Source: SAR86 cluster bacterium
GTDB lineage: Bacteria > Pseudomonadota > Gammaproteobacteria > Magnimaribacterales > Magnimaribacteraceae
DNA: 64,000 nucleotides
Direction of reading: 5' to 3'
Assembly (NCBI GenBank): GCA_023703575.1
Contig: CP097969.1
Span: forward strand, 1,087,517-1,151,516
Below, piece after piece: positions 1 to 64,000 of this stretch; position 1 is the stretch's first letter, and each line of letters begins with the position of its first letter. Position numbers and translations under genes: made by a program. The notes beneath the pieces were generated by a model. The model saw only the letters and a program-made list of their open reading frames with translations. It did not search any database and was not told where the DNA came from.

Positions 1-1087
1 CAAAGATAAAGACCTTTTTTAGACTTTTTATTTCTTGCAGTTCTTTTGAAGCAATTTCTTGTCCTTTCAAATCACCACCACATATTAAATATATATCCCC
101 AATCTTTTCCAATTCATTTGCAGCACTTATTGCTTTCAACGTAGCATCTAAATTTGTTGCCTTAGAGTCATTTATAAAATTTAGTCCTCCAACCATCTCT
201 AAATGCTCAAATCTGTGAGGAAATTTTTTAAATTTGTCGAAAGCTTTTTCTAGTTCTGCTAACAAGTTTATATTTCCTAAAGAGCTTTTTCTGAATCTTT
301 CTAAAAGAGCCTCTAAAACTGCAACACTTGCCTTTAGATTTTCGATATCATGGCTGGGCCAATCTTTAAATATTGGTGATTCAGCAAGTTCAATAGGCAA
401 TATGATTGCCTTATAATTTATGAATGTTTTAGAAAAAAGATTTTTATCATTATAAGAAATATTTATTTCAGCTTTTTTTAATACTGAATTTTTTACGGAC
501 CTATAATCTTCAATATCTAAATGTCTATCTAAATGATCTTCTTCTATGTTCAATAATAAACCTATATCAAACTCAACTTCATTTAAAATTTCTAATTGGA
601 AGCTCGAAACTTCTATGATTGATACATCAATATCATCCTCAATATAACTAAGTACAGGCTTGCCGATGTTTCCTATGGAGACTATTTTTAAATCCGACAA
701 AACTGATCTAAGCAAAGTCTCTAAAATCTGGCAGGTAGAGGTCTTACCATTTGTACCTGTAATAAGTATTTTTATACTCTTGTTTGTTTTTAAAAACTCT
801 TCAATGTCTGAGGAAATATTTATCTTATACTGAGAAGCAAGAGACAAGGCCTTATGTTGAATAGGTATGCCAGGACTGGAATAAACACCTGATACTTTGC
901 TAAATAATTCGCTGTTTATTTGAGGATTAACATGAACTTTAATTCCAAATCTATCTATCTCACGAAGGCTTGGGTTTTCCTCCCAATCTTCTATTAGATA
1001 AATCTCATTAAATTTTTTTGAAAGATAATTTAATATTGATTGACCTGTCATTCCAAAGCCAAGAACTAAAGGTATCCTTTTCTGCAC
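1..1087 (-). CDS. murD: UDP-N-acetylmuramoylalanine-D-glutamate ligase MurD (partial, C-terminus beyond the edge)
   Basis: MurD adds D-glutamate to UDP-MurNAc-L-alanine in the cytoplasm. About 362 codons are open to the left edge, so the C-terminal part of the ligase domain is missing. I chose the GTG start at 1087, giving MQKRIPLVLGFGMTGQSIL, because it keeps the N-terminal glycine-rich GFGMTGQS nucleotide fold; the next in-frame ATG would cut into it. The Mur ligase P-loop reads [10 protein letters not shown], followed by the conserved EVSSFQLE segment, and NDSKATNLDA opens the last third. The gene starts 5 bp after mraY, as in the standard mraY-murD order. Whether ftsW, murG and murC follow lies outside the window. 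Confidence 0.95.
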   Translation of the reverse strand, partial: MQKRIPLVLGFGMTGQSILNYLSKKFNEIYLIEDWEENPSLREIDRFGIKVHVNPQINSELFSKVSGVYSSPGIPIQHKALSLASQYKINISSDIEEFLKTNKSIKILITGTNGKTSTCQILETLLRSVLSDLKIVSIGNIGKPVLSYIEDDIDVSIIEVSSFQLEILNEVEFDIGLLLNIEEDHLDRHLDIEDYRSVKNSVLKKAEINISYNDKNLFSKTFINYKAIILPIELAESPIFKDWPSHDIENLKASVAVLEALLERFRKSSLGNINLLAELEKAFDKFKKFPHRFEHLEMVGGLNFINDSKATNLDATLKAISAANELEKIGDIYLICGGDLKGQEIASKELQEIKSLKKVFIF

Positions 1088-1092
1088 TTGAT

Positions 1093-2175
1093 TTATCTTA
1101 GTCTAAGTAAAGCTAAACCTAGCAAGACAAGCATGAACGTAATAATCCAGAACCTAACAATTACTCGTGGCTCGGGCCAACCTTTTAGCTCATAGTGGTG
1201 ATGTAAAGGTGCCATGTTAAAAACTCTCTTACCAGTTAACTTGAATGAAGAGACTTGAACGATAACCGAAAGCGCCTCAATAACAAAAAGTCCACCCATA
1301 ACTAGCAAGACATATTCATGCCTTATAATAACGGTAACTATTCCTAATGCAGCACCAAGCGACAAAGACCCGACATCTCCCATAAATACTTGAGCAGGAT
1401 AAGTATTGAACCAAAGGAATCCAATTCCAGAACCTACTAAAGCACCGCAAAATACAATCATTTCACCCGTACCAGGTAAATAAGGAATATTTAAAAAATC
1501 TGAATATATGGCATTTCCAGCTAAGTAACCAATAATTCCAAGACCTGCTGCAACCATAACGCAAGGAAGAATAGCTAATCCATCCAGTCCATCAGTTAAA
1601 TTTACTGCATTACTAGTCCCTATTACTACAAAATATGACAAAACAATAAAACCAGTACCTAAAGGTATAGAAATATCTTTAAAGAATGGAACTATCAAAC
1701 TGGTTTCAGAAATATTTTCTTGAGTAATATAAAGATAAGAACATGCCAAAATAGTTATAACAGACTGCCAAAAAATTTTATTTAAAGGCGACAAGCCGTC
1801 ACTGGATTGATGTTTTATTTTTGAGCGATCGTCAATCCATCCTAGAATTCCAAAAGATATAGCCGTTAAAAAGGCAACCCATAAATATCGGTTTTCTAGG
1901 TCTCCCCATAAGACTACACTTAAAAATATAGAACTTAGGATCAAAGTACCACCCATTGTAGGTGTGCCCTGTTTTGATAGATGACTATCAGGGCCTTCCT
2001 CTCTTATAACTTGTCTAACCTGTATATCTTTCATCTTATTAATGAATTTAGGTCCTAATACCAGAGAAAATAAGAGAGAAGTTAATGTGGCTAGAATTGC
2101 TCTTGTAGAAAGAAATTCTACAACTCGAAAAGGTCCAAAAAATTCAGATAAGTATTCAAATAAAGGTAGTAACAT
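1093..2175 (-). CDS. mraY: Phospho-N-acetylmuramoyl-pentapeptide-transferase MraY
   Basis: Integral membrane enzyme that transfers phospho-MurNAc-pentapeptide from UDP to undecaprenyl phosphate, forming lipid I. The 360-residue length is exactly usual for the family. Seen directly: about ten hydrophobic segments; the IDDRSK aspartate pair near residues 115-116; NLTDGLDGL near residue 193; and the histidine-rich loop [15 protein letters not shown] near residue 322, all MraY signatures. The start overlaps the last base of murF at 2175, so translation is probably coupled within the dcw operon. Confidence 0.98.
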
Positions 2176-3509
2176 TATTTTTTTAGTTTATCAGCTAATA
2201 AATCCATTCTAGTTGATCTAGAGCCTTTTACTAATATTATAGTTTTCTTATCGATAGCAGAAATTAAGTGAGAATAGAGATCATCTTGATTTTCAAAAAT
2301 AGATAAATCTCTTTTTTCATTTGGACTACATGTTGACCACTCATCTCCTATGCAGAAAACCTGATCAACCCTTTCGCTTATGTAGTCATACATTTCTTGG
2401 TGAATCTCATGGGAATCTGAACCTAGCTCTTTCATATCTCCTAGGATACAAATTTTTTTTCTCTTAAGGCCTTCAAGTAAATCAACGGCATTTTTCAATG
2501 AAGCAGGATTTGAATTATAAGAATCATCAATTAGTATTGAACCCCTCAAGGAATTAGAAATAGCTAATCTCCTTTCAGGAAGATCGATAAATTTTAATCT
2601 TTCTTTGATATTGCTAAGTGGACATCCACAGTACATTGCAATCGCAACTGACAATGCTGCATTCAAGGGACTATGACGACTAGCTCCATTTATAGAAAAT
2701 TTTTCTTTTTTACCATCAAACCTTAAATAGAAATTGGTGTAATTATTGATAATATCTATTTCTATATCTGAAACTTTAAAGTCAGAATTCTCTTCAAAAC
2801 CGAAACTTATTACTTCTTTTGCATTAGTTTTTTTTGACCAAAAATCAAAAAAGAAGGAATCTTTAGGTAAGACAGCAACTCCATTATCATTATAAAAATT
2901 AAGAATATTCCCTTTTTCTTTTGCAATTGACTCTGTATCTTTTAAACCATCGAGATGCCCAATGGAAACATTAGTTATTGCAGCTATATCTGGTCTTACC
3001 TGATTATTCAAAATCGCAATCTCTCCTGACTCACTAGTCCCCATTTCAATTACTGAAAAATCATAGACATTTTTTAAACTAAGGAGAGTATATGGAACTC
3101 CTATCTGATTATTTTTATTGCCTAGAGTTTTATGACAAGAATTACCATCATTTAAAAGATTAGAGAGTATTTGTTTTGTCGAAGTTTTGCCGTTAGTTCC
3201 AGTAATGCCTATTACCTTGCCTATGAATTGACTGCGATTATAGTTAGCAACTCTATCCATGAATTCGTATGTACTTGCAACAACTATGTTTGGTATGTCA
3301 TGTTCGATCGGATTATTAGAGATAATTCCTACTGCACCTTTGCTTATTGCCTCAGAAATAAATTGCGCCCCATCATAATTCTTTCCTTCTAGAGCAATAT
3401 AAAGGTCATTTTGCTTAATCGTTCTACTGTCTATACTGAAGCTATCAATGCTAGTTGCTTCTCCAAAGAGCTGACCATCTGATATTTCTGCTAGTTTAGA
3501 TAGATTCAT
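2175..3509 (-). CDS. murF: UDP-MurNAc-tripeptide-D-alanyl-D-alanine ligase MurF
   Basis: Cytoplasmic ligase that adds D-Ala-D-Ala to the UDP-MurNAc tripeptide, the last soluble step of precursor synthesis. At 444 residues it is close to the family norm. The P-loop [10 protein letters not shown] is at residues 101-110, and the C-terminal domain carries [10 protein letters not shown] and ILGDMKELG, both typical of MurF. It lies 13 bp after murE and touches mraY. Confidence 0.97.
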
Positions 3510-3522
3510 TTATTCGAAAATT

Positions 3523-4962
3523 TTATAAAGAATTAACAATATTTTTATCATTCAACTCATATAAATTATCATTAACTTCTTGGTAGTTCTCATGACCCTT
3601 TCCTGCTATTAATAAAACACCATTTATATGGTTTCTTTCCATTTCCAAGATAGATGATTCTATTGCATCCTTTCTATCTAAATTTATAGATATTTTTTCC
3701 ATTTCCTTTACTTCAGAAAGGATGTCATTAATTATATCCATTTCATCTTCATCTCTTGGATTATCATTGGTTAATATTACGTGGTTTGAATATTTTTGCG
3801 CAATCTTACCCATTAAAGGCCTTTTATCTCTATCTCTATTTCCTCCACACCCAAAAAGACACCATATTGGCTCGTTATGTATGTTGTTCAATTCTTTCAG
3901 TGTGCACTCTAAAGCTTCAGGTGTATGTGCATAATCTATATAAATAACTTGCTGATTTTTAATTATTCTTTCAAGCCTACCTTGAGGCAGAACTATATCT
4001 TTTGCTATTTTTGATATCTCAGAAAGCTTAACTCCATCCAAGATCAAAACAGCCATTGAGCATATTATGTTTGAAGCAAGATATCTTGAGAATGTTTTTA
4101 GTTCAAAGGTAAGATTTTTCTCGAAAGCTTTTAAATTAACCTTCAATCCAATTGGTGATTTCTCAAATGAAGCATGAAAATCAGCATTTTCTTTTATAGA
4201 TATGCTGTAAGTTTCCTTATCATTTTTTAAAAGTTTTGAGTGAAGTTTTTTGCCGAAAGAACTATCTATGCAGACTATATTTTTTTTTGGATTTAAATCT
4301 AAAAATAATTTTTCTTTTGCTGATTGATAACTTTGTATATCGCCGTGATAATCTAAATGATCATGCGAAAAGCTTGTCAATATAGCATAATCGATATCAA
4401 GGCCAATTAGTCTATCCTGTTCTAAGCCATGAGAAGATGCCTCCATGGCAATGTAAATAGCATCAGATTCTAATGAATCATTAATATTTTTATGTATTTT
4501 GATGGCATCAGGGGTAGTTAGATCTGATTTCTCTAATATTAATCCATCTTTAGAAAAATTTATCGAACTCATAAAACCGGATTTATAGCCAAGTAAATTA
4601 CTCATATTTGCAAAAGTTTCAACAGCGGTAGTTTTTCCGTTTGTACCAGTAACACATATGGATTTTATTTTTGAACTTGGAGAGTTATAAAACCTTGATG
4701 CAAAAATACCAATATATTTTTTAAGTTCTTCAAAATAAATTACTCTTTCCTGATGTTTTTGGTATGTATCCGAAATGACAAGCGAGGCTCCATTTGATAA
4801 AGCTGAGGAAATAAAATCGCTACCATCCTTATCATGACCCTTTATTGCAAAGAATAAACCTCCCTGTTTTACCTCTCTGCTATCCAAGTGGATACTTCTA
4901 ATCTTAATATCTTTAAAATTTTCTAAATCTTTCAGTTCTTGTAAGAAATTTGAAGAATACAT
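3523..4962 (-). CDS. murE: UDP-MurNAc-L-Ala-D-Glu:meso-diaminopimelate ligase MurE
   Basis: Cytoplasmic Mur ligase that adds the third stem-peptide residue. Its 479 residues include the P-loop VTGTNGKTT near 104-112, the ASSHGL segment of the UDP-substrate site, and LTNDNPRDED near residue 400. The DNPR tetrapeptide in MurE families is the determinant for meso-diaminopimelate rather than lysine, so this organism should have DAP-type peptidoglycan. It follows ftsI with no spacer. Confidence 0.97.
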   Translation of the reverse strand: MYSSNFLQELKDLENFKDIKIRSIHLDSREVKQGGLFFAIKGHDKDGSDFISSALSNGASLVISDTYQKHQERVIYFEELKKYIGIFASRFYNSPSSKIKSICVTGTNGKTTAVETFANMSNLLGYKSGFMSSINFSKDGLILEKSDLTTPDAIKIHKNINDSLESDAIYIAMEASSHGLEQDRLIGLDIDYAILTSFSHDHLDYHGDIQSYQSAKEKLFLDLNPKKNIVCIDSSFGKKLHSKLLKNDKETYSISIKENADFHASFEKSPIGLKVNLKAFEKNLTFELKTFSRYLASNIICSMAVLILDGVKLSEISKIAKDIVLPQGRLERIIKNQQVIYIDYAHTPEALECTLKELNNIHNEPIWCLFGCGGNRDRDKRPLMGKIAQKYSNHVILTNDNPRDEDEMDIINDILSEVKEMEKISINLDRKDAIESSILEMERNHINGVLLIAGKGHENYQEVNDNLYELNDKNIVNSL

Positions 4963-6612
4963 TTATATTTTTAAATCTTGTAACATAAATATCTGCTGCA
5001 TTAATCTTGAAAATACAGGAGCAGAGACCCTTCCACCTGAATAGTCTTCTCCAGATAGACCATTTAGCACAACAACTGCAAGTAATTCAGGTTCATCATG
5101 AGGCACAAATCCGGCAAATGTTGCTGAATAAGTAGTTTCTTCTTCTAGACTCTCTTTCGCAGTACCAGTTTTACCTGCAACTATCTTCTCTTGCAGTCTG
5201 GCTTTAGAGGCAGTTCCGTCAGAAGAGTTTACAGTCTCAACAAGCATACCTAAAACAATGTCATTAGTTTCCTTTTGTAAGACTTTTTCATGCAGGGGTT
5301 CATCAAAACCATGGTCTTTAAATAAATTTAGCTCAATGAAGTTTCCCTCATTTGCAAATACTGAGTAAGCTTGTGCAATTTGGAGCGCAGACAAAGTCAT
5401 TCCATATCCGTAACAAGAGCTAACTTTATCTCTCAATGTAAATTGAGATGAATGTGGAAGGAAACCCTCTCTAGCAGGAAGCATGATTGAAGTAGGATAA
5501 CGCCCAATACCAAACTTTTTATAATAACTTGTGAGGTGTTCTATATCTTGATATTGACATAACTTTACCATTCCGACATTACTAGAAAGGGAAATAATCT
5601 GAGAAAGGCTCAGTGTTCCGTAATCCTTAAAGTCACTTGTTTTGAAGCCTTGATACTCTATCCAGCCAGGCGATGTATCTATTTTAGCAGTTTTGGGTAG
5701 ATTATCTGATTCTAATATAGCAGACATCGCAAGCGGCTTTAAAACTGAACCAGGTTCAAATATATCTATTGTTGCTCGATTTCTCAATTTAGACATATCC
5801 ACTAAATTTTTTCTATTAGAAGGATCAAAAGAAGGGTAGTTAACTAATCCTAATATATCACCTGACTTTGGCTCTATTACGACTATAGATCCTGCCTTCG
5901 CATCGTTTTCTTTTATTGCCTCATTTAATTGGTGATAGGCAATGGACTGAATATTGATATCAATAGTTAATGTGATATTTTTACCAGAAACAGCTTCAAC
6001 CCTTTTTCCTTCGAGCTTAGTATTTTTTGCACCCTTAATACCTTCGAAGCTTCCCTCTTCACCGCGCAGTTCGTTATCAAAGATTAATTCAACTCCCTGA
6101 ATACCTTTTCTATCGATATCAGTTAGACCAACAACATGTGATGTTATATTTCTCTCAGGATAACTCCTTCTTAAATTTTCCCTAAAATATACACCAGGTA
6201 TCTTTTTTTCTTTTAGCTTTTCTTTTGTCTCTAAATTGATATTTCTGCTTATCTCTTTGTAACCAGAAGTCTTTCCATAAAGTATATTTGAAAGACTAAA
6301 AAAATCTTTATCTAACTGCTCCGAAAGAAAAGTAATTGTTTCCTCTTCGAATTTAAATTTCTCTAGATCTATTCCAACACTATATCCTTTTATATCAAGA
6401 GCTAAAACATTACCATTTCTATCTAATATTTTTCCTCGAGGGGCCAAAAGAGAATATTGGGAATCTAATCTATTAAAAACTTGATCATCTAAAAAAATAT
6501 CTTGATAAATTTGAAGATAAATTAATCTGCCCAAAAGAGACAGGAATCCTATAAGGATAATTAATTGGATAGAAACTATTCTTCCCGAAGAATAGAGAAT
6601 CCTTGTAGACAT
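4963..6612 (-). CDS. ftsI: Divisome transpeptidase FtsI (PBP3, class B penicillin-binding protein)
   Basis: Septal peptidoglycan transpeptidase. The 549 residues show one N-terminal membrane anchor (about residues 12-34), the PBP dimerisation domain from about residue 55, and the transpeptidase motifs in order: SVLK at 289-292 (catalytic Ser289), SSN at 343-345 and KTGT at 481-484. In most gammaproteobacteria ftsI follows ftsL; here it sits after ftsZ, with a 10 bp gap, and directly before murE. All catalytic motifs are intact, so the displacement is positional only. Confidence 0.97.
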   Translation of the reverse strand: MSTRILYSSGRIVSIQLIILIGFLSLLGRLIYLQIYQDIFLDDQVFNRLDSQYSLLAPRGKILDRNGNVLALDIKGYSVGIDLEKFKFEEETITFLSEQLDKDFFSLSNILYGKTSGYKEISRNINLETKEKLKEKKIPGVYFRENLRRSYPERNITSHVVGLTDIDRKGIQGVELIFDNELRGEEGSFEGIKGAKNTKLEGKRVEAVSGKNITLTIDINIQSIAYHQLNEAIKENDAKAGSIVVIEPKSGDILGLVNYPSFDPSNRKNLVDMSKLRNRATIDIFEPGSVLKPLAMSAILESDNLPKTAKIDTSPGWIEYQGFKTSDFKDYGTLSLSQIISLSSNVGMVKLCQYQDIEHLTSYYKKFGIGRYPTSIMLPAREGFLPHSSQFTLRDKVSSCYGYGMTLSALQIAQAYSVFANEGNFIELNLFKDHGFDEPLHEKVLQKETNDIVLGMLVETVNSSDGTASKARLQEKIVAGKTGTAKESLEEETTYSATFAGFVPHDEPELLAVVVLNGLSGEDYSGGRVSAPVFSRLMQQIFMLQDLKI

Positions 6613-6622
6613 AATCTCCTAA

Positions 6623-7771
6623 TTAATCTAACTGAGTTCTTACAAATGACGGTATATCAAGATATTCGTCTTCATTAGATGCCTTTTTCACAGCTTTTTC
6701 TATTGAGGGAGGGTTATCAAGTAACTGCTTTGCAGCATCGCTTAATGGTAAAGGTTGCCTTTCACTCACAACTCTCACTCTTTCAGGTTTATTAGATGCT
6801 GTTTGTACTGAAGAATTTAGACCAGTAGCAATTACTGTAACCGTAAGATCATTCGCAGAAGATTCATCTAAAACTGTTCCAGTAACAATTATCGCTTCAG
6901 GAGAAGCAAAACTATTTATACAATCACCGACGGCCTTAATTTCACCCAAAGATAAGTCAGGACCAGCGGTAATATTTACTAGAACACCTTTTGCATCTTT
7001 TAAACTAATATCCTCTAAAAGCTTACTTGCTACAGCCTGTTCTGCAGCTATTCTAGCTCTGTCCGGACCACTTGAAGTACCTGTACCCATCATAGCTGTT
7101 CCTTTTTCAGACATTACAGTTTTTACGTCTGCAAAATCAACATTTATTAAGCCTGGTCTAATAATAATGTCTGATATTCCTCTAACTGCCCCACCAAGAA
7201 CATCATTAGCTTGTTTAAATGCCTCAAGCATACTGCAATCTTCTCCAAGAACTTCAAGTAATTTTTGATTGGGTATAGTAATCAAAGAATCAACCTCCTC
7301 AACAAGCTCCTTTATACCTTCTTGAGCAATCTTCATTCTCTTAGCACCTTCAAGCTCAAATGGCTTCGTTACCACAGCAACAGTAAGAATACCAAGTTCT
7401 TTAGCAACCTGAGCGACTATGGGAGCAGCTCCAGTTCCTGTTCCTCCGCCCATACCTGCCGTTACAAAAACCATATCGGTCCCTTTGAGCATATCTCTCA
7501 ATTTATCTCTGTCTTCAAGCGCTGCCTCCCTTCCAATAATCGGATTTGCGCCTGCTCCTAAGCCATCAGTTATTTCCTTCCCTAATATTAATTTAGTGCT
7601 CGCGTCGTTTTTATCTAAAGCCTGCTTATCAGTATTTATAGATATGAACTCAGCACCTTCAATGCCGCATTCAACCATATGCTGAACAGCATTGCCTCCT
7701 CCCCCACCGACTCCTATAACTTTAATTGAAGCATTCTCTTTTATTTCTTCGATTATTTCCCACTCACTCAT
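6623..7771 (-). CDS. ftsZ: Cell division GTPase FtsZ
   Basis: Tubulin homologue that forms the Z ring. The 382 residues contain the tubulin signature GGGTGTG at 108-114, the N-terminal nucleotide fold VGGGGGNAVQ, and an intact C-terminal conserved peptide (YLDIPSFVR) that docks FtsA and ZipA. The linker before that peptide is short. The gene lies 25 bp after ftsA. Its next gene is ftsI rather than the usual lpxC, which is not in this window. Confidence 0.99.
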   Translation of the reverse strand: MSEWEIIEEIKENASIKVIGVGGGGGNAVQHMVECGIEGAEFISINTDKQALDKNDASTKLILGKEITDGLGAGANPIIGREAALEDRDKLRDMLKGTDMVFVTAGMGGGTGTGAAPIVAQVAKELGILTVAVVTKPFELEGAKRMKIAQEGIKELVEEVDSLITIPNQKLLEVLGEDCSMLEAFKQANDVLGGAVRGISDIIIRPGLINVDFADVKTVMSEKGTAMMGTGTSSGPDRARIAAEQAVASKLLEDISLKDAKGVLVNITAGPDLSLGEIKAVGDCINSFASPEAIIVTGTVLDESSANDLTVTVIATGLNSSVQTASNKPERVRVVSERQPLPLSDAAKQLLDNPPSIEKAVKKASNEDEYLDIPSFVRTQLD

Positions 7772-7796
7772 AATTAACCTCTCTTTTAATTAAGTA

Positions 7797-9023
7797 CTAA
7801 AGATTTCCTCCAAACCATCTAGAAATTCTATTCAAGATATTCTTGTCTCTATGAATATAATTTAAATGATCTTCTTGCATTTGCTTTTGTCCGTAAAGTA
7901 GTAAGCCGACTGAAGTTGCATAAACTGGGTTATTTATTATTTCGGAAAAACCATCTACTGAATGTGGAGATCCCATCCTTACTGGAGAATGGAATATTTC
8001 CTCTGCTAACTCAGTAGCACCTTCAACTTTTGAGGCCCCTCCTGTTAAAACTATTCCTGCAGGTATCAGCTCATCGAAACCACTTAAGCTCAATTTTTGT
8101 TGAGCCATACTAAATATCTCTACATATCTTCTCTCCAAGACATCAGCTAAAGCTTGTCTAGAAAGTTCTCTTTCAGGCCTTCCACCCATACCCGGAACCA
8201 TCATTATTTCTTCAGGTCTAGTCATTGAGCTTACTGCACATCCATATCGTTGTTTTATTGTTTCTGCTTGGGAAGGTGGTGTTCTTAAAGCTTGAGCTAT
8301 ATCATTTGTGACATGATCTCCAGCTATCGGTATAACATCGGTAAAGCAAATAGAGCCATCCACAAAAACTGCTATGTCAGTTGTTCCCCCACCAATATCA
8401 ATAAGACAGACTCCCAAGTTCCTCTCGTCTTCTGTTAGAACCGAGTAACTTGAAGCCAATTGCTCTAAAACAAATGCTTCCACATCTAGGCCAGATGCGC
8501 TGATACATTTATGAATATTTTGTGAAGAATTCTCACTACATGTTACTAAATGAACTTTTGCCTCTAATCTAGAACCTGCCATCCCTAGAGGCTCTTTAAT
8601 ACCATCTTGTTTATCTATAATGTAATCTCTAGGAAGAACATGAAGTAATCTTTGATCTGCAGGGATTGCCATAGCTTGAGCAGTTTCAATAACTCTATCT
8701 ACATCTGTGAACTTCACCTCTCCATCTCTAATTGGTACGACTCCCTCTGAATTAAGACCTCTTATGTGACTACCTGATATCCCTACGTAGCAAGAACCAA
8801 TATGACACCCTGCCATATTTTCAGCTTCCTCTATAGATTTTTTTATAGCTATTGTTGTGGAATCTATATCTACGACAACTCCATTTTTTAATCCTTTCGA
8901 AGAATGTGTTCCTAGACCAATAATTTCTAGTTGACCTCCTCTTGCCTCGGCAACAATTGCAACCACTTTCGAAGTTCCAATATCTACACCAACCAGCATT
9001 TCATTCCTACTTACATTACTCAT
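7797..9023 (-). CDS. ftsA: Cell division protein FtsA (actin-like Z-ring anchor)
   Basis: Peripheral membrane ATPase that tethers FtsZ to the inner membrane and recruits later divisome proteins. The 408 residues show actin-fold phosphate motifs VGVDIGTSKV near the N-terminus and DIGGGTTDIAVF in the middle, the adenosine motif LTGGASKVEG, and a C-terminal amphipathic stretch with the sequence ILNRISRWFGGNL that fits the membrane-targeting helix. It overlaps ftsQ by 4 bp. Confidence 0.98.
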   Translation of the reverse strand: MSNVSRNEMLVGVDIGTSKVVAIVAEARGGQLEIIGLGTHSSKGLKNGVVVDIDSTTIAIKKSIEEAENMAGCHIGSCYVGISGSHIRGLNSEGVVPIRDGEVKFTDVDRVIETAQAMAIPADQRLLHVLPRDYIIDKQDGIKEPLGMAGSRLEAKVHLVTCSENSSQNIHKCISASGLDVEAFVLEQLASSYSVLTEDERNLGVCLIDIGGGTTDIAVFVDGSICFTDVIPIAGDHVTNDIAQALRTPPSQAETIKQRYGCAVSSMTRPEEIMMVPGMGGRPERELSRQALADVLERRYVEIFSMAQQKLSLSGFDELIPAGIVLTGGASKVEGATELAEEIFHSPVRMGSPHSVDGFSEIINNPVYATSVGLLLYGQKQMQEDHLNYIHRDKNILNRISRWFGGNL

Positions 9024-9676
9024 ATTGATTTCTCCATATTCTTATTGCCTAAAGCAATAGCATTTTTATACCTCAAATCTATATATCTGATATCATCATT
9101 AATTCCTGAGTTCAGCTCGAACAGTATAAGTTCCTCGAGACGCTCGAGCTGAACCCGGAAATCCTCTTTGTTAAATCTGTACATCACACTTTCATTATCA
9201 ATCGCCTCAATAAAACCTGACCCTCTATGCTCAATTCTAATGAGAGAATTTCCTTTGAGATTTAATATATTTTGAAGTAAAAAAATACTATCAAGGAGTG
9301 ATAAATATTCATTATCACTTCCGATGATTGATACCAATTTAAGAGATTTATTTCCTCCGGCAGGAGAAATTATCTTTCCTTCTTGAGTTATAAACCTACC
9401 CCTATCCAGAAAAGCAATGGGTTGGTGTTCTTTTACTTCAATATGTAATTCTTCATCAAATGTTTTGGTGGCCTTTATCACTGAGACCCAAGAATTAGAG
9501 AAAATCTCACTTTTGTTATTTTTATTCTGTAAGTGACTTATAACCTGATGCTCAATCTGATCAAAATTTGAAATTATTTCTTTTGAGATTTTGATATTAA
9601 TTGAATCAGTATTTGCTTCTTTTTGACCCGAGCAACTGGCAAGCAAAGCAAAAAATATGATTAACAGATATCTCAT
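9020..9676 (-). CDS. ftsQ: FtsQ-type divisome protein with a lipoprotein-like N-terminus
   Basis: Assigned to FtsQ from its place between ftsL and ftsA and from two family landmarks: a POTRA-to-beta transition (EVKEHQPIAFLDRGRFI) and the C-terminal strand YIDLRYKNAIAL, which corresponds to the VDMRY-type strand of FtsQ. It has 218 residues against about 276 in E. coli. The usual cytoplasmic tail and long transmembrane helix are missing. Instead the N-terminus is MRYLLIIFFALLASCSGQ, whose LASC at residues 12-15 fits a lipobox. If processed, it would be lipidated at Cys15, with Ser at +2. It overlaps ftsL and ftsA by 4 bp each. Confidence 0.85.
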   Translation of the reverse strand: MRYLLIIFFALLASCSGQKEANTDSINIKISKEIISNFDQIEHQVISHLQNKNNKSEIFSNSWVSVIKATKTFDEELHIEVKEHQPIAFLDRGRFITQEGKIISPAGGNKSLKLVSIIGSDNEYLSLLDSIFLLQNILNLKGNSLIRIEHRGSGFIEAIDNESVMYRFNKEDFRVQLERLEELILFELNSGINDDIRYIDLRYKNAIALGNKNMEKSI

Positions 9677-9963
9677 TTATCAGCACTCCTTGTCAGATAA
9701 ACTCTATCTTTATCTTTAGGAATAACCATTCCTAGCTTTTCGGAAGCATATTTTCTTAAGGAAATGTGATTCTTATAGTACTTTACCTCTTCAATCAGGA
9801 TATTTGATTGAAAAGATAACTCTTCTTTTTCCAGCCTTAGATTTTCCAATTCTGCAAATAAAGTTCTGTGCTCATATGTTTGCAGAATAAGCTTATAAGA
9901 ACTTAAAAAAGAAATAGAGACTAATAAGGAAATAGAAAATAATTTAAGTTTAATATTCAACAT
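9673..9963 (-). CDS. ftsL: Cell division protein FtsL
   Basis: Small bitopic divisome protein that forms a complex with FtsQ and FtsB. The 96 residues consist of one N-terminal membrane helix (about residues 8-27) followed by a leucine- and glutamate-rich coiled coil (about 30-65) and a C-terminal segment with KLGMVIPKDKDRVYL, similar to the end of known FtsL proteins. Assignment rests on this architecture and on the position right after rsmH, which it overlaps by 7 bp. The next gene is ftsQ, where ftsI is expected. Confidence 0.9.
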   Translation of the reverse strand: MLNIKLKLFSISLLVSISFLSSYKLILQTYEHRTLFAELENLRLEKEELSFQSNILIEEVKYYKNHISLRKYASEKLGMVIPKDKDRVYLTRSADK

Positions 9964-10841
9964 AACTTTTCTGCGACTCTTAGGATTGCACTTCTACTTC
10001 TGGGATTGATAGTTATTTCTTTAGGGGTTGGTTTAAGAAATTTATCCTTTAAATATTGAAATTTCACATTTGATTCAATTCTATCTTTTCCTTGGAAGAA
10101 TCTTTTAACAATTCTATCTTCCATGGAGTGAAAGCTTATGACTGCAAGTCTCCCTCCACAACATAAAACATGACTTGAAGCCTCTAGGACTTTCTGAAGT
10201 TCCTCTATCTCATTATTAATTAACATCCTTATCGCTCTAAAAGAATTTGTAGCTGGATGTTTTTTAGATCTCGTATAAACACAAGATCTTATTAGATCAG
10301 ATAATTCTTTAGTTGATTCTATAGGCTTCTTTTCTCTTATTTCGCAAATCTTACTTGCAATCTTTCTAGAAGCTCTTTCCTGACCAAGGACCCATAGTAC
10401 ATCTTCAATTTCTTTTTTTGTGGCCGTATTTATCCACTCTGAAGCAGTTTGACCCTTAGTCGTATCTATTCTCATATCTAAAGGTCCATTTGATTGGAAA
10501 CTAAAACCTCTTTTCGGATCATCCAATTGTATAGAAGAAATACCAAGATCTATCAATATCCCGTCAACTTCTTTATCTGCAAAAAGGCTTCTAAGATTAG
10601 AAAAAGAATCATTAACTAATCTGAACCTTTTGTCATGAGTAAAATCTTTAGATAAGTTAAATGTTGTTTTTTTATCTTTGTCGATCGAGGTTAAAGTGCC
10701 GGACTCATTAATTTTTTTTAAGATTTCCAAGGAGTGGCCACCTGCACCAAATGTGCAGTCGACATATTTTCCATTTTGTTCAAAGACAAGATTTTCTAGC
10801 ACCTCATTCACCATCACAGCTTCATGACTAGCTTTGATCAA
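9957..10841 (-). CDS. rsmH: 16S rRNA (cytosine1402-N4)-methyltransferase RsmH
   Basis: SAM-dependent methyltransferase that modifies C1402 in the ribosomal decoding centre together with RsmI, which is also in this window at 11848. The 294 residues include HEAVMVNEVL at the N-terminus, the SAM-binding YVDCTFGAGGHS, the DLGISSIQLDDPKRGFSF signature and the late VISFHSMEDRIVKRFF motif. It overlaps mraZ by 4 bp (ATGA). Confidence 0.98.
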   Translation of the reverse strand: MIKASHEAVMVNEVLENLVFEQNGKYVDCTFGAGGHSLEILKKINESGTLTSIDKDKKTTFNLSKDFTHDKRFRLVNDSFSNLRSLFADKEVDGILIDLGISSIQLDDPKRGFSFQSNGPLDMRIDTTKGQTASEWINTATKKEIEDVLWVLGQERASRKIASKICEIREKKPIESTKELSDLIRSCVYTRSKKHPATNSFRAIRMLINNEIEELQKVLEASSHVLCCGGRLAVISFHSMEDRIVKRFFQGKDRIESNVKFQYLKDKFLKPTPKEITINPRSRSAILRVAEKLC

Positions 10842-11317
10842 AATGGTATCTCCTCTAAAGTTGGTGGAAGATCATCAATTAAGTCTTCACCGGGAATCTG
10901 TAGACCAGATTGTTTTTTTTCCCAATTTTCTTGATTCCATAATTCAAACTTTGAACCCATTCCGATGAGGGCTACTTGTTGCTTAATTGCAAGATCAGCA
11001 AAATCTCTTAAAATCTGAGGTATAAGAATAGTCATTCTTTCAGCTGCTTCAAATTCTGTTACAGAAGCATTGCCTAAAACTTTCCATTGAATAGATCTTA
11101 CTTTTTGATTTAAACCGCCAAGAAACTCAAATTTTTGTGAAATATCTTTCCAAATTTTTCCCGGATAAATTATTAGTGCAGGATATTGAGGATCTTTTGT
11201 GATAGCTATTTCACCTTCACAGCTCTTGCGCAGAAGCTCTCTATACCTTGCAGGTATCACAATCCTGCCTTTTGTATCAAGGGTCAGGGTGCTCGATCCA
11301 TATATTCCTAAACTCAT
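10838..11317 (-). CDS. mraZ: Transcriptional regulator MraZ
   Basis: AbrB-fold DNA-binding protein that represses its own dcw operon in E. coli. At 159 residues it has the usual two tandem SpoVT/AbrB-type repeats; the first contains LDTKGRIVIPARYRELL (about residues 14-30), and the second is the segment around EFEAAERMTILIPQILRDFA. It is the first gene of the minus-strand run, with a promoter and matching direct repeats upstream at 11354-11410, so autoregulation is likely. Confidence 0.97.
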   Translation of the reverse strand: MSLGIYGSSTLTLDTKGRIVIPARYRELLRKSCEGEIAITKDPQYPALIIYPGKIWKDISQKFEFLGGLNQKVRSIQWKVLGNASVTEFEAAERMTILIPQILRDFADLAIKQQVALIGMGSKFELWNQENWEKKQSGLQIPGEDLIDDLPPTLEEIPF

Positions 11318-11353
11318 TTCTTTATAAGCAAGTATATGTAGATGTTACATTAT

Positions 11354-11410
11354 CTTGCACTTTTACACACTTTTACACACTTTATAGTAAATTGCTAGCG
11401 AAAAATACAA
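11354..11410 (-). promoter_or_regulatory. mraZ promoter with three MraZ-box direct repeats
   Basis: On the minus strand, three head-to-tail 10-bp units: AAAGTGTGTA (11374-11383), AAAGTGTGTA (11364-11373) and AAAGTGCAAG (11354-11363). The first two fit exactly, and the third with one change, the AAAGTG[T/G]N3 unit described for Mycoplasma MraZ; E. coli MraZ also uses 10-bp spaced repeats. They begin at a -10-like TATAAA (11381-11386), which has a -35-like TTGTAT (11405-11410) 18 bp upstream. A repressor bound here would block the promoter and early transcript region. Confidence 0.75.
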
Positions 11411-11479
11411 TAATTAGTACACTTTTTTTAGCAAATGAAATATCGCAAAAAGTACGGAGAGAAATTATTAGAAGTGATG

Positions 11480-11813
11480 GGCTGAGTCAGCCGGTAAGCC
11501 GGGTTCTGTCGAGGATAATCATTCATCTAGATTTTGTGTCACCACAAAATTCAAGCAACCTACCCTGGCCCTGTCAGGACTAACATTAGGGCCTCTATTT
11601 GGTCTTGCTCCAGACGGGGTTTGCCAAGCCATAATCAGTTGCCTGATATGCGGTGTGCTCTTACCACACCTTTTCACCCTTACCTTAAAAAGGCGGTATA
11701 TTTTCTGCTGCACTTTCCGTAAACTTGCGTCTCCCAGGAATTACCTGGCGTCTTGTCCTATGGAGCCCGGACTTTCCTCTCAAAATATTGAGCGATTATC
11801 TAGCCGACTCCCA
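11480..11813 (-). ncRNA. rnpB: RNase P RNA (class A)
   Basis: Catalytic RNA that matures tRNA 5' ends. On the minus strand the 5' half has GAGGAAAGTCCGGGCTCC (the universal P4 strand region), then AGGGTGAAAAGG and CCAAATAGAGGCCC. The 3' half has TAGATGAATGATTATCCTCG and ACAGAACCCGGCTTACCGGC. The two ends pair as P1 (GAGTCGGCT-type strand near 11803-11811 with GGCTGACTC near 11484-11492). A -10-like TACAAT lies at 11817-11822. End positions are accurate to a few bases. It lies between mraZ and rsmI. Confidence 0.96.
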
Positions 11814-11847
11814 ATAATTGTATCCATAAAAGTAACTGAAGAGAAGT

Positions 11848-12687
11848 TTAACTCTTCATTTTTATTTTATAAATTTCATTTCTCTTTTTTTTGAGTATTT
11901 CAGACGCAATTTGTAGAGCTAATTTTCTATCTAATTTTTCCATAAGAATTCCTAATATTCTTTTCTCTTCTTCAATTAAAATATCTCCAGACTCTTCCTC
12001 ATACCCATCAATGATAATTACAAATTCTCCTTTCATTCCAAAATCAGAATCAAGAAGAATTTTCTTTATTTTATATAACTCTGATCTATAAAGAGTCTCA
12101 TGTAATTTAGTTAGCTCCCTAGCAACAAAAATTCTACAGTCTGGTTTTAGTTCTTCAGATAAAGAATCAAATAATTCCTCTAAGCGCCTACCTGACTCAA
12201 ATAAAACTGATGGGCCAGAAGACGTCGCTATTTTTTTTAAGAGGACCTTTCTTTCTTTTGATTTTCGTGGAAAAAATCCATAAAAAGTAAAACTTTCAAG
12301 CTTAAAACCTGAAACACTTAATGCAGTAATTACAGAAGTTGCCCCTGGTATTGGTATTATTTTTATATGATTTTGAATAGCCGCTTCTACTAAAAATTGA
12401 CCTGGATCCGATATTAAAGGAGTTCCTGCATCACTTATAAGGGCAATATCTTTTCCTGACTTCAAAACATCTATAAATTTATTTATCTTACTTTTTTCCG
12501 AAAACTTGTGGTAAGAGGTAAGCTTAGTATTAATATTGTATTTATTAAAAAGCACACTAGATATTCTTGTATCTTCAGAAGCACAAATATGGACTTTATT
12601 AAGTACTTCTATCGCCCTGAATGTAATATCATTTAGATTTCCTATGGGTGTAGAAACTATATAAAGAGAACCTAAATTTTTAGTCAT
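11848..12687 (-). CDS. rsmI: 16S rRNA (cytidine1402-2'-O)-methyltransferase RsmI
   Basis: Tetrapyrrole-methylase-fold enzyme that 2'-O-methylates C1402 of 16S rRNA, the same nucleotide that RsmH modifies. The 279 residues start with LYIVSTPIGNLNDIT, then ASEDTRIS and LISDAGTPLISDPG, the family signatures. The gene is divergent from lpoA, with only 7 bp between the start codons, and is read towards rnpB. A TGAAGAG/CTCTTCA inverted repeat straddles its stop codon without a clear U-tract. Confidence 0.97.
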   Translation of the reverse strand: MTKNLGSLYIVSTPIGNLNDITFRAIEVLNKVHICASEDTRISSVLFNKYNINTKLTSYHKFSEKSKINKFIDVLKSGKDIALISDAGTPLISDPGQFLVEAAIQNHIKIIPIPGATSVITALSVSGFKLESFTFYGFFPRKSKERKVLLKKIATSSGPSVLFESGRRLEELFDSLSEELKPDCRIFVARELTKLHETLYRSELYKIKKILLDSDFGMKGEFVIIIDGYEEESGDILIEEEKRILGILMEKLDRKLALQIASEILKKKRNEIYKIKMKS

Positions 12688-12694
12688 GAATTAA

Positions 12695-13825
12695 ATGAAA
12701 AATATATACATAATTTTAATCATCCTTCTTGTGTCCGCATGCTCATCCATACCAAAAAATAATGAAAGCAAATCTTCAAATACTCTAATTCAAAAACCTG
12801 AATTTAACTACAAAATTAAATCTCTACCTCAGACAATAAATATATTTTACTTTCAGAAAGATAAGAATATTTTACTGCCGCAAGAGATTCAGGGGTTCAT
12901 TGCAAATTCATTTTTTTATAATTCAAGAATTTCTTATATCCCAAAAATAGTTCTCTCACCCATCACATATACTCGATGCAAGATTGAAGAAAACAAAGCG
13001 AATCTCAATATAATTTTTCATGTTTCAAATCTGCCAATGGATAAATCTTATAAGGAATGTATTAAAAAACTTCCTAAAGCTAAAACCTTGTTTGTCTCAA
13101 ATAACTTAGATGAAATTGGATTTGAGAATACTTTTATAGTCTCAAGAGAAGAAGAAAAAAATAAATTAATTCAAAATATTCCAGAAAGTTCCTCTAGGTT
13201 TGTTGTCATAGATAGTAAAAATAATATTGATAAAAATAGTATTATTAATTTGCTCAAAGATTACAAAAAAGAAATCGTGACTTATAAAACATATAATGAT
13301 GAAACAGCTAGTCAAACTATGTTCTCTGAAATTCTATTGGTTGATAGGAGTAAGGAAAGGATTAGAAAATTGTCTAGAAGGCTGTCTGAGAAAGTTACGG
13401 CTATTTCAAGAAGCCGTGAGGATATTGATACCTTTTTCTTATCATTAAACTTAAAAGAAGCAAGGAATCTAAAGCCAGCGATAGACTATATATCTGAAAA
13501 GGATTTTGATATTTTCATACTTAATAGTTGGAATACAAATGAAAAGTATCAACCTCTTGAAAAAGATCTTATTGGGTCTATTCATTCAGATATGCCTATC
13601 ATGATGCCCATTCTGATGCCTGAATATATAGCTGAAGTAAATAGAAACAGAGAGTTTGCTATTGGTTATGATGCTTTTGAAATTATTCTCTTGAGGTATG
13701 GTTCTATAAATTCAAAAAACTTTATCTACAAAGGTCTCACTGGAAAAATAAGTCTGGATCGAAAAAAGTATAAAAGATCACCTTATCTATTTGAGATAAC
13801 TGATAAAGGAATTAAGGTATTATAA
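12695..13825 (+). CDS. lpoA: Short LpoA-type penicillin-binding protein activator lipoprotein
   Basis: Outer-membrane lipoprotein family that activates PBP1a. The N-terminus MKNIYIILIILLVSACSS has a lipobox (VSAC, Cys16). The C-terminal half matches the LpoA periplasmic-binding-like domain: IRKLSRRLSEKVTAISRSREDIDTF is of the family type, followed by LKPAIDYISEKDFDIFILNSW, GYDAFEIILL and a GLTGKISLDRKKYKRSPYLF end. At 376 residues it is far shorter than the roughly 600-680 usual, so the N-terminal TPR domain is absent. Position opposite rsmI is the conserved lpoA location. The usual downstream yraN and diaA genes are not here. Confidence 0.82.
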   Translation: MKNIYIILIILLVSACSSIPKNNESKSSNTLIQKPEFNYKIKSLPQTINIFYFQKDKNILLPQEIQGFIANSFFYNSRISYIPKIVLSPITYTRCKIEENKANLNIIFHVSNLPMDKSYKECIKKLPKAKTLFVSNNLDEIGFENTFIVSREEEKNKLIQNIPESSSRFVVIDSKNNIDKNSIINLLKDYKKEIVTYKTYNDETASQTMFSEILLVDRSKERIRKLSRRLSEKVTAISRSREDIDTFFLSLNLKEARNLKPAIDYISEKDFDIFILNSWNTNEKYQPLEKDLIGSIHSDMPIMMPILMPEYIAEVNRNREFAIGYDAFEIILLRYGSINSKNFIYKGLTGKISLDRKKYKRSPYLFEITDKGIKVL

Positions 13826-13830
13826 AAATA

Positions 13831-14469
13831 CTAAGTAGACCTTATATCTCTCTCAAGCTCAGACAAACTATTGATAAAACAAGATTTTGTGAAAACTCTT
13901 TGCATATACTCATAAATAGATTTAGTTTTAGAATCTTTTTGAAGCTCTATACCAATTAATGGAAGTCTCCAAAGAATAGGAGCTATGCAACAATCAACAA
14001 GGCTGAATTCATCTGACATAAAATAAGGCTTTTCTTTGAGTATTTGAGACATTCCCAATATTTGAGATTTTAATTCGGTACGTAATTTCTTAGCTTTAGC
14101 CTCCGTTTGATTTCCTTGAATTAACTCGTCAAATATCTCACACCAATCTTTTTCTATTCTTTGGATGAATAATCGAATGTGTGCTCTTGAGACAGGATAC
14201 ACAGGCAGAAGTGGTGGATGAGGGAACCTTTCATCTAAGTATTCCATTAGGATCAAAGAGTCATATAAACAAACATCTCTATCAACCAGAACAGGTAATT
14301 CTGCATAAGGACTTACTTCTAGAATCTCATCACTTAAATCATTAGTATCAGAATCAATAATTTCGCTAGTAACGCCCTTTTCTTCCATAACTATCCTTAC
14401 TCTGTGGCTATAATGATCCATTGGATCTGAGAAAAGTGCCATTGACGTTCTATTACTAAGTGAAACCAT
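13831..14469 (-). CDS. sspA: Stringent starvation protein A (glutathione S-transferase fold)
   Basis: RNA-polymerase-associated GST-like regulator. The 212 residues show the N-terminal thioredoxin-like domain (ALFSDPMDHYSHRVRIVMEEKG, shown here only as a family match, then ELPVLVDRD and the helical YDSLILMEYLDERFPHPPL) and an all-helical C-terminal GST domain. It is the last gene of the rplM-rpsI-petABC run, as in many gammaproteobacteria. The expected next gene sspB, encoding the ClpXP adaptor, is absent; lpoA meets it tail to tail 5 bp away. Confidence 0.93.
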   Translation of the reverse strand: MVSLSNRTSMALFSDPMDHYSHRVRIVMEEKGVTSEIIDSDTNDLSDEILEVSPYAELPVLVDRDVCLYDSLILMEYLDERFPHPPLLPVYPVSRAHIRLFIQRIEKDWCEIFDELIQGNQTEAKAKKLRTELKSQILGMSQILKEKPYFMSDEFSLVDCCIAPILWRLPLIGIELQKDSKTKSIYEYMQRVFTKSCFINSLSELERDIRST

Positions 14470-14490
14470 AAAAACTCCTATTTAGCGAAA

Positions 14491-15330
14491 TTAGTGAAGA
14501 TCTTTCTTGAATTCTCTATAGAGAAGATAGCTAAGCATTGTAAAAATAAAGAGATACAGTAAAACATAAGTTCCAATAGTCTCTCTTTCAACCTTCAGTG
14601 GATCAGTCATGTAAGCTAAGAAGTTAGTGAGATCTAGCATAGTCTTATCAAACTGCTCGGGACTCATTTCACCTGTGCCATTATCAACCTGGAGAAAACC
14701 ACATTTTTCTTCTGTAAGCTGCAAACCAGTTAGGGGATCCTGCTTTATGCCGCCATTATCTGCAAGTGCAGGAATTTGTTTACATATTGATCTAGGAGTT
14801 CCTTGCATATCAATTAGAACATGAGGCATTCCAACATTTTCGTAAACCTTGTTATTCACACCCAAGGGTCTTGATTCATCAATATAGAAGCTTGTAAGGT
14901 AAGTATATATCCAGTCAGGTCCTCTTAAACCAGCTTCAAGGGTTAAATCCGGGGGTGCGTTTCCAAACCATTCTTTTGCTTCTTTGGGATCCATTCCTAC
15001 TTGGATTAAATCTCCCATCTTCTGATCACCAAACATCAGATTTTCTTGGAACATGCTAAGTGGTATTTCCAAATCTTCAGACACCTTTTTGTATCTTGCG
15101 TATTTCAAAGAATGGCAGCCTAAACAGTAATTCATATAGACTTGTGCTCCTCTTTGAAGTGAAGCTTTATCCTTTGCATTGATATATGCCTCTTTGCATT
15201 CCCCCTTTGTGAGGCCATCCTCTGACAGAAAACTGCCACAAGCAGCTCCAGCTGCAGCATGAACTTTTAAAGAACCCAAACTAGCTGCAATTATTACAAA
15301 AATGGTGAGAATTAGAGTTTTTTTATTCAT
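14491..15330 (-). CDS. petC: Cytochrome c1 subunit of the ubiquinol-cytochrome c reductase
   Basis: Electron-transfer subunit of complex III. The 279 residues have a Sec signal peptide ending near HAAAG (about residue 26), the haem c site CLGCH at 69-73, and a C-terminal membrane anchor (about residues 252-270) followed by a basic tail. The haem faces the periplasm. The start overlaps the end of petB by 4 bp. This is a bacterial c1 of ordinary length and is not fused to cytochrome b. Confidence 0.96.
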   Translation of the reverse strand: MNKKTLILTIFVIIAASLGSLKVHAAAGAACGSFLSEDGLTKGECKEAYINAKDKASLQRGAQVYMNYCLGCHSLKYARYKKVSEDLEIPLSMFQENLMFGDQKMGDLIQVGMDPKEAKEWFGNAPPDLTLEAGLRGPDWIYTYLTSFYIDESRPLGVNNKVYENVGMPHVLIDMQGTPRSICKQIPALADNGGIKQDPLTGLQLTEEKCGFLQVDNGTGEMSPEQFDKTMLDLTNFLAYMTDPLKVERETIGTYVLLYLFIFTMLSYLLYREFKKDLH

Positions 15331-16565
15331 CCCAATTGCACCCTTTCAGGCACAGGTTTACATGTTTCGTATTTCGAATATATAGGCATTAATAGAAAGT
15401 AAGCAAAGTAACATACAGTGAATATTTGTGCAGCAATTGTTCTTGCAGGTGTAGATGGTACTGCACCGAGATAGCCTAGTACCAAGAAACTAACAACAAA
15501 TAAAGCCAAGAAGAATTTGCTATAGATACCCTTATATTTAATTGATTTTACTGGGCTTCTATCTAACCATGGTAGAGCTACAAAAATTGCAATTCCTGCA
15601 GCCATTACAACAAATCCAAGGAATTTCGCGGTCAATCCAAATAAAGGAAAAGTAACTGCTCTCAACATTGCATAGTAAGGAGTATAGTACCAGGAAGGAA
15701 CAATATGCTCAGGCGTCTTTAAGTTATCAGCTGCTTCATAGTTAACATATTCAATTACATACCCACCCCCATCTGGATAGAAGAACATAATTGCCACAAA
15801 AAAGATTAAAAATACACCAATTGCATATAAATCATGCATGACATCATAGGGAAAAAATGGTTTTGTATCTAAAGGAACACCATCAGCATCTTTGAATTTT
15901 TTGACATCCACTCCATCTGGATTGTTAGAACCAACTTCATGAAGCGCCAATATATGAACAAATACAACGGCTATCAATGCTAAAGGCAAGAGAACAACAT
16001 GAAAAGCAAAAAGTCTATTTAGTGTTATACCTGAAATAAGATAGTCACCTCTTATCCACGTGAGTAAATCTTCTCCGATATAAGGAATCGATCCGAAAAG
16101 AGACATAATTACTTGAGCTGCCCAAAAAGACATTTGTCCCCAGGGAAGGACATATCCAGTAAATCCGAGTGCGCAGAGTAAGAAGTAGGTAATCCAACCC
16201 AAAACCCACAAAAGCTCTCTTGGTTTTTGATAAGAGCCATACATCATTCCACGGAACATATGCAAAAATATCAATGCAAAGAAAGCAGATGCTCCTGTTG
16301 TATGCATGTATCTTATTATGTAGCCGTATTTAACATCTCTCATGATGTATTGGATAGAGGCGAAAGCGCCTTCAGCTGTTGGTTCATAATTCATTAAGAG
16401 CCAGATACCAGATGCAAGTTGTATTACAAGCACTACAACAAGAAGTACTCCTGCTAGGTACCATATGTTCATATTTATTGGGGCAGGATATTTTGTTAGG
16501 TGTCTTTCTATAGTTGCGGTTAAAGGCAATCTATCATCGAACCAGTTCATTAATTTTGTGACCAT
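15327..16565 (-). CDS. petB: Cytochrome b subunit of the ubiquinol-cytochrome c reductase
   Basis: Quinol-oxidising membrane subunit of complex III. The 412 residues include about eight transmembrane helices. GYVLPWGQMSFWAAQV marks the Qo-site region after helix C, the paired histidines for the two b haems are visible in helix B (MHTTGASAFFALIFLHMFRG) and helix D, and the later PEHIVPSWYYTPYYAMLRA corresponds to the PEWY-type Qo loop. Here that tetrapeptide reads PSWY. It overlaps petA by one base. Confidence 0.97.
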   Translation of the reverse strand: MVTKLMNWFDDRLPLTATIERHLTKYPAPINMNIWYLAGVLLVVVLVIQLASGIWLLMNYEPTAEGAFASIQYIMRDVKYGYIIRYMHTTGASAFFALIFLHMFRGMMYGSYQKPRELLWVLGWITYFLLCALGFTGYVLPWGQMSFWAAQVIMSLFGSIPYIGEDLLTWIRGDYLISGITLNRLFAFHVVLLPLALIAVVFVHILALHEVGSNNPDGVDVKKFKDADGVPLDTKPFFPYDVMHDLYAIGVFLIFFVAIMFFYPDGGGYVIEYVNYEAADNLKTPEHIVPSWYYTPYYAMLRAVTFPLFGLTAKFLGFVVMAAGIAIFVALPWLDRSPVKSIKYKGIYSKFFLALFVVSFLVLGYLGAVPSTPARTIAAQIFTVCYFAYFLLMPIYSKYETCKPVPERVQLG

Positions 16566-17161
16566 TACGCTACATCTCCGTCTTCTCCAATGACTAAGAT
16601 ATCATCAGATTTAAAATAATGTGGGGGCACAGCTAAATTATCAGGGGCAGGAACTCCTGCGTAAACTCTTCCAGCCAAATCGAACTTTGAACCATGACAA
16701 GGACAAAAGAATCCTCCTTGCCAATCGGAATCAAAATCTACAACTCCTAGTTGAGGATAATATTTAGGAGCACAACCAAGGTGTGTGCAAACTGCTGATA
16801 AAACAGATATGCCGGGTTTTCTTGATCTATATTTATTTTTTGCGTAATCAGGTTGAACCTGGGTTTCGGAGTTTGGGTCTGCAAGTCTCTCTAAATTCTT
16901 ATCGATTTCCTTTATCGACTCATCTGAATGCTTTACTACGTAGATTGGAGTTCCTCTCCATTCAACAATAATCATTTCTCCTGGAGCTAATTTTCCTATA
17001 TCAGCGACAGCTGGAGCTCCAGCTGCTTCAGCTGCTGCGCTGGGGTTAAAAGCACTGATAAAAGGAACTACGGCACCAGCGACGCCCACTGCACCGACAG
17101 CAGATGTTGCGCTTATTAGAAATTTTCTTCTTCCTGGGTTAGGAGGAGATTTTGGCTGCAT
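16565..17161 (-). CDS. petA: Rieske iron-sulfur subunit of the ubiquinol-cytochrome c reductase
   Basis: 2Fe-2S subunit of complex III. The N-terminus GRRKFLISATSAVG with Arg11-Arg12 is a Tat-type signal anchor, as expected for a Rieske protein folded before export. Cluster ligands lie in CTHLGC (Cys125, His127, with Cys130) and CPCHGS (Cys153, Cys155, His156); the pairing of Cys130 and Cys155 would be the stabilising disulfide. Its start is one base from the end of rpsI, so petABC is probably cotranscribed with rplM-rpsI. Confidence 0.97.
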   Translation of the reverse strand: MQPKSPPNPGRRKFLISATSAVGAVGVAGAVVPFISAFNPSAAAEAAGAPAVADIGKLAPGEMIIVEWRGTPIYVVKHSDESIKEIDKNLERLADPNSETQVQPDYAKNKYRSRKPGISVLSAVCTHLGCAPKYYPQLGVVDFDSDWQGGFFCPCHGSKFDLAGRVYAGVPAPDNLAVPPHYFKSDDILVIGEDGDVA

Positions 17162-17162
17162 A

Positions 17163-17549
17163 TTACCTTTTTGAGTATTGTGGTCTTTTTCTGGCTTTTC
17201 TTAGACCTACTTTTTTCCTTTCAACTTTTCTTGAATCTCTAGTTAAAAACCCTTCCTTTTTCAGGATGGGTTTCAATGTCTCATCATATTCCACAAGAGC
17301 TCGAGCAATTCCAAGTCTTATTGCTCCTGCTTGACCGAAGCTACCCCCACCTGAAACTGTAGCTTTAACATCAATACCTTCCGATAATTCCGTTGAAACC
17401 AAGGGTTGCTTAACAACCATTTGAGCAACTTCTCTTCCGAAATAAACTTCAAGTTTTTTCTTATTTACAGTTATTTCGCCTGAACCTTTCTGGAGAAACA
17501 CCCTTGCCGTTGATCTTTTTCGTCTACCGACTGTAATAATTTGTTCCAA
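17163..17549 (-). CDS. rpsI: 30S ribosomal protein S9
   Basis: 128 residues, the usual bacterial S9 length. It shows [12 protein letters not shown] at the N-terminus, the [16 protein letters not shown] core, and the basic C-terminal tail ending RPQYSKR, whose last lysine-arginine reaches the P-site tRNA. It follows rplM by 9 bp. Confidence 0.99.
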
Positions 17550-17558
17550 TTTATTTTC

Positions 17559-17987
17559 CTATAATTCTATTCTGATTGGTTTTTGAGCTGAATGAGGGTG
17601 ATTTTCATCACTATAAACCTTTAGTTTAGTAAGCATTTGTCTGCCAAGTTTACTTTTTGGTAACATCCCCTTGACGGCGCTTTTTATAGCTTCTGTTGGT
17701 GTTTCTTCGATTACTTTACGCAGAGGTTTAGATTTTATTCCTCCTGGGTAACCTGAATGCCTATAATATACTTTTTGATCTAATTTCTTACCGGTGACAT
17801 TAATTTCGCCAGCATTAATAACAATTACATAGTCACCTAAATCAGCATTTGGGGTGAATTCAGGCTTGTTTTTACCTGACAGAATATCTGCGATCTTGCT
17901 AGCAAACCTACCAAGAGTTTTTCCTGTTGCATCTATTATGATCCAGGATTCTTCAATATCTGTTCTTTTATAACTCTCTGTTCTCAT
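17559..17987 (-). CDS. rplM: 50S ribosomal protein L13
   Basis: 142 residues, the same as E. coli L13. Seen: WIIIDATGKTLGRFAS, YRHSGYPGG, and a C-terminal HPHSAQKPIRIEL segment. It is the first gene of the rplM-rpsI-petABC-sspA run. The upstream interval contains a promoter overlapping an inverted repeat (18006-18052), a candidate site for control of the ribosomal protein operon. Confidence 0.99.
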   Translation of the reverse strand: MRTESYKRTDIEESWIIIDATGKTLGRFASKIADILSGKNKPEFTPNADLGDYVIVINAGEINVTGKKLDQKVYYRHSGYPGGIKSKPLRKVIEETPTEAIKSAVKGMLPKSKLGRQMLTKLKVYSDENHPHSAQKPIRIEL

Positions 17988-18005
17988 TAATTTGTTTTCT
18001 TGACT

Positions 18006-18052
18006 AAATGCGCAGGCGGGCGCATTTTAATGCTTACACCGGTCATATTCAA
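18006..18052 (-). promoter_or_regulatory. rplM promoter with overlapping inverted repeat
   Basis: On the minus strand a -35-like TTGAAT (18047-18052), a 17-bp spacer and a -10-like TAAAAT (18024-18029). A perfect 8-bp inverted repeat AAATGCGC / GCGCATTT with a 6-base GC-rich centre (18006-18027) overlaps the -10 and the expected start point. If this promoter is used, the repeat works as DNA, like an operator. If transcription starts further upstream, it would form a hairpin about 20 nt before the rplM start codon. Confidence 0.5.
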
Positions 18053-18127
18053 CTAGAAGTTTATAAATTTACGATGTATTTTAAGCATTGTAAGGTTTGA
18101 TAATGAGAATAATTATTTAAAAATTAT

Positions 18128-19189
18128 ATGAGTAAAGCTAAATCAATATTTAATTTTTCTATTTTTTCACTTATAGGTGCTTCAATAGGTTTCGTAATCA
18201 CGGTTTTGTTTTTAAATGACGATAGTAAATCTATTAATGAGGAATTAAGTAATGCAGCTTTTTCCTACAACTATGCAGTAGAAAAAGCCTCGCCGGCTGT
18301 AGTAAACATCTATAGCGAGCAAATCATGGATAAACAATTAACCACTCAAAGGAGATTTAATTCTATATTCAATAATAAAGGACAACAGGTAAAAACAAGT
18401 CTAGGGTCAGGGGTTATTCTGAGTTCTGATGGTTATATTTTAACAAATCAACATGTGGTTGGAGATAACTCCCTTCGGGTGACAACAGAATTATACGATG
18501 GTCGTAAATTTATCGCTCAGTTGATTGGCATTGATAAAGGAACCGACCTGGCAGTTTTAAAAATTCAAGATGATAAAAATTTATTTCCCTCTATAGAAAT
18601 TGAGGATTCAGATAAATTGAATATTGGTGATATCGTACTTGCTATAGGCAATCCTTATGGACTTGGCCAATCGGTAAGTATGGGAATTGTTAGCGCAACA
18701 GGTAGAGAGTTTGATAATCCTTATTCAAATTATATTCAAACTGATGCTTCGATAAATAGAGGGAACTCAGGAGGCGCATTAATAGATTCAAAAGGAAGGT
18801 TAATTGGTATTAATACACTTATGAGGTCGTCCAGTGGAGGCTCAGAAGGAATAGGCTTAGCTATACCTTCGACGATTGCCTTGGAAATCATTAGTGATTT
18901 AATTCAGTATGGTGAAGTGAGACGCGGTTGGTTAGGTTTTAGTATTGAGAGGCTAAATCTCTTAAGAAAAGGTCAACTAATGATTTCAGAAGTAGTAGAA
19001 AATGGCCCAGCTTACAGAAGCGGTCTTATGAAAGGTGATGTTATCAATTCAATAAATTCAGAAAGTCCTTCTTATGATAATTTATATAAAACATTTGCGA
19101 GGTCTAAACCAGGAGAGGAAATACTCCTTGAGGTAAAAAGAGGCTCGGATATCATAAATTTAGCCTTGATAACTGGACAGGCAGATTAA
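18128..19189 (+). CDS. degS: DegS-type membrane-anchored serine protease
   Basis: Periplasmic trypsin-like protease of the HtrA family. The 353 residues have an N-terminal membrane anchor (about 8-29), a protease domain with His109 (TNQHVV), Asp140 (GTDLAVLKI) and Ser214 (RGNSGGAL), and one PDZ domain from about residue 255. One PDZ plus an anchor is the DegS arrangement, which in E. coli starts the RseA-SigmaE stress cascade; DegP and DegQ have two PDZ domains. Its position beside rplM-rpsI agrees with E. coli degQ-degS. It ends convergent with hisD, overlapping by 4 bp. Confidence 0.92.
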   Translation: MSKAKSIFNFSIFSLIGASIGFVITVLFLNDDSKSINEELSNAAFSYNYAVEKASPAVVNIYSEQIMDKQLTTQRRFNSIFNNKGQQVKTSLGSGVILSSDGYILTNQHVVGDNSLRVTTELYDGRKFIAQLIGIDKGTDLAVLKIQDDKNLFPSIEIEDSDKLNIGDIVLAIGNPYGLGQSVSMGIVSATGREFDNPYSNYIQTDASINRGNSGGALIDSKGRLIGINTLMRSSSGGSEGIGLAIPSTIALEIISDLIQYGEVRRGWLGFSIERLNLLRKGQLMISEVVENGPAYRSGLMKGDVINSINSESPSYDNLYKTFARSKPGEEILLEVKRGSDIINLALITGQAD

Positions 19190-20484
19190 TTTTTAAATCT
19201 TTTCTCTGCAGCTATAGCGTGTGCGGTTAATCCCTCGGCTTTTGCTATCTTTGAAGTATGGTCAATATATTCATTAAATTGTTTGATATTCTTTTCCCTG
19301 TCGAGGGAAACATAGCTATAACTAACTATGAAGTCTTCCACTGATAAAGGTGAGCTAAATCTAGAAGATGAATTAGTTGGAAGTATGTGACTAGGACCTA
19401 GAATATAATCAGAAAAGGAGTTGGCAGAATTCTCACCTTTAAGAATCAAGCCAGCTATTAATGAATTTTCATCTTGAAAATTAATGTGATCAAAAGCTAT
19501 ATGCAAATGTTCAGGCGCAATCTTGTTTACTAATTGTTTAGCTTCAGAAAAATTATCGATTTTAATTATCAGTCCATTTGAGCTGATTGATTCTTTAATA
19601 ATTGTACATCTTTCAAGTGAATCTATTTCAGACGATATGATTTCTTTTACATTAGCTATTATGTCATCACTATCTGAAATCAAAACTCCAGATGCATCTG
19701 AATCATGTTCAGATTGAGCCATAAGATCCCAAGCTATTGTTTCTGGATTTGAAGAGCTATCTGCGAGGATAAGAATTTCGGAGGGACCGGCAATTGAATC
19801 AATACCAACTTCGCCAAAAAGTTGTTTTTTTGCCTCAGCTACAAATATATTTCCTGGTCCAATTATTTTATCCACCTTAGATATTTGATCTGTTCCGATA
19901 GCTAAAGCTGCAATTGCCTGAGCTCCACCAATCCTGTAAATTTTTTCTATGCCTGCAACTTTTGCTGCAGCTATTGTCAGTGAATTTAGTATTCCATTTT
20001 GTGCAGGAGAAGTTATTGAAATATCACTTACACCGCAGGCTATAGCCGGTGCAGCTCCCATTAATACAGTCGAAGGATAAGAGGCCTTACCTCCTGGTAC
20101 ATAAATACCTACAGATTCTATAACCCTAAACTTTCGGGTTATCTCATCATCTGTATTCTCCAGATTTAAAGAGGCAAAACATTGCGATTGATAATTAAGT
20201 ATTTTTTCAAAAGAATACTCGAGAGACTTCAAAATATCTTTGTCACAACTTTTTAATATTTGATCAATTTCTTTTCTTGAAATTTTAAAAACATCAGAAT
20301 CAAAGCCATCAAATTCTTTCGTTAAGTCTTTTAAGGCATTATCGCCTTTGCTTCTGATTTTTAGAATAATTTCTGAAACCAATTGAGAAACTTCTCCAGA
20401 AACCTTATTCCTTTCAGCCAAATAAGCATTAAAACTTTTTGAGAATGAACTTTCTTTTGTATCTAACTGATTAAAAATTAACAT
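19186..20484 (-). CDS. hisD: Histidinol dehydrogenase
   Basis: Catalyses the last two oxidations of histidine synthesis, from L-histidinol to L-histidine, with NAD and zinc. The 432 residues match family length and carry VPGGKASYPSTVLM, IGPGNIFVAEAKK, GIDSIAGPSEILILAD, and the Zn and catalytic histidine region AQSEHDSDAS and IAPEHLHI. The C-terminal EGLTAHAIAAEKR is also typical. It starts at the base where hisG ends. Confidence 0.98.
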   Translation of the reverse strand: MLIFNQLDTKESSFSKSFNAYLAERNKVSGEVSQLVSEIILKIRSKGDNALKDLTKEFDGFDSDVFKISRKEIDQILKSCDKDILKSLEYSFEKILNYQSQCFASLNLENTDDEITRKFRVIESVGIYVPGGKASYPSTVLMGAAPAIACGVSDISITSPAQNGILNSLTIAAAKVAGIEKIYRIGGAQAIAALAIGTDQISKVDKIIGPGNIFVAEAKKQLFGEVGIDSIAGPSEILILADSSSNPETIAWDLMAQSEHDSDASGVLISDSDDIIANVKEIISSEIDSLERCTIIKESISSNGLIIKIDNFSEAKQLVNKIAPEHLHIAFDHINFQDENSLIAGLILKGENSANSFSDYILGPSHILPTNSSSRFSSPLSVEDFIVSYSYVSLDREKNIKQFNEYIDHTSKIAKAEGLTAHAIAAEKRFKN

Positions 20485-21107
20485 TATTTCAGTGCTTCCA
20501 TAATCTCATTAATAATTGTAGCTTTTGTTTTAATTGAAGCTTTGTTGGCAATTAATCTAGTAGAAATATCTGCAATGATTTTAATTTCTTTAAGACCATT
20601 AGCAGTAAGAGTTTTGCCAGTATCCACTAAGTCAATAATTGCATCTGACAAACCAAGTACAGGAGCTATTTCTTGTGCGCCATTTAGATAAATTATTTCA
20701 GGTTGTATTCCAATAGAATTCATAAATTTCGTTGAGCTCTTTGGATATTTAGTAGCTATTTTTAATCTTGCAGAACCTGTGAGAACGTCTTCATAACCTG
20801 CCAAAGATAATCTGCACTTACCAAGACCAAGATCCGCCAATTCCACAAACTCCTCTTCTTCCTTTTCCATGAGGATATCTTTCCCAACAATGCCTATGTG
20901 GGCAGCGCCAGAAGTAATGTATGTGGGTACATCCCATCCTCTTATGATCAATACTTTTACACTAGGATGTTTCGTATCCAGCAACATCTTTCTTGATTTC
21001 TTTACATCATCCTTTATGGCGAACCGAGTTTTTTCTAGCAATGGTATGAAGTCTTCATACACTCTTCCCTTAGGCAAAGCTATTATCAATGAGTTAGATT
21101 TATTCAC
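20484..21107 (-). CDS. hisG: ATP phosphoribosyltransferase, short (HisZ-dependent) form
   Basis: First enzyme of histidine synthesis, joining ATP and PRPP. The 207 residues comprise only the periplasmic-binding-like catalytic domain, with LPKGRVYEDF, HIGIVGKDIL and the PRPP-binding DLVDTGKTLTANGL. The roughly 80-residue regulatory domain of the long form is missing. Short HisG proteins are known to need the HisZ partner for activity and feedback control. hisZ is not in this window and would be expected elsewhere. The order murA-hisG-hisD is shared with Pseudomonas. Confidence 0.97.
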   Translation of the reverse strand: MNKSNSLIIALPKGRVYEDFIPLLEKTRFAIKDDVKKSRKMLLDTKHPSVKVLIIRGWDVPTYITSGAAHIGIVGKDILMEKEEEEFVELADLGLGKCRLSLAGYEDVLTGSARLKIATKYPKSSTKFMNSIGIQPEIIYLNGAQEIAPVLGLSDAIIDLVDTGKTLTANGLKEIKIIADISTRLIANKASIKTKATIINEIMEALK

Positions 21108-21115
21108 AGTTATCT

Positions 21116-22375
<1,260 letters not shown>

Positions 22376-22984
22376 CTAAACTGAGGTAACCCATTTTTCT
22401 ATCACTAAGTTTATATCTTCCTTATTTTTTTCCATTAGAGAGTAGAATTGATTTCTGAAGATCTTTCCAAGATTCATACCATTAATTTCAATATTTATTA
22501 TTTTCCAATTATTATCTTTATCTAGATACATACTATACCTCCCAGGGTAAGTACTTGATGAGGTAACTATTTCAATATTTACTCTAGCCTTTGTCTTTGA
22601 ATTTGTGGGACCGGTTGGAGGTAATACATTAATTTTTTCATCCTTAAATTCTACGAGAGTGCTGGCATAAGTATCTAGCAAACTACTTTCAAATACTTTC
22701 GAAAAGTCTTCTAATTGTTTAGGAGTGGCATTTCCGGCATATTTTCCCATTACGTTTCTCGATATTCTTTTAAAATCTACTATAGGTCCAAACGCATCAC
22801 TTATTTCTTTTGTAAAGAGATCAGGATTATCAAGAAAGAGTTGATTCTTTGTCCTAATGATCTCAATTATATTGCTGTGAGTTCTTTCAGCATACTCATA
22901 AGCAGAGACTACCTCTGAAAGGATTTGAAGGCTTGAGATAAATAAGTTAATTAATACAAAAATTTTAAATGGGGCAATTTTCAT
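22376..22984 (-). CDS. mlaC: MlaC-type periplasmic phospholipid-binding protein
   Basis: Shuttle protein of the Mla system, which moves phospholipids between outer and inner membranes. The 202 residues begin with an uncleaved or signal-peptide-like hydrophobic stretch (about 6-24), then the Ttg2D/MlaC fold with GPIVDFKRISRNVMGKYA and a late NWKIINIEINGMNLG. In E. coli mlaFED precede mlaC and mlaB follows it. Here none of these is adjacent: yrbG is divergent upstream and murA follows. The gene is therefore either a remnant serving a system encoded elsewhere or a partner of another transporter. Confidence 0.9.
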   Translation of the reverse strand: MKIAPFKIFVLINLFISSLQILSEVVSAYEYAERTHSNIIEIIRTKNQLFLDNPDLFTKEISDAFGPIVDFKRISRNVMGKYAGNATPKQLEDFSKVFESSLLDTYASTLVEFKDEKINVLPPTGPTNSKTKARVNIEIVTSSSTYPGRYSMYLDKDNNWKIINIEINGMNLGKIFRNQFYSLMEKNKEDINLVIEKWVTSV

Positions 22985-23019
22985 AACAGATAAATATGAT
23001 TTGATTTGGTCAGTAACTA

Positions 23020-23037
23020 TTATACCATCTGGTATAA
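23020..23037. promoter_or_regulatory. Perfect inverted repeat between mlaC and yrbG
   Basis: TTATACCA-TC-TGGTATAA, two perfect 8-bp arms separated by 2 bases, lies in the 80-bp divergent interval, 28 bp before the yrbG start. It has the form of a binding site for a dimeric repressor. No known regulator consensus is claimed. Confidence 0.45.
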
Positions 23038-23064
23038 GTCTTATTTAGGACTAAAGTATTTATT

Positions 23065-24012
23065 ATGATCATTGCACTATTAGCAATATGTTCGGGCATT
23101 GCCCTTATATGGGTTAGTGCCGAAAAATTAGAAAAATATTCTGTTCATGCAGCAAGAGAATTTGGTTTCTCTCCTTTCTTTATTGGGTCTACAGTAATTG
23201 CCTTTGGAACATCTGCACCGGAGATGCTTACAACTTTCTTTGTCTCCCTCGAAAATAAGGGCTCTATGGTTATAGGTAATGTTATTGGATCAAATGTAGC
23301 TAATCTGTCACTTGTTTTTGGCTCTATGCTTCTAATTGTTTCTCTAAAAAAATTTAGGATTAAACAAGAAGTAGCAATTCAAAAAAACTTATTAATTTTA
23401 TTGATTTCTAGTTTATTAATCTGGTTAATAATGGCTATCGATCCATTTAATATTTTATCCTCATTAATTCTTTTAACTTCACTGATCCTTGTCATTTCTT
23501 TCTGGTATAAAAATGGTGTTTCTGATGAAAATGAAAATGATATAAATTTACCTAAATATGTATCTTTGAAACTTACTCTATCTCTGGTCTTTCTTGTCTT
23601 TGCAGCATGGTTAATTACTTTTGGAGCTAATCAAATATTAGATGAATTTAGTTTAGGTGAGTTATTTATTGGGTATACAGTATTAGCAATAGGAACTAGT
23701 TTGCCGGAAATAGCTGCATCTGTTTCGTTAGCCTTAAAAGGGAGATATGAAACCGTTACTGGGACTTTAATAGGCTCAAATATTTTCAATGGATTATGCG
23801 TTTTAGCTATACCAGGTTTATTTATGAATCCAAAAATGTCATTAGGTTGGTCGTATTCTGAATGGTCACCCTTATTATTTATTCTCTTCATAATAACTTT
23901 TATATTTGCTTACTATATTTTTTCTGTTTCAAAAAAGCAGAGAAATGCGAGTTTCTTACTTAGCTTGTTATTTTTAAGCTCATACTTTGTTTCACTTTAC
24001 TTCGCTTATTAG
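23065..24012 (+). CDS. yrbG: YrbG-type sodium/calcium exchanger family protein
   Basis: Inner-membrane cation exchanger of the CaCA family. The 315 residues hold about ten membrane helices in two inverted halves. Each half carries the alpha-repeat: GSTVIAFGTSAPEM with GNVIGSNVANL in the first, and GYTVLAIGTSLPEI with GTLIGSNIFNGL in the second. These are the ion-binding motifs. Neighbouring kdsD, lptB and rpoN reproduce the E. coli yrbG cluster. Physiological substrate in this organism is not shown by the sequence. Confidence 0.95.
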   Translation: MIIALLAICSGIALIWVSAEKLEKYSVHAAREFGFSPFFIGSTVIAFGTSAPEMLTTFFVSLENKGSMVIGNVIGSNVANLSLVFGSMLLIVSLKKFRIKQEVAIQKNLLILLISSLLIWLIMAIDPFNILSSLILLTSLILVISFWYKNGVSDENENDINLPKYVSLKLTLSLVFLVFAAWLITFGANQILDEFSLGELFIGYTVLAIGTSLPEIAASVSLALKGRYETVTGTLIGSNIFNGLCVLAIPGLFMNPKMSLGWSYSEWSPLLFILFIITFIFAYYIFSVSKKQRNASFLLSLLFLSSYFVSLYFAY

Positions 24013-24026
24013 ATAGATTTACATAT

Positions 24027-24995
24027 ATGAAAAAGATTGATCACCTAAAGTCAGCGAGAAAAACCATTAAAATCGAGTCTAAAGGACTTGAAAATCTGTC
24101 AGACACTTTATCTTCGGAATTCAATGATGTGTGTGATAAGTTACTCAAAACTAAGGGTAAAATAATAACTATAGGAATTGGAAAATCAGGACATATAGCA
24201 AGAAAAGTCTCTGCAACACTTTCTAGCACTGGGTCGCACTCTAGTTTTATAAATGCGGGTGAAGCGCTGCATGGCGATATAGGAGAAATAAATAAAAGTG
24301 ATAAAGTAATAATTTTTTCTCATTCTGGTCAAAGCGAAGAAGTCATTAATTTAATTCCTTATCTCAAATCCGTAGGCTGTGATTTCTTCTCTATAACAGG
24401 CTCTAGAAGCTCTTTCATTGCTAAAAACTCAATGATTAACTTAGACACGGGTATATCTGAAGAAGCTTGTCCTTTGGATCTTGCACCCACTACAAGCACC
24501 ACTGCGGCCTTAGCCTTAGGAGATGCTATTGCAGTAGCTCTTTTGGAAGCTAAGAAATTTGGAAGAGAGGATTTTGCAAAATCTCATCCTGGAGGCAAAC
24601 TCGGAAAAAGATTAATTACTACTGTAGGAGATTTGATGGCTAAAGGCGATGAATTGCCACTGGTCTCAAAAGAGAATACTCTTTCGGAAACTTTAATTCA
24701 AATCAGTTCAAAAGGTTTAGGTGTAGCTCTAATAGTTGATAAAAAGAAGTTGATAGGTATTTTCACAGATGGTGATCTAAGAAGGACACTTAATAATGAA
24801 AAGAATCCATTGGAAAAAAAGATTTCGACTTTTATGACTTCTAAAACTAAAACAATTTTAGCTCATGATTTGGCCATTGATGCTTTGGCGATAATGCAAG
24901 CTAATAAGATCTATTCGCTAGCTGTTCTAGATAAAAAAGAAGCCCTGGTAGGAATCATTAGAATGCATGATCTTATTGAATCAGGTTTGATTTGA
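24027..24995 (+). CDS. kdsD: Arabinose-5-phosphate isomerase KdsD
   Basis: Converts ribulose 5-phosphate to arabinose 5-phosphate, the first step of Kdo synthesis for LPS. The 322 residues have an N-terminal SIS sugar isomerase domain (GIGKSGHIARKVSATLSSTG, about residues 47-66, then SHSGQSEEV) and two C-terminal CBS domains (from about 205). The next gene in E. coli, kdsC (Kdo-8-phosphate phosphatase), is absent here, and the lptC-like gene overlaps the stop codon. Confidence 0.97.
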   Translation: MKKIDHLKSARKTIKIESKGLENLSDTLSSEFNDVCDKLLKTKGKIITIGIGKSGHIARKVSATLSSTGSHSSFINAGEALHGDIGEINKSDKVIIFSHSGQSEEVINLIPYLKSVGCDFFSITGSRSSFIAKNSMINLDTGISEEACPLDLAPTTSTTAALALGDAIAVALLEAKKFGREDFAKSHPGGKLGKRLITTVGDLMAKGDELPLVSKENTLSETLIQISSKGLGVALIVDKKKLIGIFTDGDLRRTLNNEKNPLEKKISTFMTSKTKTILAHDLAIDALAIMQANKIYSLAVLDKKEALVGIIRMHDLIESGLI

Positions 24996-25693
24996 TGTCC
25001 TGTATTACAAAACATTTTTTTATTATTTTAGTTTCCCTTTTCTGTAATTTTTGTTTTTGCATTGAACAAGAACATCAAAATTATATTTCTATTCTAGACA
25101 AACCATCTTTTTCTGTTGCTTCACCGGAAAGACAAATCACTATAACAGGTGCAAGATCTAGCCTTCATAAGAGTTCTGAATTTACTATTCAAATTCCAAA
25201 TTTCAAGCTGAATTCAAATAAATTATCAGTAAATATCTATTCTAAAGAAGCAATTTACAATAAAGATATTGGATTTATAAAGTTTAAAGATTCTGCTGAG
25301 CTTGAGGCATTAAATAAAAAAGATAATTTGATTCTCTCTACTGAGGAAATAACCTTAAATCTTAATAATGATATATTTTCAAGTGTGCATGAGGTACTTA
25401 CAAACTTTAACAACCTTGAGATTAAATCTTTGGGAGTAGAGATAACGCAAAAAGCTGGTAATTTGCGTGCAGAATTCAGTAAGGGTACTTTCCAAATTAA
25501 GGATATAGGGTCAATAAGCAAAGGATATGCAAAAAAGCTCTACATTATTTCTGAAGACAATAAAATTATCCTCGAAGAAGAAGCTTTCTTAGATCAAGAT
25601 GGATTTATAATCAAATCTGATCTAATCCATTATGACTACAGTCTCAATAAAATCCTTAAATCTATAAATTCTAGTATTGAGAATAAGTCATGA
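24995..25693 (+). CDS. LPS transport protein with LptC-like and LptA-like parts
   Basis: One 232-residue protein stands where E. coli has lptC and lptA. I chose the ATG at 24995 over the TTG one codon earlier because it overlaps the kdsD stop (TGATG). The N-terminal 24 residues are a signal peptide or anchor. Residues about 30-150 resemble LptC (FTIQIPNFKL, then KFKDSAELEA). Residues about 170-215 read like an OstA/LptA repeat: AKKLYIISEDNKIILEEEA, LDQDGFIIKSDLIHYD. Function as the periplasmic LPS bridge is inferred from this and from the following lptB. It could instead be a long LptC, with lptA elsewhere. It overlaps lptB by 4 bp. Confidence 0.72.
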   Translation: MSCITKHFFIILVSLFCNFCFCIEQEHQNYISILDKPSFSVASPERQITITGARSSLHKSSEFTIQIPNFKLNSNKLSVNIYSKEAIYNKDIGFIKFKDSAELEALNKKDNLILSTEEITLNLNNDIFSSVHEVLTNFNNLEIKSLGVEITQKAGNLRAEFSKGTFQIKDIGSISKGYAKKLYIISEDNKIILEEEAFLDQDGFIIKSDLIHYDYSLNKILKSINSSIENKS

Positions 25694-26418
25694 ATCTTGT
25701 CGTTGAAAATCTGAACAAAACTTATGATAAAAAAGCTATTGTTGATGGAATATCTTTCAAAATAACTAGCGGAGAGACTGTTGGAATTTTAGGACCAAAC
25801 GGCGCAGGCAAAACCACTCTTTTTTATATGATCGCGGGTCTAGTAGCAATTGACTCGGGAAAAATTTATCTGTCGGGAAAAGAACTTAATCAAAAGTCTA
25901 TTTCTGAAAGAACTTCACTTGGACTCACTTACCTCCCTCAGGAATCATCAATATTCAGAGGACTAACGGTTGAAGCCAATATTTTTTCAGCTTTAGAACA
26001 AAGAAAAGATTTAAATCATAAAGAAAGGCAAAGGGAACTTGATTCACTATTGGGAGATTTTGGTTTGGTTGAATTGTCAAACACACTCGGGATAAAGTTA
26101 TCAGGTGGCGAAAGAAGAAGAACTGAAATAGCTAGATCAGTTGCTTCAAACCCTCAGTTTATTCTTCTGGATGAACCTTTTGCCGGCATAGATCCAATAG
26201 CTGTTTCAGATCTTAAAGAAACAATCCATAGTTTGAATAAAAAGGGAATTGGTGTCTTAATAAGTGACCATAATGTTCGGGATACCATGAATATATGTAA
26301 GCAGGTACTTATCGTTAATAAGGGTAAAATTATAGCGAATGGAGATCCTTCAGAAATAGCCAATGATAAACTGGTAAAAGAAGTTTATCTTGGTCAAGAT
26401 TTTGATACTGAATTGTGA
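25690..26418 (+). CDS. lptB: LPS export ABC transporter ATP-binding protein LptB
   Basis: Cytoplasmic ATPase that powers LPS extraction by LptFG. The 242 residues have Walker A GPNGAGKTT (near residue 36), the Q-loop LPQESSIF, the signature LSGGERRR, Walker B FILLDEPFAGIDP and the switch histidine SDHNVRDT. LSGGERRRTEIAR is LptB-typical. It is coupled to the lptC-like gene by ATGA and to rpoN by GTGA. Confidence 0.98.
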   Translation: MNLVVENLNKTYDKKAIVDGISFKITSGETVGILGPNGAGKTTLFYMIAGLVAIDSGKIYLSGKELNQKSISERTSLGLTYLPQESSIFRGLTVEANIFSALEQRKDLNHKERQRELDSLLGDFGLVELSNTLGIKLSGGERRRTEIARSVASNPQFILLDEPFAGIDPIAVSDLKETIHSLNKKGIGVLISDHNVRDTMNICKQVLIVNKGKIIANGDPSEIANDKLVKEVYLGQDFDTEL

Positions 26419-27698
26419 AACAAAGTTTAAGACAAAAACAAAAGCTTTCCGTAAAGATAACTGCCAGCCTTGGTAATCAAATTAAACTATTATCATTAAG
26501 TGGTTTTGAAATAAGTTCAAAATTAAATGATCTCATAGAAGACTATTTTGATGAGGATGATAAGAAAATTGCTCATTTCAAAGATGAATATCTTATAGAT
26601 AGATACAAAAATGTACTATACCAGGGTAATGATTATCAAAATATCCTCTCAGGAGAACTAGACTCTGACATTAGACAGAAACTTTTACAGCAACTTGAGC
26701 TTACACCGTTTGATGAAGCTGAAAACCTTATCGGAGAATATCTAATAGACTCAGTGGAAAGTAATGGAAGATTAGATCCCGAAATAAATTATGAAGATAT
26801 AAAAAGTATAGTTTTTGAAGACCTTCAAAAGAATATTTCCGATCAAGATATAGATAAGGTGCTTCAAATTATTCAAAATTTTGAACCGCCAGGCTGTGCT
26901 TTTAGAAATATTAATGAATCTTTATTCATACAAATAGAAAATTTAGAGCTTAGTAATGGAGAAAAGATAACCTTGAAAGAAACCCTTGAAAATTTGATAG
27001 ATGGAAAAGTTGAAATCCATCAATTACCTCACAAGATAAAAAAGAATTTAGACAAATTATCATTAAATCCAACAGGTAGTTTTGGAAGTACTACACAAAA
27101 TTATATAAGACCGGATCTAGTAGCTATAAAAGATAAAAACGAATGGCAAGTTTCTTTGAATGATGAATTTATGTCTAAAGAATTATTAGAGATAGTTAAG
27201 AGTAAAGTAAATTCTATAGAGAATGAGAAAACTATTTCTTCTAAGTCTTTTCTAAATGGTTTGGAAAGGCGACAACAAACACTTCTGGTAGTCTCAGAAT
27301 TTATTGTCCAGGCTCAAAAGAATTTTCTAAATGGTAAAGCGGGAAAAAGAGCAATATCAAATAAAGAAATAGCAGATAAACTTGAATTAAGCACATCAAC
27401 AGTGTCTAGGATTGTTAGAAATAAATATATTCAACTGCCAGATAAAGTAATTCCATTAATTGCATTGTTAGAGCGGAGAATAAATAAACACAAAGAAGGT
27501 AAAGATGTCACAGGAGAGGATCTGCAAATTTTGTTGGGGCAAATAATCCAAAATGAAGATAAATCTAACCCTCTTAGCGATGAAAATCTTAAATTTGCTC
27601 TTAAAGATAACTTCGGTGTAATTTTATCTAGAAGAACTATTGCAAAATACAGACTCGAACTTCAAATACCATCTTCAAGAGAAAGGTATTTTATATAA
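26415..27698 (+). CDS. rpoN: RNA polymerase sigma-54 factor RpoN
   Basis: Alternative sigma factor that needs AAA+ activators. It starts with GTG at 26415, overlapping the lptB stop. The 427 residues are shorter than the 477 of E. coli. Region I (about 1-48) keeps the leucine pattern around QIKLLSLSGFEI but is poor in glutamine. The core-binding domain and a helix-turn-helix (KEIADKLELSTSTVSRIV, about residue 316) follow, and the RpoN box SRRTIAKYR lies near residue 404. No enhancer-binding protein is encoded in the window, so the regulon is unknown. Confidence 0.95.
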   Translation: MKQSLRQKQKLSVKITASLGNQIKLLSLSGFEISSKLNDLIEDYFDEDDKKIAHFKDEYLIDRYKNVLYQGNDYQNILSGELDSDIRQKLLQQLELTPFDEAENLIGEYLIDSVESNGRLDPEINYEDIKSIVFEDLQKNISDQDIDKVLQIIQNFEPPGCAFRNINESLFIQIENLELSNGEKITLKETLENLIDGKVEIHQLPHKIKKNLDKLSLNPTGSFGSTTQNYIRPDLVAIKDKNEWQVSLNDEFMSKELLEIVKSKVNSIENEKTISSKSFLNGLERRQQTLLVVSEFIVQAQKNFLNGKAGKRAISNKEIADKLELSTSTVSRIVRNKYIQLPDKVIPLIALLERRINKHKEGKDVTGEDLQILLGQIIQNEDKSNPLSDENLKFALKDNFGVILSRRTIAKYRLELQIPSSRERYFI

Positions 27699-27702
27699 AT
27701 TA

Positions 27703-30700
27703 TTAATCAGATTCCTCGAACCAGCCATTAAAGTCTGTTTTTGGATCTTGTAATGTTCCAGTAATGGACCAAGATCCAGAACTTATTTGGTCCAAGTTTC
27801 TCTCAAATGCCTTACCAGCAATGTAAACTACGCCGGCAGTTATAGGGCCTCCTAATAAAAAAGCATATGCTGGAAGATACTCCCTAATAGGTAAAGTCAT
27901 AGTAACCTCCAAGGCAAGACTATCTAGGTAACCTTTTTGGTCCCTTCCAATAACTCCTTTCCACTTAAACTCGCTAGATCCACTTTTAAATATCAAAGGC
28001 TTTTGCAATCTAATGGAGTCCTTAGTCAGCAACATGTCTCCTTTCACATTGTCGGCACTGAAACCCGATTTGTATAATTTTCTGAAATCTAAATTTGTTA
28101 CCTTCTCAAAGGAATCAGTTACATTAAATATATTAACCAATCTAAGAATATTATTTTGAGCTTGGAGATCTTCTCTATTCTTAATTAACAATCCTTCAAC
28201 TTCAATATACACGTCACCAAGTACTTCTGCATAATCAAATTCCCAAGGTAAAGATTGCCAAGACACATTTGTCTCTACAAAAATTGTATCCATTTCAAAG
28301 TTAGGCTCTATTCCTATTTGCTTAAAGGCCTTTTCTGGGGATCCAGAATAAATTTTAGATTCTAAATTAGTATTCCAGCCCAATTTATTTTTTGTAATAT
28401 TTAATCTCGAAACATTATTCTTATTCTTTGTAAGACCCCATTTTCCATACGTTCCGTTAATTTCATCCAAGATAAAGGAAGAATTTGAATTAGATAATTC
28501 AAATGCCCAGTTTCCAAATTCAAAGGAATTGATTACTAAAGAATCTGTTTTAAACTTCAATGGCATTGATAAATTTTTGTACAAATCTAAGAAAGATGAA
28601 CCTGATGTTGATTCAGAAAAATTCAAATTTATGTAATCAAGATCAATTATTGGAACTTGGTTAGTTTTCTTCGGAAGATAAAGGCTTCCAGACAAACTAT
28701 CATTGGAAACTATCAACTCGAGGAACTGATTAGAATTTCTAGATTTGATTATTGTTTTTGGAAGATAAAAATTTGATAAAGATACCTCATTTATTTGAAG
28801 CTTTTTAATATCTATATCTGAAAATTTATTATCAACAGATTTTCCAAGAAGAGAAAAAATAGATAAATCAAGCTTATCAATATTCCCTATAAGAGAAATC
28901 TTTCCACTCTCAGTGCTGATCGATTGCTTTTCTTTTCCTGCGATAATAAATCCCTCTGCTGTACCGTTAAAGAGGTTTAATTTTCCTCTGATAATATCTC
29001 CAAGTTTAAATTGGAGCCTTGAGTATTCATTACTGTATGAGGGATAAAATAGTATGTTAAGGTCTGCTGAATCTTCTTTAGACTTGAAAAAAGGATCAGG
29101 AAAGTTCATCTCAGTTCCATTGAGGTTAGAGGAAAGCTCTAAGTATGATTTCTTTATATCCTGACCTCTAATCAAAGATGGAACAGCAACCTGAATTGCT
29201 GTTACTGAAGTGCCTGAGATTGAATCTCTTAAACTAATTGGAAATAAATTTTTGATTTGAAATGAATTCTTAGAAGAAAAAAAACTATACCCTCTGCCTG
29301 CATTCTCTGGATCTAAATCGAGAATAATAGGGATAGAATTAACTTTTAAAGAAACATAACCCTCTTTAAACCCTGTTTTATTATCATAATTTATTGTTGA
29401 AAATATATTAGTTAAGTTAAATCCAAAATTTGAGACATTTAATTTTCCTTTTTCTATCTTTGTAGTAACCTCCAACTGAGAGTTTTTATCTAGTAATGAA
29501 AATTCTTTTTTTAGTGGCGAACTAAAATAAAAGTTTGTTTCATGAAATCCTCCAGAATTTAGATCCCGGAAGTTATAGCCGGGAAGTTTAAGCAAGGTGG
29601 AAAAAGGTCCTTCAGAGGTTCCATTTACATCAAAATATAAACTCGAACCTAATTGAAAAGTTTTAAAATCTGCTTTAATTCCAGAGCCAAAGAAATTTCC
29701 ATTAAAAATCTTACCATTTAAAATAAAGTTATCTATCGATAAGTCTGCATTTGCCCCCAAGATCTTATACCCATTAACATTCAGAGAAATATCTCGCCCT
29801 GAAGCTTGCATGGCGAAAGATGATGAATTGTTGGTATAAATACCGTCCACTGGACCTCTGTAAATTAAGTTCAAATCTTCAAATTGAGCACTATCGATTA
29901 GATAATCAATACCCTCTTTTGTTGAAGATAAATAGGCTGTATTAGGGAAAAATGATAAAACGGATTTATCACTCATCTTCTTGCTTCTTAATCTTAAATT
30001 AATATCTCCAAGACCCTTCGTAGGGATGTTCAAAAAAGATAACAGCCCTTCAATTTCCTCATCATCAAGGATCAAATTAAAGCTAGATGGATTTATCTCA
30101 AATTTCTTATTTGAAAAACTAAAATTTACTAAAGAATTGAAGTCATGAAATACTAAATCTTTGTCCAGAAAATCAGACGACGAAGCAAGAATAAAAGGAG
30201 AATTAAGAACCAAGTCACCTTTGCCTTTGTAAATAGATAATTTCCCAACCAAACCTGTTAAATCCATGGAATTATGGTTAATTTCTAAGTCCTGAATGTT
30301 GGCTGTTAAAATTTCTTTGCTTGTATCAAATTTAATTATCAGGTCTTGTAAAAGGCCACTTACAGTAAGTTCAATGCCAACTTTCTCTAAGATAGTTTCA
30401 GTCAACTTACTGTTGGAAAGATTTATTTGCGGAAAGATTACCTTAGGAGAGTTATCTGTAAAATTGATGAAATAATTAGGTACCGTTATTTGTGCATTAT
30501 TATTCAAAACTGTACTGACTTGTATTAAGTTTTCATCTATATTTTTTAACTTAAAGCTTGAAGAGATAGAATTGAATCCAAATATATTCTCATTTGTTAT
30601 TAAATTCATATTTCCTTGAAAATTTAAGACCTTCTGTTGGAAGAAAGTAAAGTTCACTTGAGTCTGTAACTCAGCATTAAAATTACAAATCTTGCAAATG

Positions 30701-31314
30701 AGACCAATAAGGGCATCATCCAATTTAAATTTATTTGAATGTATGTAACCCTTTACCAACTCTCCATTAGAATTTTCGCTTGAAAGTATTCCTACTTCTA
30801 AAATATTTTTTTGTCTATCCTTGAGATAAAGATTTAGTTTAGGTTCTCCTTTTCTAAGTGAAGAATCTAAGCTTAGATTGAGTAAATTAGTATCATCAGG
30901 AAGATTAATTTTGAGATTATTAATACTTAACTTCTCAATTGATCTTAAGGTCTTAACAAAAGAAAAAGAATCGCCTGATTCATTGGCATAGGCCCTATTC
31001 TGAATAATAATACTATCTATACTTAATCTTGAGATGAATTTACCCCACGAAATATTAAATAAAGAAAACTGAAGAAAAATTTTATCTGCAGAGATGAATT
31101 GATGGTCATTTTCTGATTTTAAATTGGTGATTAAGACTGAAGGCTTTATTGGGTGCCAATTTGATTCAGTAACAGTAAATGAAGGATCAATATCTAGAAG
31201 GGACTTGAATACAAAAGAGTAAAATGTTTTCTGCGTTGTAGCTAGTGAAAAAGAAAGCAAGATACTTGTATAAACAAAAATTATCCAAACAGTAATAGAA
31301 AATATCTTATTCAC
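27703..31314 (-). CDS. yhdP: YhdP-type AsmA-like envelope lipid-transfer protein
   Basis: Very large envelope protein of the AsmA/YhdP/TamB group, which in E. coli helps carry phospholipids to the outer membrane. The 1203 residues have one N-terminal membrane helix (about 5-25), then more than 1000 residues of short repeated beta-strand pattern, as expected for an elongated beta-groove. The C-terminal part with LPIREYLPAYAFLLGGPITAGVVYIAGKAFE and a final SGSWSITGTLQDPKTDF segment is characteristic of YhdP. Position downstream of mreBCD matches E. coli, although maf and rng, normally between, are missing. Confidence 0.87.
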   Translation of the reverse strand: MNKIFSITVWIIFVYTSILLSFSLATTQKTFYSFVFKSLLDIDPSFTVTESNWHPIKPSVLITNLKSENDHQFISADKIFLQFSLFNISWGKFISRLSIDSIIIQNRAYANESGDSFSFVKTLRSIEKLSINNLKINLPDDTNLLNLSLDSSLRKGEPKLNLYLKDRQKNILEVGILSSENSNGELVKGYIHSNKFKLDDALIGLICKICNFNAELQTQVNFTFFQQKVLNFQGNMNLITNENIFGFNSISSSFKLKNIDENLIQVSTVLNNNAQITVPNYFINFTDNSPKVIFPQINLSNSKLTETILEKVGIELTVSGLLQDLIIKFDTSKEILTANIQDLEINHNSMDLTGLVGKLSIYKGKGDLVLNSPFILASSSDFLDKDLVFHDFNSLVNFSFSNKKFEINPSSFNLILDDEEIEGLLSFLNIPTKGLGDINLRLRSKKMSDKSVLSFFPNTAYLSSTKEGIDYLIDSAQFEDLNLIYRGPVDGIYTNNSSSFAMQASGRDISLNVNGYKILGANADLSIDNFILNGKIFNGNFFGSGIKADFKTFQLGSSLYFDVNGTSEGPFSTLLKLPGYNFRDLNSGGFHETNFYFSSPLKKEFSLLDKNSQLEVTTKIEKGKLNVSNFGFNLTNIFSTINYDNKTGFKEGYVSLKVNSIPIILDLDPENAGRGYSFFSSKNSFQIKNLFPISLRDSISGTSVTAIQVAVPSLIRGQDIKKSYLELSSNLNGTEMNFPDPFFKSKEDSADLNILFYPSYSNEYSRLQFKLGDIIRGKLNLFNGTAEGFIIAGKEKQSISTESGKISLIGNIDKLDLSIFSLLGKSVDNKFSDIDIKKLQINEVSLSNFYLPKTIIKSRNSNQFLELIVSNDSLSGSLYLPKKTNQVPIIDLDYINLNFSESTSGSSFLDLYKNLSMPLKFKTDSLVINSFEFGNWAFELSNSNSSFILDEINGTYGKWGLTKNKNNVSRLNITKNKLGWNTNLESKIYSGSPEKAFKQIGIEPNFEMDTIFVETNVSWQSLPWEFDYAEVLGDVYIEVEGLLIKNREDLQAQNNILRLVNIFNVTDSFEKVTNLDFRKLYKSGFSADNVKGDMLLTKDSIRLQKPLIFKSGSSEFKWKGVIGRDQKGYLDSLALEVTMTLPIREYLPAYAFLLGGPITAGVVYIAGKAFERNLDQISSGSWSITGTLQDPKTDFNGWFEESD

Positions 31315-31321
31315 AGTATGT

Positions 31322-31825
31322 TCATATTTTTATTTTCTTTCTTCTAAATACTCGAAGAAGATTAAAAATAGGTACCCAAAAAATTGATGAGATTAATGAA
31401 AAGATAAGTGCATTTGTCAGATATAAACTGTCAGCTATATTTAAACCTTCACTTACATCGAGGAAATCGAAAGTAAATACCATCTTGAATATAAAGAAAA
31501 GGAAGAAGAGGATAACTGATTGCTGCCAAATAGGAGAAACTCTAAATTGATAAAAGAATCGCTGGCATATGTAAGTAATTAATACAAATAGTAATCCATG
31601 TAAACCTAAGATGGAACCGTTTAACAAATCCATAATTAAGCCAATGAACAATGCTTCAACAATCCCAACTTTATCCGGCAAAGCCATATTCCAATAGATC
31701 AACACTAGCAAAGTGAACAAAGGTTTCCACTGTAGGATTGATTCTGGAAAAACAAAATTATCCACAACCATAGCAAGAACAAGTGAGAGATAAATCCAAA
31801 GTTTATTTTTATTAGATTTATTCAT
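31322..31825 (-). CDS. mreD: Rod-shape determining protein MreD
   Basis: Inner-membrane elongasome component. The 167 residues comprise about five or six membrane helices with short loops. Sequence conservation in this family is low, so the assignment depends on length, topology, the segment FIGLIMDLLNGSILGLHGL (typical of the MreD core), and on position right after mreC, which it overlaps by 8 bp. Confidence 0.93.
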   Translation of the reverse strand: MNKSNKNKLWIYLSLVLAMVVDNFVFPESILQWKPLFTLLVLIYWNMALPDKVGIVEALFIGLIMDLLNGSILGLHGLLFVLITYICQRFFYQFRVSPIWQQSVILFFLFFIFKMVFTFDFLDVSEGLNIADSLYLTNALIFSLISSIFWVPIFNLLRVFRRKKIKI

Positions 31826-32672
31826 TTTTATAAATCAGAAAATAGTCTTGATTAATAGGATCAGAATAAAAAAATACTTCAACTTCTAAGAATTCACTAT
31901 CTACAGGATCAGTAACTGATACTACCTCACCTACTAATATACCATCTGGAAAAATCTCCCCAAGCCCAGAAGTATAGACTCTTTCTCCAGCTGAAAATTC
32001 CGATGTTTTATTTATAAATTTTAGTTTCCCATTCCTTCCTAGTCCCTTTCCCTCTAAGGTCGCATGCAATGAGGAGTCACTTGAAATTACCGGTACTGAA
32101 GATCTGATATCTTGAACTAATAAAACTTCTGTTGAAGAGAAACCAACACTACTTACTCTCCCAGCCAAGCCCTGTTCAGAAACTACTGCGCTATCCTTTT
32201 TAACAGCCTGTCGACTATTTATATCTAGAACTAGTAGAGGTTGATATTCATTAGAAGATAAAAAACTTTTTTTAGAAATTAGAAATCTCTCCTTAGCAAT
32301 ACTTAAAGAAGACCAAAGAGCATTAAGCTTGCTATTATCAATCGAAATTTTCTCCATGAATTGATTTGTTGCTTTAAGCTTAAGGTTTTCTTCTTGTAAA
32401 GACTGCACTTTTTTTTCTAGGTTGACCCTCGATGAAAAGAAAAGATTAAAATTCTCGTAGATCTGTAATGGAAATGTTGTTAAGAAAGACATTGGTTTTA
32501 GCATGTCATTACTAAATGATCTTATATATGTGCCAGATTCATACCTGATATCTGTAATCATAAGAAAAAGACAAAATATTGAAGCAAAAATAACTCTTGA
32601 CGGTTTCATGGCAGGTATAGCGAATATGGCCTCACTGCTAATATTTGATACTTTATGTTCTCTTTTGAGCAT
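31818..32672 (-). CDS. mreC: Rod-shape determining protein MreC
   Basis: Bitopic periplasmic scaffold of the elongasome that activates PBP2. The 284 residues have a short cytoplasmic part, one membrane helix (about 27-43), a coiled coil (about 80-115, KKVQSLQEENLKLKATNQF), and the beta-barrel domains with GLAGRVSSVG and GKLKFINKTSEFSAGERVYTSGLG-type family segments. It lies 45 bp after mreB. Confidence 0.96.
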   Translation of the reverse strand: MLKREHKVSNISSEAIFAIPAMKPSRVIFASIFCLFLMITDIRYESGTYIRSFSNDMLKPMSFLTTFPLQIYENFNLFFSSRVNLEKKVQSLQEENLKLKATNQFMEKISIDNSKLNALWSSLSIAKERFLISKKSFLSSNEYQPLLVLDINSRQAVKKDSAVVSEQGLAGRVSSVGFSSTEVLLVQDIRSSVPVISSDSSLHATLEGKGLGRNGKLKFINKTSEFSAGERVYTSGLGEIFPDGILVGEVVSVTDPVDSEFLEVEVFFYSDPINQDYFLIYKNE

Positions 32673-32717
32673 AGATAAATAATACTCAGAGAGTATCAGT
32701 AAAAATATCTAAAATTA

Positions 32718-33755
32718 TTATTCTGTAGATAGCAGATCAATATCGTACTTATCCATTATTTCTAATGCACTGCCACCGCCTTTGGCAACACAAGTTAATG
32801 GATCCTCAGCAACAATAACTGGTAAGCCTGTTTGGCTAGAAATTAAAACATCTAGATCTCTGAGCATAGCTCCCCCTCCAGTCAGTACAATACCTCGTTC
32901 ACTAATGTCTGCGCTTAACTCAGGTGGCGATGCTTCTAGGGCCGTTCTAATGGCTTGTATGATTGATGAAAGAGGTTCTAACATAGCATCGTATGCTTGT
33001 TTACTATTCATAGTGAAGGTAATTGGTATTCCTTCTGCTAGGTTTCTACCTCTTACTTCCATTTCAATAACATCGGAATCAGGGGAAGCAGTTCCGATGA
33101 TGTGCTTAACCTTCTCAGCAGTTGCATCTCCTAGTAAAACACCTTGATTCCTTCTAACATAAGAAATAATTGACTCGTCTAATTTATCCCCGCCTACCTT
33201 CAATGAATGAGCATAAACGACCCCGTTCAAAGCAAGAATGGCAACCTCAGTTGTTCCACCACCAATATCTACAACCATAGAGCCACTGGCTTCTTCAACA
33301 GGTAAGCCTGCACCTATCGCTGCTGCCATGGGCTCTTCTATCAAACGAACTTCTCTAGCTCCTGCTTTAAGAACTGACTCTCTTATAGCTCTTCTTTCAA
33401 CTTGTGTAGATTCACAAGGCACGCATACTAGAATCCTTGGGCTAGGTCTTACAAAACTGTCTTCATGCACTCTTTGTACAAAGTGTTTAAGCATCTCCTC
33501 AGTAACCTGAAAGTCTGCAATGACTCCGTCTTTGAGTGGTCTGATAGCAGTTATATTTCCTGGCGTACGTCCTAACATCTTCTTAGCTTCTGCCCCAACA
33601 GCAACAACTGTTCTTTGACCTTGATTGTTTCTGATCGCCACTACTGATGGCTCATCTAAGATTATTCCTCTCTCTTTGACGTAAACAAGAGTATTGGCTG
33701 TACCTAAGTCAATGGACAGGTCATTTGAGAACAAACCTCTTAATCTTTTTAACAT
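32718..33755 (-). CDS. mreB: Rod-shape determining protein MreB (bacterial actin)
   Basis: Actin-like cytoskeletal ATPase that directs lateral wall synthesis. The 345 residues carry [30 protein letters not shown] and [13 protein letters not shown], the three nucleotide-binding motifs. AGGGAA stands about 9 bases before the ATG. It heads mreB-mreC-mreD-yhdP, divergent from gatC, so the organism should be rod-shaped. The promoter must lie in the 117 bp between the two start codons. Confidence 0.99.
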
Positions 33756-33872
33756 TTATTTCCCTTTGAAAAAATTCTAGCCTCTTATTATCGTACCTTA
33801 GCAACAGCAATGTTTTTGAGCAAGCTACAATATGCTACATTACGCATCTTTTTAATAGAATTAACTCTGTAC

Positions 33873-34169
33873 ATGGCATTAAGTGATCAAGAATTAAAAG
33901 AAATAGCGTACTTAGCACGAATAAGTGTTAAGGAAGAATCATTGCCTTCTCTTAAAAAGGAGTTGGAAGATATTTTAGGGCTATTCAAAGAATTAGATGA
34001 AGCTAATACTTCAGAAGTTAATGCTATGTCGCATCCATTAGATTTATCTCAACCTACGAGGAAAGATGAGGTAACTGAAGAAGATTTAAGAGATGAATTA
34101 CTAAAAAATGCGCCATCAGTGAAATCAGGGCTATTTCTCGTCCCCAAAGTTATAGACGGAGAAGATTAA
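33873..34169 (+). CDS. gatC: Glutamyl/aspartyl-tRNA amidotransferase subunit C
   Basis: Small subunit of the GatCAB amidotransferase, which converts Glu-tRNA(Gln) or Asp-tRNA(Asn) to the amide form. I chose the ATG at 33873 (MALSDQELKEIAYLARISV, 98 residues), the normal GatC start; an upstream in-frame ATG at 33810 would add 21 unrelated residues. The C-terminus MSHPLDLSQPTRKDEV is typical. It touches gatA (TAA then ATG). Confidence 0.96.
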   Translation: MALSDQELKEIAYLARISVKEESLPSLKKELEDILGLFKELDEANTSEVNAMSHPLDLSQPTRKDEVTEEDLRDELLKNAPSVKSGLFLVPKVIDGED

Positions 34170-35624
34170 ATGGATTTGCATAAACTTAGTCTTAGTAAGC
34201 AATTAGAGGGTTTAAAAAAAAGAGATTTCACTTCAACAGAGCTTACATCTCATTACTTAAATAGAATCTCAAAGCTTGATGGCCAATTAAATTCTTTTAT
34301 TACAGTCACAGAAGATCAGGCACTTTCTCAAGCCAAGGCTGCAGATAATAGGTATAAGACAAATAATAATTTCCCTCTTGATGGGCTGCCGATTGCTCAT
34401 AAAGATATATTTTGTACAAAAGGTGTACTCACAACTTGTGGCTCAAAAATGCTTTCAAATTTTGAAGCACCTTATTCTTCTACCGTTTATGACAAATTAG
34501 ATAAAAAAGGTATGGTGATGTTAGGTAAAACTAATATGGATGAATTTGCAATGGGTTCATCTAATGAAACAAGTTATTTTGGTCCAGTAAAGAATCCATG
34601 GAATATTGAATATGTTCCAGGAGGCTCATCAGGAGGCTCTGCTTCATGTGTATCTGCTGAGCTAGCTCCAATAGCTACCGCAACCGATACTGGAGGTTCC
34701 ATTAGACAACCTGCATCTTTATGCGGTTTAACAGGCATAAAACCAACTTATGGAAGAGTTTCAAGATATGGAATGATTGCCTTTGCTTCTAGCTTAGATC
34801 AGGGTGGTGTCATAGCAAAATCTGCAGAAGATGCCGCTTTAATTTTAGAGGCTATGTCTGGTCATGATCCTAAAGATTCTACAAGTCTTAAATTAGATCA
34901 ACCCGATTTAACTGAAAATTTAAATAATCCTATAAAAGGTATGAAAATAGGACTTCCAAAAGAGTTTTTTGAAAAAGAAATGTCACCTTATGTAATGAAA
35001 TCTATTGAAGAAGCGATAGAGGTATATAAAAGTTTAGGAGTTGAGATAGTTGAGATTTCACTTGGGAATATCAATCTTTCTCTTCCAATTTATTATATTA
35101 TCGCTCCCGCAGAGTGCTCGGCAAATCTTTCTCGATACGACGGTGTGAGATATGGATATAGGTGTGAAAACCCTAAAGATATAGAAGATCTTTTTATGAG
35201 AACACGAGAGGAAGGGTTTGGGGCAGAAGTGAAAAGGAGAATACTGATTGGGACCTATGCACTGTCTGCTGGATACTATGATGCCTTCTATGTGAAAGCA
35301 CAAAAATGTAGACAGTTAGTAGCTAACGATTTTAGCGAAGCTTTTAAAAGTGTAGATGTCATTTTATCTCCCACAACTCCCGGTACATCTTTTAAATCTG
35401 GAGAAAAAACGAATGATCCCGTTGAAATGTATTTACAGGATATCTTCACTATTCCTGCTAACTTGGCAGGCTTACCTGGATTATCGATTCCCTGTGGGGA
35501 ATACAATGGACTGCCCCTAGGAATGCAATTAGTTGGTAACTCACTTGAGGAAAGTAAGCTACTTCAGTTTGCACACTCTTATCAATCGCATACGGACTGG
35601 CACAAGAAGATGCCAAATGTTTAA
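34170..35624 (+). CDS. gatA: Glutamyl/aspartyl-tRNA amidotransferase subunit A
   Basis: Amidase subunit that frees ammonia from glutamine. The 484 residues contain the amidase-signature triad: the lysine in [13 protein letters not shown], the cis-serine in PGGSSGGSA and the nucleophile in [10 protein letters not shown]. Length and the [18 protein letters not shown] segment are ordinary for GatA. The gene sits between gatC and gatB, each with a spacing of one base or less. Confidence 0.99.
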
Positions 35625-35625
35625 G

Positions 35626-37071
35626 ATGAAGAATTACTCAGAGGATTGGGAAGCTGTAATTGGATTGGAAATTCATGTTCAACTTTCTACAAAATCTAAA
35701 CTTTTTTCAGGCGCGAGTACAGACTTTGGGGCGCTTCCTAATACTCAAGCATGTAATATTGATTTAGCAATGCCCGGCGTGCTTCCTGTTCTAAATGAAG
35801 AAGTTCTCAGAATGGCAGTTAAACTTGGTAAAGCACTCAACGCTGAAATAAATAGTCCTACGAGCTTTGCTAGAAAGAATTACTTCTATCCAGATTCTCC
35901 TAAAGGATATCAGATCAGTCAAATGGATAAACCAATCGTAGAAAATGGCTTCCTAGATATTGAAACAAAGAATGGTACTAAAAGAATAGGTGTAACTAGA
36001 GCACATCTTGAAGAAGATGCAGGTAAGTCCCTGCATGATGATTTCGAGGGGCAATCTGGAATTGACTTAAATCGGGCTGGAACACCCCTATTGGAAATAG
36101 TATCAGAACCAGAGATAAATACTCCAGAAGAGGCAGTAGCATATCTTAAGTCAATACATTCGATTATTAGATACTTAGAAATATCTGATGGAAATATGGC
36201 CGAAGGTTCAATGAGATGTGATGCCAATGTTTCGGTTAGGAAAAAAGGTGACGAGAAACTCGGGATAAGAACCGAAACAAAAAATGTAAATTCATTTCGT
36301 TTTGTTGAAAAAGCAATTCAATATGAAATTGAAAGACAAATTCATGAAATAGAATCCGGTAAAAAAATTACTCAAGAAACTAGACTTTATGATTCTCAAG
36401 CAAATACAACTCGACCAATGCGATCTAAGGAGTTTGCAAATGATTATAGATATTTTCCTGAACCAGATTTATTACCAGTCAACTTAGAAAAGGAATTTAT
36501 AGAAGAGGTCCTGGCAACTATGCCAGAAATGCCAATTGAAAAGAGAGAAAGGTTTGTTTCTGAATTTAGTCTCAGTCAATATGATGCAGATCTGTTAGCG
36601 GCCGATAAAGACATGGCTGAATTTTTTGAAGAAGTCACAAAAGTATCAAACTCACCAAAATTAAGTGCAAATTGGATTATGGGTGAACTATCTGCCGAAT
36701 TAAACAATGAAAATTTAGGTATCAAAGAGTCTAAAGTTTCTTCAAGTAAACTTGGCCAACTCATCTGTAGAATAGAAGACGGAACAATCTCGGGTAAGAT
36801 CGCGAAAGATATCTTCGAAAAAATATGGACTACCGGAAAAGAAGTAGACGATATTATCACGGAAGAAGGCCTAGAACAGGTAACTGATGATAAAGAGATA
36901 GAATCATTGATTGATGAGGTTATCGAAAATAATCCCCAGCAACTTGAACAGTATAGAGCCGGTAAAGATAGGCTATTTGGATTCTTTGTAGGTCAAGTGA
37001 TGAAAGCTTCTCAGGGAAAAGCCAATCCTAAGCAAGTTAACGATATTCTTAAATCTAAATTAGAAAAATAA
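35626..37071 (+). CDS. gatB: Glutamyl/aspartyl-tRNA amidotransferase subunit B
   Basis: Kinase and tRNA-binding subunit of GatCAB. I set the start at ATG 35626 ([19 protein letters not shown], 481 residues), one base after the gatA stop; an earlier in-frame ATG lies inside gatA. Seen: the [17 protein letters not shown] segment, ADGN-type replaced by [34 protein letters not shown], and a C-terminal YqeY-like domain ending [16 protein letters not shown]. Its end overlaps the convergent TetR-like gene by 12 bp. Confidence 0.98.
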
Positions 37072-37644
37072 TCTGTCTTGTAAATGCAGATTTATCATAT
37101 TAGTGAAATCTTTATGTATAGCTTTTCGTTCTTTATCACTAACTTTAGCGCAGTATTCATAAAAACCGTAAACTGATAAAAGTACCAACTCTGTTTGTCT
37201 ATCTAGGACTGAATCAATCTTTCCAGGCCAGCCTTTTTTAATTATCTTTCTAAAAGCCTGTTTATAATATTTTTTTGCTCGAGCTCTTTCTTCAATGCAT
37301 TGAGGAAGGTAGAAAGAAGCCGAGAATACTAAATCACTATGGTCAGGTAAAAGATCAATTAATTTTAAAGTTGCTGTCTCAAGAAGATCCTTTGCTTGAT
37401 TGGCTGTCTTTGCATTCTGAATTCCTTCATCAAGGAATTTTTCCATTTTCCTATTCACTCTTTTTTGTTCATTTAAAAATAAATCTTCAACATTCATAAA
37501 GAAGGCTGTCAATTCTTCTAATGGCATATTTAATTCTTGAGCCAATCTGGAAAAAGAAATCGTATGAAGTGTCCTATCTGACTTCCTAATAGTCTCCATA
37601 GACTTTTGAATTATTTTTACCTTCTTTTGAATATCAACTTTCAT
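37060..37644 (-). CDS. TetR-like transcriptional regulator, second tandem copy
   Basis: A protein of 194 residues starting [20 protein letters not shown] chose the ATG at 37644, one base after the stop of the upstream paralogue. A TetR-like helix-turn-helix spans about residues 27-50 ([19 protein letters not shown]), followed by [10 protein letters not shown], similar to the family's F.(S/T)KE.L element, and an all-helical ligand domain. It shares the ending LHLQDR-x-FF, a GWPGK motif and an RQTELV motif with its neighbour, so the two arose by duplication. The target is unknown; the acyl-CoA genes upstream in the run are candidates. Confidence 0.65.
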
Positions 37645-37645
37645 C

Positions 37646-38230
37646 TTAAAAAAACTTTCTATCTTGAAGATGCAAGTTAAGCATGTTTCTAAAATCTCTG
37701 AGAATTTTAGTTCGCTCAATTTTAGGTATATGAACTACATGATCAATAAAACCATAAAATAATACTGTTACAAGCTCTGTTTGCCTTTCCAATACTTTCT
37801 CGTCTTTTCCAGGCCAACCTCTCTTTATAAGTCTATGAAACTTTTGTTTAACTCTCTTCCTATTGCTCTCTCTGTATTTAACGCATTTTGGTAAATAACA
37901 AGAGAGTTCTAACCGTAAATCAGCATCCTTGCTTAGTGTTTCTACGAATCTTTCAAAAAATATTTCGAAAGCATTTTTGAAATCTCCGGGAGTCCTAGCT
38001 TTTTTTATACGTTTATCCCAATATCTATGCAGAGATTCCCAATCTTTCTTCTGAGCTTCAAGGAAGATATCTTCAGTAGTTGTATAGAAAGAGCTTATTT
38101 CGTCAATAGTCGTATCTAGCTCTTTAGCAATGGCCGCAAAGCTTATCTGTTCAATTCTTTTATTCCTCCTGAGAGAATTAACAGCTCTGTTTACTACCTT
38201 ATCCTTAAGATTGCTAGCAGGTTTGGGCAT
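37646..38230 (-). CDS. TetR-like transcriptional regulator, first tandem copy
   Basis: A protein of 194 residues. The N-terminal helix-turn-helix reads ISFAAIAKELDTTIDEISSFY (about 29-49, one residue longer than the usual compact form) with TTTEDIFLEAQK after it, as in TetR regulators. The rest is helical, with LELSCYLPKCV, RGWPGKDEKVLERQTELV and NLHLQDRKFF, all mirrored in the following gene. It lies 6 bp after the MaoC-type gene. Assignment to TetR is structural by pattern; the effector and operator are not visible. Confidence 0.68.
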   Translation of the reverse strand: MPKPASNLKDKVVNRAVNSLRRNKRIEQISFAAIAKELDTTIDEISSFYTTTEDIFLEAQKKDWESLHRYWDKRIKKARTPGDFKNAFEIFFERFVETLSKDADLRLELSCYLPKCVKYRESNRKRVKQKFHRLIKRGWPGKDEKVLERQTELVTVLFYGFIDHVVHIPKIERTKILRDFRNMLNLHLQDRKFF

Positions 38231-38236
38231 ATAGTT

Positions 38237-38692
38237 TTAAGTGACGAACATAGATAAAGTTTCTGCTATATAAGCAGGTTTTTCTACACCCTCAATCTCC
38301 ATAGTGACTTCAGTCTTCATTAAATATCTACCATCACCCTTATCATCTACTGATACGCATTTACTATGAGTTCTTACTTTAGAACCTACATTTACAGGAT
38401 TAATAAATCTGACTTTATCAAGTCCATAATTAAATACCATTTTTAAGTTTTCAGGCGCAAGCACTGCTTGCGAAGTTAAATGTGGTACCAATGATAGAGA
38501 TAGGAATCCATGTGCTATCGTTGAGCCGAATAAAGGGGTCGCCTTCTCTGAGTCAATATGAATAAATTGATGGTCTAAAGTGGCATCAGCAAACATATCT
38601 ATTCTATCTTGATCTACTTCAAACCAATCTGAGGAACCTATTTCTTGACCTACGTACTCTACTAATTTTTCTGCTGGTACTAATCCAATCAT
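38237..38692 (-). CDS. MaoC-type (R)-enoyl-CoA hydratase family protein
   Basis: Single hot-dog-fold hydratase of 151 residues. The motif FADATLDHQFIHID (about residues 29-42) has the catalytic Asp and His of R-specific enoyl-CoA hydratases, and GSTIAHGFLSLSLVPHL corresponds to the second conserved helix. NodN-like members of this family have the same pattern. It follows the acyl-CoA ligase by 9 bp, which fits a role in acyl-CoA metabolism. The natural substrate cannot be read from the sequence. Confidence 0.88.
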   Translation of the reverse strand: MIGLVPAEKLVEYVGQEIGSSDWFEVDQDRIDMFADATLDHQFIHIDSEKATPLFGSTIAHGFLSLSLVPHLTSQAVLAPENLKMVFNYGLDKVRFINPVNVGSKVRTHSKCVSVDDKGDGRYLMKTEVTMEIEGVEKPAYIAETLSMFVT

Positions 38693-38701
38693 TGCTTTCT
38701 C

Positions 38702-40324
38702 CTATTTATTTATTAAATGATTTTTAAAATCTTCTCTCAAGCCAGTCTTCAAAAGCTTTCCAGTAGCTGTATGAGGCAATTCTTCTACAAAAACAATATC
38801 ATCAGGCAGCCACCATTTAGCGACTTTATCTTCTAGATACGAATTTATATCTTCCTTAGTAGGATTCTGACCAGCTGCTTTGACTATCAGCAACAGTGGC
38901 CTCTCATCCCATTTGGCATGCAAAACCCCAATTACACAGGCTTCGGCTACTTCGGGGTGGCCTACTGCAGCATTTTCAAGATCTATCGAACTAATCCATT
39001 CACCACCTGATTTAATAACATCCTTACTTCTATCAACAATTTCCATATAACCCTCTGGATGTATCTTTGCAACGTCACCGGTATCAAACCAACCCTTGGC
39101 ATCCAAAGCGCTCTCCTCTGCTTTGTAATAACGCTCAACAATGGTGGGTCCTTTTACCAATAATCTTCCAAAAGCTACACCATCATGAGGTAGTTCATTT
39201 CCATCATCATCAGCGATAGTCATATCAACCCCAAAAAAGGCTTTACCTTGTTTTTGTTGGAGGTCGTATCTTTTTTCAATGTCCATATCCTCCATATCTT
39301 TTGTCCTACTAGTTGCCGTCCCAAGAGGGCTCATTTCAGTCATGCCCCATCCATGCATTAAAAAGACATCATGTTTTTCTTCAAATTCTTGAATCATAGC
39401 TCTAGGAGCAGCTGAACCACCTACTAATGCTGTTTCAACGCAATCTAGAGTCTGATTGGTTTCATTTAGATGCTGTAAAAGACCTAACCAGACCGTCGGA
39501 ACACCCATCAACAGATCTGGCTTTTCATTATCTATTAGTTCATAAACTGAGGCACCATCGAGTGCCGGTCCTGGAAAAACTAACTTCGCACCAAACATTG
39601 CTCCAGCATATGGAATACCCCATGCATTGACATGAAACATTGGAACCACAGGTAAAATGCATGTAGAACTAGACACTTTGGCGACATTACCTGAACTAAC
39701 TATCCAAGCATGCAAGATTGTAGATCTATGAGAGTAAAGGACACCTTTTGGATTGCCAGTCGTCCCGGATGTATAACATAAGCTAGAAGCAGTATTTTCA
39801 TCAAATTCTGGCCAACTAAATTCATCAGATTCTCCAGATATTAAATCTTCATAACAAATGGCATTATTTAATTTAGTTTCTGGCATGTTCTCTTTATCCG
39901 TCAGAATGACATAACCTTTAACATCCTTTAACTCAGATTCCAGAGACTCTACAAGCTCAACGAATGATAGATCTATGAATAGATATTGATTCTCAGCATG
40001 ATTAATAATGTATATTAATTGTTCAGGAAAAAGTCTTGGGTTGACTGTATTAACAACACATCCTATACCAGATACACCAAAATATAATTCAAAATGCCTA
40101 AAAGTATTCCAAGCAAGTGTACCTACCGTATCTCCTTCTTTTAATCCAAGTTTTTCTAGAGCATTGGCCAACTGCCGTGATCTCTTAGCTGCATCTCCGT
40201 ATGTATATCTATGAATTGGTCCTTCAACTGTCCTAGAAACTATCTCTGCATCATTGTGATACTTCTCAGCATGCTCAATAAGGCCAGATATCAACAGCTG
40301 ACCACTCATCATATTTCCTAACAT
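38702..40324 (-). CDS. AMP-forming fatty acyl-CoA ligase
   Basis: Activates a carboxylic acid to its CoA thioester through an acyl-adenylate. The 540 residues are ordinary for the ANL superfamily. The P-loop [17 protein letters not shown], the [11 protein letters not shown] adenine motif, the [18 protein letters not shown] hinge region, [15 protein letters not shown], and the C-terminal catalytic lysine in [12 protein letters not shown] are all present. The overall pattern, including [21 protein letters not shown], resembles medium- and long-chain fatty acid ligases. Chain length is uncertain. It is flanked by the GH84 gene and the MaoC-type gene. Confidence 0.92.
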
Positions 40325-40332
40325 TTTCTCTC

Positions 40333-41445
40333 CTAGTTTCTTAGTATTGTTTTTTTTAGTGGATCAGAATATCTTCGCTTTACCCACTCTTCAAGATTAA
40401 ATTTACTATCTCTCTTCTTTAATCTCTTTAATAACAGTAAATCAGAGTAGAATTGCCATAAAAAAGGTGCCCATTCGAGCTGCAAATCACTCTTCCATTC
40501 AATACAAAGTTTATATTGAGTTTTCAGGAGCTTTTCTATATCTCTAAGTTTTAACGAAGGAAAGTTTTTAAAAGGATCTGTGAAGTAAGGTAAAATTTTG
40601 ATGAACTCAGAAGGTATATCGAAATTATCCAAAATCTGTTTGTCTGTTTCCTCTTTCATGAATCTTGAAAGGCATATCATATCTGTATATGGCATTCCAG
40701 TAGGGTTTATTCCAATAGCTTTTGTTAAGTTACCTAAAGATTTTCTTCCTTTATAAGGTCCTATATAAAATCTTGAGGGGCAGTAATCATTTGCATAAAA
40801 GTTATCCCAAATTATTATTGGGTTTGAAAATAGACTCTTTAATTCTTTGATTCCCTTTTGCGGAATAGACTGACTAACAACTTCATCTCCTGTCCATAAT
40901 ATCGATATCGAAGGGTCAATATCATCTGCAAAAGCCTTTAGATATTCATTTTTTTGTATATTTCCTTTGGCAAAACTTTTGCAGTAAACCGTTGGGCAAA
41001 CCATTAAAGAATTTTTTTTAACAAAGTCGATTGAGGAAACTAATTTAATGATTGTCAGATGAAATTTGGCAAGTTCTTTATCTTTTTCATGTTCAATATC
41101 ATCAAAAAATATTGCAAAGTCTTTGAAACCAAGCTTGTGAGCCTGTTTCAATTTAGAAGTAAGAGATTTTATGAAGTTTTCTGATAATTTATAAGATTGA
41201 AGACCTGGAGAAATAGCAAAGATAGGTTTAATTTTATTTTTCTTACATTGATCAACAAGATTTCTTAAGGTTTTTTGTTCTTCAGCAGGATATGTCCTTT
41301 CCCATTCTATTCTGTGGCACAAATCTTCCTTAGGTCCATATAAATAAAAATCCATTTTGAGTTTACCCATATGATTTATTACTCTGGCTCTTTCATCCTT
41401 AGAAAATAAGCGACCGTAATAACCTTCTATATAACCTTTTAACAT
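40333..41445 (-). CDS. GH84 beta-N-acetylglucosaminidase (O-GlcNAcase-like)
   Basis: Retaining beta-N-acetylglucosaminidase of glycoside hydrolase family 84. From the chosen ATG at 41445 (370 residues) the family landmarks appear in order: GYIEGYYGRLFS at 4-15, DFYLYGPKED at 32-41, the catalytic aspartate pair FDDIE with Asp115-Asp116, CPTVYC near 150, ILWTGDEVVS near 182 and IIWDNFYANDY at 211-221, where Asn215, Asn219 and Asp220 sit in the sugar-contact loop. There is no signal peptide, so it should act in the cytoplasm. The C-terminal coiled or bromodomain-like modules of animal and clostridial enzymes are absent. The start overlaps prmC by 7 bp; a start at 41466 is also possible. Confidence 0.88.
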   Translation of the reverse strand: MLKGYIEGYYGRLFSKDERARVINHMGKLKMDFYLYGPKEDLCHRIEWERTYPAEEQKTLRNLVDQCKKNKIKPIFAISPGLQSYKLSENFIKSLTSKLKQAHKLGFKDFAIFFDDIEHEKDKELAKFHLTIIKLVSSIDFVKKNSLMVCPTVYCKSFAKGNIQKNEYLKAFADDIDPSISILWTGDEVVSQSIPQKGIKELKSLFSNPIIIWDNFYANDYCPSRFYIGPYKGRKSLGNLTKAIGINPTGMPYTDMICLSRFMKEETDKQILDNFDIPSEFIKILPYFTDPFKNFPSLKLRDIEKLLKTQYKLCIEWKSDLQLEWAPFLWQFYSDLLLLKRLKKRDSKFNLEEWVKRRYSDPLKKTILRN

Positions 41446-42272
41446 CTTTTTAACATTCCTGAGCAAACTCTATCATCACCGTTTAAATCTTTATACGTTC
41501 TAATTTGAGAAAAACCGCACCTCTCAAATATTGAGACAACCAAGTCAGATTGATCATAGCCATGTTCAATGAATAAGTAGCCATTATTATTAAGGATTTC
41601 TGAAGTCTCTTTAACAATTCTCTCAATATCATATAATCCTTCTGCATCAGATATCAGTGCTTGTTTTGGCTCAAACTTTAACCCATCGGAATAAACTCTA
41701 GGGTCAGAAGGATTAATGTAGGGAGGATTGGAAACGACAACATCAAAATATTCATTCTTAAAAGCAGATGACCAGTTTGAATTGACTAGAGATACATCTA
41801 ATGAATTCCTTATCATATTTTTCGATGTAACTTTCAGAGCTTCGTAACTTAAGTCTGAACACACAACTTCCCAATTTACTCTTTCCTTAGCTAAAGATAG
41901 TCCAATAGCACCTGAACCGGTTCCTAAATCCAAGACTCTAATTTTTTTCTTATCAAATATTTCTAAGACTTTTTGAACTAAGATTTCTGTTTCTGGTCTA
42001 GGAACTAAGACATTTTGATCGATGTAAAGGCTAAGATTCCAGAATTCGATATTATTTACTAGATAAGCTAGAGGCTCACCTTTTTCTCTTCGCTGAGTTA
42101 GTTTTTTAAGTTTATTTATAATTTCACCTGTTAATCGAGGGTTATCTCTATATAGAGTATTCCTATCAATTCCTAATAGATGTAATACCAATAACTCAAT
42201 ATCTAGTTGAGAACTTACAATGCTTGAATGCTTGAGGAGTTTTATCTGGTTTAAAGCAGAATAATTATCCAT
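41439..42272 (-). CDS. prmC: Release factor glutamine N5-methyltransferase PrmC
   Basis: Methylates the GGQ glutamine of RF1 and RF2. The 277 residues have an N-terminal helical domain, the SAM motif VLDLGTGSGAIGLSLA (near residue 112) and the catalytic VVSNPPYINPSDPRVY (near 183). It overlaps prfA by one base, the usual prfA-prmC coupling. Confidence 0.97.
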   Translation of the reverse strand: MDNYSALNQIKLLKHSSIVSSQLDIELLVLHLLGIDRNTLYRDNPRLTGEIINKLKKLTQRREKGEPLAYLVNNIEFWNLSLYIDQNVLVPRPETEILVQKVLEIFDKKKIRVLDLGTGSGAIGLSLAKERVNWEVVCSDLSYEALKVTSKNMIRNSLDVSLVNSNWSSAFKNEYFDVVVSNPPYINPSDPRVYSDGLKFEPKQALISDAEGLYDIERIVKETSEILNNNGYLFIEHGYDQSDLVVSIFERCGFSQIRTYKDLNGDDRVCSGMLKRC

Positions 42273-43360
42273 CAGCTTGAAGATTCAAGATTAGCAAGAG
42301 CTCTTGCTTGGTTCTCTTCGAGCAAAGCTGTAATCATAACCTCCATATCTCCATCTAAAAAACCTGGCAAATTATGAACAGAAAACTCAATACGATGATC
42401 AGTAATTCTATTTTGCGGGAAATTATAAGTTCTTATTTTTTCAGATCTATCTCCGGACCCTACCATGACTCTTCTATTTTCAGCTTGTTCGGATTCTGCT
42501 TTCTCTTTCTCTGCATTTTGTAATTTCGACTGAAGTAATGAAAGAGCTTTTTCTTTATTTTTATGTTGTGAGCGACCATCCTGGCACTCTACTACTATAC
42601 CTGACGGTATGTGAGTCAATCTAACAGCTGAGTCTGTTTTATTAACATGCTGACCTCCAGCACCTGATGCTCGAAAGGTATCAACCCTCAAATCATTTTT
42701 ATCTATATTTATTTCCGCTAAGTCATCTTGCTCTGCTAAAACAGCGACCGAACATGCTGATGTATGTACCCTTCCTTGAGACTCTGTAGAAGGAACTCTT
42801 TGTACTCTATGAACTCCAGCTTCAAACTTTAGTTGCTTGTAAACATCGGAACCTTCTATTCGTGTAACAAGTTCCTTGAATCCACCATGATCGCCCTCTC
42901 TCACGCTTACTATCTCCATCTTCCAATTATTTCTTTCAGATAATCGAGAATACATTCTATATAGATCACCAGAGAAAAGAGCAGCCTCATCGCCTCCTGT
43001 ACCGGCTCTTATTTCAAGAAAAACATCTTTTGAATCATCAGGATCTTTGGGAAGTAGTAACCGTTTAAGTTCATTTTCAAGATCATCTATATTTTGCTTC
43101 AGTTCCTCGTATTCGATTTCTGCCAATTGTTTTATTTCAGGATCAGAATCCTTCATAAGTACTTTGGCTTCATTCATATCGCCTTCAGCTTTTTTGAATG
43201 CATTGAATGCATTCACAACAGGAGATAAATCTGCGTATTCTTTTGAAAGTTTTATAAACTCTTCCTGATTAGAGGTTATATCTGGTTTACTCAAAAGAGA
43301 TTCTATTTCTTCATATCTAAAAGAAACATCACCTAATTTAGTTAAAATACTCTCTATCAT
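42272..43360 (-). CDS. prfA: Peptide chain release factor 1
   Basis: Reads UAA and UAG stop codons. The 362 residues have the peptidyl-hydrolysis motif GAGGQHVNKTDSAVRLTH, with the GGQ near residue 235, and the PST tripeptide anticodon (RVPSTESQGRVH) that distinguishes RF1 from RF2. hemA, which precedes prfA in most gammaproteobacteria, is absent; lolB is directly divergent, with only 30 bp between the start codons. Confidence 0.99.
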   Translation of the reverse strand: MIESILTKLGDVSFRYEEIESLLSKPDITSNQEEFIKLSKEYADLSPVVNAFNAFKKAEGDMNEAKVLMKDSDPEIKQLAEIEYEELKQNIDDLENELKRLLLPKDPDDSKDVFLEIRAGTGGDEAALFSGDLYRMYSRLSERNNWKMEIVSVREGDHGGFKELVTRIEGSDVYKQLKFEAGVHRVQRVPSTESQGRVHTSACSVAVLAEQDDLAEINIDKNDLRVDTFRASGAGGQHVNKTDSAVRLTHIPSGIVVECQDGRSQHKNKEKALSLLQSKLQNAEKEKAESEQAENRRVMVGSGDRSEKIRTYNFPQNRITDHRIEFSVHNLPGFLDGDMEVMITALLEENQARALANLESSS

Positions 43361-43390
43361 TTATGTAAACCTTTGCTGATAATAGAATTT

Positions 43391-43906
43391 ATGATCAATC
43401 TACGAAGATTATTTTCACAATATGTAATCGTTTTATCACTAATAATTATATCTCTTGGATGCACTTCAATCCCTATAGAACCTAAAAAATTTTCGAGTGA
43501 AATTAAAAATGTCCAAGAAAATTTCAAAATCGAAGGTAAGTTTAAGCTTTCGTATATGGATAGCAAGGAAACAGGTTATTTCGTTGCAAGCAAAGAAGGT
43601 AATACTGTTTTGTTGAATATTGGTAAAAACTATCTTCTTCCAGAGAAAGTTATCGTCCTCGATAGAAGAGAGACACTAAATATAAATGAATTTATTGAAA
43701 ATAATATCTTGCCTTACGACTTACCTATTTTAAAAGTTGAGAGGTTTTTAAAATTATTATTAGGACTTGAATCCAAAGATCTACAAGATGAGGAAATAGG
43801 ATTGGAAATAGAAACTAAAGGATCTGATGATTATCCTTCAGAAGTCACCCTGTTATATAAAGACTTAAATCTTCTTATGAAAGTTAAAAAAATATGGAAG
43901 AATTAA
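43391..43906 (+). CDS. lolB: LolB-type outer-membrane lipoprotein insertion protein
   Basis: LolB receives lipoproteins from LolA and inserts them into the outer membrane. I chose ATG 43391 (MINLRRLFSQYVIVLSLII, 171 residues); an upstream TTG at 43373 is less likely. The hydrophobic N-terminus ends in SLGC, which fits a lipobox except that serine replaces leucine at -3. The remainder has LolB-like beta-strand pattern (FKIEGKFKLSY, ETGYFVASKEGNTVLLNIG). Sequence similarity is modest; the lolB-ispE-tRNA-prs order is decisive. It overlaps ispE by 13 bp. Confidence 0.82.
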   Translation: MINLRRLFSQYVIVLSLIIISLGCTSIPIEPKKFSSEIKNVQENFKIEGKFKLSYMDSKETGYFVASKEGNTVLLNIGKNYLLPEKVIVLDRRETLNINEFIENNILPYDLPILKVERFLKLLLGLESKDLQDEEIGLEIETKGSDDYPSEVTLLYKDLNLLMKVKKIWKN

Positions 43907-44706
43907 AATTAAGAGCACCCGCAAAACTTAACTTACATCTTGAGGTAGTAAAAAAAAGAAGTGATGGATTCCATGACTTATCCTCATTATTTACTCTAAT
44001 TGATTTATTTGATGACATAACCCTTAAAAAGAATTCAAATTCAATTGAATTAATTGAATCCATTCCTATAAAACAAAATATTGTGTTAAAAGCGGCAAAT
44101 CTCCTAAAGGATTTATTCTCTGTAAAGGAAGGCGTTAAAATTGAACTCGTAAAGTCTATTCCTGATCAAAAGGGTTTAGGGGGTGGTAGTTCCGATGCAG
44201 CTTCAACACTATTAGGCTTAAGAAAATTCTGGAATTTAGACATATCAGACCAAGATCTTGCAAAGATTGCTCTAAAGTTAGGTTCAGATGTTCCTTTCTT
44301 TCTATATGGTAAGACTGCCTGGGTAGAAGGAAGGGGTGAAATTCTGGCTGAATATCCATACAAAAAGAAATATTACTTATTATTCTTTCCTGCATTAAAG
44401 ATAAATACTAAAAATGCTTTTGAACAAGCTAGTTTTGTATCTAGTTCTAAAATCAGTAAAAAGGACTTTACTAGTGACCAGTCATTTAATAGTTTTGAAG
44501 TATGGATAAGAGAGACTTATTCGGAAATGGATGAAGCTTTTAATAACCTTAAATTGATTGGAGAACCTAAACTATCTGGGACTGGCTCTACTATTTTTTT
44601 GGAGTTCGATAATAAATCTGCTGCTGAGTCAGCACAGAAACATTTTCCTGAGTTAGTTTTAGCAAAAAGTTTAGAACGTTCACCCTTAATGCAAATAATA
44701 GAATAA
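43894..44706 (+). CDS. ispE: 4-diphosphocytidyl-2-C-methyl-D-erythritol kinase
   Basis: GHMP kinase of the non-mevalonate isoprenoid pathway. The 270 residues begin LRAPAKLNLHLEV with the substrate-site lysine, and contain the ATP-binding GLGGGSSDAASTLLGL (near residue 93) and a late LSGTGSTIFLEF. It starts inside the last codons of lolB and is followed by tRNA-Gln. Confidence 0.97.
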   Translation: MEELKLRAPAKLNLHLEVVKKRSDGFHDLSSLFTLIDLFDDITLKKNSNSIELIESIPIKQNIVLKAANLLKDLFSVKEGVKIELVKSIPDQKGLGGGSSDAASTLLGLRKFWNLDISDQDLAKIALKLGSDVPFFLYGKTAWVEGRGEILAEYPYKKKYYLLFFPALKINTKNAFEQASFVSSSKISKKDFTSDQSFNSFEVWIRETYSEMDEAFNNLKLIGEPKLSGTGSTIFLEFDNKSAAESAQKHFPELVLAKSLERSPLMQIIE

Positions 44707-44725
44707 AATACGCGCAATATATGAA

Positions 44726-44800
44726 TGGGGTGTGGCCAAGCGGTAAGGCAGCGGCTTTTGATGCCGCCATGCGCTGGTTCGAATCCAGCCACCCCAGCCA
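44726..44800 (+). tRNA. tRNA-Gln (anticodon TTG)
   Basis: A 75-nt cloverleaf. Acceptor TGGGGTG pairs with CACCCCA, the D arm is GCCAAGCGGTAAGGC, the anticodon loop CTTTTGATG holds TTG, the T arm has GGTTCGAATCC, and CCA is encoded. The U1-A72 pair is typical of tRNA-Gln. It sits between ispE and prs, its usual gammaproteobacterial site. GatCAB is also in the window, so Gln-tRNA may be made by transamidation. Confidence 0.97.
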
Positions 44801-44816
44801 TCTATAGGAGAGACAA

Positions 44817-45773
44817 ATGGAGAAAAGACATCAAAAAATAGCTGTCTTTAGCGGAACAGCTAACCTTGAGCTTACTAAAAAAATTTGTAAAAAACTCGCT
44901 TTAAAGCAAGGAAAAGCAGATATCGGTCGTTTTAGTGATGGCGAAATCAGCGTGAAGATTAATGAAAATGTAAGAGGCAAAGACGTTTACATAATCCAGC
45001 CAACTTGTAGTCCTTCTCATGTGAATTTAATTGAATTAATACTAATGGTTGATGCTCTTAGGTGGTCTTCTGCAGGTAGAATAACAGCTGTTATTCCATA
45101 CTATGGATATGCAAGGCAAGACAGACGGGTAAGGTCTCAAAGAGTACCAATCAGCGCTAAAGTTATTGCAGGTATCTTAGAAAGATCTGGAATTGATAGA
45201 GTTTTAACAGTAGAGCTGCATTCTGAACAGATTCAAGGATTTTTTGATATACCAGTAGATAATATATACGGGACAAAAGTTATCTATGAGGACATCAAAA
45301 AACAAAAATTCAAGGACATATTAGTTGTAAGTCCTGATGTCGGAGGAGTAGTTAGGTCAAGAGCTCTATCTAAGTTTTTAGATATTGGTGACTTGGCAAT
45401 TATCGACAAAAGAAGAGATGAAGCGAACAAATCTGAGGTAATGAACGTGATAGGAGATGTATCAAAAAAAGATTGTTTGCTTTATGACGATATGGCAGAT
45501 ACATGTGGAACATTATGCAATGCAGCTGATGCATTAAAGGCCAAGGATGCTAGAAGTGTGAGTGCTTATATTACTCATCCCGTTTTATCAGGAGAGGCAA
45601 TAGAAAAAATAAATCAATCTTCACTTGATCAATTAGTTGTAACAGATACTATACCGCTCTCGGAAGAAGCTAAATCCTGTAAAAAGATTAGATGCATCTC
45701 TTTGGCACCGACTTTAGCTGAGGCCATAAAAAGATTAAATAAAGAGGAATCAATAAGTGAAATGCTTATGTGA
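44817..45773 (+). CDS. prs: Ribose-phosphate pyrophosphokinase (PRPP synthase)
   Basis: Makes PRPP from ribose 5-phosphate and ATP for nucleotide and histidine synthesis. The 318 residues have [16 protein letters not shown], the flexible loop YGYARQDRR, and the PRPP-binding [15 protein letters not shown] strong AGGAGA lies before the start. In gammaproteobacteria this gene follows ispE and tRNA-Gln, as here. Confidence 0.98.
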
Positions 45774-45784
45774 TCAAGTGAATT

Positions 45785-46471
45785 ATGAGTGAACAAGTCA
45801 ATTTAAATGCAACCAATAGAGAAGTCGAAGGTAAATCTTCCAGTAGACAGTTGAGAAGAATGGGCTCAGTACCAGCCGTGATATATGGTGGAGACAAAGA
45901 TCCTATAAGAATATCTATTTTAGAGAAGGATATTGCAAAAGCTTCTGAGATTCCTGGATTTGCAACTCAAATATTGAACATAAATATTTCAGGTGATGAG
46001 CAGAATGTTATTGTAAAAGAAATTCAAAGGCATCCGGCTACTCAAAGAGTTCTTCATGCTGACCTTCAAAGAGTTAATCCTGATACAAAAATTAGTATTT
46101 CAGTTCCTGTGAGGTTCTTAAATGAAGATAACTGCATGGGCGTAAAAATGCATGGTGGTGCAATTTCTCGTTTAATCAATGACATCGATATAAGTTGTCT
46201 TGCTTCTAACCTTCCAGAATATCTCGAAGTAGATGTTGCTGAACTAGATGTTGGGGACTCAATATTTTTGTCAGCTCTTAATCTACCTGAAGGAGTAGAA
46301 ATTCCATCACTTGCACTTGGCGATGACAGAGATCAGGCTGTTGTTTCAGTGACGGAGGCAAAAGTGCTTGATGTTGAGCCTGAAATCATCGAAACGGAAG
46401 AAGACGGAGAATCTTCAGAAGACGAAGATGCTGCAGCATCTACCGATGGTCAAGAAGAGCCTGACGAATAA
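45785..46471 (+). CDS. rplY: 50S ribosomal protein L25 (CTC family)
   Basis: 5S rRNA-binding protein. The 228 residues place it in the long, CTC-type form: an N-terminal L25 domain (about 1-95, with SRQLRRMGSVPAVIYGG and ILHADLQRVN-type end) plus a C-terminal beta domain and a very acidic tail (EEDGESSEDEDAAAS). It follows prs by 11 bp and precedes pth. Confidence 0.97.
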   Translation: MSEQVNLNATNREVEGKSSSRQLRRMGSVPAVIYGGDKDPIRISILEKDIAKASEIPGFATQILNINISGDEQNVIVKEIQRHPATQRVLHADLQRVNPDTKISISVPVRFLNEDNCMGVKMHGGAISRLINDIDISCLASNLPEYLEVDVAELDVGDSIFLSALNLPEGVEIPSLALGDDRDQAVVSVTEAKVLDVEPEIIETEEDGESSEDEDAAASTDGQEEPDE

Positions 46472-46488
46472 TACTTCAATAAGATTTC

Positions 46489-47085
46489 ATGGAACCGCTA
46501 TTAATATTAGGGTTAGGCAATCCTGGTGAAGATTATGCTCTTACTCGACATAATGCTGGTGCTGATTACATCGATTTGCTTTGCAACAAATATTCGTTAA
46601 CTCTAAAAAAAGAAAGACAAATCCATGGTAAATTTGCTGAATTTTTTAATGAAAACTATAAGTTAATCTTTGTAACGCCTTCCACCTTTATGAATGAAAG
46701 TGGTTTGTGCGTGTCAAAAACAAAAAAATTTTTTAATCTTAGAACTGAACAAATTTTAATCGCCCATGATGAACTGGATCTGCCTAATTCAGAAATTAAG
46801 CTAAAAGAGTCAGGCGGACATGGTGGCCATAATGGTCTTAGGAATATAATTGATCATTTACAAGGAGATAGTTCTTTTAAACGATTAAGAATTGGAATAG
46901 GCAGACCGGACAAAGATAAAGATATCATTTCATATGTCTTAAAAAAGGCTTCAGTTGAAGAAAGAGAAAAATTAATGGGTAATCTTATTAATTACCTAGA
47001 TCTTGGAGAAAAAATAATACAAGATGGCTGGCAAAAGACTGTAATGAATTACCATACTTCTAAGGAAGAATATAATGAGTCTTAA
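46489..47085 (+). CDS. pth: Peptidyl-tRNA hydrolase
   Basis: Frees tRNA from peptidyl-tRNA that dropped off ribosomes. The 198 residues have GLGNPGEDYALTRHNAGADY, with the catalytic histidine in TRHNAG, then FMNESG and GGHGGHNGLRN. The length is ordinary. It overlaps ychF by 11 bp. Confidence 0.98.
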   Translation: MEPLLILGLGNPGEDYALTRHNAGADYIDLLCNKYSLTLKKERQIHGKFAEFFNENYKLIFVTPSTFMNESGLCVSKTKKFFNLRTEQILIAHDELDLPNSEIKLKESGGHGGHNGLRNIIDHLQGDSSFKRLRIGIGRPDKDKDIISYVLKKASVEEREKLMGNLINYLDLGEKIIQDGWQKTVMNYHTSKEEYNES

Positions 47086-48163
47086 GTGTGGGATAGTTGG
47101 ACTTCCAAATGTCGGCAAATCAACATTATTTAATGCTTTAACAGCTGCAGGGATCGAGGCGCAAAATTTTCCTTTTTGTACTATTGAACCTAATAAAGGT
47201 GTCGTTCCTGTCCCAGATCCAAGACTTAATAAAGTCGCTGAGATAGTAAATCCTGAAAAAATAATTCCTACAACTACTGAATTCGTAGATATAGCAGGAT
47301 TAGTGAAAGGTGCATCAGAAGGAGAAGGTTTAGGAAATAAATTTCTTTCTCATGTAAGAGAAACACAGGCAATTCTTCATGTTATTAGATGCTTCGAAAA
47401 TCCTGACATTACTCATGTGCACGATGTAGTGAATCCTGTAGTAGATCTAGAAACAGTAGAAACTGAACTTCTTCTGGCTGATATTGAAACTTTATCAAAT
47501 GCATTACTCAGGCTAGAAAAAGCTACAAGATCAGGTGACAAAGAGATAATGATACAAAGAGATAAATTCAAGAACCTATCTGCTGAGTTAAGTAGCGGAA
47601 TTTTAGGCAGAAATACTGAGAGTTATAAAAATGACCAAAATGCCTTTAAAGAGTTGGGCTTGATAACCGTCAAACCCTGTTTATATGTAGGAAATGTTGA
47701 AGACTTAGATGCTGATAATATTTTGCTTGAAAAATTGATTCGCTACGCTGCAGAAAGAGACTCCACGGTTATTCCTATGTGCAATCAACTGGAAGCTGAA
47801 ATTGCTGAACTTGATTTTGAAGAGGGAATGGAATTCTTAAAAGATATGGGACTAGAAGAGCCAGGTCTCAATAAACTTATAAGGGAAAGCTATAAGATGT
47901 TGTCTTTGATAACCTACTTTACTGCTGGGGAAAAAGAAGTCAGAGCATGGACAACAAAACAAGGTTCCACAGCTCCTGAAGCGGCTGGAGTTATTCATAC
48001 TGATTTTCAAAAGGGATTTATTAGAGCTGAAACTATTGCTTATGATGATTATGTCGAATATTCAGGTGAATTAGGAGCTAAGGAAGCGGGAAAGCTTCGT
48101 TCTGAGGGTAATGAATACATCGTTAAAGATGGCGACATAATGCATTTTAGGTTTAATGTTTAA
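47075..48163 (+). CDS. ychF: Ribosome-binding ATPase YchF (Obg-like)
   Basis: OLA1-type P-loop ATPase that binds the ribosome and influences stress responses. The 362 residues start LKCGIVGLPNVGKSTLFNAL, carry a G2 region FPFCTIEPN and DIAGLVKGASEGEGLGNKF, and end with a TGS domain containing HTDFQKGFIRAET and DGDIMHFRFNV. The pth-ychF order is widely conserved. Confidence 0.99.
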   Translation: MSLKCGIVGLPNVGKSTLFNALTAAGIEAQNFPFCTIEPNKGVVPVPDPRLNKVAEIVNPEKIIPTTTEFVDIAGLVKGASEGEGLGNKFLSHVRETQAILHVIRCFENPDITHVHDVVNPVVDLETVETELLLADIETLSNALLRLEKATRSGDKEIMIQRDKFKNLSAELSSGILGRNTESYKNDQNAFKELGLITVKPCLYVGNVEDLDADNILLEKLIRYAAERDSTVIPMCNQLEAEIAELDFEEGMEFLKDMGLEEPGLNKLIRESYKMLSLITYFTAGEKEVRAWTTKQGSTAPEAAGVIHTDFQKGFIRAETIAYDDYVEYSGELGAKEAGKLRSEGNEYIVKDGDIMHFRFNV

Positions 48164-48208
48164 TAGTTACTCGACTTTATCCTAACTGATCTCTAAAATT
48201 CGCAACAC

Positions 48209-48285
48209 GGTTGTGTAGCTCAGCTGGTTAGAGCGCGGCATTCATAATGCCGAGGTCGGTGGTTCAAGCCCACCCACAACCACCA
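48209..48285 (+). tRNA. tRNA with CAT anticodon, elongator Met (or Ile2)
   Basis: A 77-nt cloverleaf. Acceptor GGTTGTG pairs with CACAACC, the anticodon stem GGCAT/ATGCC encloses TTCATAA, the T arm has GGTTCAAGCC, and CCA is encoded. It resembles elongator tRNA-Met (GTAGCTCAGCTGGTTAGAGC). A CAT tRNA that TilS converts to tRNA-Ile2 cannot be told apart by eye. It is not the initiator, which is at 57698. Confidence 0.93.
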
Positions 48286-48291
48286 CTAGTC

Positions 48292-49086
48292 TTAAAGATA
48301 CTTCTTAAAGAATAAATTCTGTAGATCTGCAACAGATCTTCCATATCCCTTCTGAGAATCAAAGGCATGCTCTTCTTGCGAAAATATATGGAGTTCAGTT
48401 GGTATATTTAGATCAGTTAACTTTGTATATAAATCTGTTGAATCAGACAGTTTTACAACCGAATCACTCGAACCGTGAATCAGCATAGTAGGAGGAAAAT
48501 TATTATTTATTTGTAAAATAGGGCTAGCCTTATCGAAGTCATCTTGTGAGGCATCATTGCCCATTAAAGCTTTGTAAGCATCAAATATGGTATCGGTATT
48601 CTCATATTTTCTTATTTGTGCTGGAGGATATATGGCGCATACAGCTTTTACTTCTGAAGTAACATGATTATTTCCGCCTTCACCTTCAAAACTTGGATCT
48701 ATATCTGATAAAGCTGCCATTAAGGAAAGATGGCCACCTGCAGAATTTCCTGTAATACCAATTCTATTTGGATCAATTTTTAATTTATCTGAATTTGCCC
48801 TCATATAACGAATTGCACAATTCACATCTTGTATCTGTGCAGGCCAAATCTTTTCTTGTGATAATCTATAAGAAGCTGAGAGACAGGTAAAACCTTCTCT
48901 GGCAAGTAATATTCCATAACCACGTAATTGATTTTTGTCTCCTTCTCTCCAGCCTCCTCCATGGATAATTACTACGCCAGAACCATTAGCTTCATCTTCA
49001 GGCGGACAAAATAAATCGCCAGTGAGATCCCTCGAACCTGTTGAGCCAATTTTTATATTATCTTCTATGTTTACTAATTTTTGCAT
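48292..49086 (-). CDS. Alpha/beta hydrolase (HSL/BD-FAE-like esterase)
   Basis: Putative carboxylesterase of 264 residues. The oxyanion segment VIIHGGGWREGDKN (about 38-51), the nucleophile elbow TGNSAGGH, and later LIHGSSDSVVKLSD and QEEHAFDS provide the Ser-Asp-His triad. There is no signal peptide, so it is probably cytoplasmic. It runs tail to tail with the CAT tRNA, and a strong terminator (49091-49116) stands right before its ATG. That leaves its own promoter unclear; it may lie in or after the terminator. Substrate unknown. Confidence 0.88.
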   Translation of the reverse strand: MQKLVNIEDNIKIGSTGSRDLTGDLFCPPEDEANGSGVVIIHGGGWREGDKNQLRGYGILLAREGFTCLSASYRLSQEKIWPAQIQDVNCAIRYMRANSDKLKIDPNRIGITGNSAGGHLSLMAALSDIDPSFEGEGGNNHVTSEVKAVCAIYPPAQIRKYENTDTIFDAYKALMGNDASQDDFDKASPILQINNNFPPTMLIHGSSDSVVKLSDSTDLYTKLTDLNIPTELHIFSQEEHAFDSQKGYGRSVADLQNLFFKKYL

Positions 49087-49090
49087 TGAA

Positions 49091-49116
49091 AAAAAGGCAT
49101 CCTAGGATGCCTTTTT
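49091..49116 (-). terminator. Intrinsic terminator after the first membrane microprotein
   Basis: AAAAAGGCATCC and GGATGCCTTTTT form a perfect 12-bp inverted repeat around TA, with A and T tracts on both sides. It terminates the minus-strand microprotein gene ending at 49129 and could act in both directions. Confidence 0.85.
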
Positions 49117-49128
49117 AAAAATCCTTTT

Positions 49129-49362
49129 TTAATTTGATCTAGAGTTCCAAATACTCAATATAATGATTATTGCGATTATGAGACCCAACCCTTCTGATCC
49201 GAGAGTTTCCATGATAATTCGAGTATTATCAAGTACTCCTCCAAAGAAAGGTATATTACTACCAAACAACATTGATACTAATATGGCTACTGCCACAATT
49301 AGGCCTAGAAATTTTGTTATGTCCCACAAAACTCTAGATATTCTATTTATTATGTCTGTCAT
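49129..49362 (-). CDS. Two-helix membrane microprotein A
   Basis: A 77-residue protein not recognised from any named family. It has two predicted membrane helices (about 16-34 and 58-72) joined by a loop with GSNIPFFGGVLDN. AAGGAG stands about 10 bases before the ATG, and a strong terminator follows. The second half aligns with the neighbouring 70-residue protein (GS/GT, then N/D, VL-D/E-N, MET/AML, LG-x-x-GL), so the two are paralogues. A holin-like or small ion-channel role is possible by size only. Confidence 0.72.
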   Translation of the reverse strand: MTDIINRISRVLWDITKFLGLIVAVAILVSMLFGSNIPFFGGVLDNTRIIMETLGSEGLGLIIAIIIILSIWNSRSN

Positions 49363-49387
49363 TTTTAATCTGCTCCTTAGCTATAAA

Positions 49388-49414
49388 AAAGAAAGGGGCT
49401 CTCAGAACCCCCTT
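49388..49414 (-). terminator. Intrinsic terminator between the two microprotein genes
   Basis: On the minus strand AAGGGG pairs with CCCCTT around a 10-base loop, followed by CTTTTTT. It lies 22 bp after the stop of the 49436-49648 gene and before the ribosome-binding site of the next, so readthrough would set the ratio of the two. Confidence 0.75.
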
Positions 49415-49435
49415 CTATTTTTAGCATATTAATAA

Positions 49436-49648
49436 CTATCTAAGCAATTCCATAACAATTAACAGAACTATAATACCCACAAGACCTGAGTCTCCAAGCA
49501 TTGCAACTGCTCCTAGAAGATTTTCAAGTACATTAGGTACGAAAGCTACATCAGTGCCAATAACAACTCCAAGCACAACACCAAGAGCAATCAAAGCTAC
49601 ACCTATGCCCGTTAAGTCGCTTACTATGCGTTTTGCATTTTCCATCAT
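49436..49648 (-). CDS. Two-helix membrane microprotein B
   Basis: A 70-residue protein of unknown function with two predicted membrane helices (about 14-31 and 50-67) and a central loop GTDVAFVPNVLEN. It aligns with the 77-residue product that follows. A GGGTGAG ribosome-binding site precedes the ATG, a promoter lies at 49703-49731, and a terminator follows. This complete expression unit argues that the gene is real and expressed in its own right, next to pnp. Confidence 0.72.
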   Translation of the reverse strand: MMENAKRIVSDLTGIGVALIALGVVLGVVIGTDVAFVPNVLENLLGAVAMLGDSGLVGIIVLLIVMELLR

Positions 49649-49702
49649 AATATCTCACCCATTTTTTGTTAAACAAAAGCCCAGATAATACTGGACCATC
49701 AA

Positions 49703-49731
49703 ATTTAACAGGATGAAAAGTATTAAAACAA
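49703..49731 (-). promoter_or_regulatory. Putative promoter of the microprotein genes
   Basis: On the minus strand a -35-like TTGTTT (49726-49731), a 17-bp spacer and a -10-like TTAAAT (49703-49708). The leader then contains a short CCAG/CTGG stem and the palindrome TTTTGTTTAACAAAA before the ribosome-binding site. Confidence 0.5.
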
Positions 49732-49766
49732 TTGATGGGTTAGCATAGAATTTGAAAATTTACAAA

Positions 49767-51863
49767 TTAATCGTCTAGCCCTTTCATAGTTAATCTTATT
49801 TTGCCTTGCTTATCTACTTCTAGAACTTTAACCTTCACTTCTTCACCTTCGACGAAATAATCTGAAACGTTCTCTACCCTTTCTTCTGAGATTTCTGACA
49901 CATGAACTAATCCATCTCTTCCCGGCATGATTGTTACAAAAGCACCAAAATCTTTGATATTGGCTACAGTCCCTGTATAAATCTTATTTACTTCTGGTTC
50001 AGCAGTAATTTCCTCAATTCTTTTTTGAGCAGACTCTCTGGATTGAGGAGTATCTCCATAAATAGTTACTTTACCGTTGTCCTCTACCTCAATAATTGCA
50101 CCAGTTTCTTCTGTAAGTCCTCTAATTGTTTCACCACCTTTACCTATAACGTCACGTATCTTTTTAGTATTGATCTGAATGACTACAGCTTGAGGGGCTT
50201 TTTCAGATAGCTGTTCCCTAGAAGAAGAAATTACTTCATTCATGCTTGACAGTATATGATTCCTCGCAGTGTGTGCTTTCTCTAAAGCAACTTCGAATAT
50301 TTCTTCAGTAATTCCGTCTATTTTAATATCCATTTGAAGAGCGGTTATTCCTTCTGAAGTTCCTGCAACTTTAAAGTCCATATCACCAAGATGATCTTCA
50401 TCGCCTAAGATATCAGTAATGACTGCGAATCCTTCTTCTTCTTTAACCAATCCCATAGCTATACCAGCCACTGCTGCTTTGAGAGGGATACCTGCATCCA
50501 TAAGAGCAAGGCTTGAGCCACAAACACTCGCCATTGAGCTGGAGCCATTAGACTCTGTTATTTCAGATACTACTCTTATTGTGTAAGGAAAGTCATCAGG
50601 TGACGGTAAAACAGCCTCTAAAGCTCTCCTTGCAAGTTTGCCATGCCCTATCTCTCTTCTTTTTGGACCGGACATAAATCCTGCTTCTCCTACCGAATAA
50701 GGTGGAAAGTTGTAATGAAGCATAAATTGGTCTTTATACTCACCTTCTAAAGCATCTATTAGTTGAGCTTGTCTAGGAGAACCGAGAGTGGAGGTAACAA
50801 TTGCTTGAGTTTCGCCTCGGGTAAATAATGCAGAACCATGAGTATTCTTTAAGACACCAGTTTCAATAAACAAAGGTCTAACAGTATCTAAATCTCTTCC
50901 ATCAATCCTCGGGGCACCTTCGATGAGCCTCGTTCTGACAATGTTTTTGCCTACTTTCTTAAATGCATCAAGTAGATCATTTTGTGAAAATGACCCTTCA
51001 TCTTCTGACACGTTCTCTTCAAGAATCTTTTCTCTTATTTCTGATAGAGCCTGGACCCTTTCTTGTTTGATTTGCAAAGCATAAGCAGCAGAAATTTGAT
51101 CACTATAATTATTTTTCACTAACTCAACAACTTCTGGGCTTAAGACTTTTGGTTCATATTGAAATTCAGGTTTACCAATATCAGATACCATCTCTTTTAT
51201 AGCTTCAATGGCTACTTGCATTTCTTGGTGAGCGAATAAAATCCCCCCCAACATTTGATCTTCTGAGAGTTCTTTGGCTTCTGATTCAACCATGATAACA
51301 GCTGCATCACTTCCAGCAATAACCATATCTAGATGAGATTCTTCTAATTCGCTCCTTGTTGGGTTGATGCAGTAGTTGCCATCAATAAACCCAACCCTTA
51401 TGGCTCCAAGGGGGCCATTGAATGGCAGTCCCGAAATCGCCACAGCTGCGGAGGCAGCTAGAAAGGAAAGAATATCGGGATCGACATTTTTGTCGGAGGA
51501 GATAACTGTACAAATTACCTGAACTTCATAGAGGAAATCGTCATTGAATAAAGGCCTTAGAGGTCTATCAATTAATCTAGAAGTAAGTGTCTCCTTTTCA
51601 GTAGGCCTACCTTCTCTCTTGAAAAAACCTCCAGGTATTTTACCTGTTGCATAAGTCTTCTCTTGATAATTAACTGTCAGAGGAAAGAAGTCTTGATGTT
51701 CGCCTGGAGCTTTTCCTACGACAACTGTAGCTAAAACTTGCGTATCCTCACATGTAGCAATTACTGCTCCAGTAGCTTGCCTAGCAACTTTACCAGATTC
51801 TAGGATGATTTCTTTGTCACCCAATATGAAAGATTTTTTGTAACTTTCCATTTTATTTTCCAA
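49767..51863 (-). CDS. pnp: Polyribonucleotide nucleotidyltransferase (PNPase)
   Basis: 3'-to-5' phosphorolytic RNA exonuclease. The 698 residues contain two RNase PH domains (about 10-210 and 310-540, with [18 protein letters not shown] and [14 protein letters not shown]-type motifs), a KH domain ([15 protein letters not shown], near residue 562) and a C-terminal S1 domain ([15 protein letters not shown], near 626). It follows rpsO by 54 bp, as in E. coli. Confidence 0.99.
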
Positions 51864-51917
51864 TTTTACAGAGCCCTATTGCCCAGTAATTATATGATTA
51901 ATGATATTAAGAATTGA

Positions 51918-52187
51918 TTATCTTCTTAAACCCAAATCCGAAATTAACTTTGTGTAAGTATCTGGTTTGGATATTTTTATGTAATCAAGTAGTTTTCTAC
52001 GTTGATTCACCATTCTAATTAATCCTGTTCTGGAATGGTGGTCCTTAGCATTAGCTTTGAAATGAGTTTGAAGAGCATCAATATTTGCTGACAACAACGC
52101 TACTTGGACCTCAGGTGATCCTGTATCTTTATCTGTTCTTGCGAACTTAGTTACTATTTCTTTCTTTTCTGTATTACTTAGTGCCAA
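51918..52187 (-). CDS. rpsO: 30S ribosomal protein S15
   Basis: 89 residues, the normal S15 length. [18 protein letters not shown] and [20 protein letters not shown] are the family signature. It precedes pnp and follows truB by 20 bp, the conserved truB-rpsO-pnp order. Confidence 0.99.
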
Positions 52188-52207
52188 TTTTTTTCCTCTA
52201 ATTGAAA

Positions 52208-53074
52208 TTAATTCGTAGATATAAGTCTTTTAGGTTGAAGTTTATTATCACTGACCTCCCCAATACCTAAGAAAATTTCTTTTTCAGTATATATTCTTAC
52301 TAATCCTTTATTTTTTACGAGCGCATTATAGTCTATTGATAGGCCATTTCTAACTTTTTTTACATCTTCTTTTTTTATCTTTACTTTAACCAAATCACTC
52401 AACATGGCATCGCAAGGCAAAACTTTATCAATTAGTGATTGGTACGAATCTTCAAAACTACAAGATTTATGATTTAAATGCATTTTTCCAACTTCTAATC
52501 GTCTTAGAGATATTACCGTAGCGAAAGAGTTCAAATTCCTACCTAACTTTTCGATAAGGCTCCTTATATATGTACCTTTAGAGCAGGTTACTCTCAAAAT
52601 TGCTGTATTAATAGATTTTTCAATCAATTCAATTTTTTGTATATCTACCCTTCTAGGAATTCTGTAGAGATAAACTCCCTTCCTTGCCCAATAATATAAT
52701 GGATTGCCATTTATCTTTATTGCAGAGTACATAGGAGGTGTCTGATTTTGAATTCCTTCTAGGTCAGTTAAAAATTGAGAAAAGTCTTCTTTAAAACCTA
52801 TAAAATTGCTTTTTGAAACAATATTTCCGGTAAAATCTCCTGTATCTGTTTCAATTCCAAACTTTATTCCTACTTCATAAACTTTATCCTGTTCTGAAGC
52901 AAAATTACTAAACTTAGTAGCTTCTCCAATACATATCGGAAGTAGGCCTGTTGCTAATGGATCAAGTGTTCCGCAATGTCCTATTCTCTTGATTCCTAGT
53001 TTTGAACGAAGTTTATAAACACATTGAGCAGAAGTTAAACCTTCAGGCTTATCTAAAATTAAAAATCCATTCAT
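52208..53074 (-). CDS. truB: tRNA pseudouridine(55) synthase TruB
   Basis: Makes pseudouridine 55 in tRNA T loops. The 288 residues include [17 protein letters not shown], the catalytic aspartate in [15 protein letters not shown] (near residue 39), and a C-terminal PUA-like part. Four base pairs separate it from rbfA. Confidence 0.98.
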
Positions 53075-53078
53075 GAAG

Positions 53079-53390
53079 CTAAATAAACTCTTCGATCTTG
53101 AAGAAAATCTCGGGAATTCTTCTCAAGTTTAAATTTTGACTGAGCTTTTTTCTGATAAAACCTTTGGCTTTTTCCAGTCCTTTCTTTAATTCTTCTAGAT
53201 CGATTTCATTAAAGCTATTAGTTTGCGAAATGAATATATCAGCTTTCTTCATATCAGGTGTTAACATGACATTCAATACGGTTATTCCTTGAACGCGGGG
53301 GTCTTTTACCTCTAAGGATAAAACTTGAGAAATTTCAACTTTTATTAGGTCAGCAATCCTGTCAGAACGCTTAAAGTCTTGTGAAGGCAT
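53079..53390 (-). CDS. rbfA: Ribosome-binding factor A (short)
   Basis: 30S maturation factor with a KH-like fold. The 103 residues are shorter than the roughly 130 of E. coli and lack its C-terminal extension. DRIADLIKVEISQVL and KDPRVQGITVLNVMLTPD are family segments. It overlaps the last base of infB. Confidence 0.95.
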   Translation of the reverse strand: MPSQDFKRSDRIADLIKVEISQVLSLEVKDPRVQGITVLNVMLTPDMKKADIFISQTNSFNEIDLEELKKGLEKAKGFIRKKLSQNLNLRRIPEIFFKIEEFI

Positions 53391-55759
53391 TAATCAAGTG
53401 TTCTTTTTACTTCAATCCTATCAAAGACTTCTATCTTATCTCCAACTTTCACATCTCTGTAGTTAGCTACACCAATGCCACATTCAGTTCCCATAGGAAC
53501 TTCATTTGCATCATCTTTAAACCTCTTTAAAGAATCTAGCTCCCCTTCAAATATAACTATATTATCTCGAAGTACTCTTATTGGTTTATTTCTTTTAATA
53601 GTACCTTCAATAACAATTGAACCAGCAATCAGTCCAAATTTAGGAGATTTAAAAATATCTTTTACTTCTGCTGTGCCAAGTATCTCTTCTTTTACTTCTG
53701 GTGCTAAATGGCCTTCAACAGAGGTTTTGATACCATCTATCAGATCATAAATGATGCTGTAATAAAGAATTTCGATCGATTCTTTTTCTGATAAAGATTT
53801 GGCAGCATTATCTGCTCTTACATTAAAGCCCATCACAAATGCTCCGGTGGTCATAGCTAGGTTAACGTCATTTGCATTGATGGACCCTACTGACTCATGA
53901 ACAATATTTATTTTAACTTCTTCATTTTCAATATTCTTTATGGAACCTATGATTGCCTCTAAGGAACCATGAGTATCTGCTTTCAAAACAATATTCAAAA
54001 TAGTGTGATTTCCTAACTCAGATTCAAAAAGCATCTCAAGATTTGAGATTTGGTTACGGGCTAATCTTTCTTCTCTGGCTTTTTCTGCTCTTTCATTAGA
54101 AATTTCTTTAGCCATTTTCTCACTCGAAACAACAACAAACTCCTCTCCTGCCTTAGGCGGTACATCAAGACCAGTTATCGAAGCAGGAACTGATGGTCCA
54201 GCCTCTTTTAAAGTTGAGCCATTTTCATCTACTAAGCTTCTAACTCTTTTCGTCTGTTCACCAACAAGAATCATATCTCCTTTTTTAAGGGTTCCCTTTT
54301 GCACAAGTATCGTTGCAACAGCTCCCTTACCAACTTCTGTAGTTGAGTCTAAAACCACACCAAATGCTGGGCCTTTATGATGTGCCTTTAGCTCCAATAC
54401 TTCAGCTTCTAATGTGACTGCTTCAAGTAATTCTTTTATACCATCACCTTTGAGAGCCGAAATAGGTAAAAATTGAGTTTGACCTCCCCAATCCTCCGGA
54501 ATGAGTTCTTTATTAGAAAGTTCTGTTTTTACTTTTTCAATGTCAGCTTCTTCTCTATCCATTTTATTTACCGCGACTACAATCGGTACGCCAGCAGCTT
54601 TAGCATGGCTAATTGCCTCTTCTGTTTGTGGCTGCAGTCCGTCATCTGCAGCAACGACTAAAATGACTATATCAGTAGAATTTGCTCCTCTTGCTCGCAC
54701 TTCTGAAAATGCAGCATGACCAGGAGTATCGATAAATGCAATTGTTCCTTGATCTGTATTAGCTTGATAAGCTCCTATTTTTTGGGTTATGCCTCCATCC
54801 TCTCCAGCTGCAACATTAGCCTTTCTTATAAAATCTAATAAAGTCGTCTTTCCGTGATCAACATGGCCCAGAACAGATACTACTGGGTTTCTAGGTTCTT
54901 CTTCTCCATCATAGGTAACCAGTTCCATTAGCTGATCTTCAACTTCAACTTTTACAGCCGGCTCTCCCTTATGACCTAATTCTTCTGTAACTAATATCGC
55001 AGTGTCTTGATCTAAAGGTTGATTTAAAGTTGCCATAACCCCCATAGACATCAATTTTTTTACTACTTCAGCCCCTTTTACAGAAAGACTTTGAGCAAGT
55101 TCACTTACTGTAATTGTTTCGGGAATTTGAATATTTTTTGCAACTAATTCAGCAGGTTTTTCAAACTCTTGTTTTTCAACATTAGAGAGGAAATTTTCTC
55201 CTTCTAACTCTCTTTGCTCCTTTTTAGATAGTTCTGCTCTCGCAGGTTTGAGTGTTCTTTTTTCAATTTGAACAACTTTCTTAGGTCCAGATTTCGTTAC
55301 AGGAGATTCACCGCTCTTAGCTTTTCGCCTGGTAACAAGAGTCTTTTGTTCAATTTCTTTCTTTCTTAACTCTTCTTCCGCCTTTTTATTAGCCTCTCCA
55401 GCTTGTCTCTTTTTCTCTATTTCATCGAAATTAATTGTTGAGGAAGTTCTTCTAGCTTCCGAAGTCTGTATTTCAGAACTCTCTCTTGTAATAGATTTTC
55501 TGGTAATTGAAACTGTTCCTGATGAGGCAGGTTCAGTCTTAGTTGCACTTTTATTCAGTGAAATAGTCTTAGAGGATTTATTTTGCTGTTCTTTTAGAAA
55601 CTCTAATAATGTTTTTTTATCTTTATCTGTAACTTCATCTTTAACATCAGTATGAGAAAGACCAGCTTCTTTCATCTGAGACAGGAGAGTTTCCCCTTCG
55701 GAACCAATTATTTTTGCTAATTTTTCTACCGTTACTGCTGACATTTTTTTAATCCTCAA
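53390..55759 (-). CDS. infB: Translation initiation factor IF-2
   Basis: GTPase that brings initiator tRNA to the ribosome. The 789 residues are close to usual. An N-terminal IF2_N-type domain and a charged, low-complexity linker precede the G domain: GHVDHGKTTLLD, IDTPGHAAFSEVRARG and VAVNKMDREEAD. Domains III and IV end the protein. It overlaps nusA by 11 bp. Confidence 0.99.
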   Translation of the reverse strand: MRIKKMSAVTVEKLAKIIGSEGETLLSQMKEAGLSHTDVKDEVTDKDKKTLLEFLKEQQNKSSKTISLNKSATKTEPASSGTVSITRKSITRESSEIQTSEARRTSSTINFDEIEKKRQAGEANKKAEEELRKKEIEQKTLVTRRKAKSGESPVTKSGPKKVVQIEKRTLKPARAELSKKEQRELEGENFLSNVEKQEFEKPAELVAKNIQIPETITVSELAQSLSVKGAEVVKKLMSMGVMATLNQPLDQDTAILVTEELGHKGEPAVKVEVEDQLMELVTYDGEEEPRNPVVSVLGHVDHGKTTLLDFIRKANVAAGEDGGITQKIGAYQANTDQGTIAFIDTPGHAAFSEVRARGANSTDIVILVVAADDGLQPQTEEAISHAKAAGVPIVVAVNKMDREEADIEKVKTELSNKELIPEDWGGQTQFLPISALKGDGIKELLEAVTLEAEVLELKAHHKGPAFGVVLDSTTEVGKGAVATILVQKGTLKKGDMILVGEQTKRVRSLVDENGSTLKEAGPSVPASITGLDVPPKAGEEFVVVSSEKMAKEISNERAEKAREERLARNQISNLEMLFESELGNHTILNIVLKADTHGSLEAIIGSIKNIENEEVKINIVHESVGSINANDVNLAMTTGAFVMGFNVRADNAAKSLSEKESIEILYYSIIYDLIDGIKTSVEGHLAPEVKEEILGTAEVKDIFKSPKFGLIAGSIVIEGTIKRNKPIRVLRDNIVIFEGELDSLKRFKDDANEVPMGTECGIGVANYRDVKVGDKIEVFDRIEVKRTLD

Positions 55760-57209
55760 ACCAATGGGCTCTTGCTCGCATAATTAAATCTCCAGCATCC
55801 TCTTCAGAGATATCTATTATGCTTGTAAGCTCTTCGATTGATTGCTCAGCAAGTTCCTCCCTGTCATTAATCCCTTTTTGAGTCAGTTCCAAAGCAAGTG
55901 TCATTTCCATCCCTTCAACTGACATAAGATCTCCCGACTCTCCATCATCTGTAGAAACTTCCATAGCCATTGTAATTAAGACTTCTTTTGCTCTATTTAC
56001 TAAAAGACTACTAATATCATCATCAAAGCCATCAATTTTTGAAAGTTCCTCTATTTTTGAAGAAGAAATAGATTCTAAGGTGTTATATCCATTTGATATA
56101 AGCGTATTTGCTAAATCTTCATCTACATCTAATTTATCTATTAATATGTTTGAAATACTCTCAGATTTCTCCTGATTTTGTTGATCAGCTACTTCCTGAT
56201 CAATAACATTTAATTTCCAACCAGTAATTTGACTGCTAAGACGAACATTTTGTCCACTTTTTCCTATGGCCTGAGCCAAGGTATCTTGAGTAACCGCAAC
56301 ATCCATAGAGCCTTTAGTTTCATCGAGAACTATAGAAGTTATTTCAACAGGACCCATTGAGTTAATAAGCAGTTGAGCTGGATCATCATCCCAAATTACA
56401 ATATCAAGTCTTTCATTACCTAATTCATTTGATACAGCTTGGACTCTAGATCCTCTCATTCCTACACAAGCTCCAACAGGGTCAATTCTATTATCGTTAG
56501 TTTTAACTGCAATTTTGGTTCTTGAGCCGGGATCACGAGCTATGGCCTTGATCTCTATGACTTGTTCAGAAATTTCAGGAACCTCTAGCTTAAATAGTTC
56601 CCCAACCATTTCTGGACATTTTCTACTGAGAGCTAGTTGAGGTCCTCTATTTTCTCTTTCTTCCTCTTGAAGGACAGCCCTGAGTCTATCGCCAATCCTA
56701 AACACCTCTCCCGGTATTAACTCATTTCTAGACAAGATTGCTTCTGCTCCTTCACCTAAGTCTATAATCAAGAACTCTCTAGTCACTTTTTTTACAGTGC
56801 CATTAACCAATTCACCTAAGACATTACGATATTTTTCAACAACCTGTGCTCTTTCAGCTTCTCTAACTTTCTGAACTATTACTTGTTTAGCGGCCTGCGC
56901 AGCGATTCGACCAAATTCCACATTTTCTACCTTCTCTCTTATAAATGAACCTAGTTCGCTATTTTGATCATCATGAATAACCTGGATGCCTTGATCTTCA
57001 ATATCTTCTTCGGAAACAACCTCCCATAAACGAAAAGTTTCATAGTCCCCAGTTTTTGGATCAATTATCACTTCTATATTTGAGTTTTCAGAGTACCTTT
57101 TTTTTGTAGCAGTTGCTAAAGCTTGCTCTATGGCCTCGAATATAGCATCTTGAGGTAGACCTTTTTCCCCTGAAACTGCTTCTGCTACTAATAAAATCTC
57201 TTTTTGCAT
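55749..57209 (-). CDS. nusA: Transcription elongation and termination factor NusA
   Basis: RNA polymerase-associated factor for pausing and antitermination. The 486 residues hold the N-terminal RNAP domain, an S1 domain (near 135-200), two KH domains with GACVGMRGSRVQAVSNEL and QAIGKSGQNVRLSSQ, and two C-terminal acidic HhH repeats (about 360-486, DGFDDDISSLL and a later DISEEDAGDLIM). It lies 11 bp after rimP. Confidence 0.98.
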   Translation of the reverse strand: MQKEILLVAEAVSGEKGLPQDAIFEAIEQALATATKKRYSENSNIEVIIDPKTGDYETFRLWEVVSEEDIEDQGIQVIHDDQNSELGSFIREKVENVEFGRIAAQAAKQVIVQKVREAERAQVVEKYRNVLGELVNGTVKKVTREFLIIDLGEGAEAILSRNELIPGEVFRIGDRLRAVLQEEERENRGPQLALSRKCPEMVGELFKLEVPEISEQVIEIKAIARDPGSRTKIAVKTNDNRIDPVGACVGMRGSRVQAVSNELGNERLDIVIWDDDPAQLLINSMGPVEITSIVLDETKGSMDVAVTQDTLAQAIGKSGQNVRLSSQITGWKLNVIDQEVADQQNQEKSESISNILIDKLDVDEDLANTLISNGYNTLESISSSKIEELSKIDGFDDDISSLLVNRAKEVLITMAMEVSTDDGESGDLMSVEGMEMTLALELTQKGINDREELAEQSIEELTSIIDISEEDAGDLIMRARAHWFED

Positions 57210-57220
57210 AATATTGCCTC

Positions 57221-57661
57221 TTAGGTTATAAGATTTGCTTGAATAATAGAAGAAAAAGCAATTTGCAATGGGCCTTCTTTCATTTCAAGCTTTATACTTG
57301 TTTTGTCTACTTCCTCTAAACGTCCTTGAATTGTTTTTTTGTTTTGACTATCAAAAAAAGTGACCTTCAAAGGTTCATTTAGATAATCTTTGTATTGCTC
57401 GTTATAAAAAAACTTCCTATCCAATCCTGGAGAAGAAACTTCTAACATATAGTGCTTGGAAAAGTCATTCTCTGTATCAAGCACTTTACTTACATGCTTG
57501 CTAACCTTTTCACAATCTTCAACAGATATACCTCCGTTTTTATCTATATAAATTCTTAAAGTTTGATTGGATCTTCTTCCAAATAGCTCAAGACCCCAGA
57601 CTTTACAGCCTAGTCTCTCGATATCCTCTTCCAACACTTTTTTTATATAATCTATGTCCAT
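57221..57661 (-). CDS. rimP: Ribosome maturation factor RimP
   Basis: Needed for 30S assembly. The 146 residues show LRIYIDKNGGISVEDCEKVS and LEVSSPGLDRKF, the family motifs. It heads rimP-nusA-infB after tRNA-fMet, with an intrinsic terminator-like hairpin in between (57671-57694). Confidence 0.97.
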   Translation of the reverse strand: MDIDYIKKVLEEDIERLGCKVWGLELFGRRSNQTLRIYIDKNGGISVEDCEKVSKHVSKVLDTENDFSKHYMLEVSSPGLDRKFFYNEQYKDYLNEPLKVTFFDSQNKKTIQGRLEEVDKTSIKLEMKEGPLQIAFSSIIQANLIT

Positions 57662-57670
57662 TTTTTACCT

Positions 57671-57694
57671 ACAAAAAAAGCCCATAAAGGGCTT
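57671..57694 (-). terminator. Terminator or attenuator between tRNA-fMet and rimP
   Basis: On the minus strand AAGCCC and GGGCTT pair around TTTAT, followed by a run of seven T. It lies 3 bp after the tRNA and 9 bp before the rimP start codon, so it could limit readthrough from the tRNA genes into rimP-nusA-infB. Confidence 0.75.
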
Positions 57695-57697
57695 ATT

Positions 57698-57774
<77 letters not shown>

Positions 57775-57825
57775 ACAAAGGGATCGCAGTATAGTTAGAT
57801 GCAGCGAAAGAATCAAGAAAGATAT

Positions 57826-57911
57826 TGGTGCCGAAGAGAGGATTCGAACCTCCACGAGCAATGCTCACTACCCCCTCAAGGTAGCGTGTCTACCAGTTCC
57901 ACCACTTCGGC
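57826..57911 (-). tRNA. tRNA-Leu (anticodon GAG)
   Basis: An 86-nt class II cloverleaf. Acceptor GCCGAAG pairs with CTTCGGC, the anticodon stem CTACC/GGTAG encloses TTGAGGG, and a variable arm of about 14 nt (GTGAGCATTGCTCGT) follows. CCA is encoded. Its place between secG and tRNA-fMet matches E. coli leuU. Confidence 0.96.
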
Positions 57912-57919
57912 AAGTTGCT

Positions 57920-58219
57920 TTAATTATCCTCTGGAAGTATTCCTGTTTCATCAATTTCTACTTCTATAATTGGTGATTCTTCAATCATAGAGCTCCGAGA
58001 GATGTAGGTAATAGATAAACTAAGAATTAGAAAAATCGCTGCAATTATAGCTGTTACTTTGGTAAGAGGATTTGACGAAGAGCTTGATCCAAACATAGTA
58101 TTAGAGGAACCTGCTCCGAAAGCACTTCCAATATCAGATCCCTTACCTTGTTGTAAGAGTATTATTAATATAAGAGAGATAGAAATAAGTATGTAAAAGA
58201 ATATAAGTAAATTTTCCAT
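57920..58219 (-). CDS. secG: Protein-export membrane protein SecG
   Basis: SecYEG translocon subunit. The 99 residues have two membrane helices (about 3-22 and 53-72) around the loop QQGKGSDIGSAFGAGSSNTMFG, the family signature. The tail is acidic. It overlaps tpiA by one base. Confidence 0.96.
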   Translation of the reverse strand: MENLLIFFYILISISLILIILLQQGKGSDIGSAFGAGSSNTMFGSSSSSNPLTKVTAIIAAIFLILSLSITYISRSSMIEESPIIEVEIDETGILPEDN

Positions 58220-58977
58220 TAGCCTAGATTATATATTTTATAAAAAGTTTCTGGATTTAAGGAAGCTCCTCCAATCAAAAGACCATCAACACCATTTGAA
58301 GAAATTATTTCTTCACAATTATCCAAGTTTACACTACCGCCGTAAAGAACTGCAGGATAAATATCTAGATGACTCCACCCAAGTTCATCATTTATATATT
58401 TTTTTATAAATTGATGCGTTTCTTCAATATAGTCTTTCTCTGCATTAAGTCCTGATCCAATGGCCCATATCGGTTCATAAGCAACTGTAATGGACCTAAG
58501 TTTATCTTCATGGGAAGACTGTAGTTGGCCCAATACATCCAATTGCTCACTCAAAAATAAATGAGTTTCATTTTTATTTTTAGTATCAATATCTTCCCCA
58601 ATGCAATAAATTACAGACAGCTCATCATCTAAAGCTTCTTCTATTTTCTTAGTTATCACATTTTTGCTTTCCTTTAAAAAATTTCTTTGTTCAGAGTGGC
58701 CAACAAGGACATATTTAATACCTAAATCTTTGAGCATTCTTGAACTTATTCCACCCGTTAAAGACTCATCCTCAAAGCTATGATTTACAATTTGTGATCC
58801 AATTTCTATGGAGGAGCCATTTTCATGAATTAATCTTCTTGCATATTCTAGATAGCAAGTTGGAGGGCAAAAAATACAAGGATTTATGTTTTTTATATTG
58901 ACGTTATTAGAGACTGCCTCAATCCAAGTTGCCACCGATCGCCGCGTACCGTTCATTTTCCAATTTGCAATGATCAT
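58219..58977 (-). CDS. tpiA: Triose-phosphate isomerase
   Basis: Interconverts dihydroxyacetone phosphate and glyceraldehyde 3-phosphate. The 252 residues have ANWKMNGT with the active-site lysine, VGHSEQRN with the histidine, and AYEPIWAIGSG with the catalytic glutamate. It overlaps glmM by 4 bp. Confidence 0.98.
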   Translation of the reverse strand: MIIANWKMNGTRRSVATWIEAVSNNVNIKNINPCIFCPPTCYLEYARRLIHENGSSIEIGSQIVNHSFEDESLTGGISSRMLKDLGIKYVLVGHSEQRNFLKESKNVITKKIEEALDDELSVIYCIGEDIDTKNKNETHLFLSEQLDVLGQLQSSHEDKLRSITVAYEPIWAIGSGLNAEKDYIEETHQFIKKYINDELGWSHLDIYPAVLYGGSVNLDNCEEIISSNGVDGLLIGGASLNPETFYKIYNLG

Positions 58978-60338
58978 ATTGTTTGAGCTAAATCTGCCAA
59001 AGCATTACAGAAATCGTGCGCTGCACCAGATTTATCAGACTCTACCATGATCCTTATCAATGGCTCTGTTCCAGAAGGTCTTATAAGCACTCTTCCATTC
59101 TGACCAAGTTGTCTTTCTATACGTGTAACTTCTGACCAAAATTTATCACTGACTATTATTTTATTAGGGTTATTTACCTTTAGATTAATTAGGGTTTGAG
59201 GAAACTTTTTAAATCCTTCCAAGGATTTTTTTACAGAAAAGTTATTATCTTTAATGGCATTTAATAGGTTCAATGCAGCAATAATGGCATCGCCAGTTGG
59301 AGCAGAATCTAAACAGATTATATGACCAGAAGGCTCTCCACCCAGAACCCAAGATTCCTCCAACAATCTCTGTAAAACGTATTTATCACCGACATCTGCA
59401 CGTAAAAAAGGTATATCATTTTGATTAAAAAATATTTCCAAAGCCTTATTTGTCATCAAAGTGCCAACAACTCCAGAATCAGCTGGAAGGTTATTAGATA
59501 AAATATACAAAATATCATCTCCATCAAGAATATCTCCTTCAGAGTTGACTATTAAAATCCTATCTCCATCTCCATCAAAGGCAATTCCTAGATCATAAGT
59601 GCCCTTTATTATTTCTTCCTTTAAGAAATCAGGATTAGTAGAGCCGCAATTTTGATTGATATTAATTCCATCAGGAGATGAACCGATTGTTTCAACTTTT
59701 GCTCCTAGTTCTGAAAAAACTTTCGGCGCAACTGAATAAGTTGCTCCATTGGCACAATCTAAAAGAATTGATAATCCATTTAAATCTAAGTCAGTGAAGG
59801 ATGATTTACAGAATTCTATATAACGCCCCTGTGCATCATTCATCCTAGTGGCTTTGCCAAGATTAATTGATTCGACTGCAACCATTTCTTGGGTAAGTTT
59901 AGTTTCAATCCTTTTTTCTAATTCGGCTGAAAATTTCTGACCATCTTTATTAAAAAACTTAATACCATTATCTTCAAAAAGATTATGTGAAGCACTAATA
60001 ACTAAGCCTACTTGATTATTAGAGTTTGCTAAGTAAGAAACGCCTGGAGTAGGCAAAGGACCTAATAATGTCACATCCATTCCTGCAGAGATGAAACCTG
60101 CCTGTAAGGCTGATTCATACATATAGCCAGAGATTCTTGTATCTTTGCCTATAAGAACTTTGGACATACCCTCTTCTATAAGAATAGACCCTGCAGCCCA
60201 TCCAAGTTTGGTAACAAATAGAGGGTTCATGGTGGAGGTTACCGGTCCACGAATGCCGTCAGTACCGAATTTTCTATCCTTACTTAAAGTAGAAAGGACT
60301 GACAATTCATTGTTTCTTATAGACGCTAATTTACCCAT
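58974..60338 (-). CDS. glmM: Phosphoglucosamine mutase GlmM
   Basis: Makes glucosamine 1-phosphate for UDP-GlcNAc. The 454 residues include FGTDGIRGPV, the phosphoserine loop VISASHNLFEDNGIKFF, the metal site AFDGDGDRILIV, and the phosphate loop RPSGTEPLIRIMVE. folP, usually between ftsH and glmM, is missing here. Confidence 0.98.
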   Translation of the reverse strand: MGKLASIRNNELSVLSTLSKDRKFGTDGIRGPVTSTMNPLFVTKLGWAAGSILIEEGMSKVLIGKDTRISGYMYESALQAGFISAGMDVTLLGPLPTPGVSYLANSNNQVGLVISASHNLFEDNGIKFFNKDGQKFSAELEKRIETKLTQEMVAVESINLGKATRMNDAQGRYIEFCKSSFTDLDLNGLSILLDCANGATYSVAPKVFSELGAKVETIGSSPDGININQNCGSTNPDFLKEEIIKGTYDLGIAFDGDGDRILIVNSEGDILDGDDILYILSNNLPADSGVVGTLMTNKALEIFFNQNDIPFLRADVGDKYVLQRLLEESWVLGGEPSGHIICLDSAPTGDAIIAALNLLNAIKDNNFSVKKSLEGFKKFPQTLINLKVNNPNKIIVSDKFWSEVTRIERQLGQNGRVLIRPSGTEPLIRIMVESDKSGAAHDFCNALADLAQTI

Positions 60339-60380
60339 TGAGAGCAGATTTTAGTCTATAGATATTATTTCACCAAAATA

Positions 60381-62282
60381 TTAATTTTGTTCGGCTGTAT
60401 CACCTACGGTATTGCCATCTTCAGGATTAACTGGAGTGGAATCTTCATTTGATTTTGGTGCTCTAGGTTTTCCTCCCGCCATGATATCGTCAATCTGATT
60501 AACATCTAAAGTTTCATAATCCATTAATGCCTTGGACATGTTATGAAGAGCGTCGATATTCTCAGTGAGAATATCTTTTGCAATCTGGTAACACTCAGAT
60601 AAGATTTCTTTAACCTCATTATCAATTTCATGAGCAGTGTCATCAGATATACCTTGTTTTGATGCGCCAGCAGACCTACCTAAAAAAGGCTCATCAGTTT
60701 CATCACCGTATTTTATAGGTCCAAGTTTTTCAGAAAGTCCCCACTTCGTAACCATGTTATGAGCCATTTCTGTTGCTCTTTCAATATCATTTGATGCCCC
60801 AGTAGTCACACCTTTTTTTCCATAAATTAGTTCTTCGGCTATTCTTCCACCATAAAGGCCACAGATTCTATCGAGAATACTTTGATGGCTATAGCTATAC
60901 TTGTCTTCTTCGGGTAAAAACATGGTAACTCCTAAGGCCCTACCTCTTGGAATAATTGTTACTTTATATACTGGATCATGCTCTTCCAGTAATCTACCGA
61001 CAATTGCGTGACCTGATTCATGATATGCAGTTTTGAGCTTTTCATCATCAGACATGACCATTGACCTTCTTTCACTTCCCATCATAACTTTATCTTTGGC
61101 AAATTCTAGCTGTTCCATGCCTACGAGCTTTTTAGCTGTTCTAGCGGCAACTAAAGCAGCTTCATTAACCAAGTTTGCTAGGTCAGCACCGGAGAATCCT
61201 GGAGTTCCTCTTGCTATCAGGGAAGCATCGACGTCCTTTGCTATGGGTACTTTTTTCATATGAACTTTTAAAATCTGTTCTCTACCTCTGATATCTGGAA
61301 GAGGAACTACAACTTGTCTATCGAATCTTCCTGGTCTCAGAAGTGCAGGATCGAGAACATCTGGTCTGTTAGTTGCAGCAATTATAATTATCGCTTGGTT
61401 ATCTTCAAAGCCATCCATTTCTACTAAAAGTTGATTGAGTGTTTGCTCTCTTTCGTCGTGACCTCCACCCATTCCAGCCCCTCTATGTCTTCCTACAGCG
61501 TCTATTTCGTCAATAAAGACAATACAAGGAGCTTGTTTTTTGGCTTGATCAAACATATCTCTTACTCTTGACGCACCAACTCCCACAAACATTTCTACAA
61601 AGTCTGAACCAGATATACTAAAGAAGGGAACACCAGCTTCACCAGCAATCGCCTTAGCTAAGAGAGTTTTACCAGTTCCCGGTGAGCCAGTCATCAGAAT
61701 TCCAGTTGGGATTTTTCCTCCTAATTTTTGAAATTTTGTCGGATCCTTCAGGAAGTCCACAACCTCTTGTACTTCTTCTTTAGCTTCTTCAACACCTGCT
61801 ACGTCAGCGAAAGAAGTTTTAACTTTACCTCCTTCAAGCATTTTTGCTTTACTCTTGCCAAAGCTCATTGGACCAGACTTTCCACCTAAACCACCTTGCA
61901 TCTGCCTCATGAAAAATATGAAGACGGCCAATATAATAAGAATCGGGAAACTAGCAATAAGCAGTTGTTTAAATATGGATTGCTCTTCTGGTCTTTCACC
62001 CGTCACAGCAACTCTATGATCGCTCAGTATTTCACTCAAATCATCTTGTAAGAAAGGCGGCCTGACTGTCTCGAAAGATTCACCATTTACAGTCTTGCCT
62101 TTGAGAGTGTAATTATCTGATGAAAACTCAACGCTCAGCACTTGATCACTTTCTACCTGTGATATGAATTCAGAATAAGATAATTCTTGATTAGATTGCT
62201 CTGTACTAAAATTGTTAAATACAGAAAAAACAGTGATGGCTATAAAAAGCCACATTAATAAATTTTTAAGAAGTTCGCTCAT
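60381..62282 (-). CDS. ftsH: ATP-dependent zinc metalloprotease FtsH
   Basis: Inner-membrane AAA+ protease; in E. coli it controls LpxC and degrades membrane proteins. The 633 residues have two membrane helices (about 5-24 and 105-125), Walker [15 protein letters not shown], Walker [13 protein letters not shown], the second region of homology with [18 protein letters not shown], and the zinc site [11 protein letters not shown]. It overlaps rlmE by 4 bp. Confidence 0.99.
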
Positions 62283-62881
62283 GATTTTTTTAATTCCTTT
62301 CCAATTATATAAATTTCCCTAGAGTTTGGTCTAGACGCTTTAGGTTTAGAAATTTTTACTTTATTGAATCTTTTTTTGAGGGCATCCCTAGTATAATCCA
62401 AACTTTCTCCTTGGAATACCTTTATTAATACTGAACCTTTAATTTTTAAAAAGTTATCAATTACTGATAGGGTGCTGTTTACTAAACCTACCATCAAAGC
62501 ATTATCTCTTTCTCTAATACCACTTATATTGGGGGCCATGTCCGATAAAACAAGATCAAATGGAACAAATTCAGAAATTTCTTCAAAGTCACTTTCATGA
62601 ATTTCTTCAATCGACTTGTGAATGAAGAAGCAGTTTTGTAATTTCATTTCTTGTATATCAATTGCCACTACTTTCCCTGTCGGACCCACAAACTCGTAAG
62701 CTACTTGCGACCAACTACCAGGGTATGAACCGAGATCAAAAACTGACTGGCCTTTTCTTATACTAAAATCAGTTGTAAGTATCTCTTTTAACTTGTAAGA
62801 GGCTCTTGATCTGTAGCCTTCTTTTTTAGATTTTTTTGAAAAAAAATCTCCATCTCGATAATTTGATTTAATTGACACCAC
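62279..62881 (-). CDS. rlmE: 23S rRNA (uridine2552-2'-O)-methyltransferase RlmE
   Basis: FtsJ-family methyltransferase of 200 residues. [11 protein letters not shown] holds the first catalytic lysine, [15 protein letters not shown] the SAM site, [12 protein letters not shown] the aspartate, and LIKVFQGE the second lysine. Note that the common DLGAAPGGW segment is DLGSYPGSW here. Located beside ftsH as in E. coli. Confidence 0.97.
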
Positions 62882-62885
62882 TGAA

Positions 62886-63356
62886 TCAAAGATATTCTAC
62901 TTTCTCAATCTCATATTCAGTAAGTCCGCCTGGAGTTTCTAATTTGATTAGATCTCCTTCGAACTTTCCAATTAATTTTTTTGCCAAGGGTGAAGCAAAC
63001 GAAATTTTACCGGCACTAGCATCTGCTTCGTCCTCTCCGACAATTTTATAAGTAAGTGATTTTTCTAAATTGGAGTTATAAACTTTTACTGTAGTTCCGA
63101 ATATTACTTTATCCGAAGATTCGATGGTTGTGACATCAATTACTTGGGCACTGGAGAGTTTTGATTCAATATCGCGAATTCTGGCTTCAGCTAAACTCTG
63201 TTCTTCCTTTGCAGCATGATATTCTGCATTTTCTTTTAAATCGCCGAATTCTCTAGCCGAGGCTATAGCATCAATTATTCTAGGCCTATCTTCCGATTTA
63301 AGTTTTTTCAGCTCTTCTCGTAAAAGAACTTCTCCTTCTTTTGTAATTGGATTCAT
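62886..63356 (-). CDS. greA: Transcription elongation factor GreA
   Basis: Rescues arrested RNA polymerase by stimulating transcript cleavage. The 156 residues have an N-terminal coiled coil whose tip carries [21 protein letters not shown]-type residues (Asp and Glu pair), and a C-terminal FKBP-like domain with [13 protein letters not shown]. It starts at the last base of carB. Confidence 0.98.
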
Positions 63357-64000
63357 TATGAGATTTTATCATGAAGGTCTTGAAGTCTCTCAACCGACCA
63401 TAGGTCTTTATTGCGTATTACTGAGCAAACTGCCCGTCCACCTTCTAATGTCGTGGTGCAATAAATCTTTTCTTCTAAGGCAGTTCTTCTGATTGAGGCG
63501 GAATCAAGAATAGATTGTTTCCCTTCTGTGGTATTGACGATAAGGTCAACTTGTCCATTTTTCATCGCATCTACAACATGAGGTCTTCCTTCGGCTACTT
63601 TTTTAATAATGTCAACCTGTATTCCTGCTTCATTTATGTGTTTTGCAGTACCTTTAGTAGCAATAATATTAAATCCTAAATCAAAAAACTCCTTTGCAAG
63701 TTCTGCAACGAAAGGTCTATCTGAATCCCTCACGCTTAAAAAAACAGATCCCTCTCTAGGAATGATCTCACCCGCACCTAACTGTGCCTTAGCATAGGCT
63801 TCAGAAAAACTAGAACCCACTCCCATTACTTCTCCGGTCGATTTCATTTCAGGTCCTAAAATTGGGTCAACGCCTAAAAACTTATTGAAAGGAAAAACTG
63901 CCTCTTTAACAGAAAAATATTCTGGAACTATTTCCGTATTAAAATTTTGATCCTTGAGGCTAATACCGGCCATGCATAATGCTCCGGCTTTGGCCAATGA
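63356..64000 (-). CDS. carB: Carbamoyl-phosphate synthase large subunit (C-terminal fragment at the edge)
   Basis: Only the last 214 codons are in the window; the frame is open to the right edge. Seen: [37 protein letters not shown]-type [10 protein letters not shown], then the MGS-like regulatory domain with [16 protein letters not shown] and IVNTTEG. These identify the end of the second synthetase half and the allosteric domain. The order carB-greA-rlmE-ftsH resembles other gammaproteobacteria. Confidence 0.97.

Follow-up and report, generated by a model that had tools for sequence, protein, structure and literature searches.

FtsQ is described as a bitopic protein (PMC6134095, PMC7733951), and in the known FtsBLQ complex its helix in the inner membrane leads on to the POTRA domain (PMC10076392). 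Residues Q16 and W20 of FtsB are proposed to meet this helix inside the membrane (PMC10076392); R72, E82, and F84 of E. coli FtsB are tied to FtsQ binding in a study in which, among D245, R247, and Y248 of E. coli FtsQ, only Y248 is reported as critical (PMC6134095). Among the titles and abstract openings listed in a literature search of open-licence PMC articles, there was no lipoprotein or secreted FtsQ, and no study of a SAR86 FtsQ.

The window, a stretch of 64,000 nucleotides, is part of the genome of a SAR86 cluster bacterium, which forms a single contig of 1.59 Mb. On its minus strand it carries a division cluster in the order mraZ, rsmH, ftsL, ftsQ, ftsA, ftsZ, ftsI, murE, murF, mraY, in which ftsL, ftsA, and ftsI are assigned by Pfam and the remaining genes are named from their translations. 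ftsQ (9020..9676, minus strand; 218 residues, stop included in the coordinates) lies within this cluster and adjoins ftsA (7797..9023, minus strand; PF14450, E=3.2e-51), which shares 4 bases with the end of ftsQ. Between 4963 and 11317, the gene order ftsL-ftsQ-ftsA-ftsZ-ftsI has ftsQ-ftsA-ftsZ lying between ftsL and ftsI, and ftsL (9673..9963, minus strand; PF04999, E=7.1e-9) and ftsQ therefore overlap, the ATG of ftsQ and the stop of ftsL being joined as ATGA. At eight loci of another SAR86 family (f3), ftsQ is preceded by an ORF that, from reading alone, looks like a D-Ala-D-Ala ligase and not like ftsL.

The gene at 9020..9676 is ftsQ. Its identification needed a profile of relatives, because the window protein by itself matches the Pfam FtsQ family (PF03799, residues 94-202) only at E=0.022, below the cut-off; the NCBIfam FtsQ model gives E=3.7e-6, below its strict cut-off. 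The profile built from 30 homologues of the same family (f1), A2, reaches E=2e-13 against the FtsQ chain of P. aeruginosa and about 2e-12 against those of E. coli, spanning the beta domain and, for P. aeruginosa, also part of the POTRA domain. Two SAR86 homologues with a lipobox, L027 (f1) and L094 (f3), each clear the Pfam FtsQ cut-off as single sequences. With the predicted structure of the window protein (mean pLDDT 79), Foldseek returned ten matches up to E 0.001, all of them FtsQ structures or FtsQ-containing complexes, and the model aligns to residues 58-255 of E. coli FtsQ with a Z-score of 12.0 and an rmsd of 3.8 over 179 residues. Profiles, Foldseek, fold alignment, and NCBIfam together place the beta domain and POTRA fold of FtsQ/DivIB in this protein, the POTRA (alpha) domain at residues ~24-86 (9419..9607, minus strand; from the alignment of the model with E. 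coli FtsQ, which starts at residue 58 of the latter, with an approximate boundary) and the beta domain at residues ~87-211 (9044..9418, minus strand; from model and fold alignment). The fold-alignment rows ranked below the FtsQ chains, with Z at most 5.2, and a weak KH-domain match of the window protein (E=0.0063, below the cut-off) were set aside. In this genome, a search for a second FtsQ gave no match with PF03799 and one match each with the profiles A1, A2, and A3, all at the same place; ftsQ is under purifying selection, with dN/dS of 0.23-0.36 in five of five close pairs.

It is the N-terminus that sets this FtsQ apart. It reads MRYLLIIFFALLASCSGQ and shows neither a cytoplasmic tail nor the single transmembrane helix of bitopic topology, and the protein is classed as an FtsQ on homology, and not as a bitopic one. 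A predicted signal peptide (residues 1-14, MRYLLIIFFALLAS; 9635..9676, minus strand; from reading the sequence) leads to the lipobox residue Cys15 (codon TGC; 9632..9634, minus strand), the predicted lipidated N-terminus of the mature protein, with Ser at +2; the run without strongly polar residues, Cys included, is 15 residues long, and the best 19-residue hydropathy is 1.24. Family f1 comprises 35 genomes, 30 of which have ftsQ, the five without it being 71-82% complete. In all 30 homologues, a short n-region (from MR or MK to about MNKLN) is followed by a hydrophobic stretch and then, at residue 15-19, by a Cys, so that the lipobox with its Cys (scored by a PROSITE-like expression), the basic n-region, and the short h-region of bacterial lipoproteins are found together throughout the family. 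The Cys is invariant across 7 genera, down to 29% identity, preceded by G (19), S (6), or A (5); within the first 62 residues it is, beside Met1, which is constant by construction, the only invariant residue. The eight residues that follow it are hydrophilic in all 30 (flank hydropathy -2.5 to -0.4). At these same 30 loci the median best 19-residue hydropathy is 1.51 for FtsQ vs 2.15 for the FtsL helices (p=3e-9; here, as in the comparison of f1 with the outgroup below, related sequences count as independent). The first-pass annotation had read this FtsQ as looking like a lipoprotein and had named the conservation of the lipobox in relatives as one point on which that reading could fail; the ORF, coordinates, and N-terminus are as it described them, and both the invariant Cys15 and the low hydropathy relative to FtsL now speak for its reading.

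A tight lipoprotein pattern (lipobox, hydrophilic residues after the Cys, nearby start codon) is rare, occurring in 3 of the 107 stop-to-stop ORFs of at least 80 residues in the window. Beside ftsQ, these are a short LpoA/LppC-like lipoprotein (12695..13825, plus strand; PF04348, E=1.3e-10; lipobox SAC-SS), which served as a yardstick, and a lipoprotein-like ORF at the lolB position (43391..43906, plus strand), so placed by gene order, for which Pfam gave no family. The LpoA/LppC-like protein has 376 residues and covers the LppC profile only toward its C-terminal end (373-548 of 563).

The reading we favor, at a probability of roughly 0.8, is that the only FtsQ of this genome is an exported periplasmic protein, lipidated on Cys15, cut by LspA, hung from its lipid, and working via FtsB. 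FtsQ would be exported by the short signal peptide, Cys15 would be lipidated, and the signal would be cut off by LspA, leaving the POTRA and beta domains to hang in the periplasm from the lipid in place of a transmembrane helix. The beta domain would dock on the C-terminal part of FtsB, and this contact, not a helix of its own, would position FtsQ at the septum. The cytoplasmic tail and the helix, both present in ordinary FtsQ, have presumably been lost. We infer lipidation itself, localization, and function through FtsB docking from the conserved features of FtsQ and its partners.

These partners are present. The search for processing genes covered LspA, Lnt, and LolC/E, and found LspA and Lnt genes in the genome, as well as one LolC/E-type transporter protein above its cut-off; an ABC-type ATPase ORF beside the latter would fit LolD. 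The FtsB gene is located between ORFs reading as eno and ispD, and its product, which matches solved FtsB chains at 5e-11, keeps an N-terminal hydrophobic helix and residues equivalent to R72, E82, and F84 of E. coli. On the FtsQ side, the putative FtsB-binding motif Y198-A208 (YIDLRYKNAIA; 9053..9085, minus strand) was aligned in the profile match to solved FtsQ; its residues D200, R202, and Y203, invariant in all 30 sequences of A2, correspond to E. coli D245, R247, and Y248, so that the motif retains the Tyr. In this one genome, FtsB (L237, 1468-1809) retains residues matching E. coli Q16 and W20, though its FtsQ is without a helix to meet them.

The favored reading divides on the question of which membrane holds the lipid. 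In E. coli, Ser at +2 predicts the outer membrane, and Asp at +2 is the classical signal for avoiding outer-membrane sorting. At +2, the f1 proteins have S, T, A, or E and the f3 lipobox proteins S, N, T, A, or G, with Asp in none of these 53; the window's other two lipoprotein-like ORFs have Ser and Thr there. At somewhat less than an even chance, the lipid would stay in the outer leaflet of the inner membrane and replace the helix, with sorting avoided by a signal other than Asp or by binding to FtsB/FtsL; this would preserve the geometry of the known FtsBLQ complex, against which stands the lack of the classical avoidance residue in 53 of 53 proteins. A more doubtful but possible course is that LolC/E extracts FtsQ to the outer membrane, from where it would reach inward to FtsB and couple outer-membrane constriction to the septal synthase in the manner of LpoA/LpoB. 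The +2 residues of FtsQ and of the two window ORFs argue for this course, as does the presence of LolC/E and Lnt genes; however, the model would leave only about nine residues between Cys15 and the POTRA fold, and hence no long tether of the kind that LpoB has, FtsB and FtsL, with their N-terminal hydrophobic helices retained, should be inner-membrane proteins, and the +2 rule is that of E. coli and may not be that of SAR86. The probability left after these two falls to placement in neither membrane or to an unprocessed protein.

An outgroup from other Gammaproteobacteria consists of 59 FtsQ rows, four of which occur in both of its sets, so that about 55 are distinct; because they are the best-scoring 30 and 29 loci of 275 and 369 genomes searched, rarer anchors may occur elsewhere. 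By eye, these rows show a helix of ~20 residues running into the POTRA start, mostly after a long cytoplasmic tail and in a few cases after a short one (e.g. L277); their median best 19-residue hydropathy is 2.12, and the f1 segment is less hydrophobic (p=8e-12). A lipobox Cys with a hydrophilic flank is found in 0 of the 59. That f1 has a short transmembrane anchor which stays uncleaved and in which the Cys is accidental is improbable: a pattern-fitting Cys does lie inside a hydrophobic run, within the helix, in 3 of the 59 rows, but there the residues after the Cys are hydrophobic (+0.8 to +1.8), whereas the flanks of all 30 f1 proteins are negative, and the f1 Cys is invariant although its neighbors vary. 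That a mis-called start or a sequencing error hides a normal FtsQ N-terminus is scarcely credible, since two in-frame TAA codons directly upstream of the start leave the N-terminus no longer than MRYLLIIFFALLASC and, with the ATGA overlap, speak against a start-site error, and since 29 of the 30 family homologues have no in-frame ATG, GTG, or TTG in the stretch from the upstream stop to the chosen start, while one relative, L024, has an in-frame GTG ten codons upstream that could act as a start and has no parallel at the window gene.

Because the lipobox is invariant in f1 and absent from the outgroup, while the processing machinery and the FtsB-binding residues are kept, the evidence supports a lineage in which the FtsQ anchor appears to have been replaced, with tail and long helix absent. 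The suggestion that the divisome is wired differently here is borne out in this form, as a change of FtsQ anchor.

Within the SAR86 order, 203 genomes were searched with three FtsQ profiles and 150 N-termini were read (30 in f1, 24 of 29 matched in f2, 86 of 89 in f3, 10 of 10 in f4); a lipobox is found in 30/30, 0/24, 23/86, and 0/10, respectively. The f3 cases fall in the genera g15 (18 of 19), g16 (3 of 3 read), and g21 (2 of 2), and the flank after the Cys is hydrophilic in 22 of the 23, the exception being L211. The median best 19-residue hydropathy of these 23 proteins, 1.91, is near that of helices, in frames that may include untranslated codons; many f3 frames offer several start codons, and the choice between them affects the tail length but not the lipobox reading. 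In the remaining 63 f3 proteins the runs are short (e.g. TNLFA before the first POTRA strand), with a median hydropathy of 1.56 vs 2.12 in the outgroup (p=4e-15), and these proteins seem to be without a full helix and without a lipid Cys. The SPase I (-3,-1) motif was tried as a sign of cleavage and is present in 24/24 f2, 60/63 f3, and 10/10 f4 proteins, but also in 57/59 outgroup rows, and is uninformative; the idea of a cleaved, soluble f3 FtsQ therefore rests on the short, weakly hydrophobic runs, from which these 63 N-termini are read as probable cleaved signal peptides. The first-pass annotation took an inner-membrane location of FtsQ to be necessary for its binding to FtsB and FtsL. This premise is weakened, without being refuted, by these 63 of 86 proteins, which from their hydropathy seem to lack both a full helix and a lipid Cys. 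As these 63 proteins and all 24 of f2 are without a lipobox, lipidation is not required across SAR86.

In f2, the median hydropathy (1.98 vs 2.12 for the outgroup helices, p=0.03) is close to that of helices, and these FtsQs may therefore keep short transmembrane anchors; their N-termini may be either signals or short anchors. In the f2 genera g10 and g11 (L086-L093, L224-L231), the 16 FtsQs read have 155-166 residues, with no room for a POTRA domain, and consist of a signal-like N-terminus and the beta domain only. One of them was modeled (pLDDT 83, ~130 residues matched to FtsQ chains); it shows a single long N-terminal helix of low confidence, and its sequence alone clears the Pfam FtsQ cut-off. 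In the f2 genus g8 (G035-G041), none of the seven genomes, including a 97%-complete single contig, matches any of the three FtsQ profiles, which would fit either loss or strong divergence of FtsQ. In f4, 8 of the 10 N-termini look like ordinary helices. A CxxC near the periplasmic start (CEIC, CEFC, CKSC, CDYC, etc.) is seen in all 10 f4 proteins read (L132-L141). A tree of FtsA joins f1 and f2 (96/97) and leaves f3, f4, and the outgroup unresolved, with a long-branch warning; by its lipobox, the lipid anchor is spread over f1, the neighbor of f2 in this tree, and separate f3 branches. The tree is compatible with a single or a repeated origin of the lipid anchor and with more than one order of events.

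A SAR86 lineage in which a lipid or a signal-like N-terminus replaces the FtsQ helix would be a natural test of the roles of helix and POTRA domain, and the finding bears on the proposed intramembrane contact between FtsB and FtsQ (PMC10076392). A supposedly fixed part of the bacterial division machine thus appears to be rebuildable in these ocean bacteria. A wider picture, in which SAR86 FtsQ, as a lipoprotein of the outer membrane, contacts FtsB across the periplasm, and the FtsQs of other SAR86 families are freely secreted or reduced to the beta domain, is unlikely; if it were true, an outer-membrane FtsQ would tie the core divisome directly to outer-membrane constriction, and a secreted or beta-only FtsQ would mean that the divisome core needs no FtsQ membrane anchor.

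Among known systems, LpoA and LpoB have folds and partners other than those of FtsQ, which, unlike them, has FtsB and FtsL as partners and belongs to the core of the divisome. Common ground with the SAR86 FtsQ as read here lies in their description as lipid-anchored periplasmic regulators of peptidoglycan synthesis (PMC9593243). DalA of the Rhodobacterales, a divisome-associated lipoprotein, shares the link to division, and differs, by its description, in being a previously uncharacterized outer-membrane lipoprotein and not a core divisome protein (PMC10470522). With the FtsQ/DivIB proteins of other Gammaproteobacteria (E. coli, P. aeruginosa; PDB 6h9o, 2vh1, 8bh1), the f1 protein shares the POTRA and beta domains, the FtsB-binding motif, and the location before ftsA; where they have a cytoplasmic tail and a transmembrane helix, it has a short signal and a lipobox.
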